A stretch of 64,000 nucleotides of DNA from Bifidobacterium mizhiense. GTDB lineage: Bacteria; Actinomycetota; Actinomycetes; Actinomycetales; Bifidobacteriaceae. Below, piece after piece: positions 1 to 64,000 of the stretch. The notes under the pieces are model-generated. The model searched no databases, was not told where the DNA came from, and saw only the letters and a list, made by a program, of their open reading frames with translations. The position numbers and the translations under genes were made by a program. The DNA lies in assembly GCF_020884755.1 (NCBI RefSeq), contig NZ_BPWE01000004.1, positions 62,001 through 126,000 of the forward strand. Direction: 5' to 3'. Position 1 is the first letter of the stretch. Each line of letters starts with the position of its first letter.

Positions 1-305
1 AAAGGAAGGTATTTCTTTCTGATTAGCGCAAGACCCGTTACTGCAGGCCAACTTACTTCAAGTCAAACTCAATAGCGCCATTGATTTGATTACACTGGTC
101 TACGTTTCATGATCCTTACAAATGGAACTATTCTCAAACAAACACCGGCCAATAAGATTCTGACTACCTCTGCCACACGAATAGAAAGACCAATACTTAC
201 AAACAACCGATTACAGCATTGCGATACCAATTGGTCGACCCGGCTTTATAGTTATAGAATTTATATCTATACAAGCAGACAATGGGGTGCCGATCAGGGA
301 GTGGA
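1..305. other. Intergenic, no gene seen
   Basis: I see no convincing gene here. The short open frames have no family resemblance and no good ribosome binding site. The stretch is AT-rich and must carry the promoter of the hydrolase gene that starts at 306; the only clear signal is the purine-rich AGGGAG just before that ATG. Confidence 0.5.
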
Positions 306-1406
306 ATGTCAGAAAATCCAGGCAGGACAAAGCCCAAACGCAAATGGAGGCGGGTTCTCCTGGCTCTGGCAATAGTACTTGTTCTTGTCATGGCGATCAT
401 TCTGCCGGGGGCTTCCATTTTGGTCTATGAGGACACCTTCGGAGAACGGTATAACACTCCCGGATGGATGCGTTATGCGCTCGCAGACTTCCCCGGCCTG
501 CGCATGAAGCGTTGCGACTTTCGCTCCAAAGACGGTAAGAAACTGGCGGGATATCAGTATTCAAGAGACAACCCGAACCAGCCTGGAGACAAAGCTGAGG
601 GCCTCGTGGTCATTGCTCATGGTTTCGGCGGCGGCGGACAGAACACCTACATGGATGTTGCCAGCTATTTCACCTCCCAAGGCTTCCTGGTCTTCGCCTA
701 TGACGCCACCGGCAACGATGAAAGCGCCGGCAAGTCCGTCAGGGGCCTTCCTCAAGGGGTCGAGGATCTTGACCAAGCTCTTCGTTTCGCGGAGGGTGAG
801 CAATCATATAAAGGTCTTCCTGTTTTCCTGTTCGGACAGAGCTGGGGAGGCTATGCCGTTGGCGCTGTTCTCAATCTTCACCCAGAGGTCAAGGCTGCAG
901 TCATGGCTTCTGGATTCAATCGTTCGATCGATATGATGCGTCAGCCCGGCAGAAAAATCGCTGGCCCTGCCGTCTCGCTCATCCTGCCCTGCGTGAGCTT
1001 GTATGAGCATGTAAAGTTCGGGAAGTTTGCGGGCTATACCGCTTTGGATGGCTTGAAGAAATCCAAGGCAGGAATTTTCATCACTCAGAGCCGTGATGAT
1101 CAGGTGGTCCCGGTCAGATATAGTTTTGACCTCTTCCATGAGGAATTTCAGCCCAACCCACGATTCCGGTTCCGTGAATACCAGGATCGCGGACACGCCT
1201 ATGTCTACTATTCCCAAAACTCGGTGCGATACCGAAAGCAATTCGACCAGGAATACAAGGAGCACATGAGACAACTGGGCCAAAAGCTGTCCAACGAAAG
1301 TTATAACGCGTATTCGGCCAAACACTTCGACAAGTCGAAGGGCTTCGAGCTGGATGTGCCGTTGATGAACCAGATGGCGGACTTCTATCGCCAATATATG
1401 GATTAG
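306..1406 (+). CDS. Membrane-anchored alpha/beta hydrolase
   Basis: A 366-residue serine hydrolase of the alpha/beta fold, probably acting outside the cell on an unknown ester or peptide. A basic stretch (KPKRKWRR) is followed by one hydrophobic segment at about residues 16-42, which reads as a signal anchor. The oxyanion region HGFGGGG lies near residue 105 and the nucleophile elbow GQSWGG near 177-182. An Asp in SRDDQVVP and a His in DRGHAY complete a plausible triad. I chose the ATG at 306 over the in-frame ATG at 282 because AGGGAG sits at the right distance before it. It stands alone, convergent with the two-component genes that follow. The family is clear, the substrate is not. Confidence 0.85.
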   Translation: MSENPGRTKPKRKWRRVLLALAIVLVLVMAIILPGASILVYEDTFGERYNTPGWMRYALADFPGLRMKRCDFRSKDGKKLAGYQYSRDNPNQPGDKAEGLVVIAHGFGGGGQNTYMDVASYFTSQGFLVFAYDATGNDESAGKSVRGLPQGVEDLDQALRFAEGEQSYKGLPVFLFGQSWGGYAVGAVLNLHPEVKAAVMASGFNRSIDMMRQPGRKIAGPAVSLILPCVSLYEHVKFGKFAGYTALDGLKKSKAGIFITQSRDDQVVPVRYSFDLFHEEFQPNPRFRFREYQDRGHAYVYYSQNSVRYRKQFDQEYKEHMRQLGQKLSNESYNAYSAKHFDKSKGFELDVPLMNQMADFYRQYMD

Positions 1407-1474
1407 GACCCAAAAAATACAGCCGGATACAGCCTCTTCCGTCGACGAATGAGCGAGACCGCATTCGGTGCTAC

Positions 1475-2149
1475 TTAGTGGTTTGCCATGTTGGCCTGAT
1501 ACCAGAGAACGGCGATGTTGATCCGGTCCCTGACCTTGAGTTTTGCCAGTATACGACTGACGGTCTTTTTGACAGAGTCAGGCTGTAGCTGGAGTTGCTC
1601 AGCAATCTCTGCGTTCGTCAGGCCTTGGCTGACCAGCGAAGCGACCTCAAGTTCGCGTTTGCCCAGCTTGGCAAATTGCTCGCGAGCCTTACACCCATCA
1701 TCGGCTTTTGGCCTAGGAACTCCTTTTCTGATCACTTCGGCCGTGATGCGCGGCGTGAGAATGGCATCGCCTGCATGTACCGCATGGATGGCTCTGTTCA
1801 GATCGGCTGTCTTGACATCCTTGAGCAGGAATCCAGATGCGCCTGCCCCTAAAGCTGTGAACGCATAGTCGTCCTCGTCGTAGGTGGTCAGAATGAGAAT
1901 GCTTATTTCAGGATGGAGCTTTTTGATACGGCTGGTGGCATCCAGCCCGTCCATGACAGGCATGCGCACATCCATCAGAATCACATCGGGCAGAGGCTGT
2001 TGATTTTCGGCGGATGTGGCCAGTTTATCCAAAGCTTCTTGGCCGTTGGCCGCCTGTGCTACCACATGCAAGGTTGGATCCTTAGCGACCATGAGTGCCA
2101 GTCCCATGCGGGTCGGGCGCTGGTCGTCGACGATCATGACGCGGATCAT
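1475..2149 (-). CDS. NarL/FixJ-family response regulator
   Basis: A 224-residue response regulator. The receiver domain (about 1-120) has the acidic pair DD at residues 8-9, the phosphoacceptor Asp60 in LMDVRMP and the conserved Lys in FLLKD. A LuxR-type helix-turn-helix follows at about 160-220 (GKRELEVASLVSQGLTNAEI). The start overlaps the stop of the histidine kinase by four bases, so the two are translationally coupled and almost certainly partners. With the ABC genes just upstream, the likely job is to control expression of that transporter. The NarL class is unusual for classical lantibiotic immunity systems, which normally use OmpR-type regulators, so a drug or cell-envelope stress signal is equally possible. 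Confidence 0.93.
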   Translation of the reverse strand: MIRVMIVDDQRPTRMGLALMVAKDPTLHVVAQAANGQEALDKLATSAENQQPLPDVILMDVRMPVMDGLDATSRIKKLHPEISILILTTYDEDDYAFTALGAGASGFLLKDVKTADLNRAIHAVHAGDAILTPRITAEVIRKGVPRPKADDGCKAREQFAKLGKRELEVASLVSQGLTNAEIAEQLQLQPDSVKKTVSRILAKLKVRDRINIAVLWYQANMANH

Positions 2150-3426
2150 GCGTTCTCCTTCATGCCTATATCGTTAGCTGACGTTGCAGCTAGTGAGGGT
2201 ATGCGGGCCTGCAAGGTCCAACCATCAGAACCAGGACCCGAATGGAAGCTGCCACCATGAGCTTGCACCTCGGCTCTTAACCTGGCAAGACCTGTACCGC
2301 TGCTACTGGTATTTTCGGCTTCGCTATTCAAGATTCGTCCATCATCGCGAACGGTGATATCTATGCCGCCCCGGCTGTTGTGATCCCAGGAGACCACAAT
2401 ACGGTTGACCTCCTGTCCGTGGCGGAGGGCGTTGGTAATCGCCTCCCTGGTGATGGTGAAAGCCAGGTCGGCCTGTTCGGAATCCTGTGGCCGACGACCC
2501 GTTTCCGTCAGGGCAGTGCTGATGCCGGCTTGACGGACGTGACCGAGGATGGGTTTGATGTCATCCCAGCCATGCCTCTCCCCTGTGGCCGGCTGTGGGT
2601 CGTTTTTCGGATCTGTCTCTGATTGCAGGGCTTTGACAGCCGTTCGGGTGTCATCCAGTCCTTGCCGTGCCAGGTCGTTAATCATCGAGATAGCCTCATC
2701 GATTTCCGGTTTTCCGCTGGCATGATCCAGTCCTTCGGATAAGGCGATGATGGCGGTCAAGTCGTGACCCACGCTGTCATGCAGTTGGGCGGCAACCCTG
2801 GACTGATGCATGGCCTGGTCCCGCTCATGGGTCAGGGTTAGAGCATGCGAGCGCTCCTCCTCCAATGCCTGCTCCGACATGCGTGACTGCCTTACAGAGC
2901 GTGAGAGGAAGGCGACTGTCAGGCAGAGGGCGAAAGTCAATCCAGTCGGATACAGAAGGTCGGTGAAGTGGACATCACGATGCCAATTGGCAGAGAGTAC
3001 GATACTGAACAGGCCCAGAATGGCGGAACTACCCAGCCCAGCTGTCAATGATGCCATGCTCTTGGCTTCTACCGCGCAGGCGTAGAGGCTGACAATCCAG
3101 GGAATGACCAGGTAGGTGCATCCCGAGCCATAGATTGCGCCAGTCAGGGCAAGCAGGCCACTGACCACCAGCAGGGTCGCCATAGGATATAGACGGCGCA
3201 GGCATAGGGTGACAAGTGCGAGAAAAATAATGACCACAAACAAGGGCAAGCCCCAGCTGGCTGACTTCATGACCTGGTAGAGGGTCTGGTTGGCGCTGCT
3301 TGGGGCAAGGATCAGCCTGGTCAGCATCCCTGTCTCGTAGAGGGCGCAGAAAAAGACTGCCACGAAGGTCATATATGGCCGGTTCCACAACTGAATCCAG
3401 CCTTGAGTCTTCTTGCCTGCTCTCAT
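2146..3426 (-). CDS. Sensor histidine kinase (HisKA_3 type)
   Basis: A membrane histidine kinase of about 426 residues. Five or six hydrophobic segments fill roughly residues 20-175 with little extracellular loop, so it probably senses within or at the membrane. A coiled-coil-like linker leads to the HisKA_3 motif QLHDSVGHDL, with the phospho-His near 216. A HATPase_c domain follows (REAITNALRHG and GTGLARLR). The ATG at 3426 has GGAAGAGG seven bases before it, better than the GTG at 3477 or the ATG at 3462. It lies downstream of the three ABC genes and overlaps the regulator gene, consistent with one sensing-and-efflux operon, although about 100 bases separate it from the permease. Confidence 0.9.
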   Translation of the reverse strand: MRAGKKTQGWIQLWNRPYMTFVAVFFCALYETGMLTRLILAPSSANQTLYQVMKSASWGLPLFVVIIFLALVTLCLRRLYPMATLLVVSGLLALTGAIYGSGCTYLVIPWIVSLYACAVEAKSMASLTAGLGSSAILGLFSIVLSANWHRDVHFTDLLYPTGLTFALCLTVAFLSRSVRQSRMSEQALEEERSHALTLTHERDQAMHQSRVAAQLHDSVGHDLTAIIALSEGLDHASGKPEIDEAISMINDLARQGLDDTRTAVKALQSETDPKNDPQPATGERHGWDDIKPILGHVRQAGISTALTETGRRPQDSEQADLAFTITREAITNALRHGQEVNRIVVSWDHNSRGGIDITVRDDGRILNSEAENTSSSGTGLARLRAEVQAHGGSFHSGPGSDGWTLQARIPSLAATSANDIGMKENA

Positions 3427-3534
3427 CGGTGAGCCTCTTCCTGATAACTGCTGGTATTCCATTATGCTGTCAGACACTGAGATGTGCGACCTGGCAAGTG
3501 CGTTATCCTCTCTTCATTGACTCTGGACTTGAGA

Positions 3535-4334
3535 TCAGATGGCTCTGCGAGCCTGGTGCCGGAATATAAGGAGGCTGATCAGCACCCAGAGGATTGCCAC
3601 CATGCACGAGCTTGCCATAGAGGTCGTGGATGCGATATTGCCCATGTCACGGGCTGCGGATGCAGTGGTGATCAAGGCCAGCGGATACGGCAGCGCCAAG
3701 GCCGGTGTGGCAACCGACAGCACGCAGCCTCCCAGGGTGAGCAGAAACATGATGCTCATAGTCGAGGCGAAGGATTCGGCTCTGGCGGCTATGGCCTGGG
3801 TCAGAGTCATAATGGCCCACACTGCCAACGTCATTGGTACGCCACGCAAGAGATAGGGACCGAGTTCCGCTGGGTCGAAGCCTCCTACCAGAACACCCAT
3901 AAGTATGAATTCGGATTCAAAGATGGCGACGCTAAGGAGGGATGCCAGCAGTCCATGCATCATCTTCCCGGCTATGGCAGTCCCGACCATGCCGGAGGCA
4001 TTAAGACGCTGCCAGTTGCGACCCTTGTGCTCGTTGGCTCCAACCTGGGCTGCAAAGGCTGCGACCAGGACTGGCATGAAGACCATGCTTGGCAGAAGGA
4101 TCGCCTGCCCCCAGACCGCAGCCCAGGTCACCCCTTGAGCCTGGAAGTCCGGTTGTAGCTCTGATACTGGTCCCAACCGTTGAAGATTCCTACAGCGTCG
4201 AAGAGCATGGTGGCCAGCCAGTACCAGAGATTGCCGGCCTTGCGGATCTCCCATTTGCAGGCGGCGACGATTGATGGCCTGTGGCGATGCATCGGGGTGA
4301 TAGTCATAGCGTTTGCTGGGTACGGACTTGTCAT
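3535..4334 (-). pseudogene. ABC-2 type permease, frameshifted
   Basis: This is the second permease of a BcrB/LanEG-like exporter, but it is split between two frames. The N-terminal part starts at the ATG at 4334, whose bases overlap the previous gene's stop and which has AAGGAG eight bases upstream. It reads KWEIRKAGNLWYW through GWDQYQS, then runs to a stop at 4128. The rest, from DFQAQGVTWAAVWGQ to the stop at 3535, is in the next frame and holds about five membrane segments. The switch must lie between about 4147 and 4158 and equals one missing base (or two extra). Repaired, the protein would be about 266 residues, normal for the family. There is no homopolymer at the break, so it is a true mutation or a sequencing error rather than a phase-variation tract. 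Confidence 0.8.
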
Positions 4335-5182
4335 CGGCATAACTCCTTGACCTTGACGATGAGTGCTGATATTCCCGACAAGATAATGTATGCCAGAAGG
4401 CTTGCCAGGACCTTCGCCCATGGATTGGCAACCAAGGTCATCCTGGCAAAGCCATCAGGACTGGCAGAAGACAGGAAGGGGTAGGCGGCGGAACTGATTC
4501 CTGCCGGGAAAAGCCAGCCTAGACATGGCATATTCATCGGACCCAGTCCAGTCCCGATCAGACCGGCTATCACACCCAGACCCAGGCCTATGGCCTGTCT
4601 TTCGATAGTCAGGGAGAGGGCGAGTTGTATGGCCGTGACAGCCATGGATGAGAAGCAAGCAATCAGTGCCGGAAGGAGTATGTAATCGGCCAGACTGCCA
4701 TCGAGATAGAACCCTTGTGCTGAAGCTGACAGCGGTATCCACGCCAGAGGAATCACGAAGCATAGCGAAATCACACACCCCGTAACTACGAGCTTGGCAA
4801 GAAACCTCCCAGTCGCACTCTGGCCTAGGGATTGCCATTTGAGATCCATGCGCTCGCTGCTCTCCATGACGGCAAGCCGGCTGGTCATCAGAGTTGCAAG
4901 GATGGGTGCCAGCAGGCCGACAGTCTGGAAGATCTCACCTTGTGCAAGGGCTACGGTACGAGTGGCGGGGTTCGCAGATTCAGCTCGTTTCATGAATGCC
5001 AAGCCCGACCATGCCGAAACCAGGGCTATCATGCCCAAGGCCATCCACCAAAATGAGGAGCCTTTCAACTTGCGAAGCTCCATCGAAAGTAGAATAAGTG
5101 GCCTTCCAGGATGGGATGAGCGTGGCGGTTTTCCCAATCGAAATTCTTCGGGCCTCATGGAGAATGATTCGACAGAGCTCAT
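4331..5182 (-). CDS. ABC-2 type transporter permease
   Basis: A 283-residue integral membrane protein, the first permease of the exporter. A hydrophilic stretch of about 35 residues precedes MELRKLKGSSFWW, which resembles the usual start of lantibiotic/bacitracin-type permeases, so the true start could lie there. Six hydrophobic segments follow. The annotated start overlaps the ATPase stop by four bases, which supports the long form, and its own stop overlaps the start of the next permease in the same way. Together with the ATPase it would form an exporter that expels or detoxifies a peptide or lipid-targeting antibiotic. Substrate unknown. Confidence 0.88.
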   Translation of the reverse strand: MSSVESFSMRPEEFRLGKPPRSSHPGRPLILLSMELRKLKGSSFWWMALGMIALVSAWSGLAFMKRAESANPATRTVALAQGEIFQTVGLLAPILATLMTSRLAVMESSERMDLKWQSLGQSATGRFLAKLVVTGCVISLCFVIPLAWIPLSASAQGFYLDGSLADYILLPALIACFSSMAVTAIQLALSLTIERQAIGLGLGVIAGLIGTGLGPMNMPCLGWLFPAGISSAAYPFLSSASPDGFARMTLVANPWAKVLASLLAYIILSGISALIVKVKELCR

Positions 5183-6168
5183 CGTGCGCTCCTCTGTTTA
5201 TGACCCAACGGCTTCACAGGACCCTGCGCTACATGGTTCTGCGGGTTTTCCACGAGTTCGAGGAAGGCCTCTTCCAAGCTCTTGCGTTCGGAAGCGACAC
5301 GGTATACCTGCAGACCATGCGATACCAGCCGAGTCACCAGCGCCCCGATTTGCAAATCGGGTATCTCGGGAATGCGCAGGGTTGCACTCTTCCGGATATA
5401 TTCGTGGTGAATTCCTTGAGCTTCGAGCATCTCTGACACGAGCCCAGGGTCGGACACCCGTAGATCGATATGGCCCTCATCGCGCAGATTTTCCAATGTC
5501 CCCTGGTAGAGCAGGTGACCATCGGCAATGATGCCAACTATTGGAGCCATCTTTTCGATTTCGGACAGGATATGGCTGCTGATGATGACGGTGACTCCCT
5601 CAGAGGCGGCCAAGTCCATGATCATTTGTCGCACCTCGACCACAGCTTCTGCATCCAAGCCATTGGTGGGCTCATCCAAGAGCAGGAGCTCCGGATGCGA
5701 GATCAGCGCCATGGCGATGCCCAGCCGCTGCTTCATCCCCAGGGAGTAGGCGCCCGCCTTCCTCTTCTCGTATCCCCGCAATCCAACCTTGGTTAACACT
5801 TCTGAGGCAGCTGAAACTGGCAGACCCAGATAATCGGCTACCATGCGGCAGTTATCCAGTCCCGACAGGCCTGGATAGAAGCTGGGTCCTTCAATCATGG
5901 AGCCCACACGGCCCGGCTGGATCGTGGTCTTCTTTCCTACCTGCTGTCCCAGCAGCCACATGCTCCCCGCAGTCGGTTTTGTCAATCCCAGAAGGAGCTT
6001 CATGGTGGTCGATTTTCCGGCTCCGTTTGGTCCCAGCAGTCCGTAGACTCCGCCAGCCTGTACCCGTAGATTCAGCCCATCCACGGCTTTGAATCCGCCA
6101 TAGGCCTTGACCAGCCCCTGTGTGGCCACAGCCAGTTGCGGGTCATTGTTTTCGTCCGTATATGTCAT
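5179..6168 (-). CDS. ABC transporter ATPase, BcrA/LanF type
   Basis: The nucleotide-binding subunit, 329 residues. Walker A GPNGAGKST lies at about 46-54, the signature is SLGMKQRLG (a common variant in the BcrA/LanF group) and Walker B is LLLLDEPTNGLD; the H-loop SSHILSE follows. The C-terminal third (about 220-329) is a regulatory tail seen in single-polypeptide drug/lantibiotic ATPases. The ATG is preceded by AGGGGAGG, an excellent ribosome binding site. It is the first gene of a five-gene set (ATPase, permease, permease, kinase, regulator). A perfect 18-base palindrome lies about 80 bases upstream and is a candidate binding site for the regulator encoded in the same operon. Confidence 0.93.
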   Translation of the reverse strand: MTYTDENNDPQLAVATQGLVKAYGGFKAVDGLNLRVQAGGVYGLLGPNGAGKSTTMKLLLGLTKPTAGSMWLLGQQVGKKTTIQPGRVGSMIEGPSFYPGLSGLDNCRMVADYLGLPVSAASEVLTKVGLRGYEKRKAGAYSLGMKQRLGIAMALISHPELLLLDEPTNGLDAEAVVEVRQMIMDLAASEGVTVIISSHILSEIEKMAPIVGIIADGHLLYQGTLENLRDEGHIDLRVSDPGLVSEMLEAQGIHHEYIRKSATLRIPEIPDLQIGALVTRLVSHGLQVYRVASERKSLEEAFLELVENPQNHVAQGPVKPLGHKQRSAR

Positions 6169-6249
6169 TGTGCCTCCCCTTCCAATCGGAATTCAACTGA
6201 TTCCTATGCAAGTTCGGCGGATGCAATCCCTCAACGCGGGTAAAGAAAC

Positions 6250-6267
6250 TGTCCCCTGCAGGGGACA
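6250..6267. promoter_or_regulatory. Perfect 18-bp palindrome upstream of ABC/two-component operon
   Basis: TGTCCCCTGCAGGGGACA reads identically on both strands. It lies 82 bases before the start of the ABC ATPase gene (minus strand) and 238 bases before the MerR gene (plus strand). A dimeric NarL-type regulator could bind such a site; assignment to the regulator at 1475-2149 is inference. Confidence 0.5.
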
Positions 6268-6471
6268 AGTCGCTGCTGATGAGGCTGATTTATATCCATA
6301 GGAAAAGAGTCTTGCTGGATTTAGTCGTCTTCATGATTGAATAGGGGCTACTTTGCAAACGAGCAGAACCAAAAGCGTCCTCCTCAAGAACCTGTTACTG
6401 GATATTGGGACGCTAGGGGCCGGCGTGTGCATGCACTCACTCACCCATCCCCCAGAAAACAAACGATTTGA

Positions 6472-6503
6472 CCTTGACATAATGGCAGGGTTTAGGGTCA
6501 AGG
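6472..6503. promoter_or_regulatory. Inverted repeat and -35-like box before the MerR gene
   Basis: CCTTGAC at 6472-6478 and GTCAAGG at 6497-6503 form a perfect 7-bp inverted repeat with an 18-base centre, directly against the start codon at 6505. The left arm contains TTGACA, a perfect -35 box. MerR-family regulators typically bind such repeats between -35 and -10, so this may be an autoregulatory operator. No good -10 box is visible at the expected distance. Confidence 0.4.
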
Positions 6504-6504
6504 C

Positions 6505-7308
6505 ATGACACGGGAGAGCGAATTCAGTGGAGAGGGCAGCGAGAGCGGCTTGAGCATCGGTCAGATGTCTGAGCTTACTGGGGTTAGTCGGAGAATGTTG
6601 CGCCATTGGGAGGAGGAAGGACTGATCTCTCCCTTTCGCGACCAGTCGAATTACCGGCATTATCTGCAGGATGACGTCGCACAGCTGGAGCGAATTGTGA
6701 CATACAGGGAGATGGGCTTCAATGCCCGACAAATCAAGGCATTGCTCAATTGCAAGGCACCGCTGGCCTTGGATGAGTTGCGAGGTCAGCGTTCGCGAAT
6801 TGAGGTGAAAATCCAGCTTCTTAGGAAAGCTACGGATCGTTTGGACCGGCTCATAACCCTTGCTGAGGGGAAGTCGGGTAATGATTCAGCCGCCACGAAG
6901 ACCGATCAGGAGGACCAGTACTTTTCGGAAGCATACGAACGCTGGGGTACTAGCAGGCAGTGGCTTGAGTATGCGGAGCGAAAGGCCATGTGCTTCGAGC
7001 AAGAGCAGAAAAAGGATACGGCCCGGCTCAAAAATGTAGAAAGTGAGCTTGCGCAAGCCAAGCGAAAAGGTCTGCCGCCGTCCTCAGATAAGGTTCTAGA
7101 ATTGATTGACGAGCATCGGCAGGCTCTGTCATGGTTCCACGTAACGCCTTCCATGCACGTCATTCTTGGACGCATGTATGTGGCTGATCCACGTTTCAGA
7201 TCCCACTATGAACGACTGGAACCTGGATTGGCGCAATGGATGCTTGCTGCAATCGAAGCTGCGGCTCGTGCAATCGGGATAGATCCGGCAACTGCTAAAT
7301 GGGAGTGA
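6505..7308 (+). CDS. MerR-family regulator with TipAS-like ligand domain
   Basis: A 267-residue regulator. An N-terminal MerR helix-turn-helix (LSIGQMSELTGVSRRMLRHW, then the wing GLISPFRDQSNYRHY) is followed by a dimerisation helix at about 90-120. The C-terminal half (about 140-260) resembles the TipAS antibiotic-binding domain, including WFHVTPSMHVILGRMYVADPR and a closing GLAQWML. TipA-type proteins bind thiopeptides and other drugs and then activate resistance genes. The upstream inverted repeat touches the ATG, leaving no strong ribosome binding site. Translation might instead start at the TTG at 6550, which would put LSIGQM at the N terminus as is usual for the family. Likely targets are itself and the VOC gene that follows. 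Confidence 0.85.
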   Translation: MTRESEFSGEGSESGLSIGQMSELTGVSRRMLRHWEEEGLISPFRDQSNYRHYLQDDVAQLERIVTYREMGFNARQIKALLNCKAPLALDELRGQRSRIEVKIQLLRKATDRLDRLITLAEGKSGNDSAATKTDQEDQYFSEAYERWGTSRQWLEYAERKAMCFEQEQKKDTARLKNVESELAQAKRKGLPPSSDKVLELIDEHRQALSWFHVTPSMHVILGRMYVADPRFRSHYERLEPGLAQWMLAAIEAAARAIGIDPATAKWE

Positions 7309-7357
7309 CGCAGTCAATATCTTCCATCTACGTATCACGTTTTCTGTTTAACAACCC

Positions 7358-7376
7358 AATTGAAGATCCTTCAATT
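7358..7376. promoter_or_regulatory. 8-bp inverted repeat upstream of VOC gene
   Basis: AATTGAAG-ATC-CTTCAATT: two perfect 8-base arms with a three-base centre, 17 bases before the VOC start codon. It is a plausible operator, perhaps for the MerR protein encoded just upstream, or a repressor. The stem is AT-rich with no T-run, so a terminator is unlikely. Confidence 0.4.
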
Positions 7377-7392
7377 AAAGAACGAGGTAACC

Positions 7393-7920
7393 ATGCACAA
7401 CCATGACCAGACCAAAGATTCTGCTTATACAGGAGCAATCATCAGTCCGGTGCCGGAGCCAGGGAAGGATGCGGAGCCGCCGGAGCCTTATAGAGGCATT
7501 TACCTCATGCCTATGTTCATGTGCCTGTATAGCCATGATCTAGAAGAATCAGAGGTTTTCTGGACGCAGGGATTGGGTTTCATCAATTTATACACCATGC
7601 CAGGCGTGATGATTCACTTACGGCGCTGGGCCTTTCAGGATGTGCTGATCCGTAAGAGTGGTTCCAATACCGATAGCCCTGATTCGGATATGGAGTCCAT
7701 AGGAAGCCTGAGCGTAGCAGTCACGGAAAAGCAGATAGGCAAGATTTTGGATGCATGCGAGCGCCTTCGTCCGGGATCCACTTCAGCTCCAGTACGTAAG
7801 CCGTGGAACTCGCTTGAAGCCAGGATTCACACTCCGGAAGGCCTGGCCCTTACCCTCACGGCTGCCTTGGCTGTCGATAAACAGAAGGCTCAAGTTTATC
7901 TGAACTCGCACGGTCAATGA
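7393..7920 (+). CDS. VOC (glyoxalase/bleomycin-resistance fold) protein
   Basis: A protein of about 175 residues. After about 35 polar, disordered-looking residues comes a VOC-like unit: MFMCLYSHDLEESEVFWTQGLGF, then a central strand region IHLRRWAFQDVLIR, and a second half closing with ARIHTPEGLALTLTAAL. The layout matches single-domain glyoxalase/dioxygenase-fold proteins, many of which sequester or modify antibiotics. I start it at the ATG at 7393, behind GAGG, rather than the TTG at 7360 which lies inside the inverted repeat. It is 84 bases downstream of the TipA-like regulator on the same strand, so it may be that regulator's effector. Metal ligands are not obvious, and catalysis versus binding cannot be judged. 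Confidence 0.65.
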   Translation: MHNHDQTKDSAYTGAIISPVPEPGKDAEPPEPYRGIYLMPMFMCLYSHDLEESEVFWTQGLGFINLYTMPGVMIHLRRWAFQDVLIRKSGSNTDSPDSDMESIGSLSVAVTEKQIGKILDACERLRPGSTSAPVRKPWNSLEARIHTPEGLALTLTAALAVDKQKAQVYLNSHGQ

Positions 7921-8007
7921 GCAAAGTTCAAGCCCTTCTCCCCTGTCATGATTTGATTTTAAGAGCAACAATTAAAGGTCTCGAACGGCCGAGGGAAATG
8001 GAAATAA

Positions 8008-8041
8008 CTATAACGTTGGTTCTTCTATAACGCCGGTTCTT
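8008..8041. repeat. Two tandem 17-bp repeats between convergent genes
   Basis: CTATAACGTTGGTTCTT at 8008-8024 is followed directly by CTATAACGCCGGTTCTT at 8025-8041 (two differences). Shorter degenerate versions beginning CTATCGGTT, CTATTGGTT and CTAGTCGTT follow up to about 8100. The array lies between the ends of the convergent VOC and regulator genes. Function unknown. Confidence 0.55.
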
Positions 8042-8106
8042 GCCCCCAGATCCAAAAGAGGCTATCGGTTAAGAGACTATTGGTTATTAACGCTAGTCGT
8101 TCTGGT

Positions 8107-8736
8107 TTACTGATCGGGTCTTAGGCCTAGAGTTTCGATGGCCTCCGCTACAGCAGCCGTGCGATCGCTTACCTCCAGCTTGGCGAAGATTCGGCTGAAA
8201 TAAGTTTTCACTGTTGCCTCGCTGATGTATAAGTGCTCTGCGATTTGCCGATTGGTCATGCCTTTGGCGGCCTCGCGCAGTACGCGCGTCTCTTGTTCGG
8301 ATAGTGCTGGTCTGGTTGCTGGACGCAGTGCTTTGCTGACTGCTTTCGCTGCGGTTGGATTCAGCACAGTGGACCCTGCAACAGTGTCACGGATAGCTTG
8401 GGCCAGGACATGGGGTTCGACGTCTTTCAGCAGATAGCCGTTGGCTCCGGCTTCTATGGCCGGCAAAATATCGTCGTCGGAATCGTAAGTGGTCAGGATC
8501 AATACCTTGGTTTTGGGATAAGAAGCCAGCACTTTCCGAGTGACTTCAGGGCCGTTCATGTCAGGCATCCGCAGATCGAGGAGCAACAAATCTGGCCGTG
8601 TTTTTGCCACTGCGGCTATGGCCTGGGTGCCATTGCATGCTTCGGCAACCACTTCAAGATCCGCATGGCGCTTCAGCATGCTGCGTATACCCTCCCGAAC
8701 CATGGGGTGATCGTCGGCCATGACAAGTCGGATCAT
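8107..8736 (-). CDS. NarL/FixJ-family response regulator
   Basis: A 209-residue regulator. The receiver domain has DD at 8-9, the phosphoacceptor Asp54 in LLLDLRMPDM and the Lys of YLLKD. The LuxR-type DNA-binding domain (about 140-205, LSEQETRVLREAAKGMTNRQI) closes the protein. It overlaps the kinase gene by four bases, so they form one translational unit. The MFS exporter gene lies upstream on the same strand, suggesting that this pair regulates drug efflux. It is not a duplicate of the regulator at 1475-2149; the two share only family-level similarity. Confidence 0.93.
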   Translation of the reverse strand: MIRLVMADDHPMVREGIRSMLKRHADLEVVAEACNGTQAIAAVAKTRPDLLLLDLRMPDMNGPEVTRKVLASYPKTKVLILTTYDSDDDILPAIEAGANGYLLKDVEPHVLAQAIRDTVAGSTVLNPTAAKAVSKALRPATRPALSEQETRVLREAAKGMTNRQIAEHLYISEATVKTYFSRIFAKLEVSDRTAAVAEAIETLGLRPDQ

Positions 8737-10115
8737 TCTTTCTCCTCATCTGGTCGAGTATTATTACTTGGTCTTTCGACAGGGATATTCACAGTTATAG
8801 AGGTGCCTTGCCCGGGAACTGAGGTTACCGTACAGCGCCCACCCGCATCTTGAGCTCGTTTGGTCATATCCCGCAGACCATAGCCATGCCCTGCCTTTTC
8901 CATCACCTGGAAATCCAAGTTTTGAATATCAAAACCGCAACCATCATCCTTGATCCGAAGCTGCAACAGTTCCTGCCTTTTTACAAGCAAGCTCACCTGT
9001 ACATGCTGGGCATTGGCATGCTTAGAAATATTAGTCAGGGACTCCTGGACTATACGTAACAGGTTGACTTCAGTCTGCTTAGGTAAGGGCGGCAAGGTGC
9101 TTTGAACCAGGCACTGCGATTGACAACCTGTCTTTGCTGCAGTGGCATGCACCGTCCGCTCCAGGGCCGTCTTCAGGTCCCTGCCATCCAGATCAGCCGG
9201 TGCCGAATCCGCAATCATTCTTCTGGTGTCATCAAGAGAACTTTTCGACGTGCTGGCGATCATTTCCAGATGCTTTCGCGCTGCAGGCAGGTCGTCATCC
9301 AGTTCTTCATGAGCTACCCTGGCCAAGGCCAGAATGGAAGTCAAAGACTGGGCGATTGTGTCATGCATTTCATTGGCCACACGTTCCCGCTCAATAGATG
9401 CTCCTTCAGCTCTGCTGAGCCTGCGAATCGTCTCTTGTTGAGACTCCATTTTGTCCAGCAGCATTTGATTATGCCCGTTGGTCAAAGCCAGGACATTGAA
9501 GGACTTTCCAATCATTGCGGAGAATACCACCACGAGAACCATGAGCATAAGGTTGCCGGTTAGATCAGTGCTTAAGAATCTCTTTCCAGCCAAGACCATG
9601 CCCAGATAGGCCATATTCAGGACTCCTACCAATCCCAGAGCAGGAAGGTAGGCAAAAGCGATGAAGAGTTGCGGGACGATAAACAGCTGAGCCAGAATAG
9701 CGGTACCATCCAACCAGGCGCCCATAGGCAAGCAGACCAGCGTCAGCAGGGCAAAAATCCGACCATATGCTCCTGTTTTGCTTACTGGCTGATCTGCCGT
9801 TTGCCGGTCAGACCCTTGAGGTTTGTCAAATACCCTAGGCAGAACCAAGATCATGAAAAACAAGCAAGGCAATAGGATGAGAAGGCTTGAAGCCAGCTTA
9901 TGGGTCATGGAAGCAGTCGAGAAGAAGCAATCGGCTCCTGTTACGCAGCCTGCTTCCACAATGAAATACCAGTTCCAGGTGTTATGAAGACGTCGACGCT
10001 GGGCATCGGTTCTTGCAGTCGCGTCAAGTTGGCCGTCAACGCAATCACCATCCAGTTTCATCGAGAGCCGGTCTTGCCGTTGGCCTTCTCGATTGGTTTC
10101 CTCAGTGATCTTCAC
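8733..10115 (-). CDS. Sensor histidine kinase (HisKA_3 type)
   Basis: A 460-residue membrane kinase starting at a GTG with GGGAG six bases before it. The first 45 residues are hydrophilic. Hydrophobic segments occupy about residues 50-95 and 118-210, giving roughly six membrane helices with short loops. A helical linker leads to EMHDTIAQSLTSI, with the phospho-His at 251. The HATPase domain follows with VQESLTNISKHANA and GYGLRDMTKRA. It lies about 100 bases downstream of the MFS transporter and overlaps its response regulator, so the three probably form an operon sensing and exporting a toxic compound. Confidence 0.92.
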   Translation of the reverse strand: MKITEETNREGQRQDRLSMKLDGDCVDGQLDATARTDAQRRRLHNTWNWYFIVEAGCVTGADCFFSTASMTHKLASSLLILLPCLFFMILVLPRVFDKPQGSDRQTADQPVSKTGAYGRIFALLTLVCLPMGAWLDGTAILAQLFIVPQLFIAFAYLPALGLVGVLNMAYLGMVLAGKRFLSTDLTGNLMLMVLVVVFSAMIGKSFNVLALTNGHNQMLLDKMESQQETIRRLSRAEGASIERERVANEMHDTIAQSLTSILALARVAHEELDDDLPAARKHLEMIASTSKSSLDDTRRMIADSAPADLDGRDLKTALERTVHATAAKTGCQSQCLVQSTLPPLPKQTEVNLLRIVQESLTNISKHANAQHVQVSLLVKRQELLQLRIKDDGCGFDIQNLDFQVMEKAGHGYGLRDMTKRAQDAGGRCTVTSVPGQGTSITVNIPVERPSNNTRPDEEKE

Positions 10116-10176
10116 TCATGTCTCCCATGACTTCCACACTTATCCACCCTACTGCCAAAATGCCTGTAGAGATCGT

Positions 10177-10208
10177 CCGGTTTTCCTGTTTCCAAGCTCC
10201 GAAACCGG
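10177..10208 (-). terminator. Weak hairpin between MFS and kinase genes
   Basis: CCGGTTT at 10177-10183 pairs with AAACCGG at 10202-10208 across an 18-base loop. No proper T-run follows on the minus strand. It may attenuate transcription between the exporter and the kinase rather than end it. Confidence 0.3.
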
Positions 10209-10213
10209 GATCT

Positions 10214-11857
10214 TCATTGGCTATCGACCGTCTTCTCAGTGAAAATCTGCTTGCTTTTTCGGGGATACAAAAGAGCCAAGGGAATGAAAAGTAAGGACAT
10301 ACAGGCCATAGCTAGGAAGACCTTGCTGCTGCCGCTGGCATAGGAAACCCGGATCAGAGGCATGATCATATTCCGCACGGATTGGGGCATGCTGGTCAAT
10401 TGTGATTGAGCACCTGCGGAAGTTCCGGATCCTATAGTATCTGCAATGGCTTGTGCGCGGGATGCGCTTACTCCGTACTTTCCCAAGGCCTTATGAATAT
10501 CCAGGGCAAAATAATGGATGCACAATGGTCCCAGCATTGCCATGCCCAAGGCACCGCCGAAGTTTTTGAAGGTCTGATTGATGGCAGTAACTTCTCCATA
10601 AGAGGCGTTGATGGCCCGATTGACCGCATCAGTGGATGATGGCGAGAACATGAATCCGATCCCTGCGCCTGCAACCACCATGGAAAGCGACAGCCAGACG
10701 GTATTGGAGGGCAATCCTTTGTCCAGTGAACCGGCTGTAAGCGACATGAGGGAGAAACCCGTTGCAGCTATCAAGCCGGCAATCAGCAATACCGGTTTCA
10801 TGCCATGCCTGTTGAAGAGCTGGGCGCCCAACAAGGCGGAAACTAGGAAGCCTAGGAAAAAGTAGAGGATGAACAGGCTGGTCATCAATGTTGACCGGTT
10901 GAGTGCAAGGAGGCCGTAGACGCTGAGGAAGTACATGATGGGTTGGAAGATCACGGCGGCTACCAGCATGGCGAGCTGGGAAATGTCGAATGGGAGGTTG
11001 CTGAAGATTCTGAGTTTAATGATTGGATTGCCAACGTGCGAATCCCAGAAGCCGAACACCAGGAATAGCACAAGGCTGGCACCAAAACTGGCAAGAATGC
11101 GCCAATCCGACCAGCCAACGGTGCTGCCCTGCTGAATCGGCACGATCAGAGCTATCATGGCCAGTCCTACGGCTAGGCCGCCAGCCCAGTCAATATGCTG
11201 ACTACCGTGTTCGGTTGTGGGTGAATCCTTTGGAATCATCGAGACGATCATGACGATGGCCACCAGAGCAAGAGGCAGATTGATGAAGAAGATGTCGCGC
11301 CAGGAGTATTGAATCAGCCAAGATCCCAGAATGGGGCCCAAGCATGTCATGGCTCCTGTGATGGCGAAGAACAGAGCCATGTTTCCGGCCCTCTTGTTTT
11401 CTGCTGAGTAGGAGAACAGAATACCGATGGCGGCTGGGAACATCATGGCTGAACCGATGCCTTGCAGAGCTCGGGAGAGAATCATCAGCATCAGTGAGAG
11501 TGAATTTGCAGGAACAAGTCCGCAACATAAACTGCCCATTCCAAAAAGGAATGTACCTGAAAGCATGATGCGTTTGTAGCCCGCTAGATCCGACAGATGC
11601 CCGCAGATGGGGAAAGTGGCGGCTGCAGCCAGCATATAGGCGTTGACGATCCACTGTATGCCGCTTGCGGTCAGACCCAGACCTGATTGGACTGCCTGAC
11701 TCGACAAGGAGACGATTGTCGAATCTATGTTGGTCATAGAGACAGCCACAATAAGTCCAATCATGATCATGCTGAGTTTTTTGTGACTGATCGGAGGCTG
11801 TGAAGCCCCGATCACTGGCAAGTGGTCTTCTTGTCTCTTGACTTCGCGAGTTTGCAT
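10214..11857 (-). CDS. DHA2-family MFS drug exporter (EmrB/QacA type, 14 TM)
   Basis: A 547-residue major facilitator with about 14 hydrophobic segments, the number expected for the DHA2 drug:proton antiporters. Characteristic pieces are STIVSLSSQAVQSGLGL and IQWIVNAYMLAAAATFPICG in the first helices, GHLSDLAGYKRIML in the loop 2-3 motif A region, and ALQGIGSAMMFPA near helix 4. ITGAMTCLGPILGSWL carries the antiporter motif C (GxxxGPxxGG-like). It would export toxic organic compounds using the proton gradient. The following genes encode a histidine kinase and response regulator, its likely control. The ATG is preceded by an AAAGAGAG stretch. Confidence 0.92.
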   Translation of the reverse strand: MQTREVKRQEDHLPVIGASQPPISHKKLSMIMIGLIVAVSMTNIDSTIVSLSSQAVQSGLGLTASGIQWIVNAYMLAAAATFPICGHLSDLAGYKRIMLSGTFLFGMGSLCCGLVPANSLSLMLMILSRALQGIGSAMMFPAAIGILFSYSAENKRAGNMALFFAITGAMTCLGPILGSWLIQYSWRDIFFINLPLALVAIVMIVSMIPKDSPTTEHGSQHIDWAGGLAVGLAMIALIVPIQQGSTVGWSDWRILASFGASLVLFLVFGFWDSHVGNPIIKLRIFSNLPFDISQLAMLVAAVIFQPIMYFLSVYGLLALNRSTLMTSLFILYFFLGFLVSALLGAQLFNRHGMKPVLLIAGLIAATGFSLMSLTAGSLDKGLPSNTVWLSLSMVVAGAGIGFMFSPSSTDAVNRAINASYGEVTAINQTFKNFGGALGMAMLGPLCIHYFALDIHKALGKYGVSASRAQAIADTIGSGTSAGAQSQLTSMPQSVRNMIMPLIRVSYASGSSKVFLAMACMSLLFIPLALLYPRKSKQIFTEKTVDSQ

Positions 11858-12071
11858 ACTGTCTCTCTTTCGTGTTTGCGCAACTGGTATCGCCGTAATC
11901 GGCTTTGGAGGCGCTACACCATGAGAGTAAAAAGATCTTCTCGCTTCTTATGTCATCCCAGTCGCTATATCTCTGTCCCCCATTCGGATGACATGTTGAC
12001 TACTGTGTCAGAGCTGGGACTAGAAGATCAGCAATGCAACTGTTCGCAGAAATCAGACTGTGTGAGTTATA
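11858..12071. other. Intergenic stretch before the ABC remnant
   Basis: No intact gene. It probably contains the promoter of the MFS gene near 11858-11930. The right part may be further decayed sequence of the ABC exporter remnant, but I cannot recognise any domain in it. Confidence 0.4.
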
Positions 12072-12338
12072 GGGCTATCTGGTGCTGGCAAAAGTACTGT
12101 CTTGCAGTTTATCGAGCGATTTTATGAGCCAAATGGTTGGGGAATCGATAGTTATGGCAGGCAGATTACCCAGAAGACGTGAGCAACTGCTCTCTCAACT
12201 GGTCCACGTTGAGCGAGATTCATTTGATGCCGTGAATGAGTAATATCAGCAACAGACAATGCAATGTGAGGATATTCTCCACGCGGTCAACCTGGGTGAC
12301 CTGTTGTCATTGTTGCCCACCGTTTTGCTATCTGTTAG
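12072..12338 (+). pseudogene. Decayed ABC-exporter ATPase remnant
   Basis: Plus-strand frames contain, in the right order, pieces of the nucleotide-binding domain of a multidrug-type ABC exporter. Walker A is GLSGAGKSTVLQFIERFYEP at 12072-12131. A Q-loop-like segment LLSQLVHVERDSF (frame shifted) lies at about 12188-12226, and a helical-domain segment EDILHAVNLGDLL at about 12265-12303. The H-loop VVIVAHRFAI is at 12303-12332. Stops and frame changes separate them, and the signature and Walker B are deleted. The distance from Walker A to H-loop is about 230 bases instead of the usual 500 or so. No membrane domain is recognisable upstream. Confidence 0.7.
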
Positions 12339-12354
12339 GCCCTGTAAAACTGGT

Positions 12355-12759
12355 TTATTTTGGTACGTCGCAGACCGAGAAGGCGAAGCTCATCAGAGTT
12401 CCTACTGACTTACTCTTATCTGATTTTAATGTTTCAATGCTTTTGAGATGCTCATTGTCTTGTACCTGGTTCAGTGCGTACTGTTCACCATCTGAGGTGG
12501 TAAAGCGGAGGATGGGGTCTCCCTGCTTGCTGAGCTTGCATGACACGGTGCCCTCATCAACCTTAAGAGGCCAGGTGTGACCCAGATCTTCTTTCGAAAT
12601 TGTTTGCGGGTTGCTGGTAGCTGCGACTTTATTGCTGTCATCAGTGGAATACTCTTCAGGGTGCTTCATGCCATCAGTGCAGCCGACAACTCCCACTATC
12701 AGCATAATTGTGGCGCATATAAGGAAAAGGGTCCTAAGGCTCTGCTTGATTCGTTTCAT
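12355..12759 (-). CDS. Small lipoprotein, DUF2511-like
   Basis: A 134-residue exported lipoprotein. The signal peptide (basic KRIKQSLR, then a hydrophobic core to about residue 26) ends in the lipobox VVGC, so Cys27 would be lipidated. The mature part has LGHTWPLKVDEGTVSCKL and the strand TSDGEQYALNQV, which resemble DUF2511 proteins, a family without a settled function. It is the last gene of the ECF sigma/ABC operon, 35 bases after the ATPase. It might be an extracytoplasmic sensor or binding component of that system. The ribosome binding site is weak. Confidence 0.75.
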   Translation of the reverse strand: MKRIKQSLRTLFLICATIMLIVGVVGCTDGMKHPEEYSTDDSNKVAATSNPQTISKEDLGHTWPLKVDEGTVSCKLSKQGDPILRFTTSDGEQYALNQVQDNEHLKSIETLKSDKSKSVGTLMSFAFSVCDVPK

Positions 12760-12794
12760 AATTATCGACGTTCTTTCATGCTTGGAGACGGTTT

Positions 12795-13655
12795 CTAGCG
12801 CTCGCTGGCCAAAGCCATATATCCGTCCTCAAGGTTGGACGCAGTTTCTACAGATCCCGCGGGCGGTGTATCGGTAACTATGCGGTATCTTGTCCCCTGT
12901 GGGGTGGGTTCCGCGTTGATGATTGTGGCATTTTCCGGTGGGGTCGCGATAGGGGGCGTGACCCAGGTATGACCGGCAGCTTCATGGATCAGCCCCTCTG
13001 TCGGCCCGTCATACTGGTTGCGTCCGCAACGTAATACACACACCCAGGGGCAGGTTTGTGCAACATCATCGAGTATGTGGGTGGAGAGGATAACGGTTCG
13101 ATCCTGTCCCAGCTGGGCAAGGAGCGTGCGGAACCGCATGCGCTCTTCGGGATCCAACCCCGCTGTGGGTTCGTCGACTACCAGCAGCTGGGGGTCGCCC
13201 ATAAGGGCCTGTGCGATGCCAACCCTGCGCCTCATACCCCCGGACAACCCTCCGATAGGTTGGTTCATCACGGCTTCCAATCCCACTTGTTCCAAGAGGG
13301 TATGAGCCTGCTCCTGCCGTGCACGTTTATTCTCGATCATTTTCAAGATGCCGATATAGTCAAGGAATTCAAGCGGGGACAGGTTGTCGTAGGGGGTGAT
13401 GTGCTGTGGCAGATAACCCAGGTGCCGTTTTAGATTTCGCCTGTTGGCCGGCGAAGACAGGTCTTGTCCATCAATAAAAATTTTACCTTTAGTCGGTTTG
13501 ATTATTCCGGTGAGAATACGCATGAGGGTTGTTTTACCGGCACCGTTTGGACCAATAAGTCCTATCATGCCCTGTGGAAGATCAACGGTCAGATCGTTCA
13601 AAGCGGCTGGTCTCCCCCGAAAATCCTTGGTCAGATGGTCAATGGAAATAAACAT
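12795..13655 (-). CDS. ABC transporter ATPase of the ECF-linked operon
   Basis: A 286-residue ATPase: Walker A GPNGAGKTTL at about 36-45, signature LSGGMRRRVGIAQAL, Walker B LLVVDEPTAGLDPE and H-loop STHILDD. About 70 C-terminal residues extend beyond the core, as in drug- or stress-related ABC-2 systems. The ATG at 13655 follows AAAGGA at a good distance; the upstream TTG at 13673 is less likely. It sits directly after two permease genes and would energise them. The substrate is not evident from sequence. Confidence 0.92.
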   Translation of the reverse strand: MFISIDHLTKDFRGRPAALNDLTVDLPQGMIGLIGPNGAGKTTLMRILTGIIKPTKGKIFIDGQDLSSPANRRNLKRHLGYLPQHITPYDNLSPLEFLDYIGILKMIENKRARQEQAHTLLEQVGLEAVMNQPIGGLSGGMRRRVGIAQALMGDPQLLVVDEPTAGLDPEERMRFRTLLAQLGQDRTVILSTHILDDVAQTCPWVCVLRCGRNQYDGPTEGLIHEAAGHTWVTPPIATPPENATIINAEPTPQGTRYRIVTDTPPAGSVETASNLEDGYMALASER

Positions 13656-13686
13656 GTGAGCAATTCCTTTCAAAGTCAGATGAAAG

Positions 13687-14445
13687 TCAGACCCGAGCTT
13701 TTATGCGGTTGGAGGCTATGTTTGCACCAGTGAAAAGGAGCAAGATAATACACACCTGCCAGAGCAGGGATATGACTCCTGATTGGACGGTAAAGGGGCC
13801 GTTCGCTGGTGCGTACACAGGATCGGCATGGAACCATCCCTGGGCAATGGGATCGCCAATGACTGCCAGCGGGCCACCATTGAGTGTTGGAAGTGGTAAG
13901 AGTGGGGTATAGAAAGCCAGCCAAGCCCATACCAGGACGGCAAGAATTCGGGCTACGATCGTGGGCAACAGGGCTCCTAGCAGGGCGGATATCCCCATAG
14001 CAATCAGTATTGATGGCGCGAGTATGACAAAAGCTACTGCCAGGGCCACAAGTATTGCCTTACCGTTGCCGTTAATGGCTTGGTGGACCGCGATCAATAC
14101 AAGGAAAAGCAGGGAAGATGATATGCAGATGACCCAGGCTCCCAAGACATGAGCTGAGCGAATGACGGCCATCGGCAAGGGGGAGGTGGATTCAAGCTCG
14201 TCCATACCTGTTCGCCTGCCGGCAGTCATAAGGTCGCTAAAAGATGCTGCGTATGCCAACGGGGTGAACATAGCAAGAACCTGTCCGGTAAAGACAAGAC
14301 CATCTGTGTTGCTGAATCCAGGTGACATAGGAGAAGCATAGGCCAAAAAGAGGGCGAAGAGCGCCAGCGATATGCTGGCTATCCACAAGGCTTTGCGCCG
14401 ATAAAACATCAGTATCGTGATGCGTACAAGGCTCATTATCCTCAT
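13687..14445 (-). CDS. ABC-2 type membrane protein (permease)
   Basis: A 252-residue protein with about six hydrophobic segments (for instance ALWIASISLALFALFLAYA and AILVALAVAFVILAPSILIAM). A conserved-looking loop TAGRRTGMDELESTSPLP recalls the SADRRRGTLELLLSTPLS-like loop of ABC-2 permeases. Its start overlaps the preceding permease stop by four bases, so the two are probably made together as the transmembrane pair of the exporter. No catalytic domain is present. Confidence 0.8.
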   Translation of the reverse strand: MRIMSLVRITILMFYRRKALWIASISLALFALFLAYASPMSPGFSNTDGLVFTGQVLAMFTPLAYAASFSDLMTAGRRTGMDELESTSPLPMAVIRSAHVLGAWVICISSSLLFLVLIAVHQAINGNGKAILVALAVAFVILAPSILIAMGISALLGALLPTIVARILAVLVWAWLAFYTPLLPLPTLNGGPLAVIGDPIAQGWFHADPVYAPANGPFTVQSGVISLLWQVCIILLLFTGANIASNRIKARV

Positions 14446-15059
14446 AGGGCTGCCACCCTTACGACATTGCGCTCCGCATCACCGCACATGTTCCATCCGA
14501 AGATTGCGCCTGCTGCTGCAATAAACAATGGAATGAGTCGTTGCCGGACCGGATCGGTGATGTATGGATCCCATATAAAACATAAAAACAGCCAAATAGC
14601 TATGGAAGCCAGCGACGATGTTGGCGTAGACATGGTGAGTACGGCTATAAGGAACACTAGACAGTTGACAATGAATATACTGCCAACCGGGGTAATGATG
14701 CTCACCCATCCCATGTCACGTGGCCAAAGTCGCATCATATGCAAGCCGATAAAAAGAAGGCCTGCGGCAGCAAGAAATGCTCCGGTAATGATAAGCAGCC
14801 TGGTCACTTGAACCTTCCGCCATCCAGTTGGAGTTGACTCAGCAAGTTCAACGATTGGGTCACTATTGAGCACAAAAGCTGTAGATAGGCCAGCAGCAAT
14901 TACTGGCACCTGAGTAAGAACCATCATAACTGGCCGTATGCGGCTCAATGACCAAATGCCTTCCAGTAAGGAGCCCGCAAGAAGAATACCTGCGGTCAGT
15001 ATGAACGGCAGTAATACCAGCCTATAAAGCCTCTTGAGCTGTATACCTACGAAAGCCAA
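14442..15059 (-). CDS. ABC-2 type membrane protein (permease)
   Basis: A 205-residue membrane protein with about six hydrophobic segments. It probably starts at a TTG behind AAGGTGG, since no ATG gives the first helix (LVLLPFILTAGILLAG). The loop LNSDPIVELAESTPTGWRKVQVTRL aligns in kind with the cytoplasmic loop of the next permease, so the two genes look like diverged relatives. It is separated from the membrane protein upstream by about 100 bases that hold a hairpin (15113-15148). Confidence 0.72.
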   Translation of the reverse strand: MAFVGIQLKRLYRLVLLPFILTAGILLAGSLLEGIWSLSRIRPVMMVLTQVPVIAAGLSTAFVLNSDPIVELAESTPTGWRKVQVTRLLIITGAFLAAAGLLFIGLHMMRLWPRDMGWVSIITPVGSIFIVNCLVFLIAVLTMSTPTSSLASIAIWLFLCFIWDPYITDPVRQRLIPLFIAAAGAIFGWNMCGDAERNVVRVAAL

Positions 15060-15112
15060 CCTCGTCCACCTTCCTCATATCTGGTTTTGGCCTCAACTGC
15101 TGCCAGACATTG

Positions 15113-15148
15113 CTCGCTACTCGTTCCGTCTGCTTGGTTAGTAGCGAG
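15113..15148 (-). promoter_or_regulatory. Intra-operon hairpin
   Basis: CTCGCTACT at 15113-15121 pairs perfectly with AGTAGCGAG at 15140-15148 across an 18-base loop. It lies between the second and third genes of the sigma/ABC operon. It could act as a partial terminator or mRNA processing/stability element and thereby set the ratio of regulator to transporter. Confidence 0.4.
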
Positions 15149-15166
15149 AGAGGATGAAAAGGTTCA

Positions 15167-16012
15167 TTAATTTTTATTTCCACCGGCGAGTTGAGTATGC
15201 CAGGCAAGAGGGGCTGTAAGGATAACAGCAGATAGGAGTCCTACTGCAAGGAGGATGGTTCCTGCCCAGGCTGCGGTTGTAGTGGGTACCGAATTGACCC
15301 ATGCCGGTAGGAAAAATGATGACCTAAACTTCTGCAAAGTTCTCATTAGTGGTGCAAGTACCCCTAGGAGCAGTGCAATCCAAGAGCATTGCCATATGCA
15401 TAAGAGGGCCACAATATTCGCCAGGAGTGTTATGGGGGCTATCGTTTGGGCAATAACTGGCAGGGGCCTTATTCCAGGGTTGATGACAGTGACAATCACC
15501 AAGGCTGCTCCCCCGACGACAATGTTGGAGATAAAGGCCAGCAGCAGTCTAGTAGCTGCTACAACTTGAGGCCCCAGGGGCATACTGAGCATTAATTCAC
15601 GATCATCTTTAATGGAAAAAACCAGGATTATTGTCAGTGCCATGTTGAGCATGAGCATATTTGAAAAGATATGCATACCGAGACTGCCGTAACGTGCACC
15701 TTGCATAAGGTTGCTAAATAAAACGGAGCACGCTGCTATCGCAATTTCCACCAGTAAGATATATCGCGGCATGAGGCGGAATTGTGCCAGAACAAGTGGG
15801 CCACAGGAACGTACTTGACGCATGAATGGTATCGGTTGATCCGTTGCCAGCGACGGCTTCTGGTGGATGGCTTTCATTACGCTAGTAAAAGCCGGAACTG
15901 CCGGCTGGGCATTCTGCTCTTTCTCTCTAAGAACCTTCTGAACTTCATCCTGGTATTGTTCGGTAACTGGGTTTGTTCTGTCTGGGCTTGTGCTCTTATA
16001 TCGGTCTGTCAT
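15167..16012 (-). CDS. Six-TM membrane protein, second gene of ECF operon
   Basis: A protein of about 281 residues that I do not recognise as a named family. Around 90 hydrophilic N-terminal residues (DRYKSTSPDRTNPVTEQ..., with a charged helix DEVQKVLREKEQN) are followed by about six hydrophobic segments. A cytoplasmic loop SIKDDRELMLSMPLGPQVVAA resembles that of ABC-2 permeases. Translation probably starts at the ATG at 16012, behind AAGGGG. It follows the sigma factor gene by only 14 bases, the position usually held by an anti-sigma factor. A cytoplasmic N-terminal region that could hold the sigma factor is therefore an attractive but unproven idea; a third permease subunit is the alternative. 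Confidence 0.7.
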   Translation of the reverse strand: MTDRYKSTSPDRTNPVTEQYQDEVQKVLREKEQNAQPAVPAFTSVMKAIHQKPSLATDQPIPFMRQVRSCGPLVLAQFRLMPRYILLVEIAIAACSVLFSNLMQGARYGSLGMHIFSNMLMLNMALTIILVFSIKDDRELMLSMPLGPQVVAATRLLLAFISNIVVGGAALVIVTVINPGIRPLPVIAQTIAPITLLANIVALLCIWQCSWIALLLGVLAPLMRTLQKFRSSFFLPAWVNSVPTTTAAWAGTILLAVGLLSAVILTAPLAWHTQLAGGNKN

Positions 16013-16026
16013 AATCACCCCTTCAA

Positions 16027-16623
16027 TTATCTCTGGCTCTGCCGTTTATGGGGTTTGACAGGAGCGAGGTCTGTCAACTGCGGGCGCAGGATCTGCCTTG
16101 CCCGGGCAATGCGAGATTTCACAGTCCCAACCGGAACGTCGAGCAGGGAGGCTATTTCCGGGTAGGGTAACTCGTGGAGCCAAGCCAGGGTCACCGTATA
16201 GGCCATTTCTGCTGGGAGTGCATCAATCCTTTGCCGTATTATTTCCATCGTCAGATCCTTATTGACCAGTTCTACAGGCTCCAGCTGATCATCGGTTATC
16301 GAGTCAAGCTCCACCTGATCCATTTGGTCAGGTGGTTTCGGTTTGCGACGTTTCATATAGATTTGCCGCCGGGCAATGCTGAGTATCCAGGTAAGCACCT
16401 TGCTGTTTGCGCGGAAGGTTTTTGAGGAACGCCAGCAGCCCAGCCATGTGTCAGCAAAAACTTCACTGGCATCCTCATCGTCGGATATTCGCAGGGAAAT
16501 AAAGGCTTGGACGGTATGAGCATACTTATTGTAAAGCGCTTCAAAGGCCGATTCATCGCCGTCAGCCACCATTTTGATCAGCCTTATATCATCAGCATCT
16601 GGATCAATGCGAGATCGTTTCAC
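16027..16623 (-). CDS. ECF-type RNA polymerase sigma factor
   Basis: A 198-residue sigma factor of the extracytoplasmic-function group. Region 2 spans about 17-85 (FEALYNKYAHTVQAFI, then ASEVFADTWLGCWRSS). Region 4 spans about 130-185, with the helix-turn-helix ELPYPEIASLLDVPVGTVKSRIARAR. It starts at a GTG eight bases after AGAAGGA. As first gene of a run of six (sigma, membrane protein, two permeases, ATPase, lipoprotein) it presumably directs its own operon in response to an envelope signal. No canonical zinc-binding anti-sigma domain is seen next to it. Confidence 0.92.
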   Translation of the reverse strand: MKRSRIDPDADDIRLIKMVADGDESAFEALYNKYAHTVQAFISLRISDDEDASEVFADTWLGCWRSSKTFRANSKVLTWILSIARRQIYMKRRKPKPPDQMDQVELDSITDDQLEPVELVNKDLTMEIIRQRIDALPAEMAYTVTLAWLHELPYPEIASLLDVPVGTVKSRIARARQILRPQLTDLAPVKPHKRQSQR

Positions 16624-16830
16624 TGATGATGTCCTTCTCCGTATTGTCTACATCCTAGATATCGTCCTGCATACTGTTATGCAAGCGGTTATCGTGGTTA
16701 TGCTCCATTGCTATTACGAATATGCTGAGATGATGCTTCTGGGGTCGCCCATCCTGTGAATCCCGTCGCAAGAGAACTCATTAACGTCTGCGTATCAAGC
16801 AACTTCTTATCAGGTGTAGGTGCCTAGCGC

Positions 16831-17364
16831 TTATTTACGTCCTTTCAAGTACTTCCGTATCTTCTTTAGGGCCCAGTCGTAATGGCTGGAGGTTGAAGAG
16901 ATGAAGGCAGAGCCCAAGGTAGAGTTTCCTGTCCATGGGAGGGCGCCCTTGGTGAACAGCTGTTCGTTGGTGAAGGATTGCGCCAGGGCCATGACTTTCT
17001 TATGGGACTCGACGAACATGTTCAAGGCCTGATCGTAGGTGGTGTCATCATGCTTGTCCCGCAGCTTCACATTCATTTCGCCGTAATTACGCCAGTTGTA
17101 GCCGTCAGGAAGAAAGTCGTGGGTCCTGCCCTGCTGGTTGTCCTCCACCCAATTCAACAGCAGCTGATGCCACTCATAGAGATGAACGAGCACATCCTTG
17201 ATGTTCCTGTCGCGTGCCCAATGGGCCCCCTTCTCCTTGCTCAGATCGAAGGAAAAGCGGCCATTGCGTTCTTCAGGTGTCAGCGGCTCAAGCAGCGCCA
17301 CGAGTTTGTCGAAGCCATCATCAGCCGTCTTGATGAGTTCTTCCTTGGTGGTAGGTCGCGCCAT
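16831..17364 (-). CDS. ClbS/DfsB family four-helix protein
   Basis: A 177-residue protein resembling the ClbS/DfsB (formerly DUF1706) family, a DinB-like four-helix bundle. Typical elements are MARPTTKEELI at the start, NIKDVLVHLYEWHQLLLNW in helix 2 with the His/Trp pair, LPDGYNWRNYGEMN, and TSSHYDWALKKIRKYLK at the end. ClbS protects colibactin producers by opening the cyclopropane of the toxin; most family members have unknown substrates. The ATG at 17364 has GGAGG ahead of it, so the longer frame is rejected. It is a single gene between two unrelated operons. Confidence 0.88.
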   Translation of the reverse strand: MARPTTKEELIKTADDGFDKLVALLEPLTPEERNGRFSFDLSKEKGAHWARDRNIKDVLVHLYEWHQLLLNWVEDNQQGRTHDFLPDGYNWRNYGEMNVKLRDKHDDTTYDQALNMFVESHKKVMALAQSFTNEQLFTKGALPWTGNSTLGSAFISSTSSHYDWALKKIRKYLKGRK

Positions 17365-17676
17365 GACGGTCCTCCATTTGTCTGTTGTTGACAAGATTTG
17401 ACTGGTTCATCGTCACCTGTCACGGTTTGTCATTGACTGTACCCTATATGGGCCTTGCAAATGCTCGTGTGTAGGAAATCGTCGCATACTCCTGTGTTTA
17501 CCTGTATTGGTGGGAAGCCATCAAGTGCTCACAGATGCACCTACCAATTAAATTCATCAAGCCGAGCGCTGCATATACCGACTTAATTTATTTAACAAGA
17601 GGCATGAGGGAATGGCAGAGGTCGGCAGGTTTGGATTGGCGCAAATATGTATTCGGGTGCATACAGCAGGACTTTA
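17365..17676. other. Intergenic, nothing recognised
   Basis: This gap separates the ClbS-like gene (its promoter must lie at the left end) from the stop of the FtsX-like permease. It is AT-rich and I see no gene, clear terminator or repeat. Confidence 0.4.
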
Positions 17677-19101
17677 TTACTCGCCTATGGCATGCGATAT
17701 GACGCTGACAGAGTTCTCGAATCTGGTGGTCAGAGCTTGGATTCCTGTGGCTGCGGCACCAAGCAGGGATGCGATGAGCACCACTACGATCCAAGCGCCC
17801 CATTGCACGCTCATCTGTGCTTTGCCCATGAAGCGCGAGAGCATGAAGGTCAGGGATGAGGTGCAGAGCAAGGTGATGACCAGGGAGAACAGTGTGCTGG
17901 TAATCATGGTGATGATGCCGTCAAGTGCGCCTAATACTCTGAGCTGGCCGATTCCAGCACCTGATACGTAGGTCAGCGCCAGATCAAGTCCTCTGCCTTT
18001 GGAAGTGATCAAGGTGCCTGCAATTGCACCTGTTATCGCGATGATCAGTGGCGGTCCAGTGAGCGCCAGGAGACTCGCAAACATGTCAGTGGTCGCCGGA
18101 ACAGTGCTGCCTGGTGTGGGGGGCAAAGCGACTTGCATGGTGGTGATCATCGTGCTCAACCCTCCGCTGACGGTCATCAGCAATGACAGACCTGCAGTCA
18201 TAGGGATGATCGCCGCTCCCTGGCGCTGTATGCTGCCGACAGCCTGCTGGCCTGCCAGCCTCCAGGTTCTGGATGGCAACGCCACAGTACGCGTCCATAT
18301 TGCCGTGAAGCCGGGCAGGAAGTATGGTGCGAAAGCTGCCAGCGAGAATATCAGGAGGAACATGCCGCCCATGGCGAAGGCGAGAAATACCGTCATCCTA
18401 TCCGCAGCGGCATTGCTGCTCATCTGACTGGCAGGAGGGTTCGTTGCAAGTGCAAAAGCTGGAATCAGCAACATACAGCCCGCGCCAATCAAGCATACGA
18501 TTCCTAGGAGGAAGCGGAAGACACCTATCTGCTTTGGCGGGTTCTGGGATTGCCTGAGGGCTTCCATTGGTCGTATTTTCGAGAGCGAACGGATAGTCAA
18601 CAGGGTGCTTATGAAGATGGGCGCAGCGCTGAAAGCGAGGCTCTTGTCCAGCGAATTGAACAGGTGGCTGCTGGCATATGTCAAATGCAAATCGAGTGGA
18701 TTTGTCACCATGGCAAAAATCAAGGGCGTAACCACTGGCAGCAAAAGGCAGGTGGCTGCAATAGACAGGATGAATAATCCCATGACTATCAGCAGATTCC
18801 AGGCCAGCAGTTGCCAAGGCAGAGCGCCTTGTAAAACCATGAGCGCCAGTTGATGCCGTCGTTGATTTAGTGCTGAGTTCATGACCCATAGCAACACAGC
18901 TACGGTGATGATCACGCTGAATGCTAAGGCGGGACCAGTGTATGAGGATCCAAGTTCCTGCTCCGGGCCCTGATAGTCCTGATCAATGATTGCGGCGACC
19001 GCAAAGAGGGAGCAGATGACAGTCTGGGATACGACCATGGCCAGCAAGACGGCGCTCCAGACCATAGGCGCTGCTTTGAGTTCGGACAGAGCGCCTCTCA
19101 T
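17677..19101 (-). CDS. FtsX-like ABC permease
   Basis: A permease of about 474 residues, partner of the ATPase upstream. Hydrophobic segments occur in groups near the N terminus, at about 120-190, 225-300 and in a final cluster. The last of these (LALTYVSGAGIGQLRVLGALDGIITMI) is typical of the FtsX fold shared with MacB and lantibiotic-resistance permeases. The start at 19101 overlaps the ATPase stop, which fixes it; the longer frame up to 19170 lies inside the ATPase gene. Such pairs usually remove antimicrobial peptides from the membrane or export lipoproteins; no dedicated sensor genes adjoin this one. Confidence 0.82.
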   Translation of the reverse strand: MRGALSELKAAPMVWSAVLLAMVVSQTVICSLFAVAAIIDQDYQGPEQELGSSYTGPALAFSVIITVAVLLWVMNSALNQRRHQLALMVLQGALPWQLLAWNLLIVMGLFILSIAATCLLLPVVTPLIFAMVTNPLDLHLTYASSHLFNSLDKSLAFSAAPIFISTLLTIRSLSKIRPMEALRQSQNPPKQIGVFRFLLGIVCLIGAGCMLLIPAFALATNPPASQMSSNAAADRMTVFLAFAMGGMFLLIFSLAAFAPYFLPGFTAIWTRTVALPSRTWRLAGQQAVGSIQRQGAAIIPMTAGLSLLMTVSGGLSTMITTMQVALPPTPGSTVPATTDMFASLLALTGPPLIIAITGAIAGTLITSKGRGLDLALTYVSGAGIGQLRVLGALDGIITMITSTLFSLVITLLCTSSLTFMLSRFMGKAQMSVQWGAWIVVVLIASLLGAAATGIQALTTRFENSVSVISHAIGE

Positions 19102-19829
19102 GCCATGGGCGCTTTCGCAGAGAATGATTGGCTGATTTGGCCATCGCGCACGGCAAACAGCCGATCGCACTGACCTGCCACCTCATTGTTATGCGTCACC
19201 AGTACGATGGTTTTCTTTTCGTGGTTGGCAAGTTCCTTCAGCACCGATATGACCTTTTCTCCGGATTCCTGATCCAGGGCGCCAGTTGGCTCGTCCGCGA
19301 ATACCACGTCTGCGTCGGATAACAGGACCCGGGCCAGGGCAACACGTTGCTGCTCGCCGCCAGACAGCAGGGTGACGCTTTTCTTTTTCTGATCGATCAG
19401 GCCAAAGTACTTCAAGAGGGAATCCGCCGTCTTTCTGGGGAAGCGGGATCCACGAAGGGTGAATGGCAGAGCCAGATTCTGTTCGACTGTCATGCTGGTG
19501 ATCAGGTTGTAGGACTGGAATACGAAGCCTAGATGCTGGCGTCTGAACTTGGTCATGGCCGACAGCCCCAGACGGGTTATGTCCTTGCCCAGCAGAAGCA
19601 CAGTTCCGCTAGTGGCCTTCTCCAGCCCAGCCAGGCAGTACAGCAGCGTCGATTTCCCGCTGCCTGACGGCCCGATGATGCCGGTCATCTCCCCCGGATA
19701 GGCAGTGAATGCGATGTCATTGAGAATGGTCAATGAATCGCCGCGGCGCGGGGAGACCACCATGGACAGCCCCGTAGCTTCAATCGTTGGTGTCGGGCCT
19801 CTGCTCGCGCTTAGGTTGGGGTTATTCAT
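19098..19829 (-). CDS. ABC ATPase, MacB/LolD type
   Basis: A 243-residue ATPase. Walker A GPSGSGKSTLLYCLAGLE lies near 47-64. Next come the Q-loop FVFQSYNLITSMTVEQNLALP, the signature LLSGGEQQRVALARVL, Walker B VVFADEPTGALDQ and the H-loop VTHNNEV. The sequence after Walker A and around the Q-loop is diagnostic for the MacB/LolD group that works with FtsX-like permeases. I place the start at the ATG at 19829, after AAGGGAAAG. It is coupled to the permease by a four-base overlap. Confidence 0.92.
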   Translation of the reverse strand: MNNPNLSASRGPTPTIEATGLSMVVSPRRGDSLTILNDIAFTAYPGEMTGIIGPSGSGKSTLLYCLAGLEKATSGTVLLLGKDITRLGLSAMTKFRRQHLGFVFQSYNLITSMTVEQNLALPFTLRGSRFPRKTADSLLKYFGLIDQKKKSVTLLSGGEQQRVALARVLLSDADVVFADEPTGALDQESGEKVISVLKELANHEKKTIVLVTHNNEVAGQCDRLFAVRDGQISQSFSAKAPMA

Positions 19830-20144
19830 AGTTGCATCTTTCCCTTGGATGATCATCGACGACCTTCCAGACCGAGGCATCTACGCTCAGTAATGCTGAT
19901 TCGCCTCGCAGATGTCATGTGCCCTCGTTCGTCGCTTGACCCTGTATGACGGTCATCCTTGTCGTCATCAGTCACTTCCATTGATATCAGCGAAAGAAGG
20001 GATGAAATACCCTGATTTACCCTGAATTATCCCTGACTCGGCCCTGATTTTTTCAAAATAAGAGACATGTTCAGGAAGGCATGCTTACGCGGCGCCACCG
20101 GTAATGTCAGCAGCGCCGAGAATCAGCTGATTACTGTTGCAGCC
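19830..20144. other. Intergenic, promoter side of MacB-type operon
   Basis: No gene is supported. Around 20006-20050 there is a repetitive pyrimidine-rich stretch with CCTGATTTACCCTGAATTA and further CCCTGA copies. The right end borders the stop of the alcohol dehydrogenase; no strong terminator was found. Confidence 0.4.
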
Positions 20145-21185
20145 TCATTCGCTAACAAGCAGCAGGGATTTGATGGCGGTGCGCTGGTCCATGGCCTCAT
20201 AGGCCTCTTGGATGTGATCCAAGGCAAAGCGCTTGGTGAAGACCTTGCCTGGCTGGATGCTGCCCTTGAGCACCTGGTCAAGCAGCAGATGCCTGTCATA
20301 TGTGGTGACTGCGGCCGTGCCTCCTCGCAGCCCAACATTGCGCCAGAACAGCTTAGAGGTGTCCATGGTAGCCTGCTGCGGCACACCTACCCTGCCGACC
20401 ACTGCGCCGGGCCGGGCCACCCTGACGGCGGTATTGGTGGACAGTTCGGTGCCCACGCATTCCAGAACCGCATCGGCTCCTGCTCCGTCGGTGAGGGCCA
20501 TGACCTGCTCCACAGCAGCGTCGCCGCGTTCAGCCACGATGTCAGTGGCTCCGAATTCACGCGCCAGCTTCTGTCGGTCCTCATGCCGGCTCATGGCGAT
20601 GATGCGTTCGGCCCCACGCAGCTTGGCTGCTATGACACCGCACAGACCCACCGCTCCATCGCCCATGACCACGACCGTATCGCCTTCTTTGACCTGGGCT
20701 GTTGCGGCTGCATGATAACCGGTGGCCATCACGTCGGAGAGGGTCAGCAGAGAGTCAAGCATGTCGTCGCTGTAGTCCTCAGGTTGGCCAGGAATCTTCA
20801 CCAAGGCCCAGTCCGCATTGGTGAATCGCAGATACTCGCTCTGGTAGCCGCCGCTCCCCCGCCTGTCCGGATCAAGGCAATCTCCGTCGAAGCCGGCCCT
20901 GCAGGCTGCGCAGTGCCCACAGCCATGAGTGAAGGGCGCTATGACGAAGTCCCCTGGCTTGACATGAGTGACCTCCGAGCCGACCTTCTCGACCAGGCCG
21001 ATGGCCTCGTGCCCTACGTGACTGCCTGAGGGCATTGAGGAAATCCCCCGGTACCACCACAGGTCGGATCCGCACACGCAGGCGCGGACGATCCGAATCA
21101 CGGCGTCTTTAGGCTTTTCGATGGTCGGCATCGGCGCTTCCTCCAGCTCGATGCGGCCTGGCTTCACAAACTTTGCTGCCTTCAT
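20145..21185 (-). CDS. Zinc-dependent alcohol dehydrogenase (MDR family)
   Basis: A 346-residue medium-chain dehydrogenase. Catalytic zinc ligands are seen in CVCGSDLWWY and GHEAIG. The structural zinc site has four cysteines, CGHCAACRAGFDGDC. The nucleotide-binding fold carries GDGAVGLCGVIAAKL, followed by RHEDRQKLAREFGAT. The length and both zinc sites are normal for the family. It would oxidise an alcohol or reduce an aldehyde with NAD(P)H; the substrate cannot be read from sequence. The ATG at 21185 follows GGGAGCAAG, so I do not use the upstream ATG. It is transcribed alone. Confidence 0.92.
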   Translation of the reverse strand: MKAAKFVKPGRIELEEAPMPTIEKPKDAVIRIVRACVCGSDLWWYRGISSMPSGSHVGHEAIGLVEKVGSEVTHVKPGDFVIAPFTHGCGHCAACRAGFDGDCLDPDRRGSGGYQSEYLRFTNADWALVKIPGQPEDYSDDMLDSLLTLSDVMATGYHAAATAQVKEGDTVVVMGDGAVGLCGVIAAKLRGAERIIAMSRHEDRQKLAREFGATDIVAERGDAAVEQVMALTDGAGADAVLECVGTELSTNTAVRVARPGAVVGRVGVPQQATMDTSKLFWRNVGLRGGTAAVTTYDRHLLLDQVLKGSIQPGKVFTKRFALDHIQEAYEAMDQRTAIKSLLLVSE

Positions 21186-21200
21186 GCTCTTGCTCCCCAT

Positions 21201-21480
21201 TCTTCACTACCTGGCGTATTTGCCTGCCAAGTATGCGGATGAAACATAGTCTACGGAGTTCAATCCGCTTGAAGTCAAGTCAATACCTTATTGTGCGCGA
21301 TTCATAGAGGTGTGGACAAGATTGTCACACGGGAATACGGTCATAAGATGCAGCCATATATAAGTGCTGTATCGGGGGTGCCATATAGAGGTGGCGTATA
21401 TAGGTGTACCGTCATATGCCTGATGACATAGCCTACACGTCCCTAGATGAACTTCATCGGCCGAACCACAAGGGATCAAT
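21201..21480. other. Intergenic with repeated TATA-like motifs
   Basis: Upstream of the dehydrogenase and beyond the end of the glycosylase gene. It carries three related short motifs near 21355-21405 (CATATAAGTG, CATATAGAGG, GTATATAGGTG). They may be chance AT-rich sequence or promoter elements. No gene is supported. Confidence 0.35.
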
Positions 21481-22158
21481 TCACTTGGAAGAGCTTTCAG
21501 GACTGCCAAGTTCCTTGAGGAAGGCAGCGTAGGCCTGGGGGTTGCGATGGTTTTTGCCTGCTTGGACAATCAGCCCGTGGTATTCGCGCAGATCGTTCAG
21601 TGGCCATTGATCAACCCGAATAAAATCCGCCTCGTACTCTTCACCCTCTTGGTATGACCGCAGGGAGGCCCACCCCAGACCGTCCAGCATCCGGCGTGCA
21701 TAGGCGTCCCAGATGAAGCAAGGCTGGCCGAAGGCATAGAGCCGTATGACATCCGCCGTCTCGCGTCCAACCCCGGCAATGGTGAGCAGGTCGTCACGCA
21801 GGCTTTCATCCGTGCAGTCCTCAACATCGGCCGTGCGGATGCCGTGAGCCAGCAGCCACTGAGCCAGGGCTTTGCAGGTGCGTGCCTTGGCCTTCATGAA
21901 GCCGCTTGATCTGATCAAGTTTGTCAGCCTTGCTAGGTCGACGCCGGCCATGTTGCAGGGGTTGAGCAGATCGGCTTCGCGCAGCTGCTCGATGGACATG
22001 GCCGCGTTTCCCCAGGCTGTATGTTGGACCAGCACCGCTCCGATCATCATTTCGAAGTCGGTCTCTGCCGGCCACCAATTCTGCAATCCCAGACGAGCGA
22101 GCAAACGTGAGTACAGCCACCTTGAGCAACCGGCATTTATCCTGCCTGAATTGCCCAT
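21481..22158 (-). CDS. HhH-GPD DNA glycosylase, EndoIII-like
   Basis: A 225-residue base-excision repair protein. The helix-hairpin-helix and catalytic loop read [32 protein letters not shown]. The catalytic Asp (in WDAYARR) is present, but the Lys that gives EndoIII its lyase activity (GxGxKTA) is Glu here. The closing region [16 protein letters not shown] has no four-cysteine iron-sulfur cluster. This combination matches 3-methyladenine glycosylases of the MagIII/EndoIII-like group, so I expect a monofunctional glycosylase. A strong GGAGG precedes the ATG. Next gene upstream is the HAD phosphatase, same strand. Confidence 0.85.
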
Positions 22159-22224
22159 AACGCCTCCACCAAACTACTTGACGCTTTTCATGGTAACAGC
22201 TGGCTCCGGCCGTTGCGGAGCGAG

Positions 22225-22899
22225 TCAGAGAATGGTAGGCGCCTGGGCGAAGTCAGTGATAGCGCCATCGGCCTCAGAGCGAATGGCATCCCAATCCTTG
22301 GCCGAAGACTGGTCGTACATGGCCCAGACCTTCATCCCAGCGCGTTTGGCCGAATCGACGGCGACCAGAAGATCCTCGAACACTGTGCAGTGGTCGGGCG
22401 CAACGCCCAGCATCCGTGAAGCCAACAGGTAGATTTTGGGTTCCTCCTTGCCAATGCTTTTGGCATCATCCACGCTGCAGACCTGGTCGAAACAATCGGT
22501 CATCCCAGCGTGCTTCAGAGCAGCCTGTCGCAGGCGTGGCGGGAGGCTGGTTGCCACAGCCAGGGCGGCACCGCTGGCTTTTAGCGCTTGCAAGTAATCG
22601 AGTGCATGTGGCTTGGGTTGTACAGCTGTGGCGTAGAGCAGGAGCGCGTCCTCGTTCCACTCCTCCACAAGATCTTCTGGGCGCTCGTCAAGGTGGAAGT
22701 GGTCGATGGTGTATCTGGCGATGGCGCCGGTCTGCATGGAGGCGACTACAGATGCGTAATCGTCCGGCATGGGGATGTTGCGGCGAGCGAAGAATCGTTG
22801 GTCGATTTCCTTCCAGACTCCCATAGAATCCAGAAGAGTGCCGTCGAGATCGAAGATGGCGGCCTTGCCAATGTTGACTTTTATTCCATTTTCGCCCAT
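22225..22899 (-). CDS. HAD-family phosphatase (beta-PGM-like subgroup)
   Basis: A 224-residue HAD hydrolase. Motif I is FDLDGTLLDSMG at about 16-27 with both catalytic aspartates, motif II the Thr/Ser of AVATSLPP, and motif III/IV the K of SIGKEEPKIYLLA with VFEDLLVAVDSAKRAGMKVW. A helical cap lies between motifs I and II. Motif IV has EDLL where many members have EDS, a small deviation. Members dephosphorylate sugar phosphates or isomerise them; the substrate is open. A GGAG box precedes the ATG. Confidence 0.88.
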   Translation of the reverse strand: MGENGIKVNIGKAAIFDLDGTLLDSMGVWKEIDQRFFARRNIPMPDDYASVVASMQTGAIARYTIDHFHLDERPEDLVEEWNEDALLLYATAVQPKPHALDYLQALKASGAALAVATSLPPRLRQAALKHAGMTDCFDQVCSVDDAKSIGKEEPKIYLLASRMLGVAPDHCTVFEDLLVAVDSAKRAGMKVWAMYDQSSAKDWDAIRSEADGAITDFAQAPTIL

Positions 22900-23183
22900 G
22901 CCGCAAATTCTCCTATTCGCCGAAGTTATTCATAGTAGCATGACCTCAGATCGGGTCTGGCTCACCGGGTTTGAGCCAATGTTCTCCCCAATCAGCCTTG
23001 GCTTCAGAAAAGTAGGTATGTTCAACAGTTTAATGTCGCCACGCCAGGCATCAATCCGGGCGATTGTCAATTATTTTGCGCTCAGTGAGTGAAAAGCGCA
23101 TAAAAGTTGAAGAAGATATACAATATTGGTTGAAACAATGTTAGCATGCAAATACTAGAGAAAATCATCGAAAAAGGAGACTT

Positions 23184-23522
23184 ATGGCTATTCAAGAAAC
23201 AACAGCGGCTCTGGCTGATCCCCTGCGTCGTCGTGTGCTGGATCTTTTGGAGCAGGGCGGCATGGAGGCTGGACGCCTGGCCGAAAAGCTGGGAATGACG
23301 CCATCCAAGCTGTCCTATCATCTGCGGAAGTTGAAAGAAGCAGACCTGATTGTCGGCCACAAGCAGGGCACCAGGGTCATCTACGAACTCAATCTGAGCG
23401 TGCTGGACAGCACTATTCAGTGGCTCTACCGCCTGCGGACCAGCGCCAGCGACAAGAGAAGTGTGTCTGAGCCTCAGACTGTGAGCAAGGAAACTGGTTC
23501 GACGGCGGTTTCTGAATCCTAA
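23184..23522 (+). CDS. ArsR-family repressor (SdpR-like)
   Basis: A 112-residue winged-helix regulator: ETTAALADPLRRRVLDLLEQ opens the fold, and the recognition helix is KLGMTPSKLSYHLRKLKEADLI. The wing HKQGTRVIYELNLSVLD follows. There is no metal-binding ELCVCDL motif. It starts behind AAAGGAG and is followed after 10 bases by an SdpI-like gene. That order recalls the Bacillus SdpR/SdpI pair, where SdpI both confers immunity to the SdpC toxin and sequesters SdpR at the membrane. Confidence 0.9.
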   Translation: MAIQETTAALADPLRRRVLDLLEQGGMEAGRLAEKLGMTPSKLSYHLRKLKEADLIVGHKQGTRVIYELNLSVLDSTIQWLYRLRTSASDKRSVSEPQTVSKETGSTAVSES

Positions 23523-23532
23523 GGAGACTCTC

Positions 23533-24261
23533 ATGGCGGATGGCAGCAAAGCGGGTCGGTTCGTCCCGACCCTTGTCGCGGCTCAGTGGTTGCCGGGGAT
23601 AATCATGCTGGGCGTAAGCCGCATAGTGGTCAATCGTCTACCGAATGAAAACGTACCGCTTCATTGGAACGCACAGAACCAGGTGGACCGCTGGGGCTCT
23701 CCCCAGGGGCTGGTTTGGATGCCCTGCTTCTGTCTTGTCATTGCGCTGATTTGGACCATCCTCATGATCGTCCTGCGCGCATATTTGATTAAACGTGGTG
23801 ATGAAGTGGGACATACCTTGACCGTTTTTCTGCTGGGTGGTCTATGCATGCAGATTATTCTTGCGGTTTTAGATCTGTTCGAATTAGCTTACGCTGATCC
23901 TCATTGGGGCTGGTGGCCGACGGATTTCGGCATTGATAAGGTCGCCATGCTTTTGACCGGTCTGACTCTCATAGTCATCGGCAATCTTGCTCCTAAAACC
24001 AGACCCAACGGCATCAGCGGTTTCCGGGTGCCAGGTGCCTACGCCAGCCGCGAGGCTTGGCGCCGTTGTCAGCAGTTTGGCGGGGTGCTCTTCATGATTC
24101 TGGGCGTGGTCATGATCCTGTCTGCCTTGGCTTATAGCGGAGTCAGACTCTATTGGACCTGTGGAACCGCTCTGGCAATCGTCCTTGTACTCATATGTGC
24201 CTATGGTTCATACGCTGGCAGAAAGTATGCCGGGCAGGGCGGACCCGTGTACCACCGCTAG
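23533..24261 (+). CDS. DUF1648/SdpI-family membrane protein
   Basis: A 242-residue membrane protein with about six hydrophobic segments. The N-terminal DUF1648 signature VPLHWNAQNQVDRWGSP sits after the first helix. The SdpI signature is GNLAPKTRPNGISGFRVPGAYASREAWRRCQQFGG. SdpI proteins act as immunity or signal-transducing membrane proteins. It forms an operon with the ArsR-type gene just upstream (GGAG eight bases before the ATG). No SdpC-like toxin gene is visible in the window, so the ligand may come from other bacteria or have a different nature. Confidence 0.88.
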   Translation: MADGSKAGRFVPTLVAAQWLPGIIMLGVSRIVVNRLPNENVPLHWNAQNQVDRWGSPQGLVWMPCFCLVIALIWTILMIVLRAYLIKRGDEVGHTLTVFLLGGLCMQIILAVLDLFELAYADPHWGWWPTDFGIDKVAMLLTGLTLIVIGNLAPKTRPNGISGFRVPGAYASREAWRRCQQFGGVLFMILGVVMILSALAYSGVRLYWTCGTALAIVLVLICAYGSYAGRKYAGQGGPVYHR

Positions 24262-24463
24262 TGCTTATATGCAATGAGTGGTTTGAAGGAGACTGCAAAT
24301 AACAGATCTGCATATACGTAATGGGGACTATCTGAATCTTTTGGAAGGATTTGGAGGTCCCCTAAATACAACAAATGTCCAGAAACACAGTTCTTTCTAC
24401 AAGGATTTGCAGACAAGGCCGTCTAGTCGAGAAGGCAGAGTTAGATATAGATTCGTTTGATGC

Positions 24464-25819
24464 TCATTTCTGCTCTTCGTTCTCATCCCAAAGTAATTTA
24501 TATCCACCTCGCATGTGATCCCATTCCGCACGACTCTTTAAAGTATCTTTATCAATCCCAAGGTTGAGTGCTATCCAACATCTGAAGGTGAGAACTGCTT
24601 TTTGCCAGGAATTGAGACACACTATTTTGTCAGGTCTCTTCCTATTTGCGTGTTTTATCCCGTTATAGGCCGAGGTAGTTTGCAATATCCAGTTGTTAAC
24701 TTCAAAGGGAAGGATATCTTTTAGATTTTCAGTTATTCGTTTTAATCTGTCTTTGAAACTAAACTTATTGGCATCTTTTTTGTTCTTGCCATCGGCTTTC
24801 AGCAAATAATATCCCAAAGCCTCCAGGCCAGAACCAGCTTCTAATAACCTAACTTCAGGCGTGGCTTTGTCTAGTGTAAATGAAGTTACGATTGGGTCAA
24901 TCGCTCGTGGTATCTGATCGTACAATGAAAGCCATTTCTGTACACCGTCTTCTTTCAACTCTGCATATTGAATCAAGCCTCGATCATATTTTGGTTTATG
25001 GCGTTCCTGAATCCCCTCGGTTATTGGCAGCCACTCATTAGCAATTTCTTCGTTTGCAGTAGCTGCAGTATCGGGTGAACGAAGGACTTGTGATTCAGTT
25101 AAATCGCGATCTTCTCCATACGAAATGCGAAGCAAATCCTGTATTGCTTTAGACAAGTGCCTCGCACTTTGCCAAGAGAGAAGGTGAGATGATCTGGTCT
25201 CTATATATGTCTTGTCGTTTATTGTACAGGTGTCATCTTTAGAAGAATAAGAAAGTGACCAATCAAAATGAATATATCCGAGAGGATTGTATTGAAGACG
25301 TATGTCGTCAGGACTTCTAATGATAAGTGTCTCGGACCTGTTTCGAGAATCTCTGTTTGATAGTCTTTTTCTTTCGATATTACTGTTTCCAATCCACTGC
25401 CTCAAACCGGAGATTGAAGTCCGCAACCCATATATTTTTTGATAATTTGTATGTAACCTTGCCCCCATTACGGCGCAATCAGCAATTATTGTCCCCCTGG
25501 CTCCGCCGTTTCCACCTATTACTTGAGTCATACTGTATTTGCGGCAATTTAATAAAGCGATACTACCGTCAATATCGTAAAACCACAGATTTCTAGGCAC
25601 TGGATATATGTCTTGGATCTCAGCTATATCCGCTATATTGATCCCGTCATCAGTCCATAAGTTAGAAATAGCATCTACATTATTCCACGATATAGTTATC
25701 TCTATGCCATCTTCAGTGATGCGTATTGGCACTTGCATCTCGGGGAATAGATAATCGTCGCTGACGAGAGTTCCCACTCTAATCATCTCTGGTGAAAGAA
25801 CATTGCTATTATGAGCCAT
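24464..25819 (-). CDS. ApeA/HEPN-like protein, candidate phage defence
   Basis: A 451-residue soluble protein, AT-rich with poor codon fit to its surroundings. The N-terminal half resembles the ApeA N-terminal domain 1: the layout of beta strands to about 115, GARGTIIADCAVMGARLH, then SISGLRQWIG at 136-144. The C-terminal third is helical and HEPN-like: LEAGSGLEALGYYLL at 326-340, FKDRLKRI at 355-362, and YNGIKHANR at 385-393, where a HEPN nuclease would have RN(x)3-4H. The His and Asn are there but the Arg is missing. ApeA proteins are single-gene anti-phage factors thought to cleave RNA. I do not see a partner gene. Assignment is by pattern only; a decayed or non-catalytic member is possible. 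Confidence 0.6.
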   Translation of the reverse strand: MAHNSNVLSPEMIRVGTLVSDDYLFPEMQVPIRITEDGIEITISWNNVDAISNLWTDDGINIADIAEIQDIYPVPRNLWFYDIDGSIALLNCRKYSMTQVIGGNGGARGTIIADCAVMGARLHTNYQKIYGLRTSISGLRQWIGNSNIERKRLSNRDSRNRSETLIIRSPDDIRLQYNPLGYIHFDWSLSYSSKDDTCTINDKTYIETRSSHLLSWQSARHLSKAIQDLLRISYGEDRDLTESQVLRSPDTAATANEEIANEWLPITEGIQERHKPKYDRGLIQYAELKEDGVQKWLSLYDQIPRAIDPIVTSFTLDKATPEVRLLEAGSGLEALGYYLLKADGKNKKDANKFSFKDRLKRITENLKDILPFEVNNWILQTTSAYNGIKHANRKRPDKIVCLNSWQKAVLTFRCWIALNLGIDKDTLKSRAEWDHMRGGYKLLWDENEEQK

Positions 25820-26276
25820 TCTTAATTACTCGCAATCTTAATAGAAGTTGACTAGTAACGGGTATATTTGTAGTATAAATAATTTTACAGCAAAAAATTG
25901 TGTTGGCTTTTGTTAAGAAGAGGCTCACAGCAATATGACTTTGAAAGAGAGAATTACACCTTTCATGGATCTCCAAATACTGTGTGTAGAAAATGGATTC
26001 CTTGTTGTTGCTGAAGCCGGACGGTTCAAGATTGCAGATGAAATCTCCAGGCAAAAACACCACTTTAGCGCTGCCTTAGGCTCCTTCGGAAATGTGAAAA
26101 GCGGTCGCCTCTATAAGGTTATCCGTATCCTACTAGGTTAAGCGTCAGGACCTGTGGCACCACTGGGAGCAATCGCAGTTTGCGGCCTGTTATCCCCCTC
26201 TTTTGTATCTTTGGTATTACGGAGAAGGCGGCATAATAAGACTGGCAAATCAGTTCATCGGAAATTTCCAGAAGCT
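25820..26276. other. AT-rich intergenic stretch
   Basis: No convincing gene. A 68-codon plus-strand frame (25935-26141) has no recognisable family and a poorly placed AGAGG, so I leave it out. In the minus frame beyond the XRE-like remnant there is a run reading VVKLLEISDELI, perhaps its shifted C-terminal end. The stretch looks like a graveyard of transferred DNA. Confidence 0.4.
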
Positions 26277-26453
26277 TTACCACCCTATCCTGAATACTGA
26301 AGATACCAATCTTGAGCTTATCGACACTGCTTGTCGTTTTTCATAGTTCGCGATGCGATATAGCCTGAAGTTAACCCGGAGTCGAGTCGACATATCGGAC
26401 TGAGTCGTGTTTGCTACTTTACACAGCTGGCGAAGCAGCTCCTGTATCGGCAT
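26277..26453 (-). pseudogene. Possible decayed XRE-type helix-turn-helix gene
   Basis: A 58-codon minus-strand frame starting at an ATG at 26453. It reads IQELLRQLCKVANTTQSDMS followed by RIANYEKRQAVSISSRL, the order and spacing of a Cro/C1-type helix-turn-helix (compare TQxxLAxxLGVSxxxIxNYExG). Several core positions are broken. The frame stops early, while a helix-like VVKLLEISDELI continues in another frame, so it is probably an inactivated regulator left from a mobile element. Confidence 0.35.
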
Positions 26454-26633
26454 ACTGGTCTTTGCTGAATCGCAGTGTTCAACATAGGCTAGACTTAGAC
26501 AACTTTATCGGCACTCTGCATAATCATTCGTATTTGCGACATTTTGCTGTAATGCCTGAGCCGATTCTGTGAAAATACAGAGCGCTCGTGCATCTACGAT
26601 GCGACGAATCGGCATACCTAGGATCATTTGAGA

Positions 26634-26673
26634 AAGGTCCCTGGGTCGACTTAAGAGCCGGGCCAGGGACCTT
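26634..26673. terminator. Strong hairpin beyond cmk-der
   Basis: AAGGTCCCTGG at 26634-26644 pairs perfectly with CCAGGGACCTT at 26663-26673 across an 18-base loop, three bases from the cmk-der stop. The plus strand continues CTTTATTT and the minus strand TTCTC, so it is an imperfect two-way terminator, most likely for the cmk-der transcript. Confidence 0.75.
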
Positions 26674-26675
26674 CT

Positions 26676-28784
26676 TTATTTGCGCTTCTTCTTTTCGCGG
26701 ATGTGCACGGAGATCTGAATGGGAGTGCCCTCGAAGCCGAACTCCTCGCGCAGGCAGCGTTCCAGATAGCGGCGGTAGCCGTGCTCCAGGAAGCCGGTGG
26801 CGAAGATCACGAAACGCGGCGGCCTGGTGGAAGCCTGGGTGGCGAAGAGGATCCTCGGCTGCTTGCCGCCCCGCAACGGATGCGGATGCGCGGCCTGAAC
26901 CTTGCCCAGGAAGGAGTTGAGCTTGCCGGTCGGTATGCGCTTATCCCATGATTCCAGAGCAGTGCGCATGGCCTTGGCCAGCCGATTGGTGTGCCAGCCG
27001 GTCTTGGCAGACAGGTTGACCCGCTCGGCCCAGGTGACCCGGTCGAACTCGGTCTGCCAGAGCCGCTCGAGACGCTGACGGCCGAAGTCGTCCAGCAGAT
27101 CCCACTTGTTGAAGACCAGGACGATGGCCCGGCCGGCATCCACGGCCTGGCTCATGACCTTCAGGTCTTGGTCGGCGATGGGCTGGGAGGCATCGAAGAG
27201 AATCAGCGCCAGTTCCGAGCGTTCGATGGCCGCCTGGGTGCGCAGACTGGAGTAGTACTCGGCCCCCGAGATCTTGTGCACGCGACGCTTGATGCCGGCG
27301 GTGTCGATGAAGAGCCAGTCCTCGCCGTCCACCTGTACCACCTCGTCGACCGGGTCGCGGGTGGTGCCGGCCACATCGTGAACCACGGCCCGCTCCTCGT
27401 GGGCCAGCTGGTTGAGCAGGGAGGACTTGCCCACGTTGGGCCGGCCGACCAGAGCCACCCGACGCAGCCCCTCCGGGGTGAGGAATCCCGATGTTTTCTC
27501 AGCCTTGCTGAGCTGTTCCAGCGCTGCATCCAGCAGGTCACCTATCCCCCGGCCGTGCATGGCGGAGATGGCATAGGGTTCGCCCAGGCCCAGCTTCCAG
27601 AATTCCGAAGCGGTGTAGTCGGCCATCCGGTCATCCAGCTTGTTGACAGCCAGGACAACCGGTTTGCCGGCGGCCCGCAGCATGGTGACGATCCGCTCGT
27701 CGCTGGCGGTCAGCCCCACCTGACCATCCACGACCAGAATGACGGCATCAGCCAGGGATACGGCGACCTGCGCCTGGGAGGCGATGGCGGATTCGATGCC
27801 CTCCACATCGCTCTCCCAGCCCCCGGTGTCCACCAGCTTGAATTGGGTGCCGGCCCATTCAGCCTCGTAGCTAACCCGGTCCCGGGTTACGCCAGGGGTG
27901 TCCTCAACCACGGCAGCACGGCGGCCGAGAATCCTGTTGACCAGGGTGGACTTACCCACGTTGGGCCTTCCCACCACGGCCAGCACGCCCACGGCCTTAG
28001 GGCCTTGGTCCTGGTCATCCTGATTCTCGGAGCCGCCCTCTAACAGGGCGCGGTCCTCCTCGTCCAGCTCATAGTCGTCCAGGTTGCGGGCGTACTGGTC
28101 GTAGGAGTCCTCCTCCATGGCCGAGGAGACCAGATCGATCAGGACCTGCAGGGTCTGCTCGAAGGTCAGATCGGAGTTGTTCACGGTGGTCACCCCGTCC
28201 GCGGCGCTCATGAAAGAGGTGACCTTGGAGTCCCGGGCATCCCGGGCAGCCAGATCCTCGGCGCCGGCTGACCCGGCCTGGGCCTGGCCGCTTCGACGGG
28301 CTTGGCGGACCTCCTCACGGGCTGTCAGCAGTACACGGACCTGGGCATCCGGGGCCACCACGGTGGTGATGTCCCGTCCTTCGGCCACCACGCCCCGCTC
28401 CTGGTCGGCCATAATGGCCCGCTGGGCAGCGATGAGGACATGCCGCACTGCCGGAATCGAAGAGACCACGGAAACATGCTCGGAGACCCTGGTAGAGCGT
28501 ATCTCTTCATCCACGTCACGACCGTCCAGGCTGACAGTGGGATGTTCGGGATCGAGCCCCATGACCAGGTGGCCACCGGTGATGGAATCGGCCACGGCCT
28601 CGGTGATCGCCTCCTGGTCGGGCTGGTCCGCGTCCAGGTCCAGCCCGCGGTCCATGCACCAGAGGGTGACCGCCCGGTACATGGCGCCCGTGTCCAGGTA
28701 GGCCAGGCCGAAATGCTTAGCCAGGGCCCGCGAAGTGGAGGACTTGCCCACTCCCGCTGGGCCATCGATGGCGACGGTGATCAC
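26676..28784 (-). CDS. der: Cytidylate kinase-Der GTPase fusion
   Basis: A 702-residue fusion. Residues 1 to about 225 are cytidylate kinase: P-loop [14 protein letters not shown] at 8-21, [13 protein letters not shown] and EGRDITTVV, which would phosphorylate CMP and dCMP. After an acidic linker, the rest is the ribosome-assembly GTPase Der (EngA). It has two G domains ([16 protein letters not shown] with NKLD, and [22 protein letters not shown] with NKWD) and a C-terminal KH-like domain ending in a Lys/Arg tail. This fusion is characteristic of bifidobacteria and some relatives. The start overlaps the rluB stop by four bases. Confidence 0.97.
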
Positions 28785-29554
28785 AGTCCGACCTCCTTAT
28801 CCAGAGCCTTGATCTCGGCGGCGGAGAGCACCCGGTAGGAGCCAGGACGAATCTCGCCCAGTCGGATGGGGCCGATCTGGGTGCGCACCAGCCGGGTCAC
28901 CGGGTAGCCGATGGCGCCGAAGATGCGCCGGACTATACGGTTCTTGCCCGAATGCAGGACCACCTTGACGATGGTGTGCTCGCGGTTGTGGTCGATGATG
29001 GCGCAATGGTCCAACCGAATTAGGCCGTCATCCAGCTCCACACCCTGGGTGACCAACCTCCGGCAGACATTGCCACCAATGTGGCCACTGAGCGTGGCGA
29101 TATAGGTCTTCTCCACCTCGTAACGCGGATGCATGACGTGCTGGGCCAGCTCCCCGTCGTCGGTCATGAGGATCAGGCCCTCGGAGTCATAGTCCAGCCT
29201 GCCCATGTGGAAGACCCGCTCGTAGCGGTCCCCGATGATGTCGCGCAGGGTGAACCGGCCCTTGGGGTCGTCCATGGTCGAAAGGACCTTACGGGGCTTG
29301 TTCAGGGCAAGGGTGACATGCTTGTCGTTCAGATGGATGCGGGATCCATCAACGCGGATCTGCTGGTGGGATGGATCCACCCGGCTGCCCAAGGTGGTGA
29401 CCAGCTCGCCGTCGACCTCGACCCTGCCCTGGGTGATGATCTGCTCGCATTTGCGACGAGAGCCGAATCCGGCCTGGGCCAGCACCTTTTGGAGGCGGAT
29501 GCCTTCCTCCCCCTGTTCGTGCGCTCTGATCGCCTGTGTGTATGGATGTGGCAT
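28781..29554 (-). CDS. rluB: Ribosomal large-subunit pseudouridine synthase, RsuA/RluB family
   Basis: A 257-residue RNA modification enzyme. An S4 RNA-binding domain comes first ([22 protein letters not shown], about 20-75). The catalytic domain follows with the Asp-containing motif [45 protein letters not shown] closes the core. It would isomerise uridine in helix 90-area 23S rRNA if truly RluB; RsuA-type specificity for 16S rRNA cannot be excluded. I start it at the ATG at 29554 behind GGGAGAACG. Translationally coupled to cmk-der, an arrangement common in actinobacteria. Confidence 0.92.
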
Positions 29555-29724
29555 CGTTCTCCCAACGTGGCCTGATAGATATGTAACGGTTAACGTTCCG
29601 GGCGACCGCAGCCGCCAAAAGGTCATATCATACTATATCGGAGCCTAGGGAAGTGTTGTTGGCTTGCCCTAAGCTGGAAGCTGTTGTTGTTCATTGTCGT
29701 CGAAGGGATTGCAAGGTGGGGAAC

Positions 29725-30945
29725 ATGACTATGGAAGCAAGTGCTGAGCCGGTCCTCGAACAGGCCGACGGGCAGGTTGCCGCAAAGCCCGTCCGCAGGC
29801 GGATCAGGCCTCGTGATGTGCGTTGGATTCGTGCCGCCGCCGAGCTGGCGGGCACCTTCCTGATCTGCGCGGTCATCTACCTGTCCTACAGCTTCGGCCA
29901 GCTGGTCATGGGCCAGCCCAGTGTGGTGCTGCCGGTCCTGGGAACCGCCCTGACCTACCTGGTCGTGACGGCCATGTTTGGCGGCGTCTCCGGCGGACAC
30001 TTCAACCCCGCCGTGACCGTAGCCGCCATGTTCACCTCGCAGATCAGCATGGTGGACGGGCTGATCTACATCGTCGCCCAGGTGATCGGCGCTATTGGCG
30101 CCGGTGCACTCGCTGTCGCCCTTGTGCCGGTCAGCAAGTCCGTGCCGGACAGGACCTGGCTCATGTTCTCGGTCAACGGTTTTTCCGGCGGCTCGCCCGC
30201 TGCAGCCACTCTGGGCCAGCAGCACATCGCCTTCGGGGCGCCCATGGCCATCGTGGTTGAGCTGATCGGCTGCATGATCGTGGTGGCTGCGGCCATCACC
30301 ACCCTGCGCTCTGACGGACGTGCCCGCCGCAACCATGCCCTCTACACCGGGCTGGCCTATGGCGTCGGCGTGCTGGTCACCTACCCCATCACCTGCTCGG
30401 GACTGAACCCCGCTCGCTCCACTGGTATCGCCATCTTCGCCCAGTCCAAGCACATGGCCGTCAGCCCGATCTCGCAGCTCTGGCTCTTCTGGATCTGCCC
30501 CCTGCTGGCTGCTTCTCTGGTGGCCCTGGTCATCATCATGACCAGCATCATCACCGACAACATGGCCATGCGTGCTATGGGTGCCGCTACTGATGCGCAG
30601 CGTGTTGCACAGGTGGATGCAGATGCTCAGGCACAAGCACAAGCTGATGCTTTTGCCCCCGGTGCCCAGGCTCAGGATCAATCGGCCCAGGCATCTCCTG
30701 CTCCGGTTCAAACTCCTGTTGCTGATACAACTGACACGGTCGCCCCTGCAGACACCAATGCTCAGACCGTTGATGTATCGTCTCTATCCGATTCCGATGC
30801 AGGTCAGAATACTGATGCTGGAGAGGACACTGTTGCCCCTGCTGAGGCAGGAACCATTCCTGATCTGCAGGTCGAGCCCCTTCATACTGCTTCTGAAAAC
30901 GAAGACGGTGACAATCAACCCGAAGACAAGCCTACTGAAAGCTGA
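29725..30945 (+). CDS. Aquaporin/MIP channel with long acidic C-terminal tail
   Basis: A 406-residue member of the major intrinsic protein family. Two half-channels carry the NPA boxes GGHFNPAVT and SGLNPARSTG, with about six membrane helices up to roughly residue 285. About 115 residues follow that are rich in Ala, Gln, Asp, Glu and Thr with no predicted fold and lower GC in the DNA. Such a tail is far longer than in ordinary aquaporins and lies on the cytoplasmic side. The ATG at 29725 follows AAGGTGGGG; upstream codons are rejected. Water or small neutral solutes would pass. It is transcribed divergently from rluB. Confidence 0.9.
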   Translation: MTMEASAEPVLEQADGQVAAKPVRRRIRPRDVRWIRAAAELAGTFLICAVIYLSYSFGQLVMGQPSVVLPVLGTALTYLVVTAMFGGVSGGHFNPAVTVAAMFTSQISMVDGLIYIVAQVIGAIGAGALAVALVPVSKSVPDRTWLMFSVNGFSGGSPAAATLGQQHIAFGAPMAIVVELIGCMIVVAAAITTLRSDGRARRNHALYTGLAYGVGVLVTYPITCSGLNPARSTGIAIFAQSKHMAVSPISQLWLFWICPLLAASLVALVIIMTSIITDNMAMRAMGAATDAQRVAQVDADAQAQAQADAFAPGAQAQDQSAQASPAPVQTPVADTTDTVAPADTNAQTVDVSSLSDSDAGQNTDAGEDTVAPAEAGTIPDLQVEPLHTASENEDGDNQPEDKPTES

Positions 30946-30959
30946 AAAGTCAAAAAAGG

Positions 30960-31307
30960 TCACAGCATCAGCTGAATGCTGGTGTAAGTGACCAGCAGGC
31001 CGATGCCCAGGGAGATGCTGATAAAGGCATCGAAGGGCACCGACCGCACCTTCCAGGGGCTGCGTTCCTTGAGGATCAGGCGCAGGGCGCCGCAAACCAG
31101 GGCCGCGACGGACACCAGTCCAGTCGCGGCCCATGTGTATCCGCAGAAGGCCACGAGCGCGGCGACAAGCACCACGAGAAAGATGATGGCCTCGCAGATA
31201 GGACGACCCTCCTGAGCCTCCGAGACGAAGGGGTGGCCTCGACCAGAAGTCTTGGGCGGTTGCGGGGGCTTGGGGTTCGGGTTTTCAGTCTTAGCCGCGT
31301 CTGCCAT
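30960..31307 (-). CDS. DUF3017 membrane protein
   Basis: A 115-residue protein with about 35 polar, Pro/Lys-rich N-terminal residues and three hydrophobic segments (AIIFLVVLVAALVAFCGYTW, GLVSVAALVCGALRLIL, FISISLGIGLLVTYTSIQL). It matches the actinobacterial DUF3017 pattern including LRLILKERSPWKVRSVPFD. The role is unknown. The ATG at 31307 is eight bases after AGGAG. Its stop lies 15 bases from the stop of the convergent aquaporin gene. Confidence 0.8.
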   Translation of the reverse strand: MADAAKTENPNPKPPQPPKTSGRGHPFVSEAQEGRPICEAIIFLVVLVAALVAFCGYTWAATGLVSVAALVCGALRLILKERSPWKVRSVPFDAFISISLGIGLLVTYTSIQLML

Positions 31308-31366
31308 GTTCTCCTGCCTTCCGCACATGCTCTGTCGGTTCGAGCCTACCAGTGCTGTTGACGCAA

Positions 31367-31412
31367 AGCGACCGTGCCGCCATCGCCCTTGGACGATGAT
31401 GGCACGGTCGCT
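31367..31412. terminator. Hairpin between aldehyde dehydrogenase and DUF3017 genes
   Basis: AGCGACCGTGCC at 31367-31378 pairs with GGCACGGTCGCT at 31401-31412, extended by ATCG/CGAT inside. It sits about 30 bases beyond the aldehyde dehydrogenase stop and probably ends that transcript, though the T-tract is only a short TTTG. Confidence 0.65.
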
Positions 31413-31440
31413 GTTTCAACAAGGAGCCGGAGCAGTCCGA

Positions 31441-32814
31441 TCAGTTCTTGTGCTGGAAGATCAGATGCTCGTTGGCGAAGGTGTCGAAGCCCAGGCTGTA
31501 GAGCTCGCGGCCGTAGCCGGAGTTCTTGATGCCGCCGAAGGGCAATTCAGGCATGGTCACCCATCCGCCGTTGATGAAGGTCATGCCGGTCTCGATGCGA
31601 CGGGCCAGGGCATCCGCATGGTCGGTATCCGAGGAGAAGACCACACCGCCCAGGCCGTAGCTGGAGTCGTTGGCCAGTTCAATGGCCTCATCCTCGTTGG
31701 CCACCTTGTAAATGGAGGCCACAGGGCCGAACATCTCCTGGTTGTAGACGGGGTTGTTACGGTCGATGTCCGTCAGAACCGTCGGGGTGAAGAAGGCCCC
31801 CGGCGAATCATAGGGCTTGTTACCGTAGGCGACCTTGGCTCCACCGGCCACAGCGCTTTCGACCTGCTTGGCCAGGTTGTCACGGGCGGAGACCATGCAC
31901 ATGGGGGCCAGCGTGGTTTCGGGGTTGCTGGGATCGCCCAGAACCGCGTGCGAGAAGGCATCGACGATGAGCGAAACGAAGTCATCGTAGCGATTCTCCG
32001 TGACGATGAAACGCTTGGAGGAGGTGCAGACCTGGCCGGCGTTCGTCAGCCTGGCACCTGGGGCCACCTTCTTGAGCAGATCCCAGTCAGCGTCATCCAG
32101 GACGATGAAGACGTCGTTGCCGCCCAGCTCCATGGAGGACTTCTTCAGGTTGGCTCCAGCCGACTTGGCCACGGAGGCGCCGCCGCGCTCCGACCCGGTC
32201 AGGGCCACGCCAGAGACGCGGGGATCGGCGATGGCACGGTCCACCTGGTCATAGTTGACAAAGAGGTTGGTCAGGCTGCCCTCGGGGGCTCCTGCTTCTT
32301 TCACGGTCTGTTCGAAGGCCACAGCCGAGCCGGGCACGTTGGAGGCGTGCTTGAGGATCATGGGATTGCCCAGAATGAAGTTGGGGGCGAACACGCGCAT
32401 GATCTGGTAGTAGGGGAAGTTCCAAGGTTCAACCATGAACACGATGCCGGTGGCCTGCTTGACGTAGTAGGCCTTGCCGGCGGGGTTGTCCAGGGGGACG
32501 GGAGCCAGCAGCTCCTCGGCGTGGTCGGCGAAGTAGTCGGCGATGTCTGCGCACAGCTCCACCTCGGCGCGGGCCTCGCCCACCAGCTTGCCCATGTCCA
32601 GGGTCAGGTTGGCTGCCAGGGTGTCCTCGTTCTGACGGAAGAGCTTGGCGACCTGACGCAGCTGTGCGGGACGATCTCCGGGGCCTTCCTGCTTGCGCCA
32701 GGTCTTGTAGAGGTCATGGCCACGGGCCAGGGCGTTCTCCAGGTCTTCATCGGTGGCATCTGGATAGGTCTTGATCAGTTGGTTGTTAAAAGGATTGACA
32801 GTCTGATAGGTCAC
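31441..32814 (-). CDS. NAD(P)-dependent aldehyde dehydrogenase, succinate-semialdehyde type
   Basis: A 457-residue aldehyde dehydrogenase. The cofactor site has VEPWNFPYY and LKHASNVPGSA, the general base Glu lies in MELGGND, and the catalytic Cys in NAGQVCTSSKR. EMFGPVASIYKV and LPFGGIKNSGYGREL close the protein. It lacks the longer N terminus of many aldehyde dehydrogenases and best resembles the GabD/SSADH-like group of about 455 residues. With sucCD nearby it could feed succinate, but the substrate is uncertain. It is a single gene with hairpins on both sides. Confidence 0.9.
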   Translation of the reverse strand: MTYQTVNPFNNQLIKTYPDATDEDLENALARGHDLYKTWRKQEGPGDRPAQLRQVAKLFRQNEDTLAANLTLDMGKLVGEARAEVELCADIADYFADHAEELLAPVPLDNPAGKAYYVKQATGIVFMVEPWNFPYYQIMRVFAPNFILGNPMILKHASNVPGSAVAFEQTVKEAGAPEGSLTNLFVNYDQVDRAIADPRVSGVALTGSERGGASVAKSAGANLKKSSMELGGNDVFIVLDDADWDLLKKVAPGARLTNAGQVCTSSKRFIVTENRYDDFVSLIVDAFSHAVLGDPSNPETTLAPMCMVSARDNLAKQVESAVAGGAKVAYGNKPYDSPGAFFTPTVLTDIDRNNPVYNQEMFGPVASIYKVANEDEAIELANDSSYGLGGVVFSSDTDHADALARRIETGMTFINGGWVTMPELPFGGIKNSGYGRELYSLGFDTFANEHLIFQHKN

Positions 32815-32886
32815 AATATCTCCTTCGAATTATGGGTACCTAGTCAGCATCATCGCTGGTCAGTTCATTCAGCATATCACCGCATT

Positions 32887-32938
32887 GGACCCTGCGGTCA
32901 AAGAATTTGCCGCAGGGCGACATTTGACCGCAGGGTCC
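32887..32938. terminator. 16-bp perfect hairpin beyond purH
   Basis: GGACCCTGCGGTCAAA at 32887-32902 pairs perfectly with its complement at 32923-32938 across a 20-base loop. The loop itself repeats the CCGCAGGG motif of the arm. It lies eight bases after the purH stop. The T-run (GGTTTTAT) is on the plus strand, so it is not a classical terminator for purH; it may work as a 3' stabilising stem. Confidence 0.65.
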
Positions 32939-32945
32939 GGTTTTA

Positions 32946-34547
32946 TCAGTGGAAGAAGTGGCGTGTCCCGGTCAGATACATGGTCAGATCGGCGTCCTGG
33001 GCGGCCTTGATCACCTCTGGATCACGGATGGAGCCTCCCGGCTGCACCACGGCCCTGATGCCGGCCTGGATCAGATATTCCAGACCATCTGCGAAGGGGA
33101 AGAAGGCATCGGATGCGGCCACTGAGCCCTTGGCCCGGTTACGGCCCTCATCCAGCGTGTTGGCGCGCTCGACTGCCAGGTGGCTGGAGTCCACCCTGTT
33201 GACCTGGCCCATACCAATGCCCACGGTGGCTCCCTGGTTGGCCAGGAGCACCGCGTTGGACTTGACCGAGCGGATGGCCCGCCAGGCGAAGGTCAGATCA
33301 TCCATGGTTGCCTGGTCGGCTGGGTTGCCGGAGACCAGACGCCAGGTGGAGGGATCGTCCCCCGGGGCGTCGATCAGGTCGGGCGTCTGCACCAGGGCTC
33401 CCCCGTCGATTTGACGGATGATCGGGCGCTGACGCGGACGGCGTTGCACAGACAGGATGCGCAGGTTCTTCTTGGTTCGCAGCAGGTCCAGGGCCTCGGG
33501 CTCATAGCTTGGAGCCACAATCACCTCGGTGAAGACCGGCTTGATCTGCTGGGCCATGGTCAGGGTGACCGTGCGGTTGGCGGCGATGACCCCGCCATAG
33601 GCGCTCATGGGATCGCAGGCGTGGGCGCGACGGTGGGCCTGGGCGATGTCCTCCCCCACGGCCAGACCGCAGGGGTTGGAGTGCTTGACTACGGCCACTG
33701 CGGGCAGGTCGGGGAAGTCCCAGACCGAGCGCCAGGCGGCATCCGCATCCACGTAGTTGTTGTAGCTCATTTCCTTGGCTCCGCCCAGGTGCTCTGCAGC
33801 GGCGAAGCCATCACGATCCAACGGGTCCAGGTAGAGGGCGGCCTTCTGGTGGGGGTTCTCCCCGTAGCGCAGTTGGCTGGCCAGACGCCAGGTGCGCGTC
33901 AGCGCCTGGGCTGGCTTCTGATCCTCGGCTTTGTCCTTTTTGTCGTCGACCCATGTACGTGCTGTCCACTCGGCGATGGCCGCGTCATAGGAGGCGGTCA
34001 GGGCGAAGGCTTTGGCAGCCAGACGTCTACGCTCGGCCATGCTGAAACCGGTGCCGGAGGCGATGCGGTCGGCTGCCAGGGCATAGTCGTCCGGGTCGGT
34101 GATCACAGCCACGCTGGCATGGTTCTTGGCGGCGGCCCGGATCATGGCAGGGCCACCGATGTCGATGCGCTCCAGGCACTGGTCAGCATCGGCGCCCTCG
34201 AGGACGGTCTGCTCGAAGGGGTAGAGGTTGACCACCACCAGGTCGAAGGGGGCTATGCCCAAGTCCTTGAGTTGCTGGACATGGTCGGGATTGGTCATAT
34301 CGGCCAGCAGCCCGGCGTGTATATGCGGATCCAGGGTTTTGACCCGGCCGTCAAGACTTTCGGGAAAACCGGTGACCTTTTCCACCGGGGTGACCTGGAC
34401 GCCCAGATCCTGCAGCTTCTTTGCGGTGCTGCCGGTGGAGACGACCTCGGTGCCTGCCTGGCGGAAGGCCGATGCCAGGGCCTCAAGACCCTGCTTGTGG
34501 TAGACCGAGACCAGTGCTCGGTTGATGGTTCGATTCGTGGTGACCAT
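32946..34547 (-). CDS. purH: Bifunctional AICAR formyltransferase/IMP cyclohydrolase
   Basis: A 533-residue enzyme for the last two steps of IMP synthesis. The N-terminal MGS-like cyclohydrolase domain (about 1-200) includes [33 protein letters not shown] and [20 protein letters not shown]. The transformylase domain has [15 protein letters not shown] with the catalytic Lys-His pair, [15 protein letters not shown], and ends in [15 protein letters not shown]. The ATG at 34547 is behind AGGAG; the upstream 71 codons of the frame overlap the previous gene and are not real. Last gene of the sucC-sucD-DUF6350-purH run. Confidence 0.97.
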
Positions 34548-34599
34548 GGAAACTCCTACTCCTATGCTTGAATGCCGAGGCGCCCCGCCACCTTCGGAC

Positions 34600-35972
34600 C
34601 TACTTGCCTGGTCTGCGGGTGGACGAGACCTGTCGTGGTGTGTCTGCTCGGTCGGTTGCCTTGGACTCCTTTCTCCCCTGACCGCGTGATTGGTTGTGTT
34701 TTTCTTTGTTTTCCGCCTTGGCGGAAGTTTTCTTGGTGTCTGCCTGACGCAGATAGTCAATCAGGATGTCCTTGATGATGACCAGGGCGGCAATGACGAG
34801 TACCAACAGCCATACTCCCAGCAGGCCGACCCCCAGGGAGGTCCCGATCATGCGCAGGGAGGAGGCTATGGGTACGCCCACTCCGGCAAGTCGCTGGCGG
34901 CCCAGGGCCCCGTTGGAGAGTTGGAAAAGCAGGGCAAGACCGAGCAGGGTGACCAGCCAGGTCAGGGCCATGGCCAAGGTTGCCATCAGGAAGCAGACTG
35001 CGGTATCTCGGGATTTCAGTCCCGCTTGGCGCACAGCGGCGTGAATTCTGACACCCCATGGTCCGGTGAGCAGCAGAATGCCCGCAACCACTCCGGCCAG
35101 CAGAGGCAGGTTGAGCAGGAGCAGACGAACCTCCTGCCGGGAGACCGGTTCTGGGAACAGCCCGAAGAGGGGCAGCGAGGGCAGACTTGAGGCGTGTCCG
35201 GACCAGAGGGTGAAGGTCGCCAACCCACCGATGTTGAAACCGCTTCCGAAGAGCCAGGAGGCAGCCCAGATGATCAGATTGGGCAGCCAGGCAAGGGAGG
35301 CCAGACTGGTCGTTACAGCCGAGGCGGTGCCCATACGCGTCAGTTTGAACAGACGGCCCACGTCTCCGTGATAGAGGGCGATCCATACAATCAGGGCGAT
35401 CAGGCCGGCGGTCAGCATGGCGGCCAAGAGTATCGATCCGGCCGTGAGTCCAAGCCGAATGGTCCTGCGAACCTGAACAGGCACGGCCTCTTTGATTCGT
35501 TTGGTGAAAGCCTGGCGGAAGGGTTCAGAGCGGACCCAGGCCCAGCCGTAACCCAATAGGAAGACCAGGCTGGTCCGCAAAAGAATGACCGGGGTGGTGT
35601 CCACCTGGACGGTCTGGCTGCCCTGCATGAGGATGAGGCTGCACAGCACCCAAACGACCAGGCCGGCAATGCACCCACCGACGGACATGCCCAGCCGGCT
35701 GACCAGGGAGCGAATCATCCAAATCAGCAGACCGGTCAGCAGCAGGGGGATGATGGTCAGGGTCAAGGCCCCGGCCGTGAATCCACAGCCCTGGGTGAGC
35801 AGGGTGATGGTTTCTGTCAGGGCCACAGTGGCCATGGACAGTGATGGCCCGCCCTCCTCAATGGAAATGATGAGCAGGAGCAGGGCCATGCAGGCGCCGA
35901 GGGCGACAGTGTAGATAAGTATGGCTAGGAAGGCCTCGAGGGCCCCCCGGAGCCACACTTTCACCCTGTCGG

Positions 35973-35976
<4 letters not shown>
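34600..35976 (-). CDS. DUF6350 (PerM-like) membrane protein
   Basis: A 458-residue integral membrane protein with about ten hydrophobic segments and a positively charged tail from about 405 on ([20 protein letters not shown]). The position between sucD and purH is the classic actinobacterial place of the DUF6350 family, whose mycobacterial member PerM is reported to influence cell division under stress. Sequence within the family is weakly conserved, so the assignment leans on topology and context. It overlaps sucD by four bases. Confidence 0.8.
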
Positions 35977-36892
<916 letters not shown>

Positions 36893-36896
<4 letters not shown>

Positions 36897-38107
36897 CGTC
36901 CCGTCTCCTTTCCTGCCTGGGCGGCCAGGGCCACGGCCTGGTCTGCCGCCTCCTCCATGGTGCGGGCCACCTTGAGCCGAGGCTGTTGGGCCTTGGCCAG
37001 CAGGTCCAGCCCTTCGGCAGCCTCATTGCCGTCGAAGCGGACCACGATGGGCCGGTCGTCGTTCTGGTCCTGCTCACCCTCAGCATCCACGGCTGCCAGG
37101 ATGCCCTGGGCCACCTGCTGGCAGGAGGTGATGCCTCCATAGACGTTGACCATGACCGAACGGACCTTGGGGTCGGAGAGGACCACGTCCAGGCTGGTAC
37201 GCATGACTTCAGGAGAGGCTCCGCCGCCGATGTCAAGGAAGTTCGCGGGTCCGATAGGAAGGCCCTGGCGCTGTCCTGACCCGGCCACCGCGTCCAAGGA
37301 ACTCATGACCAGTCCTGCGCCGTTGCCGATGACGCCTACCTGGCCGTCCAGATGGACGTAGTGCAAGCCTGCAGCCTTGGCCTTGGCCTCCAGAGGGTCC
37401 ACCTGGGCTGGGTCCGCGAACCGCTTCCAGCCGTCGTGCCGGAAGGCTGCGTTCCCGTCCAGGGAGATCTTGGCATCGAGGGCATCCAGGTGCTTGGTGG
37501 CCTCGTCGTCCGGGTCGCCCACCTTGGCCAGGGGGTTGATCTCGACCAGGGTTGCGTCACTGTCCTGGAAGGTGTGCCACATACCCAGAAGTATCTGTGC
37601 AGCCTGCTCCAGATCGGCATGGTAGAAGCCGATGCGCTCGGCCATGGTGCGGGCAGCCTGCCTGTCGAAATCCTCCAGGGGGCCGATGTGCAGGCGCCGA
37701 ACTGATTCGGGATGCTCGCGGGCGATGGTCTCCACCTCGGTGCCGCCGCTGGCCGTGGCCAGGACATCGTAGTCCCGGGAGGTGCGGTCCACCGAAATGG
37801 ACAGGTAGTATTCGTGCAGGATGTTGCGGGCCTCGGTGACCAGGATCCCGCTGACAGGATGGCCATCGATGTTCATGGGCAGAATGGCCTCGGCCAGTGC
37901 CACGGCCTGTTCGTGATTCTCGGCTCGCTTGACGGCTCCCGCCTGTCCCCTGTGGCCGATGGTGGCCTGGCCCTTGATCATGCAGGGATAACCGATGACA
38001 TCGGCCGCCTGGCCGGCCTCTTCTGCTGTTGAGGCATAGACGGCCCTGGGCTGGGAGATTCCATGCTCAGCGAGCAGCTGCCTGGCCTGATATTCGTACA
38101 AATCCAT
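36893..38107 (-). CDS. sucC: Succinyl-CoA synthetase beta subunit
   Basis: A 404-residue ATP-grasp subunit: MDLYEYQARQLLAEHGI at the start, the nucleotide-binding region MIKGQATIGHRGQAGAVKRA, and VEINPLAKVGD. The C-terminal ligase domain has NFLDIGGGASPEVMRTSLDVVLSD and VNVYGGITSCQQVAQGI. The usual K-x-Q-V-x-x-G-x-R-G motif is altered to KGQATIGHRG. Length is normal. It follows apt by 22 bases and overlaps sucD. Confidence 0.96.
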
Positions 38108-38129
38108 GGTGATGGTCCCCCAATCGTGC

Positions 38130-38714
38130 TCAGGCGGGCATATTCATCAGGCAGGTGACCGGGTAGGCGCCCAGGGCCTTGCGACCGTCCAGCCCATTGA
38201 GCTCCATGACGAAGCTGAAACCGGCCACCTGGCCACCAGCCTGCTCCACCAGACGTGCAGCTGCCTGGGCGGAACCGCCGGTGGCGATCAGGTCGTCAAC
38301 AATCAGGACTCGCTGGCCTGGCTTCAGGCAGCCCTGCTCGATTTCGATGCGGGCGTTGCCGTATTCGAGGGCGTATTCCTGGCTGTAGGTAGGATCGGGG
38401 AGCTTGCCAGCCTTGCGCATGGGCAGGAAGCCCTTACCCAGGTCGCAGGCCAGCTGGGGGCCGATCAGAAAGCCGCGTGCCTCAAGCCCGGCGACCAGGT
38501 CGAAGTCCTCCGGCTTGACGGGCAGGGTGCGCTTCATGGCGTCGAGGATGATGGCCAATCCCCTGGGATCCGACATGGCCGGGATGAAGTCCCTGAAAAG
38601 GATCCCCTTCTTGGGAAAGTCCGGAATGGTACGGATCAATGAGATCAGATAAGCGGCGTCGTCATCGCCCACCTGCTTAAGTTCTCCAACCTTGATATCG
38701 TCCGATTGAGCCAT
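38130..38714 (-). CDS. apt: Adenine phosphoribosyltransferase
   Basis: A 194-residue salvage enzyme making AMP from adenine and PRPP. The N-terminal adenine-binding region reads DFPKKGILFRDFIPAM, and the PRPP loop is VLIVDDLIATGGSAQAAARLVEQ with the paired aspartates; VAGLEARGFLIGPQLA is also typical. I start it at the ATG at 38714 behind AGAAAGAAG rather than 38762. It heads the apt-sucC-sucD-DUF6350-purH part of the block, behind a long hairpin that separates it from yajC. Confidence 0.95.
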   Translation of the reverse strand: MAQSDDIKVGELKQVGDDDAAYLISLIRTIPDFPKKGILFRDFIPAMSDPRGLAIILDAMKRTLPVKPEDFDLVAGLEARGFLIGPQLACDLGKGFLPMRKAGKLPDPTYSQEYALEYGNARIEIEQGCLKPGQRVLIVDDLIATGGSAQAAARLVEQAGGQVAGFSFVMELNGLDGRKALGAYPVTCLMNMPA

Positions 38715-38758
38715 GATCTTCTTTCTGTTTTGCTCCTTGGAAGTGGTTGCCGGGGCCA

Positions 38759-38819
38759 TCATACGCGCGCCGCGTTTCCGTTCGGAGTCAGCCTGACGGA
38801 AGGTGTGGCGCGCGTATGA
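38759..38819. terminator. Long nested hairpin between yajC and apt
   Basis: TCATACGCGCGCC at 38759-38771 pairs perfectly with GGCGCGCGTATGA at 38807-38819. Inside, TTCCGT (38776-38781) pairs with ACGGAA (38796-38801). The whole 61-base structure fills the gap between the yajC stop and the apt start. It probably separates expression of the export/recombination genes from the apt-purH genes; no T-run is present. Confidence 0.6.
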
Positions 38820-38822
38820 CCT

Positions 38823-39440
38823 TCAGGACTTGGCGGAAGTCGAGTCCTGAGTCTTGGACTCTTTGGATTCGTCAGAATCTTTGGGCGCATCCGATTCGTC
38901 AGCGTCATCGGACTTATCTTCGGTCTCGGCCTTGTCTGATTCTTCTTCAGGCTCCGACTCGGAATCCGATTGGGTTTCGGCCTCTTCCTTGCTCTCAGAA
39001 GCGCCAGCGTTCTCTGTGGCAGTATCGTCAGCGGCGGTGTCTTCACCATCGGTATTGTCGTCAACGTTGTCGTCGGCATCAGCGTCGGTGACTTCGGCTG
39101 GAGCATCCGTATTCTCGGGCAGGGGGTTGCCGTTTTCGTCAACCTCGTCGTCGTGGATATAAGCGGGGACGATGGGGGGCTTGGTGATGGCCTGGATGCG
39201 CCAGCGGGACTGTGAACCCTCGGAGTCGATGACCACCTGCTCCTTCTCCAGGTCCACGGAGACGACCTTGCCCAGGAGACCAGTCGTGGTGGCTACCTCG
39301 TCACCGGGCTGCAGGGACTGGCGGAAGTCCTGGACGGCGGCCTGCTGTTGCTTGCTCTTGCGGGAGCTTCCCCACATCATGGCTATCATCAGGGCGATGA
39401 TGACGATCATGAAAAGCATGGATCCCATGGTTGTTTCCAC
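38823..39440 (-). CDS. yajC: YajC, preprotein translocase accessory protein, with acidic tail
   Basis: A 205-residue membrane protein. One N-terminal helix (about 6-24, MLFMIVIIALMIAMMWG) is followed by the YajC domain with LQPGDEVATTTGLLGKVVSVD. From about residue 100 on the protein is an Asp/Glu/Ser/Thr-rich disordered tail of about 100 residues, much longer than in enterobacterial YajC (about 110 residues in total). YajC associates with the SecDF complex; secD and secF are not in this window. Downstream of ruvB, as in many bacteria. Confidence 0.88.
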   Translation of the reverse strand: METTMGSMLFMIVIIALMIAMMWGSSRKSKQQQAAVQDFRQSLQPGDEVATTTGLLGKVVSVDLEKEQVVIDSEGSQSRWRIQAITKPPIVPAYIHDDEVDENGNPLPENTDAPAEVTDADADDNVDDNTDGEDTAADDTATENAGASESKEEAETQSDSESEPEEESDKAETEDKSDDADESDAPKDSDESKESKTQDSTSAKS

Positions 39441-39494
39441 TCCTTGTTTTGGCGGGCATCAAACGGCGATGTGCATTGCTGCGAAGACCCCAGT

Positions 39495-40571
39495 CTAGAA
39501 CAGCTTCATGACATCCTCGGGCGGTTTGCGGCCCAGGTGCTCCCAGGCCTTGGTGGTGGCCACACGGCCCTTTGGAGTGCGCACCAGGAAGCCTTCACGC
39601 ACCAGGTAGGGCTCACAGACCGTTTCGACTGTCTCGGCCTCCTCGCCCACCATGGCAGCCAGGTTGTTCAGGCCCACGGGACCGCCGTCGAAACTGTTGA
39701 CGATGGCCTTGAGGACGGCCAAATCCAGACGGTCCAGCCCCTCAGAGTCAATCTGGTAGAGGGCCAGGGCCTGCTTGACGTCATCGGGGCCGACTTCGGG
39801 AAGATCGTGGACTATGGCCCAATCGCGCACACGGCGCAGGAGGCGGTTGGCGATCCTGGGTGTGCCGCGGGAGCGTAGGGCCAGCTGATGGGCGGCATCA
39901 TCCTGCAGAACGATGCCCAGCACCTTGGCCGACCGTTCGACCAGCTTCTCCAGCTCCTCCTCCGGGTAGAAGTCCAGATGGGCGGTGAAGCCGAAACGGG
40001 CCCGCAGGGGTGAGGGCAGCATGCCTTCACGGGTGGTGGCACCGATGACCGTGAACCTGGGCAGGGTCAGCGGAATTGAGGATGCTCCTGGGCCCTTGCC
40101 CACCATGACATCCACGCGGAAGTCCTCCATGGCGATGTAGAGCAGCTCCTCGGCGGCCCTGGGCAGACGGTGGATCTCGTCGATGAAGAGCACCTCGCCG
40201 GCCTCCAGGGAGCTCAGGATGGAGGCCAGGTCGCCGGCATGCTGGACAGCCGGCCCCGAGGTGACACGGATGGGCACCTCGAGCTCGTGGGCGACGATCA
40301 TGGCCAGGGTGGTCTTGCCCAGGCCTGGAGGGCCTGCCAGCAGGATGTGATCCGGGGCCACGTCCCGCTTTTTTGCAGCCTCCAGAAAGAGCCCTAGCTG
40401 GGCCTTGAGCCGGGGCTGGCCGATGAACCCGTCCAGGGTTTCCGGCCGCAGCTCTTCGTCGCTGACAGGCTCGCCTTCGATGGGCCGGGCCGAGACCATC
40501 CGCAGGGATTCCTCCTGGGCGTCGCCATTCTGGGAGTCGATGTATCCCGTAGACATCTGCTTGTCAGCCAT
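39495..40571 (-). CDS. ruvB: Holliday junction branch-migration ATPase RuvB
   Basis: A 358-residue AAA+ motor. Walker A is [15 protein letters not shown], Walker [10 protein letters not shown], sensor [12 protein letters not shown], and the arginine-finger/sensor II region [17 protein letters not shown]. The C-terminal winged helix ends near [17 protein letters not shown]. With RuvA it drives branch migration during recombinational repair. Its start lies three bases after the ruvA stop, giving a tight ruvC-ruvA-ruvB order. Confidence 0.97.
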
Positions 40572-40574
40572 GGA

Positions 40575-41186
40575 TCAGCGCCCCCTGTCCAGCCGGGTCA
40601 GGGCCTGCTTGAGCACCTTGGGAATGTCGGCCGACTGCAGGGGCATGGTGTAGCCGCCCTCGCTGCAGGTCTGCTCCACGGCCTGCTCCGCATCACGCTG
40701 TAGCCAGCCCAGAGAGATCAGTCCCTCAACCACCTGGTGGGCGCCATCGTCGGTCTGGGCGGGTCCCTGCTTGCCTGTGCCGGCATCCAGATCCAACTTG
40801 CCAGAGAGTTCGAGGATGATCTTCTGAGCGCCCTTCTTGCCCAGGCCCGGCGCACGGGACAGGGCCGCGGCATCGCCGTCAGCCACGGCCTGGGCCAGCT
40901 GGTCCGAGTTCAGGGTGGCGAGGATGGACAGGGCCACGCGCGGTCCGATGCCGTTGACCTTCTGCAGCTGGGCGAAGAGGGATTTGGAGGTGCGGCTGAG
41001 GAACCCGTAGAGGGTCAGCGCGTCCTGGGTCAGGGACAGTGCGGTGTAGACGGTGACCGTGGATTCGGCCCGCATGGAGGCCAGGTCCGATTGGGGCATG
41101 CGCACCTCGAAACCCACACCCGAAACATCGATGACGGCAGAGCCTGTTTCGATGGCGGCCACCCGCCCGGTCAGCATTGCCAGCAC
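40575..41186 (-). CDS. ruvA: Holliday junction DNA-binding protein RuvA
   Basis: A 203-residue protein with the OB-fold domain (MLAMLTGRVAAIETGSAVIDVSGVGFEVRMP) and two helix-hairpin-helix motifs (VNGIGPRVALSILATL and APGLGKKGAQKIILEL). After a flexible linker it ends in the small C-terminal domain (VVEGLISLGWLQRDAEQAV) that contacts RuvB. It forms a tetramer that holds the four-way junction open. Confidence 0.96.
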   Translation of the reverse strand: MLAMLTGRVAAIETGSAVIDVSGVGFEVRMPQSDLASMRAESTVTVYTALSLTQDALTLYGFLSRTSKSLFAQLQKVNGIGPRVALSILATLNSDQLAQAVADGDAAALSRAPGLGKKGAQKIILELSGKLDLDAGTGKQGPAQTDDGAHQVVEGLISLGWLQRDAEQAVEQTCSEGGYTMPLQSADIPKVLKQALTRLDRGR

Positions 41187-41228
41187 TTGATCACCCCTCG
41201 ATGGAATCGAACGTCTGTTCGAATCAGC

Positions 41229-41810
41229 TTACATGTCTCGCTGGACTCCCCGGTGCCTTCCAAACTTGGCAGAGGCCTGGGCCCATTGACGCTGGGCCTG
41301 GGTCAGATGCTCCTCGCGTTCCCCGCCCTGGATGGCCCCGGCAGGCCTCAGGGCGTGGCAGATGGCCTGGGCCAGAGCATCGGCGGCATCGGCGGGCTTG
41401 GGTAGCTGGTTGAGCCCTAGGATGCGGGCCACCATCCGTTGCACCTGGATCTTGTCAGCCTGGCCATTGCCGGTCACGGCCATCTTGGCCTCTGTGGGTG
41501 TATGCAGGGCCACGGGAATGCCTCGCTGTGCCGCTCCCAACATGGCCAGCCCTGCCGCTTGGGCGGTTCCCAGCACGGTGTTGTGATTGGACTGGGCGAA
41601 GACCCGCTCGATGGATACCACGTCGGGGCTGAAACGGTCCAGGGCGGCCGTCAGCCCCTGGTAGATGGCCAGCAGGCGCAGGTCCTGGCTCTGTTCCGGG
41701 TCTGAGCGCACGACGTCCACATGAACAAAGGAAAGCCGGCGCGATGCACCGGCTTCAATAACGCCAACGCCGCATCGGGTGAGCCCCGGATCGACGCCGA
41801 GAACGATCAT
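41229..41810 (-). CDS. ruvC: Holliday junction resolvase RuvC
   Basis: A 193-residue RNase H-fold endonuclease. The four acidic residues are visible: Asp in [13 protein letters not shown], Glu in [12 protein letters not shown], and the two Asp in [15 protein letters not shown]. It cuts the junction moved by RuvAB. The start is four bases after the yebC stop, so it is part of the same transcription unit. Confidence 0.96.
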
Positions 41811-41814
41811 AAGG

Positions 41815-42570
41815 TCACTCGTCGTCCAACTGGGCCATGACCTCGTCGGGCGCAGTCCAGTTGCTGTAGATCTCCTGCACGTCGTCCAGGTCGTCCAGGT
41901 TGTCGATCAGCTTGGAGACCTTGCGGGCGGAGTCCAGGTCCAGGGTGACCTCGCTCTTGGGGTTGAGGACCAGGTCGGCGGAGTCGTAGTCCATGCCGGC
42001 GTCCTGCAGGGCCTTGCGGACGTTGACCATGTCGCCGGGGGCAGTCAGCACGGTGTAACTGTCGCCGTTGTCCTGCACGTCCTCGGCACCGGCCTCGGCG
42101 GCCTTCTCGAAGACCGTATCGTAGTCCAGTCCCTCCGAGGGGACGATAATCTGGCCCTTGCGCTCGAAGTTGAAGCTGACCGATCCGTTCTGGGCCAGGG
42201 AACCGCCGCCCTTGGTCAGGGTGGAACGGACCTCGGCCGCCGCGCGGTTGCGGTTGTCGGTCAGGCACTCGATGATGATGCCCACGCCGGCAGGAGCGTA
42301 GCCCTCGTAGACGATGGTCTCGTAGTTGGCTGCTCCGGCCTCCTCGCCCGAGCCGCGCTTGACGGCCCTGGTGATGTTGTCTGCGGGCACGGAGGACTTC
42401 TTGGCCTTGACGATGGCGTCGTAGAGGGTGGGGTTGCCGTCGGGGTCACCGCCGCCGGTGCGGGCGGCGATCTCGATGTTCTTGATCAGCTTGGCGAAGA
42501 GCTTGCCACGCTTGGCGTCGATGGCTGCTTTCTTGTGCTTGGTGGTCGCCCACTTCGAATGCCCTGACAT
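41815..42570 (-). CDS. yebC: YebC/PmpR family regulator or translation factor
   Basis: A 251-residue member of the TACO1/YebC family: [28 protein letters not shown] at the start (HSKWxxxKhkK is nearly invariant), [28 protein letters not shown] in the middle and the acidic C-terminal end. The family was described as DNA-binding regulators and more recently linked to translation of difficult peptide stretches. Its place next to ruvC is conserved in actinobacteria. Confidence 0.95.
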
Positions 42571-42631
42571 ATGTCTCCTGACGGTACGAATGCGTAAACG
42601 AATGGAATTCTAGTTCCGCTCTTCGACAATT

Positions 42632-43918
42632 TTACGGGTTTTCAGGCCCTTTCGTGGGGGCTTCATCGCAAGGAGAACCAGCCTTCCGGCCCACCAGCCT
42701 GCCCAGCAGGCCACGGCGATGATCGGGCCTGGCTGCCAGGGCCCGGGCATAGACATCCAGAACCTGGTCGGTGACCCGCTCCCAGTCGTAGTCGCTGGCC
42801 CGACGCATTCCGCACGAGGCCAGGTCCAGGCGGGCAGGTCGGTCGTCCAGCAGGCCCAGGACCGCCCGGGCGCAGTCCTCGGGGTCTCCGTTGGAGAACA
42901 GGCGTGCGCTGCGCCCGTTCTGGGAGACATCCTCGAAGGCGGGCAGGTCCGAGGCCACCACCGGGCAGCCTGCCGCCATGGCCTCGACCAGCACGATGCC
43001 AAAGCTCTCTCCCCCGGTCTGCGGAGCCACATACAGGCCAAGGCTGTGGTAGAAGGAGGCCTTGTCCTCGTCGCTTATCCGGCCCAGGAAGGTGAAGTGC
43101 CGGGCCAGTCCGGGATCGACGGCTTCGAGTATTTCCCGGGCCTCCGTTTGGCCGTCACCTGCACACAGGAAGCGGGCTCCGGGCACGCGCTGCAGGATGG
43201 CAGGTGCGGCCTGGGCCAGAATCCTGAACCCCTTGCGCTCCTCCTTCATCCGTCCCAGGAATCCGATGGTGGGCTCCCGCTCGCTCCCCTGCCATTCCGG
43301 GCGCGGCCGGGCATTGCGCAGGGCTCTGGTCTCGATGCCGTTGGGGATGATCTGGCTGGGTATGCCCGGCTCCAGCAGGTTCCGGGCGTTCTGCATGGCC
43401 GAGGGGCTGACGAAGATGGCCTGGCTGATGTTGGCCAGGTATCGGCGCAGGTAGCGCCGGGTCAGCCTCAGGGCCAGCGGGGTCGTATCGAAGGCCGCAT
43501 GGAAGGTGGCCACATAGGGGCAGGGAATGAATCCGGGCCGCAGGGGCTTGTGGCTCAGGGAGGGCACCTCGGGCTCGTGCAGGTGCAGGATGTCGAAGTG
43601 GCCCTGCCTGACCCACTGCCGGGTCTTGTGGCCGGCCACGCCGAAGTAGCTCAGGTTGGCCACGGATCCGTTGTAGGGAATGGAGAAGGAGGAGCCGGTG
43701 GTATGCACCCAGAGGGGCATGTCCTGGGTGCGCCGGCCCGGGGCCAGAACCTGCACTTGGTGGCCGCGCTCCATAAGATGCCTGGCGAAGTCGCGGATGT
43801 GCAGTTGGACGCCGCCTGGGGTCTCGAAGGAGTAGGGCGAGATGATCCCCACCCGCAGAGGCGCCTTGATGGCGGCCCGCTCCGGCTCCCGCTCAGGCCT
43901 TTGTTCGGGTGCCTTCAT
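42632..43918 (-). CDS. pimA: Phosphatidylinositol alpha-mannosyltransferase, PimA-like
   Basis: A 428-residue GT4-family glycosyltransferase. The N-terminal nucleotide-fold domain begins VGIISPYSFETPGGVQLHIRDFA, closely like mycobacterial PimA. The C-terminal donor domain has IGFLGRMKEERKGFRILAQA and the EX7E motif in ESFGIVLVEAMAAGCPVVASD. It would transfer mannose from GDP-mannose to phosphatidylinositol at the inner leaflet. The real start is the ATG at 43918 behind GGGAGG, overlapping the acyltransferase end. The order pgsA-patA-pimA is the mycobacterial PIM cluster. Confidence 0.85.
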   Translation of the reverse strand: MKAPEQRPEREPERAAIKAPLRVGIISPYSFETPGGVQLHIRDFARHLMERGHQVQVLAPGRRTQDMPLWVHTTGSSFSIPYNGSVANLSYFGVAGHKTRQWVRQGHFDILHLHEPEVPSLSHKPLRPGFIPCPYVATFHAAFDTTPLALRLTRRYLRRYLANISQAIFVSPSAMQNARNLLEPGIPSQIIPNGIETRALRNARPRPEWQGSEREPTIGFLGRMKEERKGFRILAQAAPAILQRVPGARFLCAGDGQTEAREILEAVDPGLARHFTFLGRISDEDKASFYHSLGLYVAPQTGGESFGIVLVEAMAAGCPVVASDLPAFEDVSQNGRSARLFSNGDPEDCARAVLGLLDDRPARLDLASCGMRRASDYDWERVTDQVLDVYARALAARPDHRRGLLGRLVGRKAGSPCDEAPTKGPENP

Positions 43919-44903
43919 GCCCGTCACCTCCCATGTTCTCGGATGCCTGGGCCAGGATGAAGTCCGGCAGGTCGTGCATCCGGGAAAGATCCAGATCCTC
44001 AAGGAAAATCGGCTGGAGCATGTGCCAGTCCTCGGGATGCTCGCGAATGCCCTGGGCCCACTGGTCCACCCAGGCCTGGGTCAGGTCCTTGATGGCCTGT
44101 TCCCGAGGCATGTCCAGGTAGGGCTTGATGGGGATGGGCCCGTCCACCTGGCAGACATAGCCATAGGGGGCCTTGGCCTGCCGACGGCGCTCCCCCGTCA
44201 GCCTTTCCCTGTGCATGTTCACGGTATACAGGGGCAGACGGGTGTCCAAGGCGATGACGGCAGGGCCTGCAGCCACGCGAATCCAGGAGCCGAAGGCCTT
44301 GACGAAGACGCCTCGGCGGCTCAGATCGCGGTCGGCCAGCAGGGGCACCACCTGGTCGGGCTTCCGCAGCAGGGTCGTCAGACGGCCGGTGATGTCCGGC
44401 TCGCCGGTCAGCAGGATGTTCATGCCCAGGCGGCGACGGATGTCCGCAAAGGTGTTGAGCATGCCCTGGTCCCGGAGCCGCTCGGCCACCGTGGTGACCT
44501 GGCCGACCGTGGAGCAGGCCCAGAAGCCCGCGTAGTCCCAGTTGCCCTGGTGGCCCATGCCGATGGGCAGGGATCGCAGGCCGATGTCGCTCTTGGCCGG
44601 ATCCGGGTAGGCGCTGCCGCCGCCGTGTATGCGTGCCAGCAGCTGCTCCTTGGTGCGGGCCCCCACGGTCAGAGCCTCGACGAAGTAGACGAAGTAGGAG
44701 CGCATCCCCTGGCGTGAGGTGCGCCGCAGGCTGCGACGGTCGGCCTCCGGCATGACATGGGCCAGGTTGCGCTCCAGCTGTCTGACGCCGCCTATCCGGA
44801 ACAGCCAGCAGAGGTCGGCCGCTGCCAGGAAGAGGCCGCGCAGCAGCCCCTCGGGCACCAGACGCGCATGCTGCGCCAGAAAGATGAGCAGTCGATCCGG
44901 CAT
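43893..44903 (-). CDS. Phosphatidylinositol mannoside acyltransferase, PatA-like
   Basis: A 336-residue lysophospholipid-type (HtrB/LpxL-like) acyltransferase. The HX4D catalytic motif is GHQGNWDYAGFW. DLSRRGVFVKAFG and AGPAVIALDTRLPLYTVNMHRE follow, and the protein ends with PEDWHMLQPIFLEDL, typical of the family. It would acylate the mannose of PIM1/PIM2 on the cytoplasmic face. The ATG at 44903 is four bases after the pgsA stop; the long frame up to 45050 is an antisense-free shadow of pgsA. Sandwiched between pgsA and pimA as in mycobacteria. Confidence 0.85.
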   Translation of the reverse strand: MPDRLLIFLAQHARLVPEGLLRGLFLAAADLCWLFRIGGVRQLERNLAHVMPEADRRSLRRTSRQGMRSYFVYFVEALTVGARTKEQLLARIHGGGSAYPDPAKSDIGLRSLPIGMGHQGNWDYAGFWACSTVGQVTTVAERLRDQGMLNTFADIRRRLGMNILLTGEPDITGRLTTLLRKPDQVVPLLADRDLSRRGVFVKAFGSWIRVAAGPAVIALDTRLPLYTVNMHRERLTGERRRQAKAPYGYVCQVDGPIPIKPYLDMPREQAIKDLTQAWVDQWAQGIREHPEDWHMLQPIFLEDLDLSRMHDLPDFILAQASENMGGDGHEGTRTKA

Positions 44904-44907
44904 AGGC

Positions 44908-45582
44908 TCACTCGTGGTTGGGGTTGGCGGGCTGCGGGTTGCGGCCCATGTCCTTGGCGACGTGGCTGATCCGCTGCCAGACGGTGACGATGCCCAGCAG
45001 GGCCAGCAGCACCAGGAAGCAGCTGAGCACGGCCAGGGGCAGCCCGGCACCGGTCAGGGCCATGCCCACCAGGATGATGACCAGCCGGTCCGACCTGGTG
45101 GCGATGCCGTTCTTGGCCTCGAAGCCCTCGGCCTCGGCCCGGGCCCGGGCGTAGGAGGTGACGAAGGAGGTCATGATGGCGAAGAGGGCTGCAGCCATGC
45201 CCACCTGGGCCCAGATGTCGGGACCCTGGTGGCTGCCATCGGCCACCCAGGCCAGCTCGTGGCCGCGCAGGTAGATGATGACCCCGGCCAGGACGGCCCA
45301 GTCGGCTATCCGGTCAAGGGTGGAGTCCAGGAAGCCCCCGAACTGGGTGCCACCGCCGGTCAGCGCGGCCACGGACCCATCCAGGGAGTCGAAGGCCACC
45401 AGGATGGCCAGGACGATGGCCCCGGGCAGGAGCCAGCCGGTGAACCCGGTCGCGATGGCGACCAGGGTGGTGCCTACGGCTCCGCTGATGGTGACACCGT
45501 TGGCGCTCACGCCCAGACGAACCAGGCCGCGGGCGATGGGGGCGATGATGCGCTTCCAGGGGCGTCGTAGATGCTCGAACAT
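44908..45582 (-). CDS. pgsA: CDP-alcohol phosphatidyltransferase (phosphatidylinositol-phosphate synthase type)
   Basis: A 224-residue membrane enzyme with about six helices. The CDP-alcohol motif has Asp65, Asp68-Gly69, Asp86 and Asp90 in the right spacing, as in actinobacterial phosphatidylinositol-phosphate synthases. The motif normally reads DGxxAR; here the Arg (position 73) is Ala. It would join CDP-diacylglycerol with inositol phosphate, the base lipid for the PIM made by the next two genes. Genes for other lipids of this family exist elsewhere, so the head-group call relies on context. Confidence 0.85.
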   Translation of the reverse strand: MFEHLRRPWKRIIAPIARGLVRLGVSANGVTISGAVGTTLVAIATGFTGWLLPGAIVLAILVAFDSLDGSVAALTGGGTQFGGFLDSTLDRIADWAVLAGVIIYLRGHELAWVADGSHQGPDIWAQVGMAAALFAIMTSFVTSYARARAEAEGFEAKNGIATRSDRLVIILVGMALTGAGLPLAVLSCFLVLLALLGIVTVWQRISHVAKDMGRNPQPANPNHE

Positions 45583-45585
45583 TGG

Positions 45586-47631
45586 TCAGTCCTGACTGCA
45601 GGAGGTGTTCGCTCGGAAGTCGTCCGCCGAGTTGATCTGGGCGCGGACCTTGATGGCCTCGTTGATCCAGGCGCGGGCCTGCTCCACGGGCACCCCGTTG
45701 AGCTGGCTGCCGTCGCGGAAGCGGAAGGAGACCGCGTTCTTGGAGGCGTCCTCCTCGCCGGCGATCAGGATGAAGGGGGCCTTGGACTTGGCCGCGTTGC
45801 GGATCTTCTTGCCGAAGCGATCGTCGGAGCGGTCGATCTCGCAGCGGACCATGTCGTCGCGCAGCTGGTCCAGCAGGTGCTCCAGGTGGGGGGCGAACTC
45901 GTCGGCCACGGGCACGGCCTGCACCTGGACGGGGGCCAGCCAGGCCGGGAAGGCGCCGGCGTAGTGCTCCAGCAGGATGGCGAAGAAGCGTTCGATGGAG
46001 CCGAAGAGGGCGCGGTGGATCATGACCGGCCGCTGGTGGGAGCCGTCGGCGGCGATGTACTCCAGCTGGAAGCGCTCGGGCAGGTTGAAGTCCAGCTGAA
46101 TGGTGGAAACCTGCCAGGTGCGCCCGATGGCGTCGCGGGCCTGCACGGAGATCTTGGGCCCGTAGAAGGCGGCGCCCTCGGGGTCGTCGACCAGTTCCAG
46201 CCCGGAGTCCTTGGCCACCTCGGCCAGGGTGTTGGTGGCCTCCTCCCAGACCTCGTCGGAGCCGACGAACTTGTTGGGATCCTTGGTGGACAGCTCCAGG
46301 TAGAAGTCGTTGAGGCCGAAGTCCTTCAAGACCTTGAGCACGAACTGGAGCAGGTTGGTCAGCTCCCCCTTCATCTGGTCCCGGGTGCAGTAGATGTGGG
46401 AGTCGTCCTGGGTCAGGCCGCGTACGCGGGTCAGGCCGTGGACCTCGCCGGACTTCTCGTAGCGATAGACGGTGCCGAACTCGAACAGCCGCAGGGGCAG
46501 CTCCTTGTAGGAGCGCTGGCGGGACTTGAAGATCAGGTTGTGCATGGGGCAGTTCATGGGCTTCAGGTAGTAGTCGAAGCCCTGGCGGGTGACCTTGCCG
46601 TTGGCGTCCTTCTCCTCGTCCAGGTGCATGGGCGGGTACATGCCGTCCTTGTACCACTGCAGATGGCCCGAGATCTCGTAGAGGTGGCCCTTGGTGATGT
46701 GCGGGGTCTGCACGAAGGAGTAGCCGTTGCGCCGGTGCATCTGCCGGGAGTAGTCCTCCATGGCGTTGATGACGGCCGCGCCCTTGGGGTGGAAGACGGG
46801 CAGGCCGGGCCCGATCTCGTCCGGGAAGGAGAAGAGGTCCATCTCGGCGCCCAGCTTGCGGTGGTCGCGGCGGGCGGCCTCCTCCAGACGGGCGGTGTAG
46901 GCCTTCATGTCGTCTTTGTTGGCCCAGGCGGTGCCGTAGATGCGCTGGAGCATGGGGTTCTTCTCGTCCCCGCGCCAATAGGCGGCGGCAGTGCGCATGA
47001 GCTTGAAGCTGCGGATGTAGCGGGTGTTGGGCAGGTGGGGGCCCCGGCAGAGGTCCTTCCAGACCGTGTTGCCCTCGCGGTCCAGATTGTCGTACATGGT
47101 CAGCTCGCCGCCGGTGGCCACCTCGGTGGCCTCCTCGCTGTTGATCTCGGCCTCCTTGGCCCCGATCAGCTCCAGCTTGTAGGGCTGGTCGGCCTCCTCC
47201 TTGCGGGCCTCCTCCTCGGTGACCACGCGCCGGCGGAAGCTCTGGGAGGACTTGATGATCCGCTTCATCCGCTGTTCGATCTGCTTGAGGTCGTCGGGGG
47301 TGAAGGGCTTGTCCACGTCGAAGTCGTAGTAGAAGCCGTCCTTGATGACCGGGCCGATGCCCAGCTTGGCGTCCGGACGGATCTCCTGGACGGCCTGGGC
47401 CATGACGTGGGTGGCCGAATGCCTCATGATGGCCAGTCCCTGGTCGCTCTCCAGGGTGATGGGCTCGACCTTGTCGCCCTCGTGCAGGGGTGTGTAGAGG
47501 TCGCGTGGCTGCCCGTTGAGGTCGACGGCGATGATGTCCTTGTCGTCAGCAAAAAGCTGGACGCCAGTCTGATCCGCCGCCACCTCCTTCCGTTCGCCCT
47601 TGACGATGATGGAGATGCTCGACTGTGTCAT
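45586..47631 (-). CDS. thrS: Threonyl-tRNA synthetase
   Basis: A 681-residue class II synthetase. TGS domain (about 1-65) and editing domain with [14 protein letters not shown] come first. The catalytic core has the motif 2 region [33 protein letters not shown] and the zinc Cys in MNCPMHN, and the anticodon-binding domain ([13 protein letters not shown]) ends the chain. I place the start at the ATG at 47631 ([12 protein letters not shown]). The upstream 142 codons of the frame overlap the PAC2 gene and make no sense. Heads the pgsA-patA-pimA-yebC-ruv run. Confidence 0.97.
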
Positions 47632-47707
47632 GAATGCCGTCCTTGCTATCGGAGCCCGCGTTACAGGGTGCAGGCTGGACATGGTTATCGAGCCACAGCC
47701 TAGGTCG

Positions 47708-48538
47708 TCACTCAGACAAGGAGGGGCCTTTGTTGCCCATGGAGCGCAGGTAATCCTCGGCTTCCCGGACCAGCTCTTCGGCGGCCGGCTCGTCCACCTG
47801 GGCCTGGTCGACGTCCATCTCCAGACGGTGGACGTAGTTGGCCAGGTCGTCGTTGCAGCGCAGCAGCATGCCGGCCTGGGCCTTCCACTCGGCGGCCTTG
47901 CGGGGCAGCTCCCCCTCGTCCAGGTGGACGCCGAGCATGGCCGAGAGCCTTTGCAGCAGTTGCAGGGTGCCCTGGGCGCACTCGTCGCTGCCCAGGTACT
48001 GGGGCACGGAGACCCAGATGGACTCGGTGCTGTAGCCGTCCTGGGTGGCCAGGGCATCCAGCACGGTGGGGATGCCTATGGGGCCGGAGTGGCCGTCGGT
48101 GTCGGTCTTGGGCTGGTCGCCGGCCAGGTCGTCGATGGGCAGGGGCCTGGTGTGGGGGCAGTCGGCGAACATGGCGCCCAAGGTGATGATGGCCTCCGCC
48201 TCGTCGTCTTCGGCCCAGTGGATGCTGCGCCGGCAGAAGTCGCTCCAGTGGTAGTTGGGCTCCGGGCCCATCTCCAGCAGGAGGGTGTGGGTGTCATCAA
48301 TCTGCACCCGGTAGATCTTGGCAGAGGGCCAGATGATCCGCCGCCGACCCTGCACATGGCAGAGCATGGGCCGTGACATCTGGTAGTCGTAGAACCCGTC
48401 GCCCGGAATGCTGCCGATCTCGTGGGACTCGTAGACGTTCAACAGGTGGCGGATGACGTTGGTCGAGGCTGAGCACGCATCGTTCCAGCCATCGAAGGCG
48501 GCCACCATGGTGCAGTGCTGCCTGGCTTCTTCACTCAT
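47708..48538 (-). CDS. PAC2 family protein
   Basis: A 276-residue protein of the PAC2 (proteasome assembly chaperone 2-like) family. [21 protein letters not shown] gives the typical opening, with [57 protein letters not shown] and [23 protein letters not shown]. Actinobacterial members are of unknown function. I start it at 48538 (behind AGAGGT and AGGGTGAG), a little inside the open frame. It lies 76 bases upstream of thrS, same strand. Confidence 0.82.
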
Positions 48539-48625
48539 ACCTCTCACCCTACCGGTAGGAAGCCTTGTATTGCGAGGCTTTGCCATCAGCGGAGGGTGGC
48601 TTTATGACGCGGCGACACGCGCTTT

Positions 48626-48654
48626 TTGCCAAGTGCGGAGGTCTACGCTACAGT
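48626..48654 (+). promoter_or_regulatory. Promoter of the tRNA cluster
   Basis: TTGCCA at 48626-48631 and TACAGT at 48649-48654 are separated by 17 bases, a good fit to a sigma70-type promoter. The expected start of transcription near 48661 is 40 bases before tRNA-Gly. Confidence 0.55.
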
Positions 48655-48700
48655 AGTGCAACGTGCTTCGGCAGTCACCACCACGGTGAAGGTTGAATGT

Positions 48701-48773
48701 GCGGGCATAGCTTAGTTGGTAAAGCGCGACCTTGCCAAGGTCGAGACCGCGGGTCCGAGTCCCGTTGCCCGCT
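48701..48773 (+). tRNA. tRNA-Gly (GCC)
   Basis: The acceptor arm pairs GCGGGCA with TGCCCGC. The anticodon stem CGACC/GGTCG holds the loop TTGCCAA with anticodon GCC. D arm AGCTTAGTTGGTAAAGCG and T arm GGGTCCGAGTCCC are normal. No CCA is encoded. First of four tRNAs in one unit. Confidence 0.97.
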
Positions 48774-48800
48774 CGAGGTTTCGAGCAGTTTAACCAATAC

Positions 48801-48871
48801 GGTGGGTTAGCCAAGCGGTTAGGCAGCGGCCTGCAAAGCCGTATAGACGAGTTCGACTCTCGTACCCACCT
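48801..48871 (+). tRNA. tRNA-Cys (GCA)
   Basis: Acceptor arm GGTGGGT/ACCCACC. The anticodon loop CTGCAAA between CGGC and GCCG gives anticodon GCA. T arm CGAGTTCGACTCTCG. It lies 27 bases after tRNA-Gly, a Gly-Cys-Val order common in actinobacteria. Confidence 0.97.
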
Positions 48872-48894
48872 CTCTCTCGAAACGAGAATGACCC

Positions 48895-48966
48895 GGGCGG
48901 TTGGCGCAGAGGTAGCGCACTTCCCTGACACGGAAGGGGTCACTGGTTCGAATCCAGTATCGCCCA
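48895..48966 (+). tRNA. tRNA-Val (GAC)
   Basis: Acceptor arm GGGCGGT/ATCGCCC with one G-T pair. The anticodon stem CTTCC/GGAAG holds CTGACAC, anticodon GAC. The T arm is CTGGTTCGAATCCAG. No CCA is encoded. Confidence 0.97.
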
Positions 48967-48997
48967 CGAGGATCACTTCGGTGGTCTTTCCCAATCC

Positions 48998-49070
48998 GGG
49001 CGATTGGCGCAGCGGCTAGCGCACTTCGTTCACACCGAAGGGGTCGCAGGTTCGATTCCTGCATCGCCCA
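48998..49070 (+). tRNA. tRNA-Val (CAC)
   Basis: Acceptor arm GGGCGAT/ATCGCCC. The anticodon stem CTTCG/CGAAG holds TTCACAC, anticodon CAC, reading GTG. T arm GCAGGTTCGATTCCTGC. It is very similar to the tRNA-Val just before it and probably arose by duplication. Confidence 0.97.
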
Positions 49071-49544
49071 CCTGGACTTTCCCCTCTCCCCTATCTTTCA
49101 TCCATGGACAGTTCTCAGTCTGCGATTGGCAGCCAACCAACCTGCTGAATTATCCCTGATTCCCCTAGCGGAAATTCAGGTAATAAATTATTGTTACCAA
49201 TCCAACTGAGGTTTGCTGTTCAGGCTCACTTACTGTGGTCGTATCCGCTCAATTGCGCACTATTTGGTGCTTGCAATGCCGGTTGTCATGGCGGAAAGCG
49301 AACGGAGTGTTGAGCATGTCCGGGACCTTGTGATAATTTGCTCTTAGCAACAGGTCGGGGGACCTGCCAGAAACGGGAGTACCTGATGCATCCTTGAAGA
49401 GGTGATAGTATGAAGAAAGGCCTAGGCCAATGAGGGCACGTAACTAGCCTGGCTGATTCTGCAATGCATCACAGCTTGAGGAAACTGTGGGCTCCCTGTT
49501 TTACCTATGCAATACTTGCGTGGTCTGTGTGTGTGGCCACGTTC
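49071..49544 (+). ncRNA. Gene-free stretch, possible non-coding RNA upstream of a terminator
   Basis: No coding frame with a family resemblance is found, but a strong plus-strand terminator lies at its end. Only the tRNA genes are upstream on that strand. The stretch contains the small perfect hairpin CAGGTC-GGGG-GACCTG near 49351-49366. I do not recognise rnpB, ssrA, SRP or 6S RNA signatures. Either the tRNA transcript runs this far or an independent non-coding RNA is made. Confidence 0.35.
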
Positions 49545-49569
49545 CGGTTGTCGCCAGTGGCGACAACCG
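49545..49569. repeat. Perfect 11-bp hairpin CGGTTGTCGCC/GGCGACAACCG
   Basis: Two perfect 11-base arms (49545-49555 and 49559-49569) flank a three-base centre AGT. It sits 12 bases before the next, terminator-like hairpin. No T-run follows, so it is either an extra stem of the same RNA or a protein-binding palindrome. Confidence 0.6.
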
Positions 49570-49581
49570 TGCTGTAAAGCT

Positions 49582-49635
49582 CCTCCGGCGGCACAGAAAT
49601 ATACCCCCCTCTCCTGCCGCCGGAGGTTTTACTTT
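49582..49635 (+). terminator. Strong intrinsic terminator
   Basis: CCTCCGGCGGCA at 49582-49593 pairs perfectly with TGCCGCCGGAGG at 49615-49626 and is followed by TTTTACTTTTT. It faces the plus strand, eight bases before the stop of the convergent regulator gene. It may also help end that gene's transcript, though the minus-strand side has few T. Confidence 0.85.
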
Positions 49636-49642
49636 TTAGGCC

Positions 49643-50296
49643 CTATTTGAGGGCCTGCAGGTACCGGTAAAGGGTGGGAATCGAAATCTTGAGCTCGGGA
49701 GCGACGATGCCCACCGCGCCCTTGATGAGGAAGATGCCCCGGTCCTTGATGTTGCGGATGATGTCCAGCCTGTCCTGCTTGGTCAGCTTGTCCATGGGGA
49801 TGTTGAACTGGCGGACCTCGTCCCTGGTGATCCTGCGGATGTTCTCCGCAGGCTCCTCACTCATGTGGCTGCGCGAGGTCTCCGTGGAGATCTGCACATC
49901 GTCGGAGTCGATCGAGGACAGGGTCTGCAGCACATGGGCGGCCTGCTGCAGCTCCGTGATGTTGATACTGATGCAGAGCAGGCCAATGACGGTCTGCTCC
50001 TGGTTGCGGATCAGGTAGGAGGAGACGCGGAACTCATGCTTGTTCAGGCGGCGCCCACGGTAGTCGGAGACGAAGTCAGCCCCGTCCTGGTCGGCCCGTA
50101 TGGCCAGCTGGAACGTCTGGTCCGTAACCCCGTCGCCCAGGGAGCGTCCGGAGAGCTGGCCGTTGCGGATGAAGACGATGGAATTCTCCGGGCGGGTGAT
50201 GTCATGCACCACAATCTCGGCCATGGGACCGAAGGAATCGGCTATGAATTCTGCCAGGGGAAATACCTCTTCAAGGTTGTCTACTGTGAAATGCAT
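49643..50296 (-). CDS. YheO/DauR-like transcriptional regulator
   Basis: A 217-residue protein. The N-terminal YheO-like PAS domain (about 8-118) has LAEFIADSFGPMAEIVVHDI and QTVIGLLCISINI. The C-terminal helix-turn-helix (about 165-217) has LTKQDRLDIIRNIKDRGIFLIKGAVGIVAPELKISIPTLYRYLQ, as in DauR, which represses D-arginine catabolism in Pseudomonas. The ligand here is unknown. It stands alone in an otherwise gene-poor stretch, convergent with the terminator at 49582. Confidence 0.85.
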   Translation of the reverse strand: MHFTVDNLEEVFPLAEFIADSFGPMAEIVVHDITRPENSIVFIRNGQLSGRSLGDGVTDQTFQLAIRADQDGADFVSDYRGRRLNKHEFRVSSYLIRNQEQTVIGLLCISINITELQQAAHVLQTLSSIDSDDVQISTETSRSHMSEEPAENIRRITRDEVRQFNIPMDKLTKQDRLDIIRNIKDRGIFLIKGAVGIVAPELKISIPTLYRYLQALK

Positions 50297-51048
50297 GGCT
50301 GATCCTCAACATCCTAACAGGGCGGCTTGTAGCCACCGGTTGGTGCTGCGGGAAGCGAAAGGCATTGGATGGCGTGATATGGTCCATCACCTCCATACCA
50401 GCCAATCGGCCTCCTCTACTCCCGTATATTAGACCTTCTTTTGCGCACTTCTGTCCGTTGCATACGGCCTATCGAGGCCGCAGGAGAGCCGAAGTGCCGA
50501 AGGAGTTTTCATGGTAGCGCACGAAAGCGGCTGAATCTTGCTTTTCGCAAACCCGGCCAGTCGTAACGGACGCAGCGTCGTGGCGGAGCCGCTTCCCACC
50601 TATCCTGCAGGACGGGATGAGAGCGGAAACCTGGTAATCAAGGGGAACCGAGTGATTCAGAAGCTGAGGATAAGTACCTGTAGTGTGGCTAGACAAAGTG
50701 CATGAACAATGTGAGTCCGGTCACGTATTTTGGGATCGGCTGTATCTAAAGGCCACTTTGTCAAAGAAATTAAACAAGTTGATACGACACATGTCTGAAT
50801 GGATAAACAGCGGCCGGGCTGGCTGGGGGCTGTTGAGTCTCTTGGTCGGCCTGGCCGTGTTTCCCTCTCTCCCAGGCAGAGGCGGGGGCGTGATGCCTGT
50901 CCTCGGCTTCCTGCCTGCAGAAGTGTGGTGGGGGCGCGGGAGGGAAGTGTCGGGCTCTCTTGGGGGTTGAGCCTTGATTGACACGTTTCCTTCCTGCTCC
51001 CCCTTGATGGGCCGGGGGCGGGGGGATTGATACGCCGCCCGGCCGCTC
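50297..51048. other. Large intergenic stretch
   Basis: About 750 bases with no supported gene. A small hairpin CGGCCT-ATCG-AGGCCG lies at 50465-50480, and a G-rich tract on the plus strand at about 51008-51027. The short frames at 50683-50970 and on the other strand have odd composition and no family resemblance. The left edge carries the promoter of the DauR-like gene. Confidence 0.4.
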
Positions 51049-54000
51049 TTACTCGTGCGAAGCGTGAACCAGTCGGCGTGTTTCCTGCCGGTGGCGGCGT
51101 GAGGCCAGGACCCCGCCCATGCTTACAGTCCCGGTGATGAGGGCGAGCAGGATGCCTTCCCCGCCGGCACGTGGGAGCACGCCTGCAGGCAGGTACGTGT
51201 ATCGGAGAGAAGTGTCGGGCGTTTGGGGTGTGCCGCCCAGCGTGTAGTCCACGCTGACGGTGACCGTGCCCGGCTGGTGTGCGGGCGTGATCACGCTGAC
51301 GCTGTTGCCGTCGCCGCGCGTCAGGCCTGGTACGGGGGTCTGGTCGAACCTGACGCCGGTGATCACCAGAGCCAGGTTGAACGACACCGGCACAGGAACA
51401 GGGCTCTGGGCTTTACTGTTATATTGCCCTGTGGGGATGCTGTCGTTGCCGAGCTGGCCATACTGGTTCCATCCCCATGCCCAGGCGTTGCCGTCGCTGC
51501 CCACGGCCAGCGAATAATGGTAGCCGGCGCTGACCTGTGCGGCTTGCAGTCCTTTGCTCTTGTCGGTGGGGCTGGCGGGGTCGCGCACGCGCTTAGGAAC
51601 AGGATTCGTGTCACTGGTCCCGCTGGCGGTGTTGTTGCCGAGGTTGCCGTACCAGTTGCATCCCCATGCCCAGGCGTATCCGTCGCTGCCTATGGCTAGG
51701 GAATGATCGGTTCCGGCGATGACCTGCAGGTAGGTGAAGTCTGCTGGCAGGTCCGGGTACGTGTTGCGGTCGGGCGTCTTCACCCTGACCGGCGTATTCC
51801 GGCTGCTGCTTGTCCCGTTGCCGAGCTGGCCATTGTAGTTGTATCCCCATGCCCAGGCGTTGCCGTCGCTGCCTACGGCCAGGGAATGATCGCCTCCGGC
51901 GCTGACCTGCAGGTAGGTGAAGTCCGCTGGCAGGTCCGGGTACGTCTTCCGGTCGGGCGTCTTCACCCTGACCGGCACAGATTGGCTGTAGCCGGTTGTC
52001 CCGTCGCCGAGCCGGCCATTGCCGTTGTATCCCCAGGCGTAGGCGTTGCCGTCGCTGCCCAGGGCCAGCGAATGCTCGGCTCCGGCGCTCACCTGTGTGG
52101 CTTTTAGTCCCTTGCTTGAATCGTTGGGGCTGGCAGGATCACGCACGAGCATAGGAGCGGTCGAATTTCTTGCGATGTTGTCGCCGAGCTGGCCATCGTT
52201 GTTGTATCCCCAGGCGTAGGCGTATCCGTCGCTGCCTACGGCCAGTGAATGACTGCCTCCGGCGCTGACTTGTATGGCTTTCAGTCCTTTGCTTGCATCA
52301 TCGCGACTGGCGGGGTCGCGCACGCGCACAGGAACAGACGAATACAAATTGTTGCCACTGGTGTTATTGCCAAGTCGGCCGTATCTGTTTAATCCCCAGG
52401 CGTACACGTATCCGTCGCTGCCTAGGGCTAGTGAATGCTCGTCTCCGGCGCTGACCTGCACGTAGGTGAAATCCGCGGGCACGTCCGGATACGTCTTGGT
52501 GTCAGGTTTCCTGATCATGACCGGCGCATGCTTGTCGTCTGTCGTCCCGTCGCCGAGCTGGCCATAGTTGTTGCGTCCCCAGGCGTAGGCGTTCCCGTCG
52601 CTGCCCACCGCCAAGGAAAAACCAGAGGAGGTAATACCGTCGTATGTTGATGCGCTGATCTGGTTGAATCGTATGCCCCGGCTGGCGCTGTCGGGCGGGG
52701 TGATGGTGGCGGGTTCCCTGCCCAGCTGGCTGCCCTTATTAGGGCTGATGCTCCACCTGCTGTTCCGGCTTGCCGGCGTCCAGTGGGCGGCCAGGGTCAG
52801 GTCCTTGTCGACGGGCCTGCTGAAATCGTAGGCGACATCCCCGGTGAACCATCCGTCGAACAGGAAGCCCTCCCGAACCGGGTCGGGGGAGGGCCGCTTC
52901 GCCCTCCCGTACGGGGAGGGGACAGTCTGGTCTGCTGGTTTGGGGTTTCCGCCTCCCGTGTCGAAGCGGACCGTGAACGTGGATCCTGGCTCCGCAGCCC
53001 GTGCCGGCGGCTGGTCGACCGTGTACCTGAGGCTCCTGGCGAAAGGCTGCCCGTCCTGCCTGCCCGTGATGAGGATAGCGGCCGGCCCCGGCTTGCGGGT
53101 GGGCATGTCCGCCTGCCAGGCATCGTTGCTCCTGCTGAGCGTCAATGCCTGGCCGTCCATGCTGGCTGATTCCAGGATGGGCGCTGTGGCGGAGTTGAGT
53201 CTGGCTGGCTTGCCGGGCTGGCTTTGCCCGTCCAGGCTCCACGCGAGCATGCCGCCCTGTCTGCTGACGGCGGCGATCCTGTTGCCGGCGCTTGCGGCCT
53301 GCACGTAGGCTTGGTTCCCGTCGTCCGCGCGGATGGGGGTCTTGCCGGGCTTCCAGGCCCAGACAAGACCCTTGGTATCAACCAATGTTGCTTGTGAAGC
53401 GTCACTGCTTATTGCCGCGATGGCAGAATGGTCGGGCACAAATAGCAATTCTGGCTGGGTTTGTCCGTTGTCCAGATAACTGGTCTGGCCGGCTGAGTCC
53501 AGAAGCACAAAACCATGATCCGTGGCTGATATCTGAACAATTCGGTGAGCAATCTTGACGAGTTGGATCTGAGCGGTATCAACGGCACCCGGCTTCCAAG
53601 CCCAGATTTTGCCCTTGCTGTCCATGGCGAGCAGGCGATCAGCATTGCCAGCCACCGTGATTGCTGTGGCCTGCTTGGGCAGACTTATGGCCTTTCCTGT
53701 CAGCTCCCCCTTGCTGGTCCATGTGCGTATACGGCCATCCTGATTCACTGCTACGAGGTGGTCGGCAGCCATGGCAATGCTGGTGTACGTCGTGGAATCT
53801 GCGTCAAGCAAGGCAGGCGTATCCCCACCTTTGCTCCAGGTGTAGATGCGGTGGTCCCTGCTCAAGGCCGCAAAGCCGTTATGGCCAACTATTCCAGTCA
53901 TGAATCGCACGTCACCGGGTTCGCCCTGAGGCGATGGCACCTGAACAGGCATTTCAGCGTTTGTTGTCCAGATGTACAGGCGGCCATCGCCGGTCACGCC

Positions 54001-54670
54001 GATCAGCTTGTCGTCATGGGCTTCCAATGCGCTGAACGATGGTGAGTCCGCACTCTGGGGTGTGATGGTGATGCTGGTGCCGCCGGAAGCCGGACCATGG
54101 TCGGGGCTGAGCGCCCAATCAGTCACCGGGGCCCACTTGGCCTTCAAGGTGATGTCCCTGGTGATCGGAGTGCGGAAATCCATCATTGCGTCATGCTCGG
54201 ACCAGCCGTCGAACCGGTAGCCGTCGCGCTTCGGATTATCGGCAGGAGGCGACGCCAGGGAGCCATCCGGCACAGTTACACGTTCCGCTTTGCTTCCATC
54301 GGCAGGGTCGAACACCACAGTATGAGAATCAGCAGCAGACTGGGTCCCAGTAGGTGAATAAGAGCTGGATGGAGAGATTCCAAGGGATTGGGAAGAACCT
54401 GTCGGGGTTTGAACAGGGGAAGAAGAAACAGATGATGTCGTCAGCGGCGACGGGGAAGGCAGACTGGTCGGTTGTAGATCGCTCAGGGAACCGTTATCTA
54501 CCTGAGCGGTATAACGACCCCCCCCCCCCGTTGACATCTGAGCCGGAGGCGAAGACGGTGCCGGTGGCCATGCCGGTCAGCAGCAGGGGGATCAGCACCA
54601 ATGCTGACATGAGCGACCGCAGGCCAAACCTATGCGTACGAGAATCGGCAGACGTCGACGACGAAACCAC
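51049..54670 (-). CDS. Phase-variable cell-surface protein, two RCC1-like propellers, InlB-type B-repeats
   Basis: One gene in two frames. Part one starts at the GTG at 54670, six bases after GGGGAGG; it encodes a signal peptide (hydrophobic LMSALVLIPLLLTGMATG, cleavage after VFA) and runs into a 12-G tract (coding strand; 54518-54529). Part two, in the next frame, runs to the stop at 51049. Its order is: Ser/Thr/Pro linker; B-repeat (DGYRFDGWSEHD); seven divergent blades (e.g. GKIWAWKPG); second B-repeat (EGFLFDGWFTGD); seven RCC1 blades of the form SLAVGSDGNAWAWGYNYNGQ; an Ig-like domain; and LPRAGG, a helix and a basic tail, as in sortase substrates. With 11 or 14 G the frames join (about 1206 residues with 11). 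With 12 G the protein is OFF. Ligand unknown, adhesion likely. Confidence 0.82.
54518..54529 (-). repeat. Poly-G tract (12 G on coding strand), phase-variation switch
   Basis: Twelve C on the plus strand, equal to G12 on the coding strand, directly after the signal-peptide codons of the surface protein gene. A change of one base is enough to join or separate the signal peptide and body. Such homopolymers are prone to slipped-strand replication and to sequencing error. Confidence 0.8.
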
Positions 54671-54794
54671 AACAAACCTCCCCAAAGGATTCAAACGCTT
54701 GGCTGACCCAGTCCCCCGCAACCATGGGCAGCGCATGAGCAAATCCTATCACGGGGCCATATGAGCGTCGAATCCCCCGGCAATTCACCCAGGC

Positions 54795-55670
54795 TCAGCT
54801 GGCCGCCACACCACCTACTGCGGGCAGGGCACCGACCATGAGCATGATGGCCACGAAGATGGCCAGGCCGATCCGGTAGATGACGAATCCCCGGTAGGAG
54901 AAGCGCGAGACGATCTTCAAAAAGGCGATGATGACGATGTATCCCAGCAGGAAGCTGACCACGGTGGCGCAGATGGTGGCCCCCCAGCCGGGGAAGGCGG
55001 CGTCCGCGTTGATGTTTTTCAAGGATTTTACCGTCTCGAGTATGCCGGCGCCGAAGACGGCGGGGATGGCCATGAGGAAGCTGACCCGGGTGGCGGACTC
55101 GCGGGTGTAGCCCAGGGCGCGGCCGAAGGTCATGGTGCCGCCCGAGCGGGAGACCCCGGGGATCAGGGCCAGCATCTGCCCGATGCCGAAGAGCAGGGCG
55201 TCCCGGGCGCTCATCTGGCGGATCTCCTTGTTCTGGCGGCCGTGGCGGTCGAAGTAGTCCAGCAGCAGGCCGAAGACGATCAACACCACCACGGTGATCC
55301 AGAGGTTGCGCAGCTTGGTCTCGATGATCTTCTGGAAGAGCAGGCCAGCCACCACGATGGGCAGGGTTCCCAGAATGATGTACCAGCCCAGGGCCGCATC
55401 ATGGTCCTTGGAGCCCATCCGCTCACGCCAGGAGGAGCCGTCCTTGCCGGCCAGGCAGCGGAACCAGTGGGTCAGTATGCGGGCAATGTCATGCCGGAAG
55501 TAGAGCAGGACCGCCAGCTCGGTGCCGAATTGGATGATGGCTGTGAAGGCCGCGCCCGGGTCCTGGCCCAGCAGGCCGCCCACGATGCGGATATGGGCGC
55601 TGGATGAGACGGGGAAATACTCCGTCAGGGCCTGCACCAGGCCGAACAGAATGGCTTCGAAGAAATTCAT
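54795..55670 (-). CDS. uppP: Undecaprenyl-diphosphate phosphatase UppP
   Basis: A 291-residue integral membrane enzyme of the BacA/UppP family. Both signature loops are present: LTEYFPVSSSAHIRIV near the N terminus and LIPGVSRSGGTMTFGRALG, carrying the catalytic Ser/Arg. About eight hydrophobic segments. It recycles the lipid carrier for peptidoglycan and its overproduction gives bacitracin resistance. It precedes the surface-protein gene on the same strand, about 125 bases apart, but the two are probably independent. Confidence 0.96.
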   Translation of the reverse strand: MNFFEAILFGLVQALTEYFPVSSSAHIRIVGGLLGQDPGAAFTAIIQFGTELAVLLYFRHDIARILTHWFRCLAGKDGSSWRERMGSKDHDAALGWYIILGTLPIVVAGLLFQKIIETKLRNLWITVVVLIVFGLLLDYFDRHGRQNKEIRQMSARDALLFGIGQMLALIPGVSRSGGTMTFGRALGYTRESATRVSFLMAIPAVFGAGILETVKSLKNINADAAFPGWGATICATVVSFLLGYIVIIAFLKIVSRFSYRGFVIYRIGLAIFVAIMLMVGALPAVGGVAAS

Positions 55671-55815
55671 GGACCCCTCTTGCTATGTCGGACAACAATG
55701 GCAAGCATAGCCACCGCGCAGGGCAGGCAGAGCCAAGGGCCGGGCATGTCTCGCAGAATGCCCACAATGGGTCTTGTCGGAATCGACAACTCGACGAATA
55801 GGGGTGTGGATCATC

Positions 55816-56610
55816 ATGGCCAAGACCTACAGAAAATCCAGGGGCGGGGCCCCGGCGGGATTCTTCGAGTGCGAGGGGCGCGGGCTGCAATGGCTGGGCC
55901 AGGCCCAGGCGCAGGGCGGTCCCCGGGTGGTGGACGTCTACGACTGGGGCCCGGACTACCTGGACATCGAGGAGGTGGCCTCCGCCTCTCCCACGCCCGG
56001 CGCGGCCTACCGCTTCGGCGCCCAGCTGGCCCATATGCATGATGCCGGGGCCGACCACTTCGGCTCCGCGCCCGAGGGTTACACGGGCACCTGCTACTTC
56101 GGACCCCTGCAGGATCCGCTCCCCATGGACGTGGGCGCCTGGGACGACCCGGCCACCTACTGGGCCAAGGGACGGCTGGAACCCATGGTGGGCATGGCCA
56201 TGGATCGGCGCGCCCTGAACCGTGAGGACATGAAGATGACCGAAGAGGTGATCCAGGCCCTGCCGGAGCTGCTGGGCGCTGCCGCCAATGACAAGCCCGC
56301 CCGGGTCCACGGGGATCTCTGGAGCGGGAACGTCATGTGGACCAGGAACGCCGGGAACACCCAGGCCGTCCTGATCGACCCTGCGGCCCACGGCGGCCAC
56401 CGCGAGGAGGACCTGGCCATGCTGCAGCTGTTCGGCATCCCCTACCTGGGGCAGATTCTGGACGGCTACCAGAGCGTGCATCCCCTGGCGGCCGGTTACC
56501 GGAACCGGACCACGCTCTGGCAGCTCTACGCCATCGCCGGGCACTGCGCCTTCTTCGGCGGCGGCTATGTGAGCGAGTACCGGTTCATGTGCCGGTCGCT
56601 GCTGGGCTGA
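55816..56610 (+). CDS. Fructosamine kinase-family protein
   Basis: A 264-residue kinase-fold protein. AGFFECEGRGLQWLGQAQAQGG opens the nucleotide lobe as in actinobacterial fructosamine-3-kinase homologues. The catalytic loop is ARVHGDLWSGNVMW and the metal-binding Asp sits in AVLIDPAAHGGHREEDLAML. It would phosphorylate ketosamine (glycation) products so that they fall off proteins. I start it at the ATG at 55816 rather than 55774, since the protein begins MAKTYRK as expected. Divergent from uppP. Confidence 0.88.
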   Translation: MAKTYRKSRGGAPAGFFECEGRGLQWLGQAQAQGGPRVVDVYDWGPDYLDIEEVASASPTPGAAYRFGAQLAHMHDAGADHFGSAPEGYTGTCYFGPLQDPLPMDVGAWDDPATYWAKGRLEPMVGMAMDRRALNREDMKMTEEVIQALPELLGAAANDKPARVHGDLWSGNVMWTRNAGNTQAVLIDPAAHGGHREEDLAMLQLFGIPYLGQILDGYQSVHPLAAGYRNRTTLWQLYAIAGHCAFFGGGYVSEYRFMCRSLLG

Positions 56611-56620
56611 CTCAGCCGAC

Positions 56621-57757
56621 TCAGCTGAAGATGTCCTTGAGCTTGCCGAAGATTCCCTTGCGGCCTCCGACTCCGGCAGGCTTGGCACTCTGCGGGACCT
56701 GCCTGGCTTCGGAGTCGTGGCTGTTGGCGAAGTCTTCAATCAGGCGGCGCTGATCGTCGTCCAGCTTGGTGGGGATCTGGACCAGCACGTGGACGATGAT
56801 GTCGCCGCGCTCCTCCCGGTTGCCCAGCCTGGTGACGCCCAGGCCCTTGATGGTGATCTCCTGGTCAGGCTGGCAGCCGGCGGGGATATCCACCTGGCGC
56901 TGGCCGTCGAAGGTCTCCAGGTCGACCTGGTGGCCCAGCACGGCCCAGGTCATGGGCACGGCGATCCAGCAGTGCAGGTCCTGGCCGCTGCGGGTGTAGT
57001 GCTTGTCGGGCTTGATGGTGATGTCCACATACAGGTCGCCGGCGGCACCGCCGCCCTCGCCCACCTCGCCCTGGGAGGCCAGCCGCAGCCGGGAGCCGTC
57101 AGCCACGCCCGCGGGCACGTTGACGCCCACCTCGCGCCGGGTGCGCACACGGCCGTGGCCGTTGCAGACCGGGCAGGGGTGCTCGATGATGGTGCCGTGG
57201 CCCTCGCACCGCTCGCAGGGTGCCTGGCTCATCATCTGCCCCAGCAGGGTCCGCACCACCTTCTGGGCATAGCCCTTGCCGTTGCAGACCGGGCAGGTCA
57301 CCGGCGAGGTTCCCTTCTGGGCCCCCGAGCCGCCGCACTCCTGGCAGAGGCCGTAGGTGCTGATGGGAGTGCGCACCACGCCGCCGAAGATGGCGGTCTT
57401 CATGTCCACGGAGACCTGGGCCAGGGCGTCCCGGCCGGGCTGTGTGCGCGGAATGGGTCCCTGGGCGGTGCCCCCGAAGCCGCCGCCGAAGAACTGGTTG
57501 AAGACGTCGCCCATGTCGAAGGGGCTGCCTCCCTGGGAGGCCTGGGGGTCGTTGGGGTCCACGCCCGCGTCGTACATGCGCCGCTTCTCGGGGTCGGAGA
57601 GCACCTCGTAGGCGCTGTTGACCTCCTTGAACTTGTCCTCGTATTCAGGCCCGGCGATGTCCGGGTGGTACTTGCGGCTCATCTTGCGATAGGCACGCTT
57701 GATGTCCTGATCGCTCGCGCCGCGCTCGACTCCCAAAACCTCGTAGTAATCTGCCAC
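56621..57757 (-). CDS. dnaJ: Chaperone DnaJ (second-type, HrcA-linked)
   Basis: A 378-residue full-length DnaJ. The J domain has the HPD in RKYHPDIAG, then a Gly/Phe-rich stretch (GSPFDMGDVFNQFFGGGFGG). Four zinc-finger repeats read CQECGGSG, CPVCNGKG, CERCEGHG and CPVCNGHG. The C-terminal substrate domain has DLYVDITIKPDKHYTRSGQDL. It stimulates DnaK. It lies 85 bases downstream of hrcA, the hrcA-dnaJ2 order of actinobacteria, and so is probably under HrcA control. Confidence 0.96.
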   Translation of the reverse strand: MADYYEVLGVERGASDQDIKRAYRKMSRKYHPDIAGPEYEDKFKEVNSAYEVLSDPEKRRMYDAGVDPNDPQASQGGSPFDMGDVFNQFFGGGFGGTAQGPIPRTQPGRDALAQVSVDMKTAIFGGVVRTPISTYGLCQECGGSGAQKGTSPVTCPVCNGKGYAQKVVRTLLGQMMSQAPCERCEGHGTIIEHPCPVCNGHGRVRTRREVGVNVPAGVADGSRLRLASQGEVGEGGGAAGDLYVDITIKPDKHYTRSGQDLHCWIAVPMTWAVLGHQVDLETFDGQRQVDIPAGCQPDQEITIKGLGVTRLGNREERGDIIVHVLVQIPTKLDDDQRRLIEDFANSHDSEARQVPQSAKPAGVGGRKGIFGKLKDIFS

Positions 57758-57841
57758 CGATCATCCTTTTCGTTTGATGCCCTCTCGACCCATAGTTGCA
57801 TGGGCCCACGATACCTATGACTTATGTCGCCGCCTTGACGC

Positions 57842-58915
57842 TCACGGCTCCCCGCCGCCGGCCAGGAAACCGGTCAGATAGGAGGCCACGGCACGAACCG
57901 CGCTCATGGTCGCCGGATAGTCCATATGGGTCGGGCCGATGGAGCCCACAAAGGCCACGGGTTCGTCCGCTTCGGAGCCGTCGGTCTGCCTGGACCGGGC
58001 ATGCCCGTATCCGCTGGTCACCACCGATGCGTGGGCCAGTTCAGGGGTCCGGGTCTCGGTGCCGATGGCCACGCTGACGCCGTTGCTCTCGCGCGAGAGT
58101 TCGCTCTGGGCCCGCATGAGCCGCATGAGCACCACCTGCTCCTCCAGGGCGTCCAGCAGCGAGCCCAGGTCCCCCAGGGAGACGGCCTGGCTGTGGGTCA
58201 GCTGGGAGGTGCCGGCCATATAGAGGCCGCTGGTCTGCTCCCGGGTGGCCATCTCGTCGAAGATCGTGGCCACCAGGCGCAGCATGGACTTGTCGCGGCC
58301 CTCGGTCAGGGAGTCGGCCAGCATGCGGCAGCGGTCGGCGGCGCGGTCCAGGGGCAGGTCCTGGCACTGTCTGTTAATCTGGTCGGACAGGTCCGCCAGG
58401 GCGTTCGGGTCCTCTTGCAGGGGCCCGTGCAGGGTGCGCTGGACCACCCGGCCGGTGTCGGTGATGACCACCATAAGTACGGTCCCCCGGCTCAGTCCTA
58501 TAAGCTCGGCCCGGCGCAGGTTCGAGCTGGCCAGGGAGGGCGAGGCCACCACGGCGATCTGCCCGGTGATCTGGGCCAGAAGCCGGGCGGCGTGCTGGAG
58601 GGTGTCCTCAAGGTTGACCGACCCGGACAGGAAGGCGTTGATTCCCCGGCGTTGTGCGGCGGACAGGGGCACGATGGTGGCCAGCCTGTCGACGAAGTAA
58701 CGGTAGCCCTTCTGGGTGGGGATGCGGCCGGCCGAGGTGTGGGGCTGGACCAGGTAGCCCTCGCTCTCCAGAGCCGCCATGTCGTTGCGCACGGTGGCAG
58801 AGCTGACTCCAAGCTGATGATTTCTGGTGAGCGAACCCGACCCTACCGGCTCGCGAGAACGAATATAGTCCTCGACGACCGCGCGCAGCACCAGCATGCG
58901 TCTGGTATTAGGCAA
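57842..58915 (-). CDS. hrcA: Heat-inducible repressor HrcA
   Basis: A 357-residue repressor. The winged helix-turn-helix (about 1-75) has RRMLVLRAVVEDYIRSREPVGSGSL and VSSATVRNDMAALESEGYL. The effector/dimer domain follows (HTSAGRIPTQKGYRYFVDRL), and the conserved end is FVGSIGPTHMDYPATMSAVRAV. It binds CIRCE and controls heat-shock genes. I place the start at the TTG at 58915, five bases after GGAAGGAG. The ATG at 58933 would coincide with the predicted transcription start. Confidence 0.95.
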   Translation of the reverse strand: MPNTRRMLVLRAVVEDYIRSREPVGSGSLTRNHQLGVSSATVRNDMAALESEGYLVQPHTSAGRIPTQKGYRYFVDRLATIVPLSAAQRRGINAFLSGSVNLEDTLQHAARLLAQITGQIAVVASPSLASSNLRRAELIGLSRGTVLMVVITDTGRVVQRTLHGPLQEDPNALADLSDQINRQCQDLPLDRAADRCRMLADSLTEGRDKSMLRLVATIFDEMATREQTSGLYMAGTSQLTHSQAVSLGDLGSLLDALEEQVVLMRLMRAQSELSRESNGVSVAIGTETRTPELAHASVVTSGYGHARSRQTDGSEADEPVAFVGSIGPTHMDYPATMSAVRAVASYLTGFLAGGGEP

Positions 58916-58940
58916 TGTCGCTCCTTCCGTCATGGTTTCA

Positions 58941-58970
58941 TTATTAGCACTCGGGCCATGAGAGTGCCAA
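58941..58970 (-). promoter_or_regulatory. hrcA promoter with CIRCE operator
   Basis: TTAGCACTC at 58944-58952, nine bases, then GAGTGCCAA at 58962-58970: one mismatch from the CIRCE consensus TTAGCACTC-N9-GAGTGCTAA. On the minus strand TTGGCA (-35) and TAATAA (-10) flank an 18-base spacer and overlap the operator, so HrcA would repress its own transcription. Confidence 0.92.
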
Positions 58971-59099
58971 AACGTCGTGCGAAGAGCCGAATTGTGTCGT
59001 CTCAAACCGATACGATGGAAACGCATAGTGAAGGTAATCGAACATTTTCGACACAAGTCGAACATGGAGACCTCTACATTGGAAGGAAAGCAGCACCAT

Positions 59100-61202
59100 A
59101 TGGCAGATTTCACATGGTCCGAACTCGATGAGCGGGCTGTCAAGATGGCCAAGGTTCTCTCGGCCGACGCGGTCGAGAAGGCCGGAAGCGGCCACCCCGG
59201 CTCCCCTATTTCGCTGGCGCCCATCGCCTACGCGCTCTACCAGCACTTCATCCGGCATGACCCCAACGACCCCGACTGGGTCGGGCGTGATCGGTTCATT
59301 CTTTCCGGCGGCCACGCCTCGCTGACCCAGTATGTGCAGCTTTACTTCTCCGGGTACGGACTGACCCTGGACGATCTGAAGCGCTTCCGCACCGCCGGCA
59401 CCAGGACCCCCGGCCACCCCGAGTACGGCCTGACCCCCGGCATCGAGATGACCACCGGCCCGCTGGGCCAGGGTCTGGCCTCGGCCGTGGGCTTCGCCTA
59501 TGGTCAGCGCTACGAGCGCGGTCTGCTGGATCCGGATGCACCCGAGGGGCAGTCCCCCTTCGACCATAAGGTCTGGGTCATCTGCGGGGAGGGCGATGTC
59601 GAGGAGGGCGTCTCCTCCGAGGCCAGCTCCCTGGCCGGCGACCAGCGCCTGGGCAACCTGACCGTCATCTTCGATGCCAACCACATCCAGATCGAGGGCG
59701 ACACCCGCATCGCCCTGGGCGAGGACATCCTCAAGCGCTACCAGGCCTACGGCTGGTACACCGACGAGTTCAGCTTCATCCAGCCCGACGGCTCCTACAA
59801 GGAGGACGTCGAGGGCCTGGCTGCCGTCCTGGAGAAGGCCGAGCAGGTCACCGACCGGCCCAAGTTCATCAAGGTGGACACCCTGATGGCCTGGCCCACC
59901 CCCGGCAAGACCAACGATCCTTCAGCCCACGGCTCAGCCCTGGGCGCCGAGGCCGTCGCCGGCCTGAAGAAGACCCTGGGCTACGACCCCGAGCAGAGCT
60001 TCCAGATTGACGAGGAGGCCCTGGCCCACGCCCGCGAGGTCGCCCAGCGCGGCCTGGCCGCCCACAAGGACTGGGACGAGAAGTACCAGGCCTGGCGCAA
60101 GGCCAACCCCGACAAGGCCGACCTCTACGACCGCATCCATGCCGGCAAGCTGCCCGAGGGCTTCGACAAGGCCCTGGACGACCTGGAGGCTGGCTTCGAG
60201 CCCGGCTCCAAGGTGGCCACCCGCAAGGCCTCCGGTGCCGTCATCAACGCCCTGGCCCCCATCATGCCCGAGCTCTGGGGTGGATCCGCCGATCTGGGCG
60301 GCTCCAACAACACCAACATCAACGGTGCTGTCTCCTTCGCCCCGGAGGCCGACAAGACCGTCCAGTGGCCCAAGGCCAGCAAGTACGGCCGCCAGCTGCA
60401 CTTCGGCGTGCGCGAGTTCGGCATGGGCGCCATCACCAACGGCATCCTGCTGGGTTCGGACACCAGGCCCTACAACGGGACCTTCTTCCAGTTCAGCGAC
60501 TATGAGCGTCCCTCGGTGCGACTGGCCGCCCTGATGGACATCCCCAACCTGTATGTGTGGACCCACGACTCCGTGGCCCTGGGCGAGGATGGCCCCACCC
60601 ACCAGCCCATCGAGCACCTGACCGCCATGCGCGCCATCCCCCAGATGGAGGTTGTGCGCCCGGCCGATCAGTACGAGACCGCTGAGGCCTACCGCGCCTT
60701 CTTCGAGAAGGACAACACCCACCCTACGGCCATGATCCTGACCAGGCAGGGCGTGCCCACCCTGGAAGAGACCAAGGCCAAGGCCCGCGAAGGCGTGCGC
60801 AAGGGCGCCTACGTGCTGGTCGACACCGAGGGCCAGCCCGACGTGCTCATCATGGCCACCGGCTCCGAGGTGCAGCACGCTGTGGCCGCCTCCAAGACCC
60901 TGGCCGAGCAGGGCGTCAAGGCCCGCGTCATCTCCGTGCCCTCGCTGGAGTGGTTCGAGGAGCAGGACGACGAGTACAAGGAAGCCGTTCTGCCCGCCTC
61001 CGTCAAGGCCCGCGTCTCCGTCGAAGCCGGACTGGCCACGCCATGGTACAAGTACCTGGGCAGCTATGGCAAGCCCGTCTCCATCGAGCAGTTCGGCCTG
61101 CAGGGCAGCGGCGACGAGAACATGCGCGACCTGGGCATCACCGCCGATCATGTGGTCGAAGCAGCACAGGCCTCCCTGGAGGAAGTCCGTCGGGCCCGCT
61201 GA
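59100..61202 (+). CDS. tkt: Transketolase
   Basis: A 700-residue thiamine-diphosphate enzyme. It starts MADFTWSELDERAVK. The pyrophosphate-binding part has GHPGSPISLAPIAY, TTGPLGQGLASAVGFA and GEGDVEEGVSSEASSLAG with NHIQIEGD; the C-terminal half has the catalytic Glu region LHFGVREFGMGAITNG. It moves two-carbon units between sugar phosphates and supplies the bifid shunt. Twelve or so bases separate GGAAGG from the ATG, somewhat long. It lies divergent from hrcA and upstream of tal. Confidence 0.97.
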   Translation: MADFTWSELDERAVKMAKVLSADAVEKAGSGHPGSPISLAPIAYALYQHFIRHDPNDPDWVGRDRFILSGGHASLTQYVQLYFSGYGLTLDDLKRFRTAGTRTPGHPEYGLTPGIEMTTGPLGQGLASAVGFAYGQRYERGLLDPDAPEGQSPFDHKVWVICGEGDVEEGVSSEASSLAGDQRLGNLTVIFDANHIQIEGDTRIALGEDILKRYQAYGWYTDEFSFIQPDGSYKEDVEGLAAVLEKAEQVTDRPKFIKVDTLMAWPTPGKTNDPSAHGSALGAEAVAGLKKTLGYDPEQSFQIDEEALAHAREVAQRGLAAHKDWDEKYQAWRKANPDKADLYDRIHAGKLPEGFDKALDDLEAGFEPGSKVATRKASGAVINALAPIMPELWGGSADLGGSNNTNINGAVSFAPEADKTVQWPKASKYGRQLHFGVREFGMGAITNGILLGSDTRPYNGTFFQFSDYERPSVRLAALMDIPNLYVWTHDSVALGEDGPTHQPIEHLTAMRAIPQMEVVRPADQYETAEAYRAFFEKDNTHPTAMILTRQGVPTLEETKAKAREGVRKGAYVLVDTEGQPDVLIMATGSEVQHAVAASKTLAEQGVKARVISVPSLEWFEEQDDEYKEAVLPASVKARVSVEAGLATPWYKYLGSYGKPVSIEQFGLQGSGDENMRDLGITADHVVEAAQASLEEVRRAR

Positions 61203-61357
61203 ACCCGGCATCGTGATCAATCGGGGGCCGTCCGCGACGCCGGCCCCCTCCCCTGCAGGCACGCCCGAAACGCGGACCTGCGGGAATACAGCAACAGACT
61301 TCCCGGTAGTGCATAGTGAATGTGATTCCATCGGGAACCCAAATAAGGAGTGACAAG

Positions 61358-62467
61358 ATGGCAGAAAATGCAAACACCCAGCGCACCAGCGATTCAGGTG
61401 TCTCGATCTGGTTGGACGATCTGAGCCGCACCCGCATCGAGTCGGGCAATCTGCAGCAACTGATCGCCGAGCGCAATGTGGTGGGCGTGACCACCAACCC
61501 CTCGATTTTCCAGAAGGCTCTGAGCCAGGTGGGTCCCTATGACGAACAGCTCAAGCAGCTGGGCCGCATCCCCGTCGAGGAGGCCGTCCGCGAGCTGACC
61601 ACCACCGACGTGCGCAACGCCACCGACATCTTCCGCGAGGTTGCCGAGAAGACCGACTACGTGGATGGACGCGTCTCCATCGAGGTCGATCCTCGTCTGG
61701 CCCACAACACCGAAGAGACCGAGAAGCAGGCCGAAGAGCTTTGGAACAAGGTCGATCGTCCCAACGCCATGATCAAGATCCCCGCCACCCTGGAGGGCCT
61801 GCCTGCCATCACCGCAACCCTGGCCAAGGGCATCTCGGTCAACGTGACCCTGATCTTCTCCCTGGAGCGCTACAAGCAGGTCATCGACGCCTTCATCGAG
61901 GGCATGGTCCAGGCCGACAAGAACGGCCATGACCTGAAGCACATGGGCTCGGTCGCCTCCTTCTTCGTCTCCCGCGTGGACACTGCGGTTGACAAGCTGC
62001 TGGAGGCCAACGGCTCTGACGAGGCCAAGTCCCTGGAGGGCAAGGCCGCTGTAGCCAACGCCCGCCTGGCCTACGAGCTCTTCGAGAAGGCCTTCGACAG
62101 CGATCCTCGCTGGGCCGGCCTGGAAGCCAAGGGCGCCAAGCGTCAGCGTCCGCTCTGGGCCTCCACCGGCACCAAGAACGCCGCCTACTCCGACTGCAAG
62201 TACGTGGACGAGCTGGTGGCCCCTGACGTGGTCAACACCATGCCTGAGAAGACCCTGAACGCTCTGGCCGATCACGGCAACGGCGCTCCCTCTGTCAAGG
62301 GCACCTACGAGGAGAGCCACCAGGTGATGCAGAAGCTGGCAGACCTGGGCATCAGCATCAAGGATGTGACCGACAAGCTGGAGGCCGATGGCGTCGCCGC
62401 CTTCATCGACTCCTGGGATTCGGTCCTCTCCGACGTGCAGAAGGGCATCGACCGCGTCAACGGCTGA
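61358..62467 (+). CDS. tal: Transaldolase (mycobacterial-type)
   Basis: A 369-residue enzyme: SIWLDDLSRTRIESGNLQQLI and GVTTNPSIFQKAL at the N terminus, VSIEVDPRLAHNTEETEKQA, the Schiff-base Lys in AMIKIPATLEGLPAI and RQRPLWASTGTKNAAYSD. It moves three-carbon units and together with transketolase forms the bifid shunt core. The ATG at 61358 is eight bases after AAGGAG. A strong hairpin ends the tkt-tal transcript. Confidence 0.97.
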   Translation: MAENANTQRTSDSGVSIWLDDLSRTRIESGNLQQLIAERNVVGVTTNPSIFQKALSQVGPYDEQLKQLGRIPVEEAVRELTTTDVRNATDIFREVAEKTDYVDGRVSIEVDPRLAHNTEETEKQAEELWNKVDRPNAMIKIPATLEGLPAITATLAKGISVNVTLIFSLERYKQVIDAFIEGMVQADKNGHDLKHMGSVASFFVSRVDTAVDKLLEANGSDEAKSLEGKAAVANARLAYELFEKAFDSDPRWAGLEAKGAKRQRPLWASTGTKNAAYSDCKYVDELVAPDVVNTMPEKTLNALADHGNGAPSVKGTYEESHQVMQKLADLGISIKDVTDKLEADGVAAFIDSWDSVLSDVQKGIDRVNG

Positions 62468-62480
62468 GCGCCTGACAATA

Positions 62481-62520
62481 ATTGTGCCCCCGTCCGGCTC
62501 AAACCGGACGGGGGCACAAT
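62481..62520. terminator. 17-bp perfect hairpin after tal
   Basis: ATTGTGCCCCCGTCCGG at 62481-62497 pairs perfectly with its complement at 62504-62520 around a six-base loop. It lies between the tal stop and the hemH stop, so it serves both convergent transcripts. Only a short TTC follows on the plus strand. Confidence 0.85.
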
Positions 62521-62529
62521 TCGTATCAG

Positions 62530-63453
62530 TTACTCGGCCTTGGTCTCCTCGACCACCTGCTGCAGGGTGGCGATCAGGGCTGGGCTGTCGTTGGGCATGT
62601 TCAGCCTGGTCAGGGTGCCGCCGGCGGACTCGATGGCCTTGGCCAGCTCCATGTCCACGTCGTAGCAGATCTCCAGGTTGTCGGCGATGAAGCCGATGGA
62701 GGCGGAGACAATGGTCTCCATGCCGCTCTCAGTGATCAGATCCTTGGCCACCTTGACGAAATCAGGCCCGATCCAGGGCTCCTGGGTGCGGCCTGCCGAC
62801 TGCCAGGCCAGCACGTACTGATCCTCATTGAGGCCGGCGGCCTGGGCCACGGCATTGGACAGACCGATGACCTCATCCTTGTAGGGGTCTCCTCCCTGGA
62901 TGATGCGCAGGGGCAGGGAGTGGGCGCTGAAGATCACCTTGGTGTCCGGCCGGTCGGTCAGATCCTTCTTGGCCACCAGCTGGTCGCTCCAGAAGTGGAT
63001 CAGCTCCTGATGGTTCCACCAGGATCGCACCGGCAGGTATTCCATGCCCGGATGGGCCTCGATGGCCTTGCGGGCGCGGTTGTGGTAGTCCTCGCTCGAA
63101 TAGGAGGAGTACTGCGGGGCCAGGGGCAGGCCGATCACCCTGGTGATGCCATCGGCGGCGATCCGGTCGACCGCATCCTGGATGAAGGGGGTGATGTACT
63201 TCAGCCCCTCGTAGACCTTGTAGGCGCCGGGGTGGGCCTTGTCCAGCGCAGCCTGGAGGCCGTCGCGCTGGGCCGTGGTGATCCTGGCCAGGGGCGAGGG
63301 CAGACCGATGGCCTTGTAGCGGCCGACCAGCTGGTCCATGAGCGGCTTGGGCGGCTCCTGCCCATGGCGGATGTTGGTGTAGTACTCCCTGATGTCGGAC
63401 TCCTGGTAGGGGGTGCCGTACGCCATGAGGAGGACTGCTGTAGGTTCAGTCAT
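62530..63453 (-). CDS. hemH: Ferrochelatase
   Basis: A 307-residue enzyme that inserts iron into a porphyrin. The metal-binding His is in FSAHSLPLRII, the opening is VLLMAYGTPYQESDIREYYTNIR, and the closing part IGFIADNLEICYDVDMEL is typical. Gram-positives usually act on coproporphyrin III (CpfC route), and this length agrees. The start at 63453 overlaps the stop of the MFS gene upstream, so the two are coupled. No other haem gene is in the window; the porphyrin may be taken up. Confidence 0.92.
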   Translation of the reverse strand: MTEPTAVLLMAYGTPYQESDIREYYTNIRHGQEPPKPLMDQLVGRYKAIGLPSPLARITTAQRDGLQAALDKAHPGAYKVYEGLKYITPFIQDAVDRIAADGITRVIGLPLAPQYSSYSSEDYHNRARKAIEAHPGMEYLPVRSWWNHQELIHFWSDQLVAKKDLTDRPDTKVIFSAHSLPLRIIQGGDPYKDEVIGLSNAVAQAAGLNEDQYVLAWQSAGRTQEPWIGPDFVKVAKDLITESGMETIVSASIGFIADNLEICYDVDMELAKAIESAGGTLTRLNMPNDSPALIATLQQVVEETKAE

Positions 63454-64000
63454 CAGCAACTTCTTTCTGTGAAAATGGAATGCAGTATGTCAGGCCGATA
63501 TTGACCAGGGCTATGACGATGACCACCAGGAACATGTTCCTGTAGGAGGCCAGCCCGGCCTTTCCGCCCACCTTGCCCAGTTCAATGGCCGAGGCGAAGA
63601 GCAGGGGGGCGATGGTGGTGCCGATCTTCTTGCAGGCCGACAGCCCGCCGATGGCCTGCATACGGTTCTCGGGCCCGGCCAGCCTTCCGGCGATGACCTG
63701 GAGCGGCGAGGACATCATGGAGCCCATTCCGACCCCCATCAGGAAGGACAGGACCATGAAGAGCTGCAGGTTGTGCAGGGTCAGGGTGATCACCAAGGCC
63801 ATCAGGCCTATCAGCGATGAGGAGAAGACGAGGGTGGTCCGGTAGCCGAACTTGTCGACCAAGAGCCCGCCCAGCCAGGACCCGACCACAGAGCCGAGCC
63901 CGACGCCGACCATGACCATGCCGGCCGAGCGGACCGGGAGCCCGAAGACGGAGTGGACATAGGTCGGAATGTAGACGAAGAGAGAGAAGAACATGCCTCC
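63446..64000 (-). CDS. MFS transporter, C-terminal part (gene continues beyond window)
   Basis: Only the end of the gene is inside the window: about 182 residues from MFFSLFVYIPTYV to the stop at 63446, holding six hydrophobic segments with the linker motif GGLLVDKFGYR. The true start lies beyond position 64000. The substrate is unknown. Translational overlap with hemH makes a role in haem precursor or metal transport possible. Confidence 0.8.
   Translation of the reverse strand, partial: GGMFFSLFVYIPTYVHSVFGLPVRSAGMVMVGVGLGSVVGSWLGGLLVDKFGYRTTLVFSSSLIGLMALVITLTLHNLQLFMVLSFLMGVGMGSMMSSPLQVIAGRLAGPENRMQAIGGLSACKKIGTTIAPLLFASAIELGKVGGKAGLASYRNMFLVVIVIALVNIGLTYCIPFSQKEVADD

Follow-up and report, generated by a model that had tools for sequence, protein, structure and literature searches.

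Runs of G probably switch a family of RCC1 surface proteins on and off in a bee gut Bifidobacterium

The Opa proteins of Neisseria form a multigene surface family in which each member is switched by repeats in the sequence coding for its signal peptide. Those repeats are pentamers and the proteins are outer-membrane barrels, whereas the genes described here carry a mononucleotide tract of G, belong to an actinobacterium and are predicted to encode wall-anchored propellers. A switch within Bifidobacterium has been reported by Penno et al. (2022, PMC9187656), who found a G-tract between the signal peptide and the sortase-anchored body of the B. breve pili bbr_0113 and bbr_1889. Table 1 of that paper covers B. 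longum, B. breve, B. dentium, B. pseudocatenulatum and B. bifidum. Tract lengths are reported to vary in a B. breve culture grown from a single colony, and pilus-like structures were seen on strains whose frame had been set but not on the parent. The preliminary description of the locus studied here had called this kind of switch uncommon for Gram-positive gut symbionts; with G-tract pilus switches published for five Bifidobacterium species, it is not new in kind.

The likeness is close. As in the pili of PMC9187656, a sortase-anchored body is cut off by the G-tract from its signal-peptide open reading frame (ORF), loss of one G is in most cases the productive change, and the body lacks start signals of its own. 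The pili differ in that one or two G-tract loci are listed per strain, at the head of an operon that includes a dedicated sortase. We deal here with single RCC1 proteins, 17 of them in this genome, with no sortase beside the gene from which we started, and with bee species that are absent from Table 1.

Bottacini et al. (2012, PMC3447821) and Ellegaard et al. (2015, PMC4449606) have studied the RCC1 proteins of bee bifidobacteria, with 19 in PRL2011 and 7–24 per genome. The proteins are the same as ours, with Flg_new and RCC1 repeats, an LPxTG-like anchor and many copies, mostly in tandem clusters. The main text of PMC4449606 does not contain the words "phase", "homopolymer" or "frameshift", that of PMC3447821 does not contain "homopolymer", "poly-G", "slippage" or "frameshift", and "phase variation" is absent from both. 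PMC10092428, on B. asteroides diversity, has none of the six terms looked for. No paper joining the G-tract switch with the RCC1 family was among the matches listed, in searches of openly available journal articles. Thus, the switch and the family are each already in print, and the extension of the known switch across the whole RCC1 family appears to be undescribed.

The window is a stretch of 64,000 nucleotides (64 kb) of Bifidobacterium mizhiense, and coordinates refer to it unless a contig or a locus is named. The gene under study (the window gene) and its upstream neighbour contain the following features.

54795..55670, minus strand: uppP, undecaprenyl-diphosphatase, the upstream neighbour
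54677..54683, minus strand: GGGGAGG, Shine-Dalgarno-like, 6 nt upstream of GTG 54670
54494..54670, minus strand: signal-peptide ORF with GTG start at 54670, hydrophobic core, Gly from the tract and an early stop
54518..54529, minus strand: homopolymer of 12 G, the proposed switch, read in the sequence
54494..54500, minus strand: stops of both wrong frames right after the tract, TAG at 54498-54500 and TAA at 54494-54496
51049..54516, minus strand: body ORF downstream of the tract, 1155 codons plus stop
52783..52977, minus strand: best Flg_new (Listeria-Bacteroides) repeat (PF09479, E 1.6e-20; TIGR02543)
51388..52476, minus strand: RCC1-like propeller domain, best PF25390 stretch (E 1e-148)
51052..51177, minus strand: LPRAG sortase-type signal, hydrophobic stretch and Arg-rich tail, read in the sequence

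The tract is exactly 12 G long. As the preliminary description had stated, the signal-peptide frame that starts at GTG 54670 enters the 12 G and, as assembled, ends at TAA 54494-54496; the other wrong frame ends at TAG 54498-54500. Its frame arithmetic was also right for the body, whose frame has no stop between 54516 and 51052 and passes through the tract in a phase other than that of the signal peptide. The length of the repeat thus decides the frame in which the gene is read, as in contingency genes. The body consists, in order, of a Ser/Pro/Thr-rich linker, Flg_new repeats (2 stretches), RCC1 repeats (7 stretches of PF00415) and the anchor, and the solved structures that it matched by sequence include the propellers of UVR8, RCC1 and HERC. 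It combines RCC1 with Flg_new as the bee RCC1 surface proteins do, and its LPRAG would be a variant of their C-terminal LPxTG-type signal.

The GGGGAGG site was found by a strict pattern in 6 of the 8 copies of this locus (window included), with close variants in the remaining 2, and the signal peptide also recurs in the orthologues. No sigma-70-like promoter was found in a scan of 54400-54950. An internal start of the body at ATG 54535-54537, in the body frame just 5' of the tract, was considered and rejected, no ribosome-site-like sequence being visible upstream of it. When the body frame is read from the last stop upstream of the tract, 10 of the genome's 17 tract-bearing genes offer no Met codon (ATG only) before the tract.

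Shuffling of the window gave an expected 0.04 runs of 12 G, and at least one such run was obtained in 3 of 100 shuffles. Only one G-run of at least 8 was observed, against a mean of 6.34 in shuffles, so that shorter runs are depleted and the 12-G run is long. Elsewhere in the window, GC content per 2 kb is 0.42-0.58 at positions 1-26000 and 0.59-0.68 beyond. Nine proteins of this low-GC part were scanned, with two histidine kinases, an ABC ATPase, a weak FtsX match and an MFS transporter among the matches, and an ApeA/HEPN-type protein lies there at 24467-25819.

The preliminary description treated a single gene. Its reading as a phase-variable antigen is supported; however, the gene is one of 17 of this structure in the genome. 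The assembly has 2.09 Mb in 13 contigs and contains 30 G-runs of at least 8, with lengths of 9 (5 runs), 10 (2), 11 (1), 12 (15), 13 (1), 14 (2) and 15 (4). Seventeen of the 30 lie at the junction of signal peptide and body in RCC1 surface genes, and in all 17 genes the tract is placed between these two parts. The junction tract has 12 G in 15 genes, 11 in one and 15 in one, and in the assembly signal peptide and body are out of frame in every one of them. Many of these genes form tandem arrays with a spacing of about 4 kb on contigs C1, C2 and C3; contig C4 has no RCC1 gene besides the window gene. The 3' flank of the tract reads TCGTCAGACCCCTC(G/A)(C/T)GTAGCT in 16 of the 17 genes, though the preceding signal peptides differ; the flank in the window gene is related to this motif but different.

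Another 8 RCC1 genes of the genome have no tract. Seven were examined, and each has what looks by eye like a signal peptide, in the same frame as the body. One of these 7 (C2, about 48.3-51.8 kb; L008:8311-11820) has a mid-gene frameshift. All 17 tract-bearing genes end in LPxAG, and 5 of the 7 examined tract-less genes end in LPLTG; the two classes perhaps use different sortases. Two sortase matches were found in the genome, at C6:62.6-63.0 kb and C2:174.2-174.5 kb. Neither adjoins the window gene, which lies at C4:113-117 kb and thus has no dedicated sortase beside it of the kind found in pilus operons.

We then compared the junction among relatives, in a genus sample of one genome per species. 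With a motif pattern that allowed one mismatch and misses more divergent flanks, 76 motif-flanked junction tracts were found in 11 of the 27 genomes (own genome included; 10 of the 26 others). The 60 tracts in the ten other genomes were fetched, and 74 of the 76 overall could be scored; the exceptions were L059, at a contig end, and L096, with a short open frame, which is in frame by phase. Among the 74, 18 are in frame, 48 and 8 are in the two wrong phases, and lengths range from 11 to 17. A length of 12 G is found in 46, a dominance that suggests more uniformity than free drift would give. The flanks of in-frame alleles are the same as those of out-of-frame alleles, and tract lengths vary while the flanks stay. 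Both wrong frames stop at most 15 codons past the tract in 73 of the 74 scored motif tracts and in 7 of 7 tracts at the window gene's own locus; thus, an out-of-frame allele makes a short peptide only.

Orthologues of the window gene were picked by using adjacency to uppP as the synteny marker. Tract-bearing copies adjoin uppP in six other genomes, so that with the window there are 7, with tract lengths of 10-12; 2 are in frame and 5, including that of the window, are out. In B. mellis Bin7N, 97% identical over a 1.2-kb query, the copy is in frame as one ORF of 1165 codons from signal peptide to body, and the copy in the single-contig assembly G019 is also in frame. In B. apousia (G004), the assembly breaks at the locus. 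Among close relatives, both phases occur together with the length polymorphism, as in contingency genes. The preliminary description had proposed that an interrupted tract in close relatives would speak against switching. Two of the 9 copies of the locus do have an interrupted tract: that of B. asteroides ESL0199 (G008), with 84% identity over the 1.2-kb query and a longest G-run of 5, and that of G007, with 85% and 3. In both, however, the junction is fixed in frame, which supports the view that signal peptide and body are one gene.

Selection on the body was estimated from 8 copies of the locus. All 28 pairs, those of two out-of-frame alleles included, had a dN/dS of 0.25-0.54 (up to 400 codons). 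The body is thus under purifying selection, also between out-of-frame alleles, and these values fit alleles that spend only some of their time out of frame. With the polymorphism and the natural in-frame alleles, this supports the ON/OFF reading given in the preliminary description.

In-frame tracts make up 20 of the 64 scored outside the own genome and 0 of the 17 within it (hypergeometric P 0.004; paralogues are not fully independent). The in-frame share differs between genomes (permutation p 0.017, with the same dependence among paralogues). The all-OFF state of the own genome may reflect a bias to OFF or a real default-off state, an effect of culture or of selection in culture, or, in whole or in part, a systematic miscall. 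Among the out-of-frame junction tracts, 52 are in one wrong phase and 9 in the other, and we make no statistical claim on this excess because shared descent makes the counts non-independent. The commoner wrong phase is one G above the in-frame length at both positions of the tract, after the signal peptide and, as described below, inside it.

The repair background was also investigated. MutS was found in none of 9 genomes (the own genome, six of the genus and two of the order), while the same search was positive in 11 of 14 controls. NucS was found in all 9 and in 7 of the 14 controls. NucS repair has been reported in a review to be unable to correct indels (PMC8228993). With no MutS match and a NucS presumably blind to indels, long G-tracts in this organism would be prone to slippage.

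The best explanation of these results is, very probably, slippage phase variation of a multigene surface repertoire. The window gene would encode an RCC1-propeller surface protein, anchored in the wall, whose export is set by the length of the G-tract. Slippage of DNA polymerase would lengthen or shorten the tract by a single G or a few. Only one of the three phases would join signal peptide and body, giving a protein that is exported and anchored by sortase; in the other two, translation would end soon past the tract. We infer slippage within a clone, export and anchoring, and also that the loci are independent: each of the 17 could in principle switch by itself, so that a population could carry many combinations of surface proteins. 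The G-runs can thus probably switch each protein on and off, and the coat may vary from cell to cell. As to its use, adhesion, or escape from phages or the host in the bee hindgut, is our guess. Weighing against this explanation are the all-OFF state of the own genome, the dominance of 12 G, the two copies with an interrupted tract and the negative promoter scan.

Other explanations would remove the switch or make it less important. If the assembly had added one G to tracts that are truly in frame, there would be no switch. Such a miscall would produce what the own genome shows, 12 G in 15 of its 17 tracts and not one tract in frame, and Penno et al. warn that G-tract lengths in databases can differ from the true ones (PMC9187656). 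However, other assemblies give 11 to 17 G at the same junction, the single-contig assemblies G007 and G019 among them. These two together have 17 scored motif tracts, of which 9 are in frame (3 of 6 in G007 and 6 of 11 in G019) with the same flanks, and the G019 copy of the window gene is in frame too; we therefore regard a general miscall as quite improbable. Decay of the body into a pseudogene that lost its signal peptide by frameshift is the least credible of all and can almost be dismissed. The window gene is indeed out of frame in the assembly, and the tract-less paralogue on C2 is broken by another frameshift, but decay would hardly leave 1155 codons without a stop under the purifying selection found here. 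Nor would it account for relatives whose copies are in frame, two of them with a fixed junction, or for 17 genes that all lose the frame at one and the same place.

A bypass during expression deserves more weight, although we consider it unlikely. By slippage of RNA polymerase or by ribosomal frameshifting, every cell would make a little of each protein and the DNA length would matter less. The large excess of one wrong phase looks as if a fixed state were kept, as such a bypass would have it. The usual ribosomal shift on a G-run is −1, however, and the commoner wrong phase would require +1. In addition, in-frame alleles are a substantial share outside the own genome, and in B. breve the pilus-like structures were seen in the frame-set strains and not in the parent (PMC9187656).

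A second position of the tract, inside the signal peptide, was found in genomes G001, G002, G021 and G026. In G002, G10 or G11 stands between the end of the hydrophobic core and a stretch resembling a cleavage site (judged by eye). In G001 and G002, stretches in the neighbourhood of RCC1 genes or tracts were selected and 21 runs were taken from them; 2 were left unscored as not at a signal peptide, and of the 19 scored, 5 are in frame and 14 out. A pattern for this position had 36 matches in G002 and 25 in G021, with matches in 8 of the 27 genomes overall, and the reversed pattern, used as control, gave 0 or 1 match per genome and strand. Inspection of 20 loci from this pattern gave 14 with a signal-peptide-like context, 2 of which overlap the G001 and G002 stretches already counted, and 6 without. 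At one of the 14, L147 in G021, the tract fronts a leucine-rich-repeat-like protein (by eye), so that the switch may extend beyond RCC1 proteins.

From the two positions a wider picture can be drawn, which we offer tentatively and which may well prove too bold. Each cell of a bee bifidobacterium might possess a default-off switchboard of independent G-tract loci, from about 17 to several dozen in number and as a rule one G off the in-frame length, in a lineage without MutS. A clone would then constantly shed cells that display one or a few propeller proteins, differing from cell to cell. Two positions would be used for the switch, after the signal peptide in the B. asteroides group and inside it in, for example, G002 and G021.

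If slippage phase variation is true, the honey-bee gut community includes a bacterium whose surface varies combinatorially, and the unexplained RCC1 expansion in bee bifidobacteria would have a testable reason. It would also provide a Gram-positive symbiont model for the forces that favour phase variation when the host lacks adaptive immunity, with phages, hindgut niches and insect innate defences as candidates. One reference genome could then misstate the surface proteins made by a strain.

Some long G-runs of the own genome lie outside the RCC1 genes. A sugar-binding lipoprotein (L014:6847-8040, minus strand; C3, about 192.8-194.0 kb) has 15 G just after a lipobox-like Cys, in frame. Its best NCBIfam matches, ChvE and XylF, are both under the curated cut-offs, and its tract is another candidate switch, on sugar uptake. 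The other runs of 13-15 G (L004:4008-4020, L011:3475-3488, L015:3653-3666, L016:2075-2089 and L017:3324-3338) are apparently mostly intergenic, as judged from mechanical ORFs only, and are possible promoter-spacing switches.

Across the genus, the five members without RCC1 matches (G005, G016, G017, G023 and G024) have 6-10 G-runs of at least 10. In genomes with RCC1 matches and no junction motif, the number of such runs is 0 in G009 (3 RCC1 matches), 12-18 in G013, G014 and G015 (26 to 45 matches), 69 in G002 and 98 in G026. G018 has 65 runs and 9 RCC1 matches; G026, G018 and G002 reach these numbers in genomes of about 2 Mb. The number of G-runs thus does not simply follow that of RCC1 genes, which alone do not explain them, and in G018 something other than RCC1 genes carries the runs.
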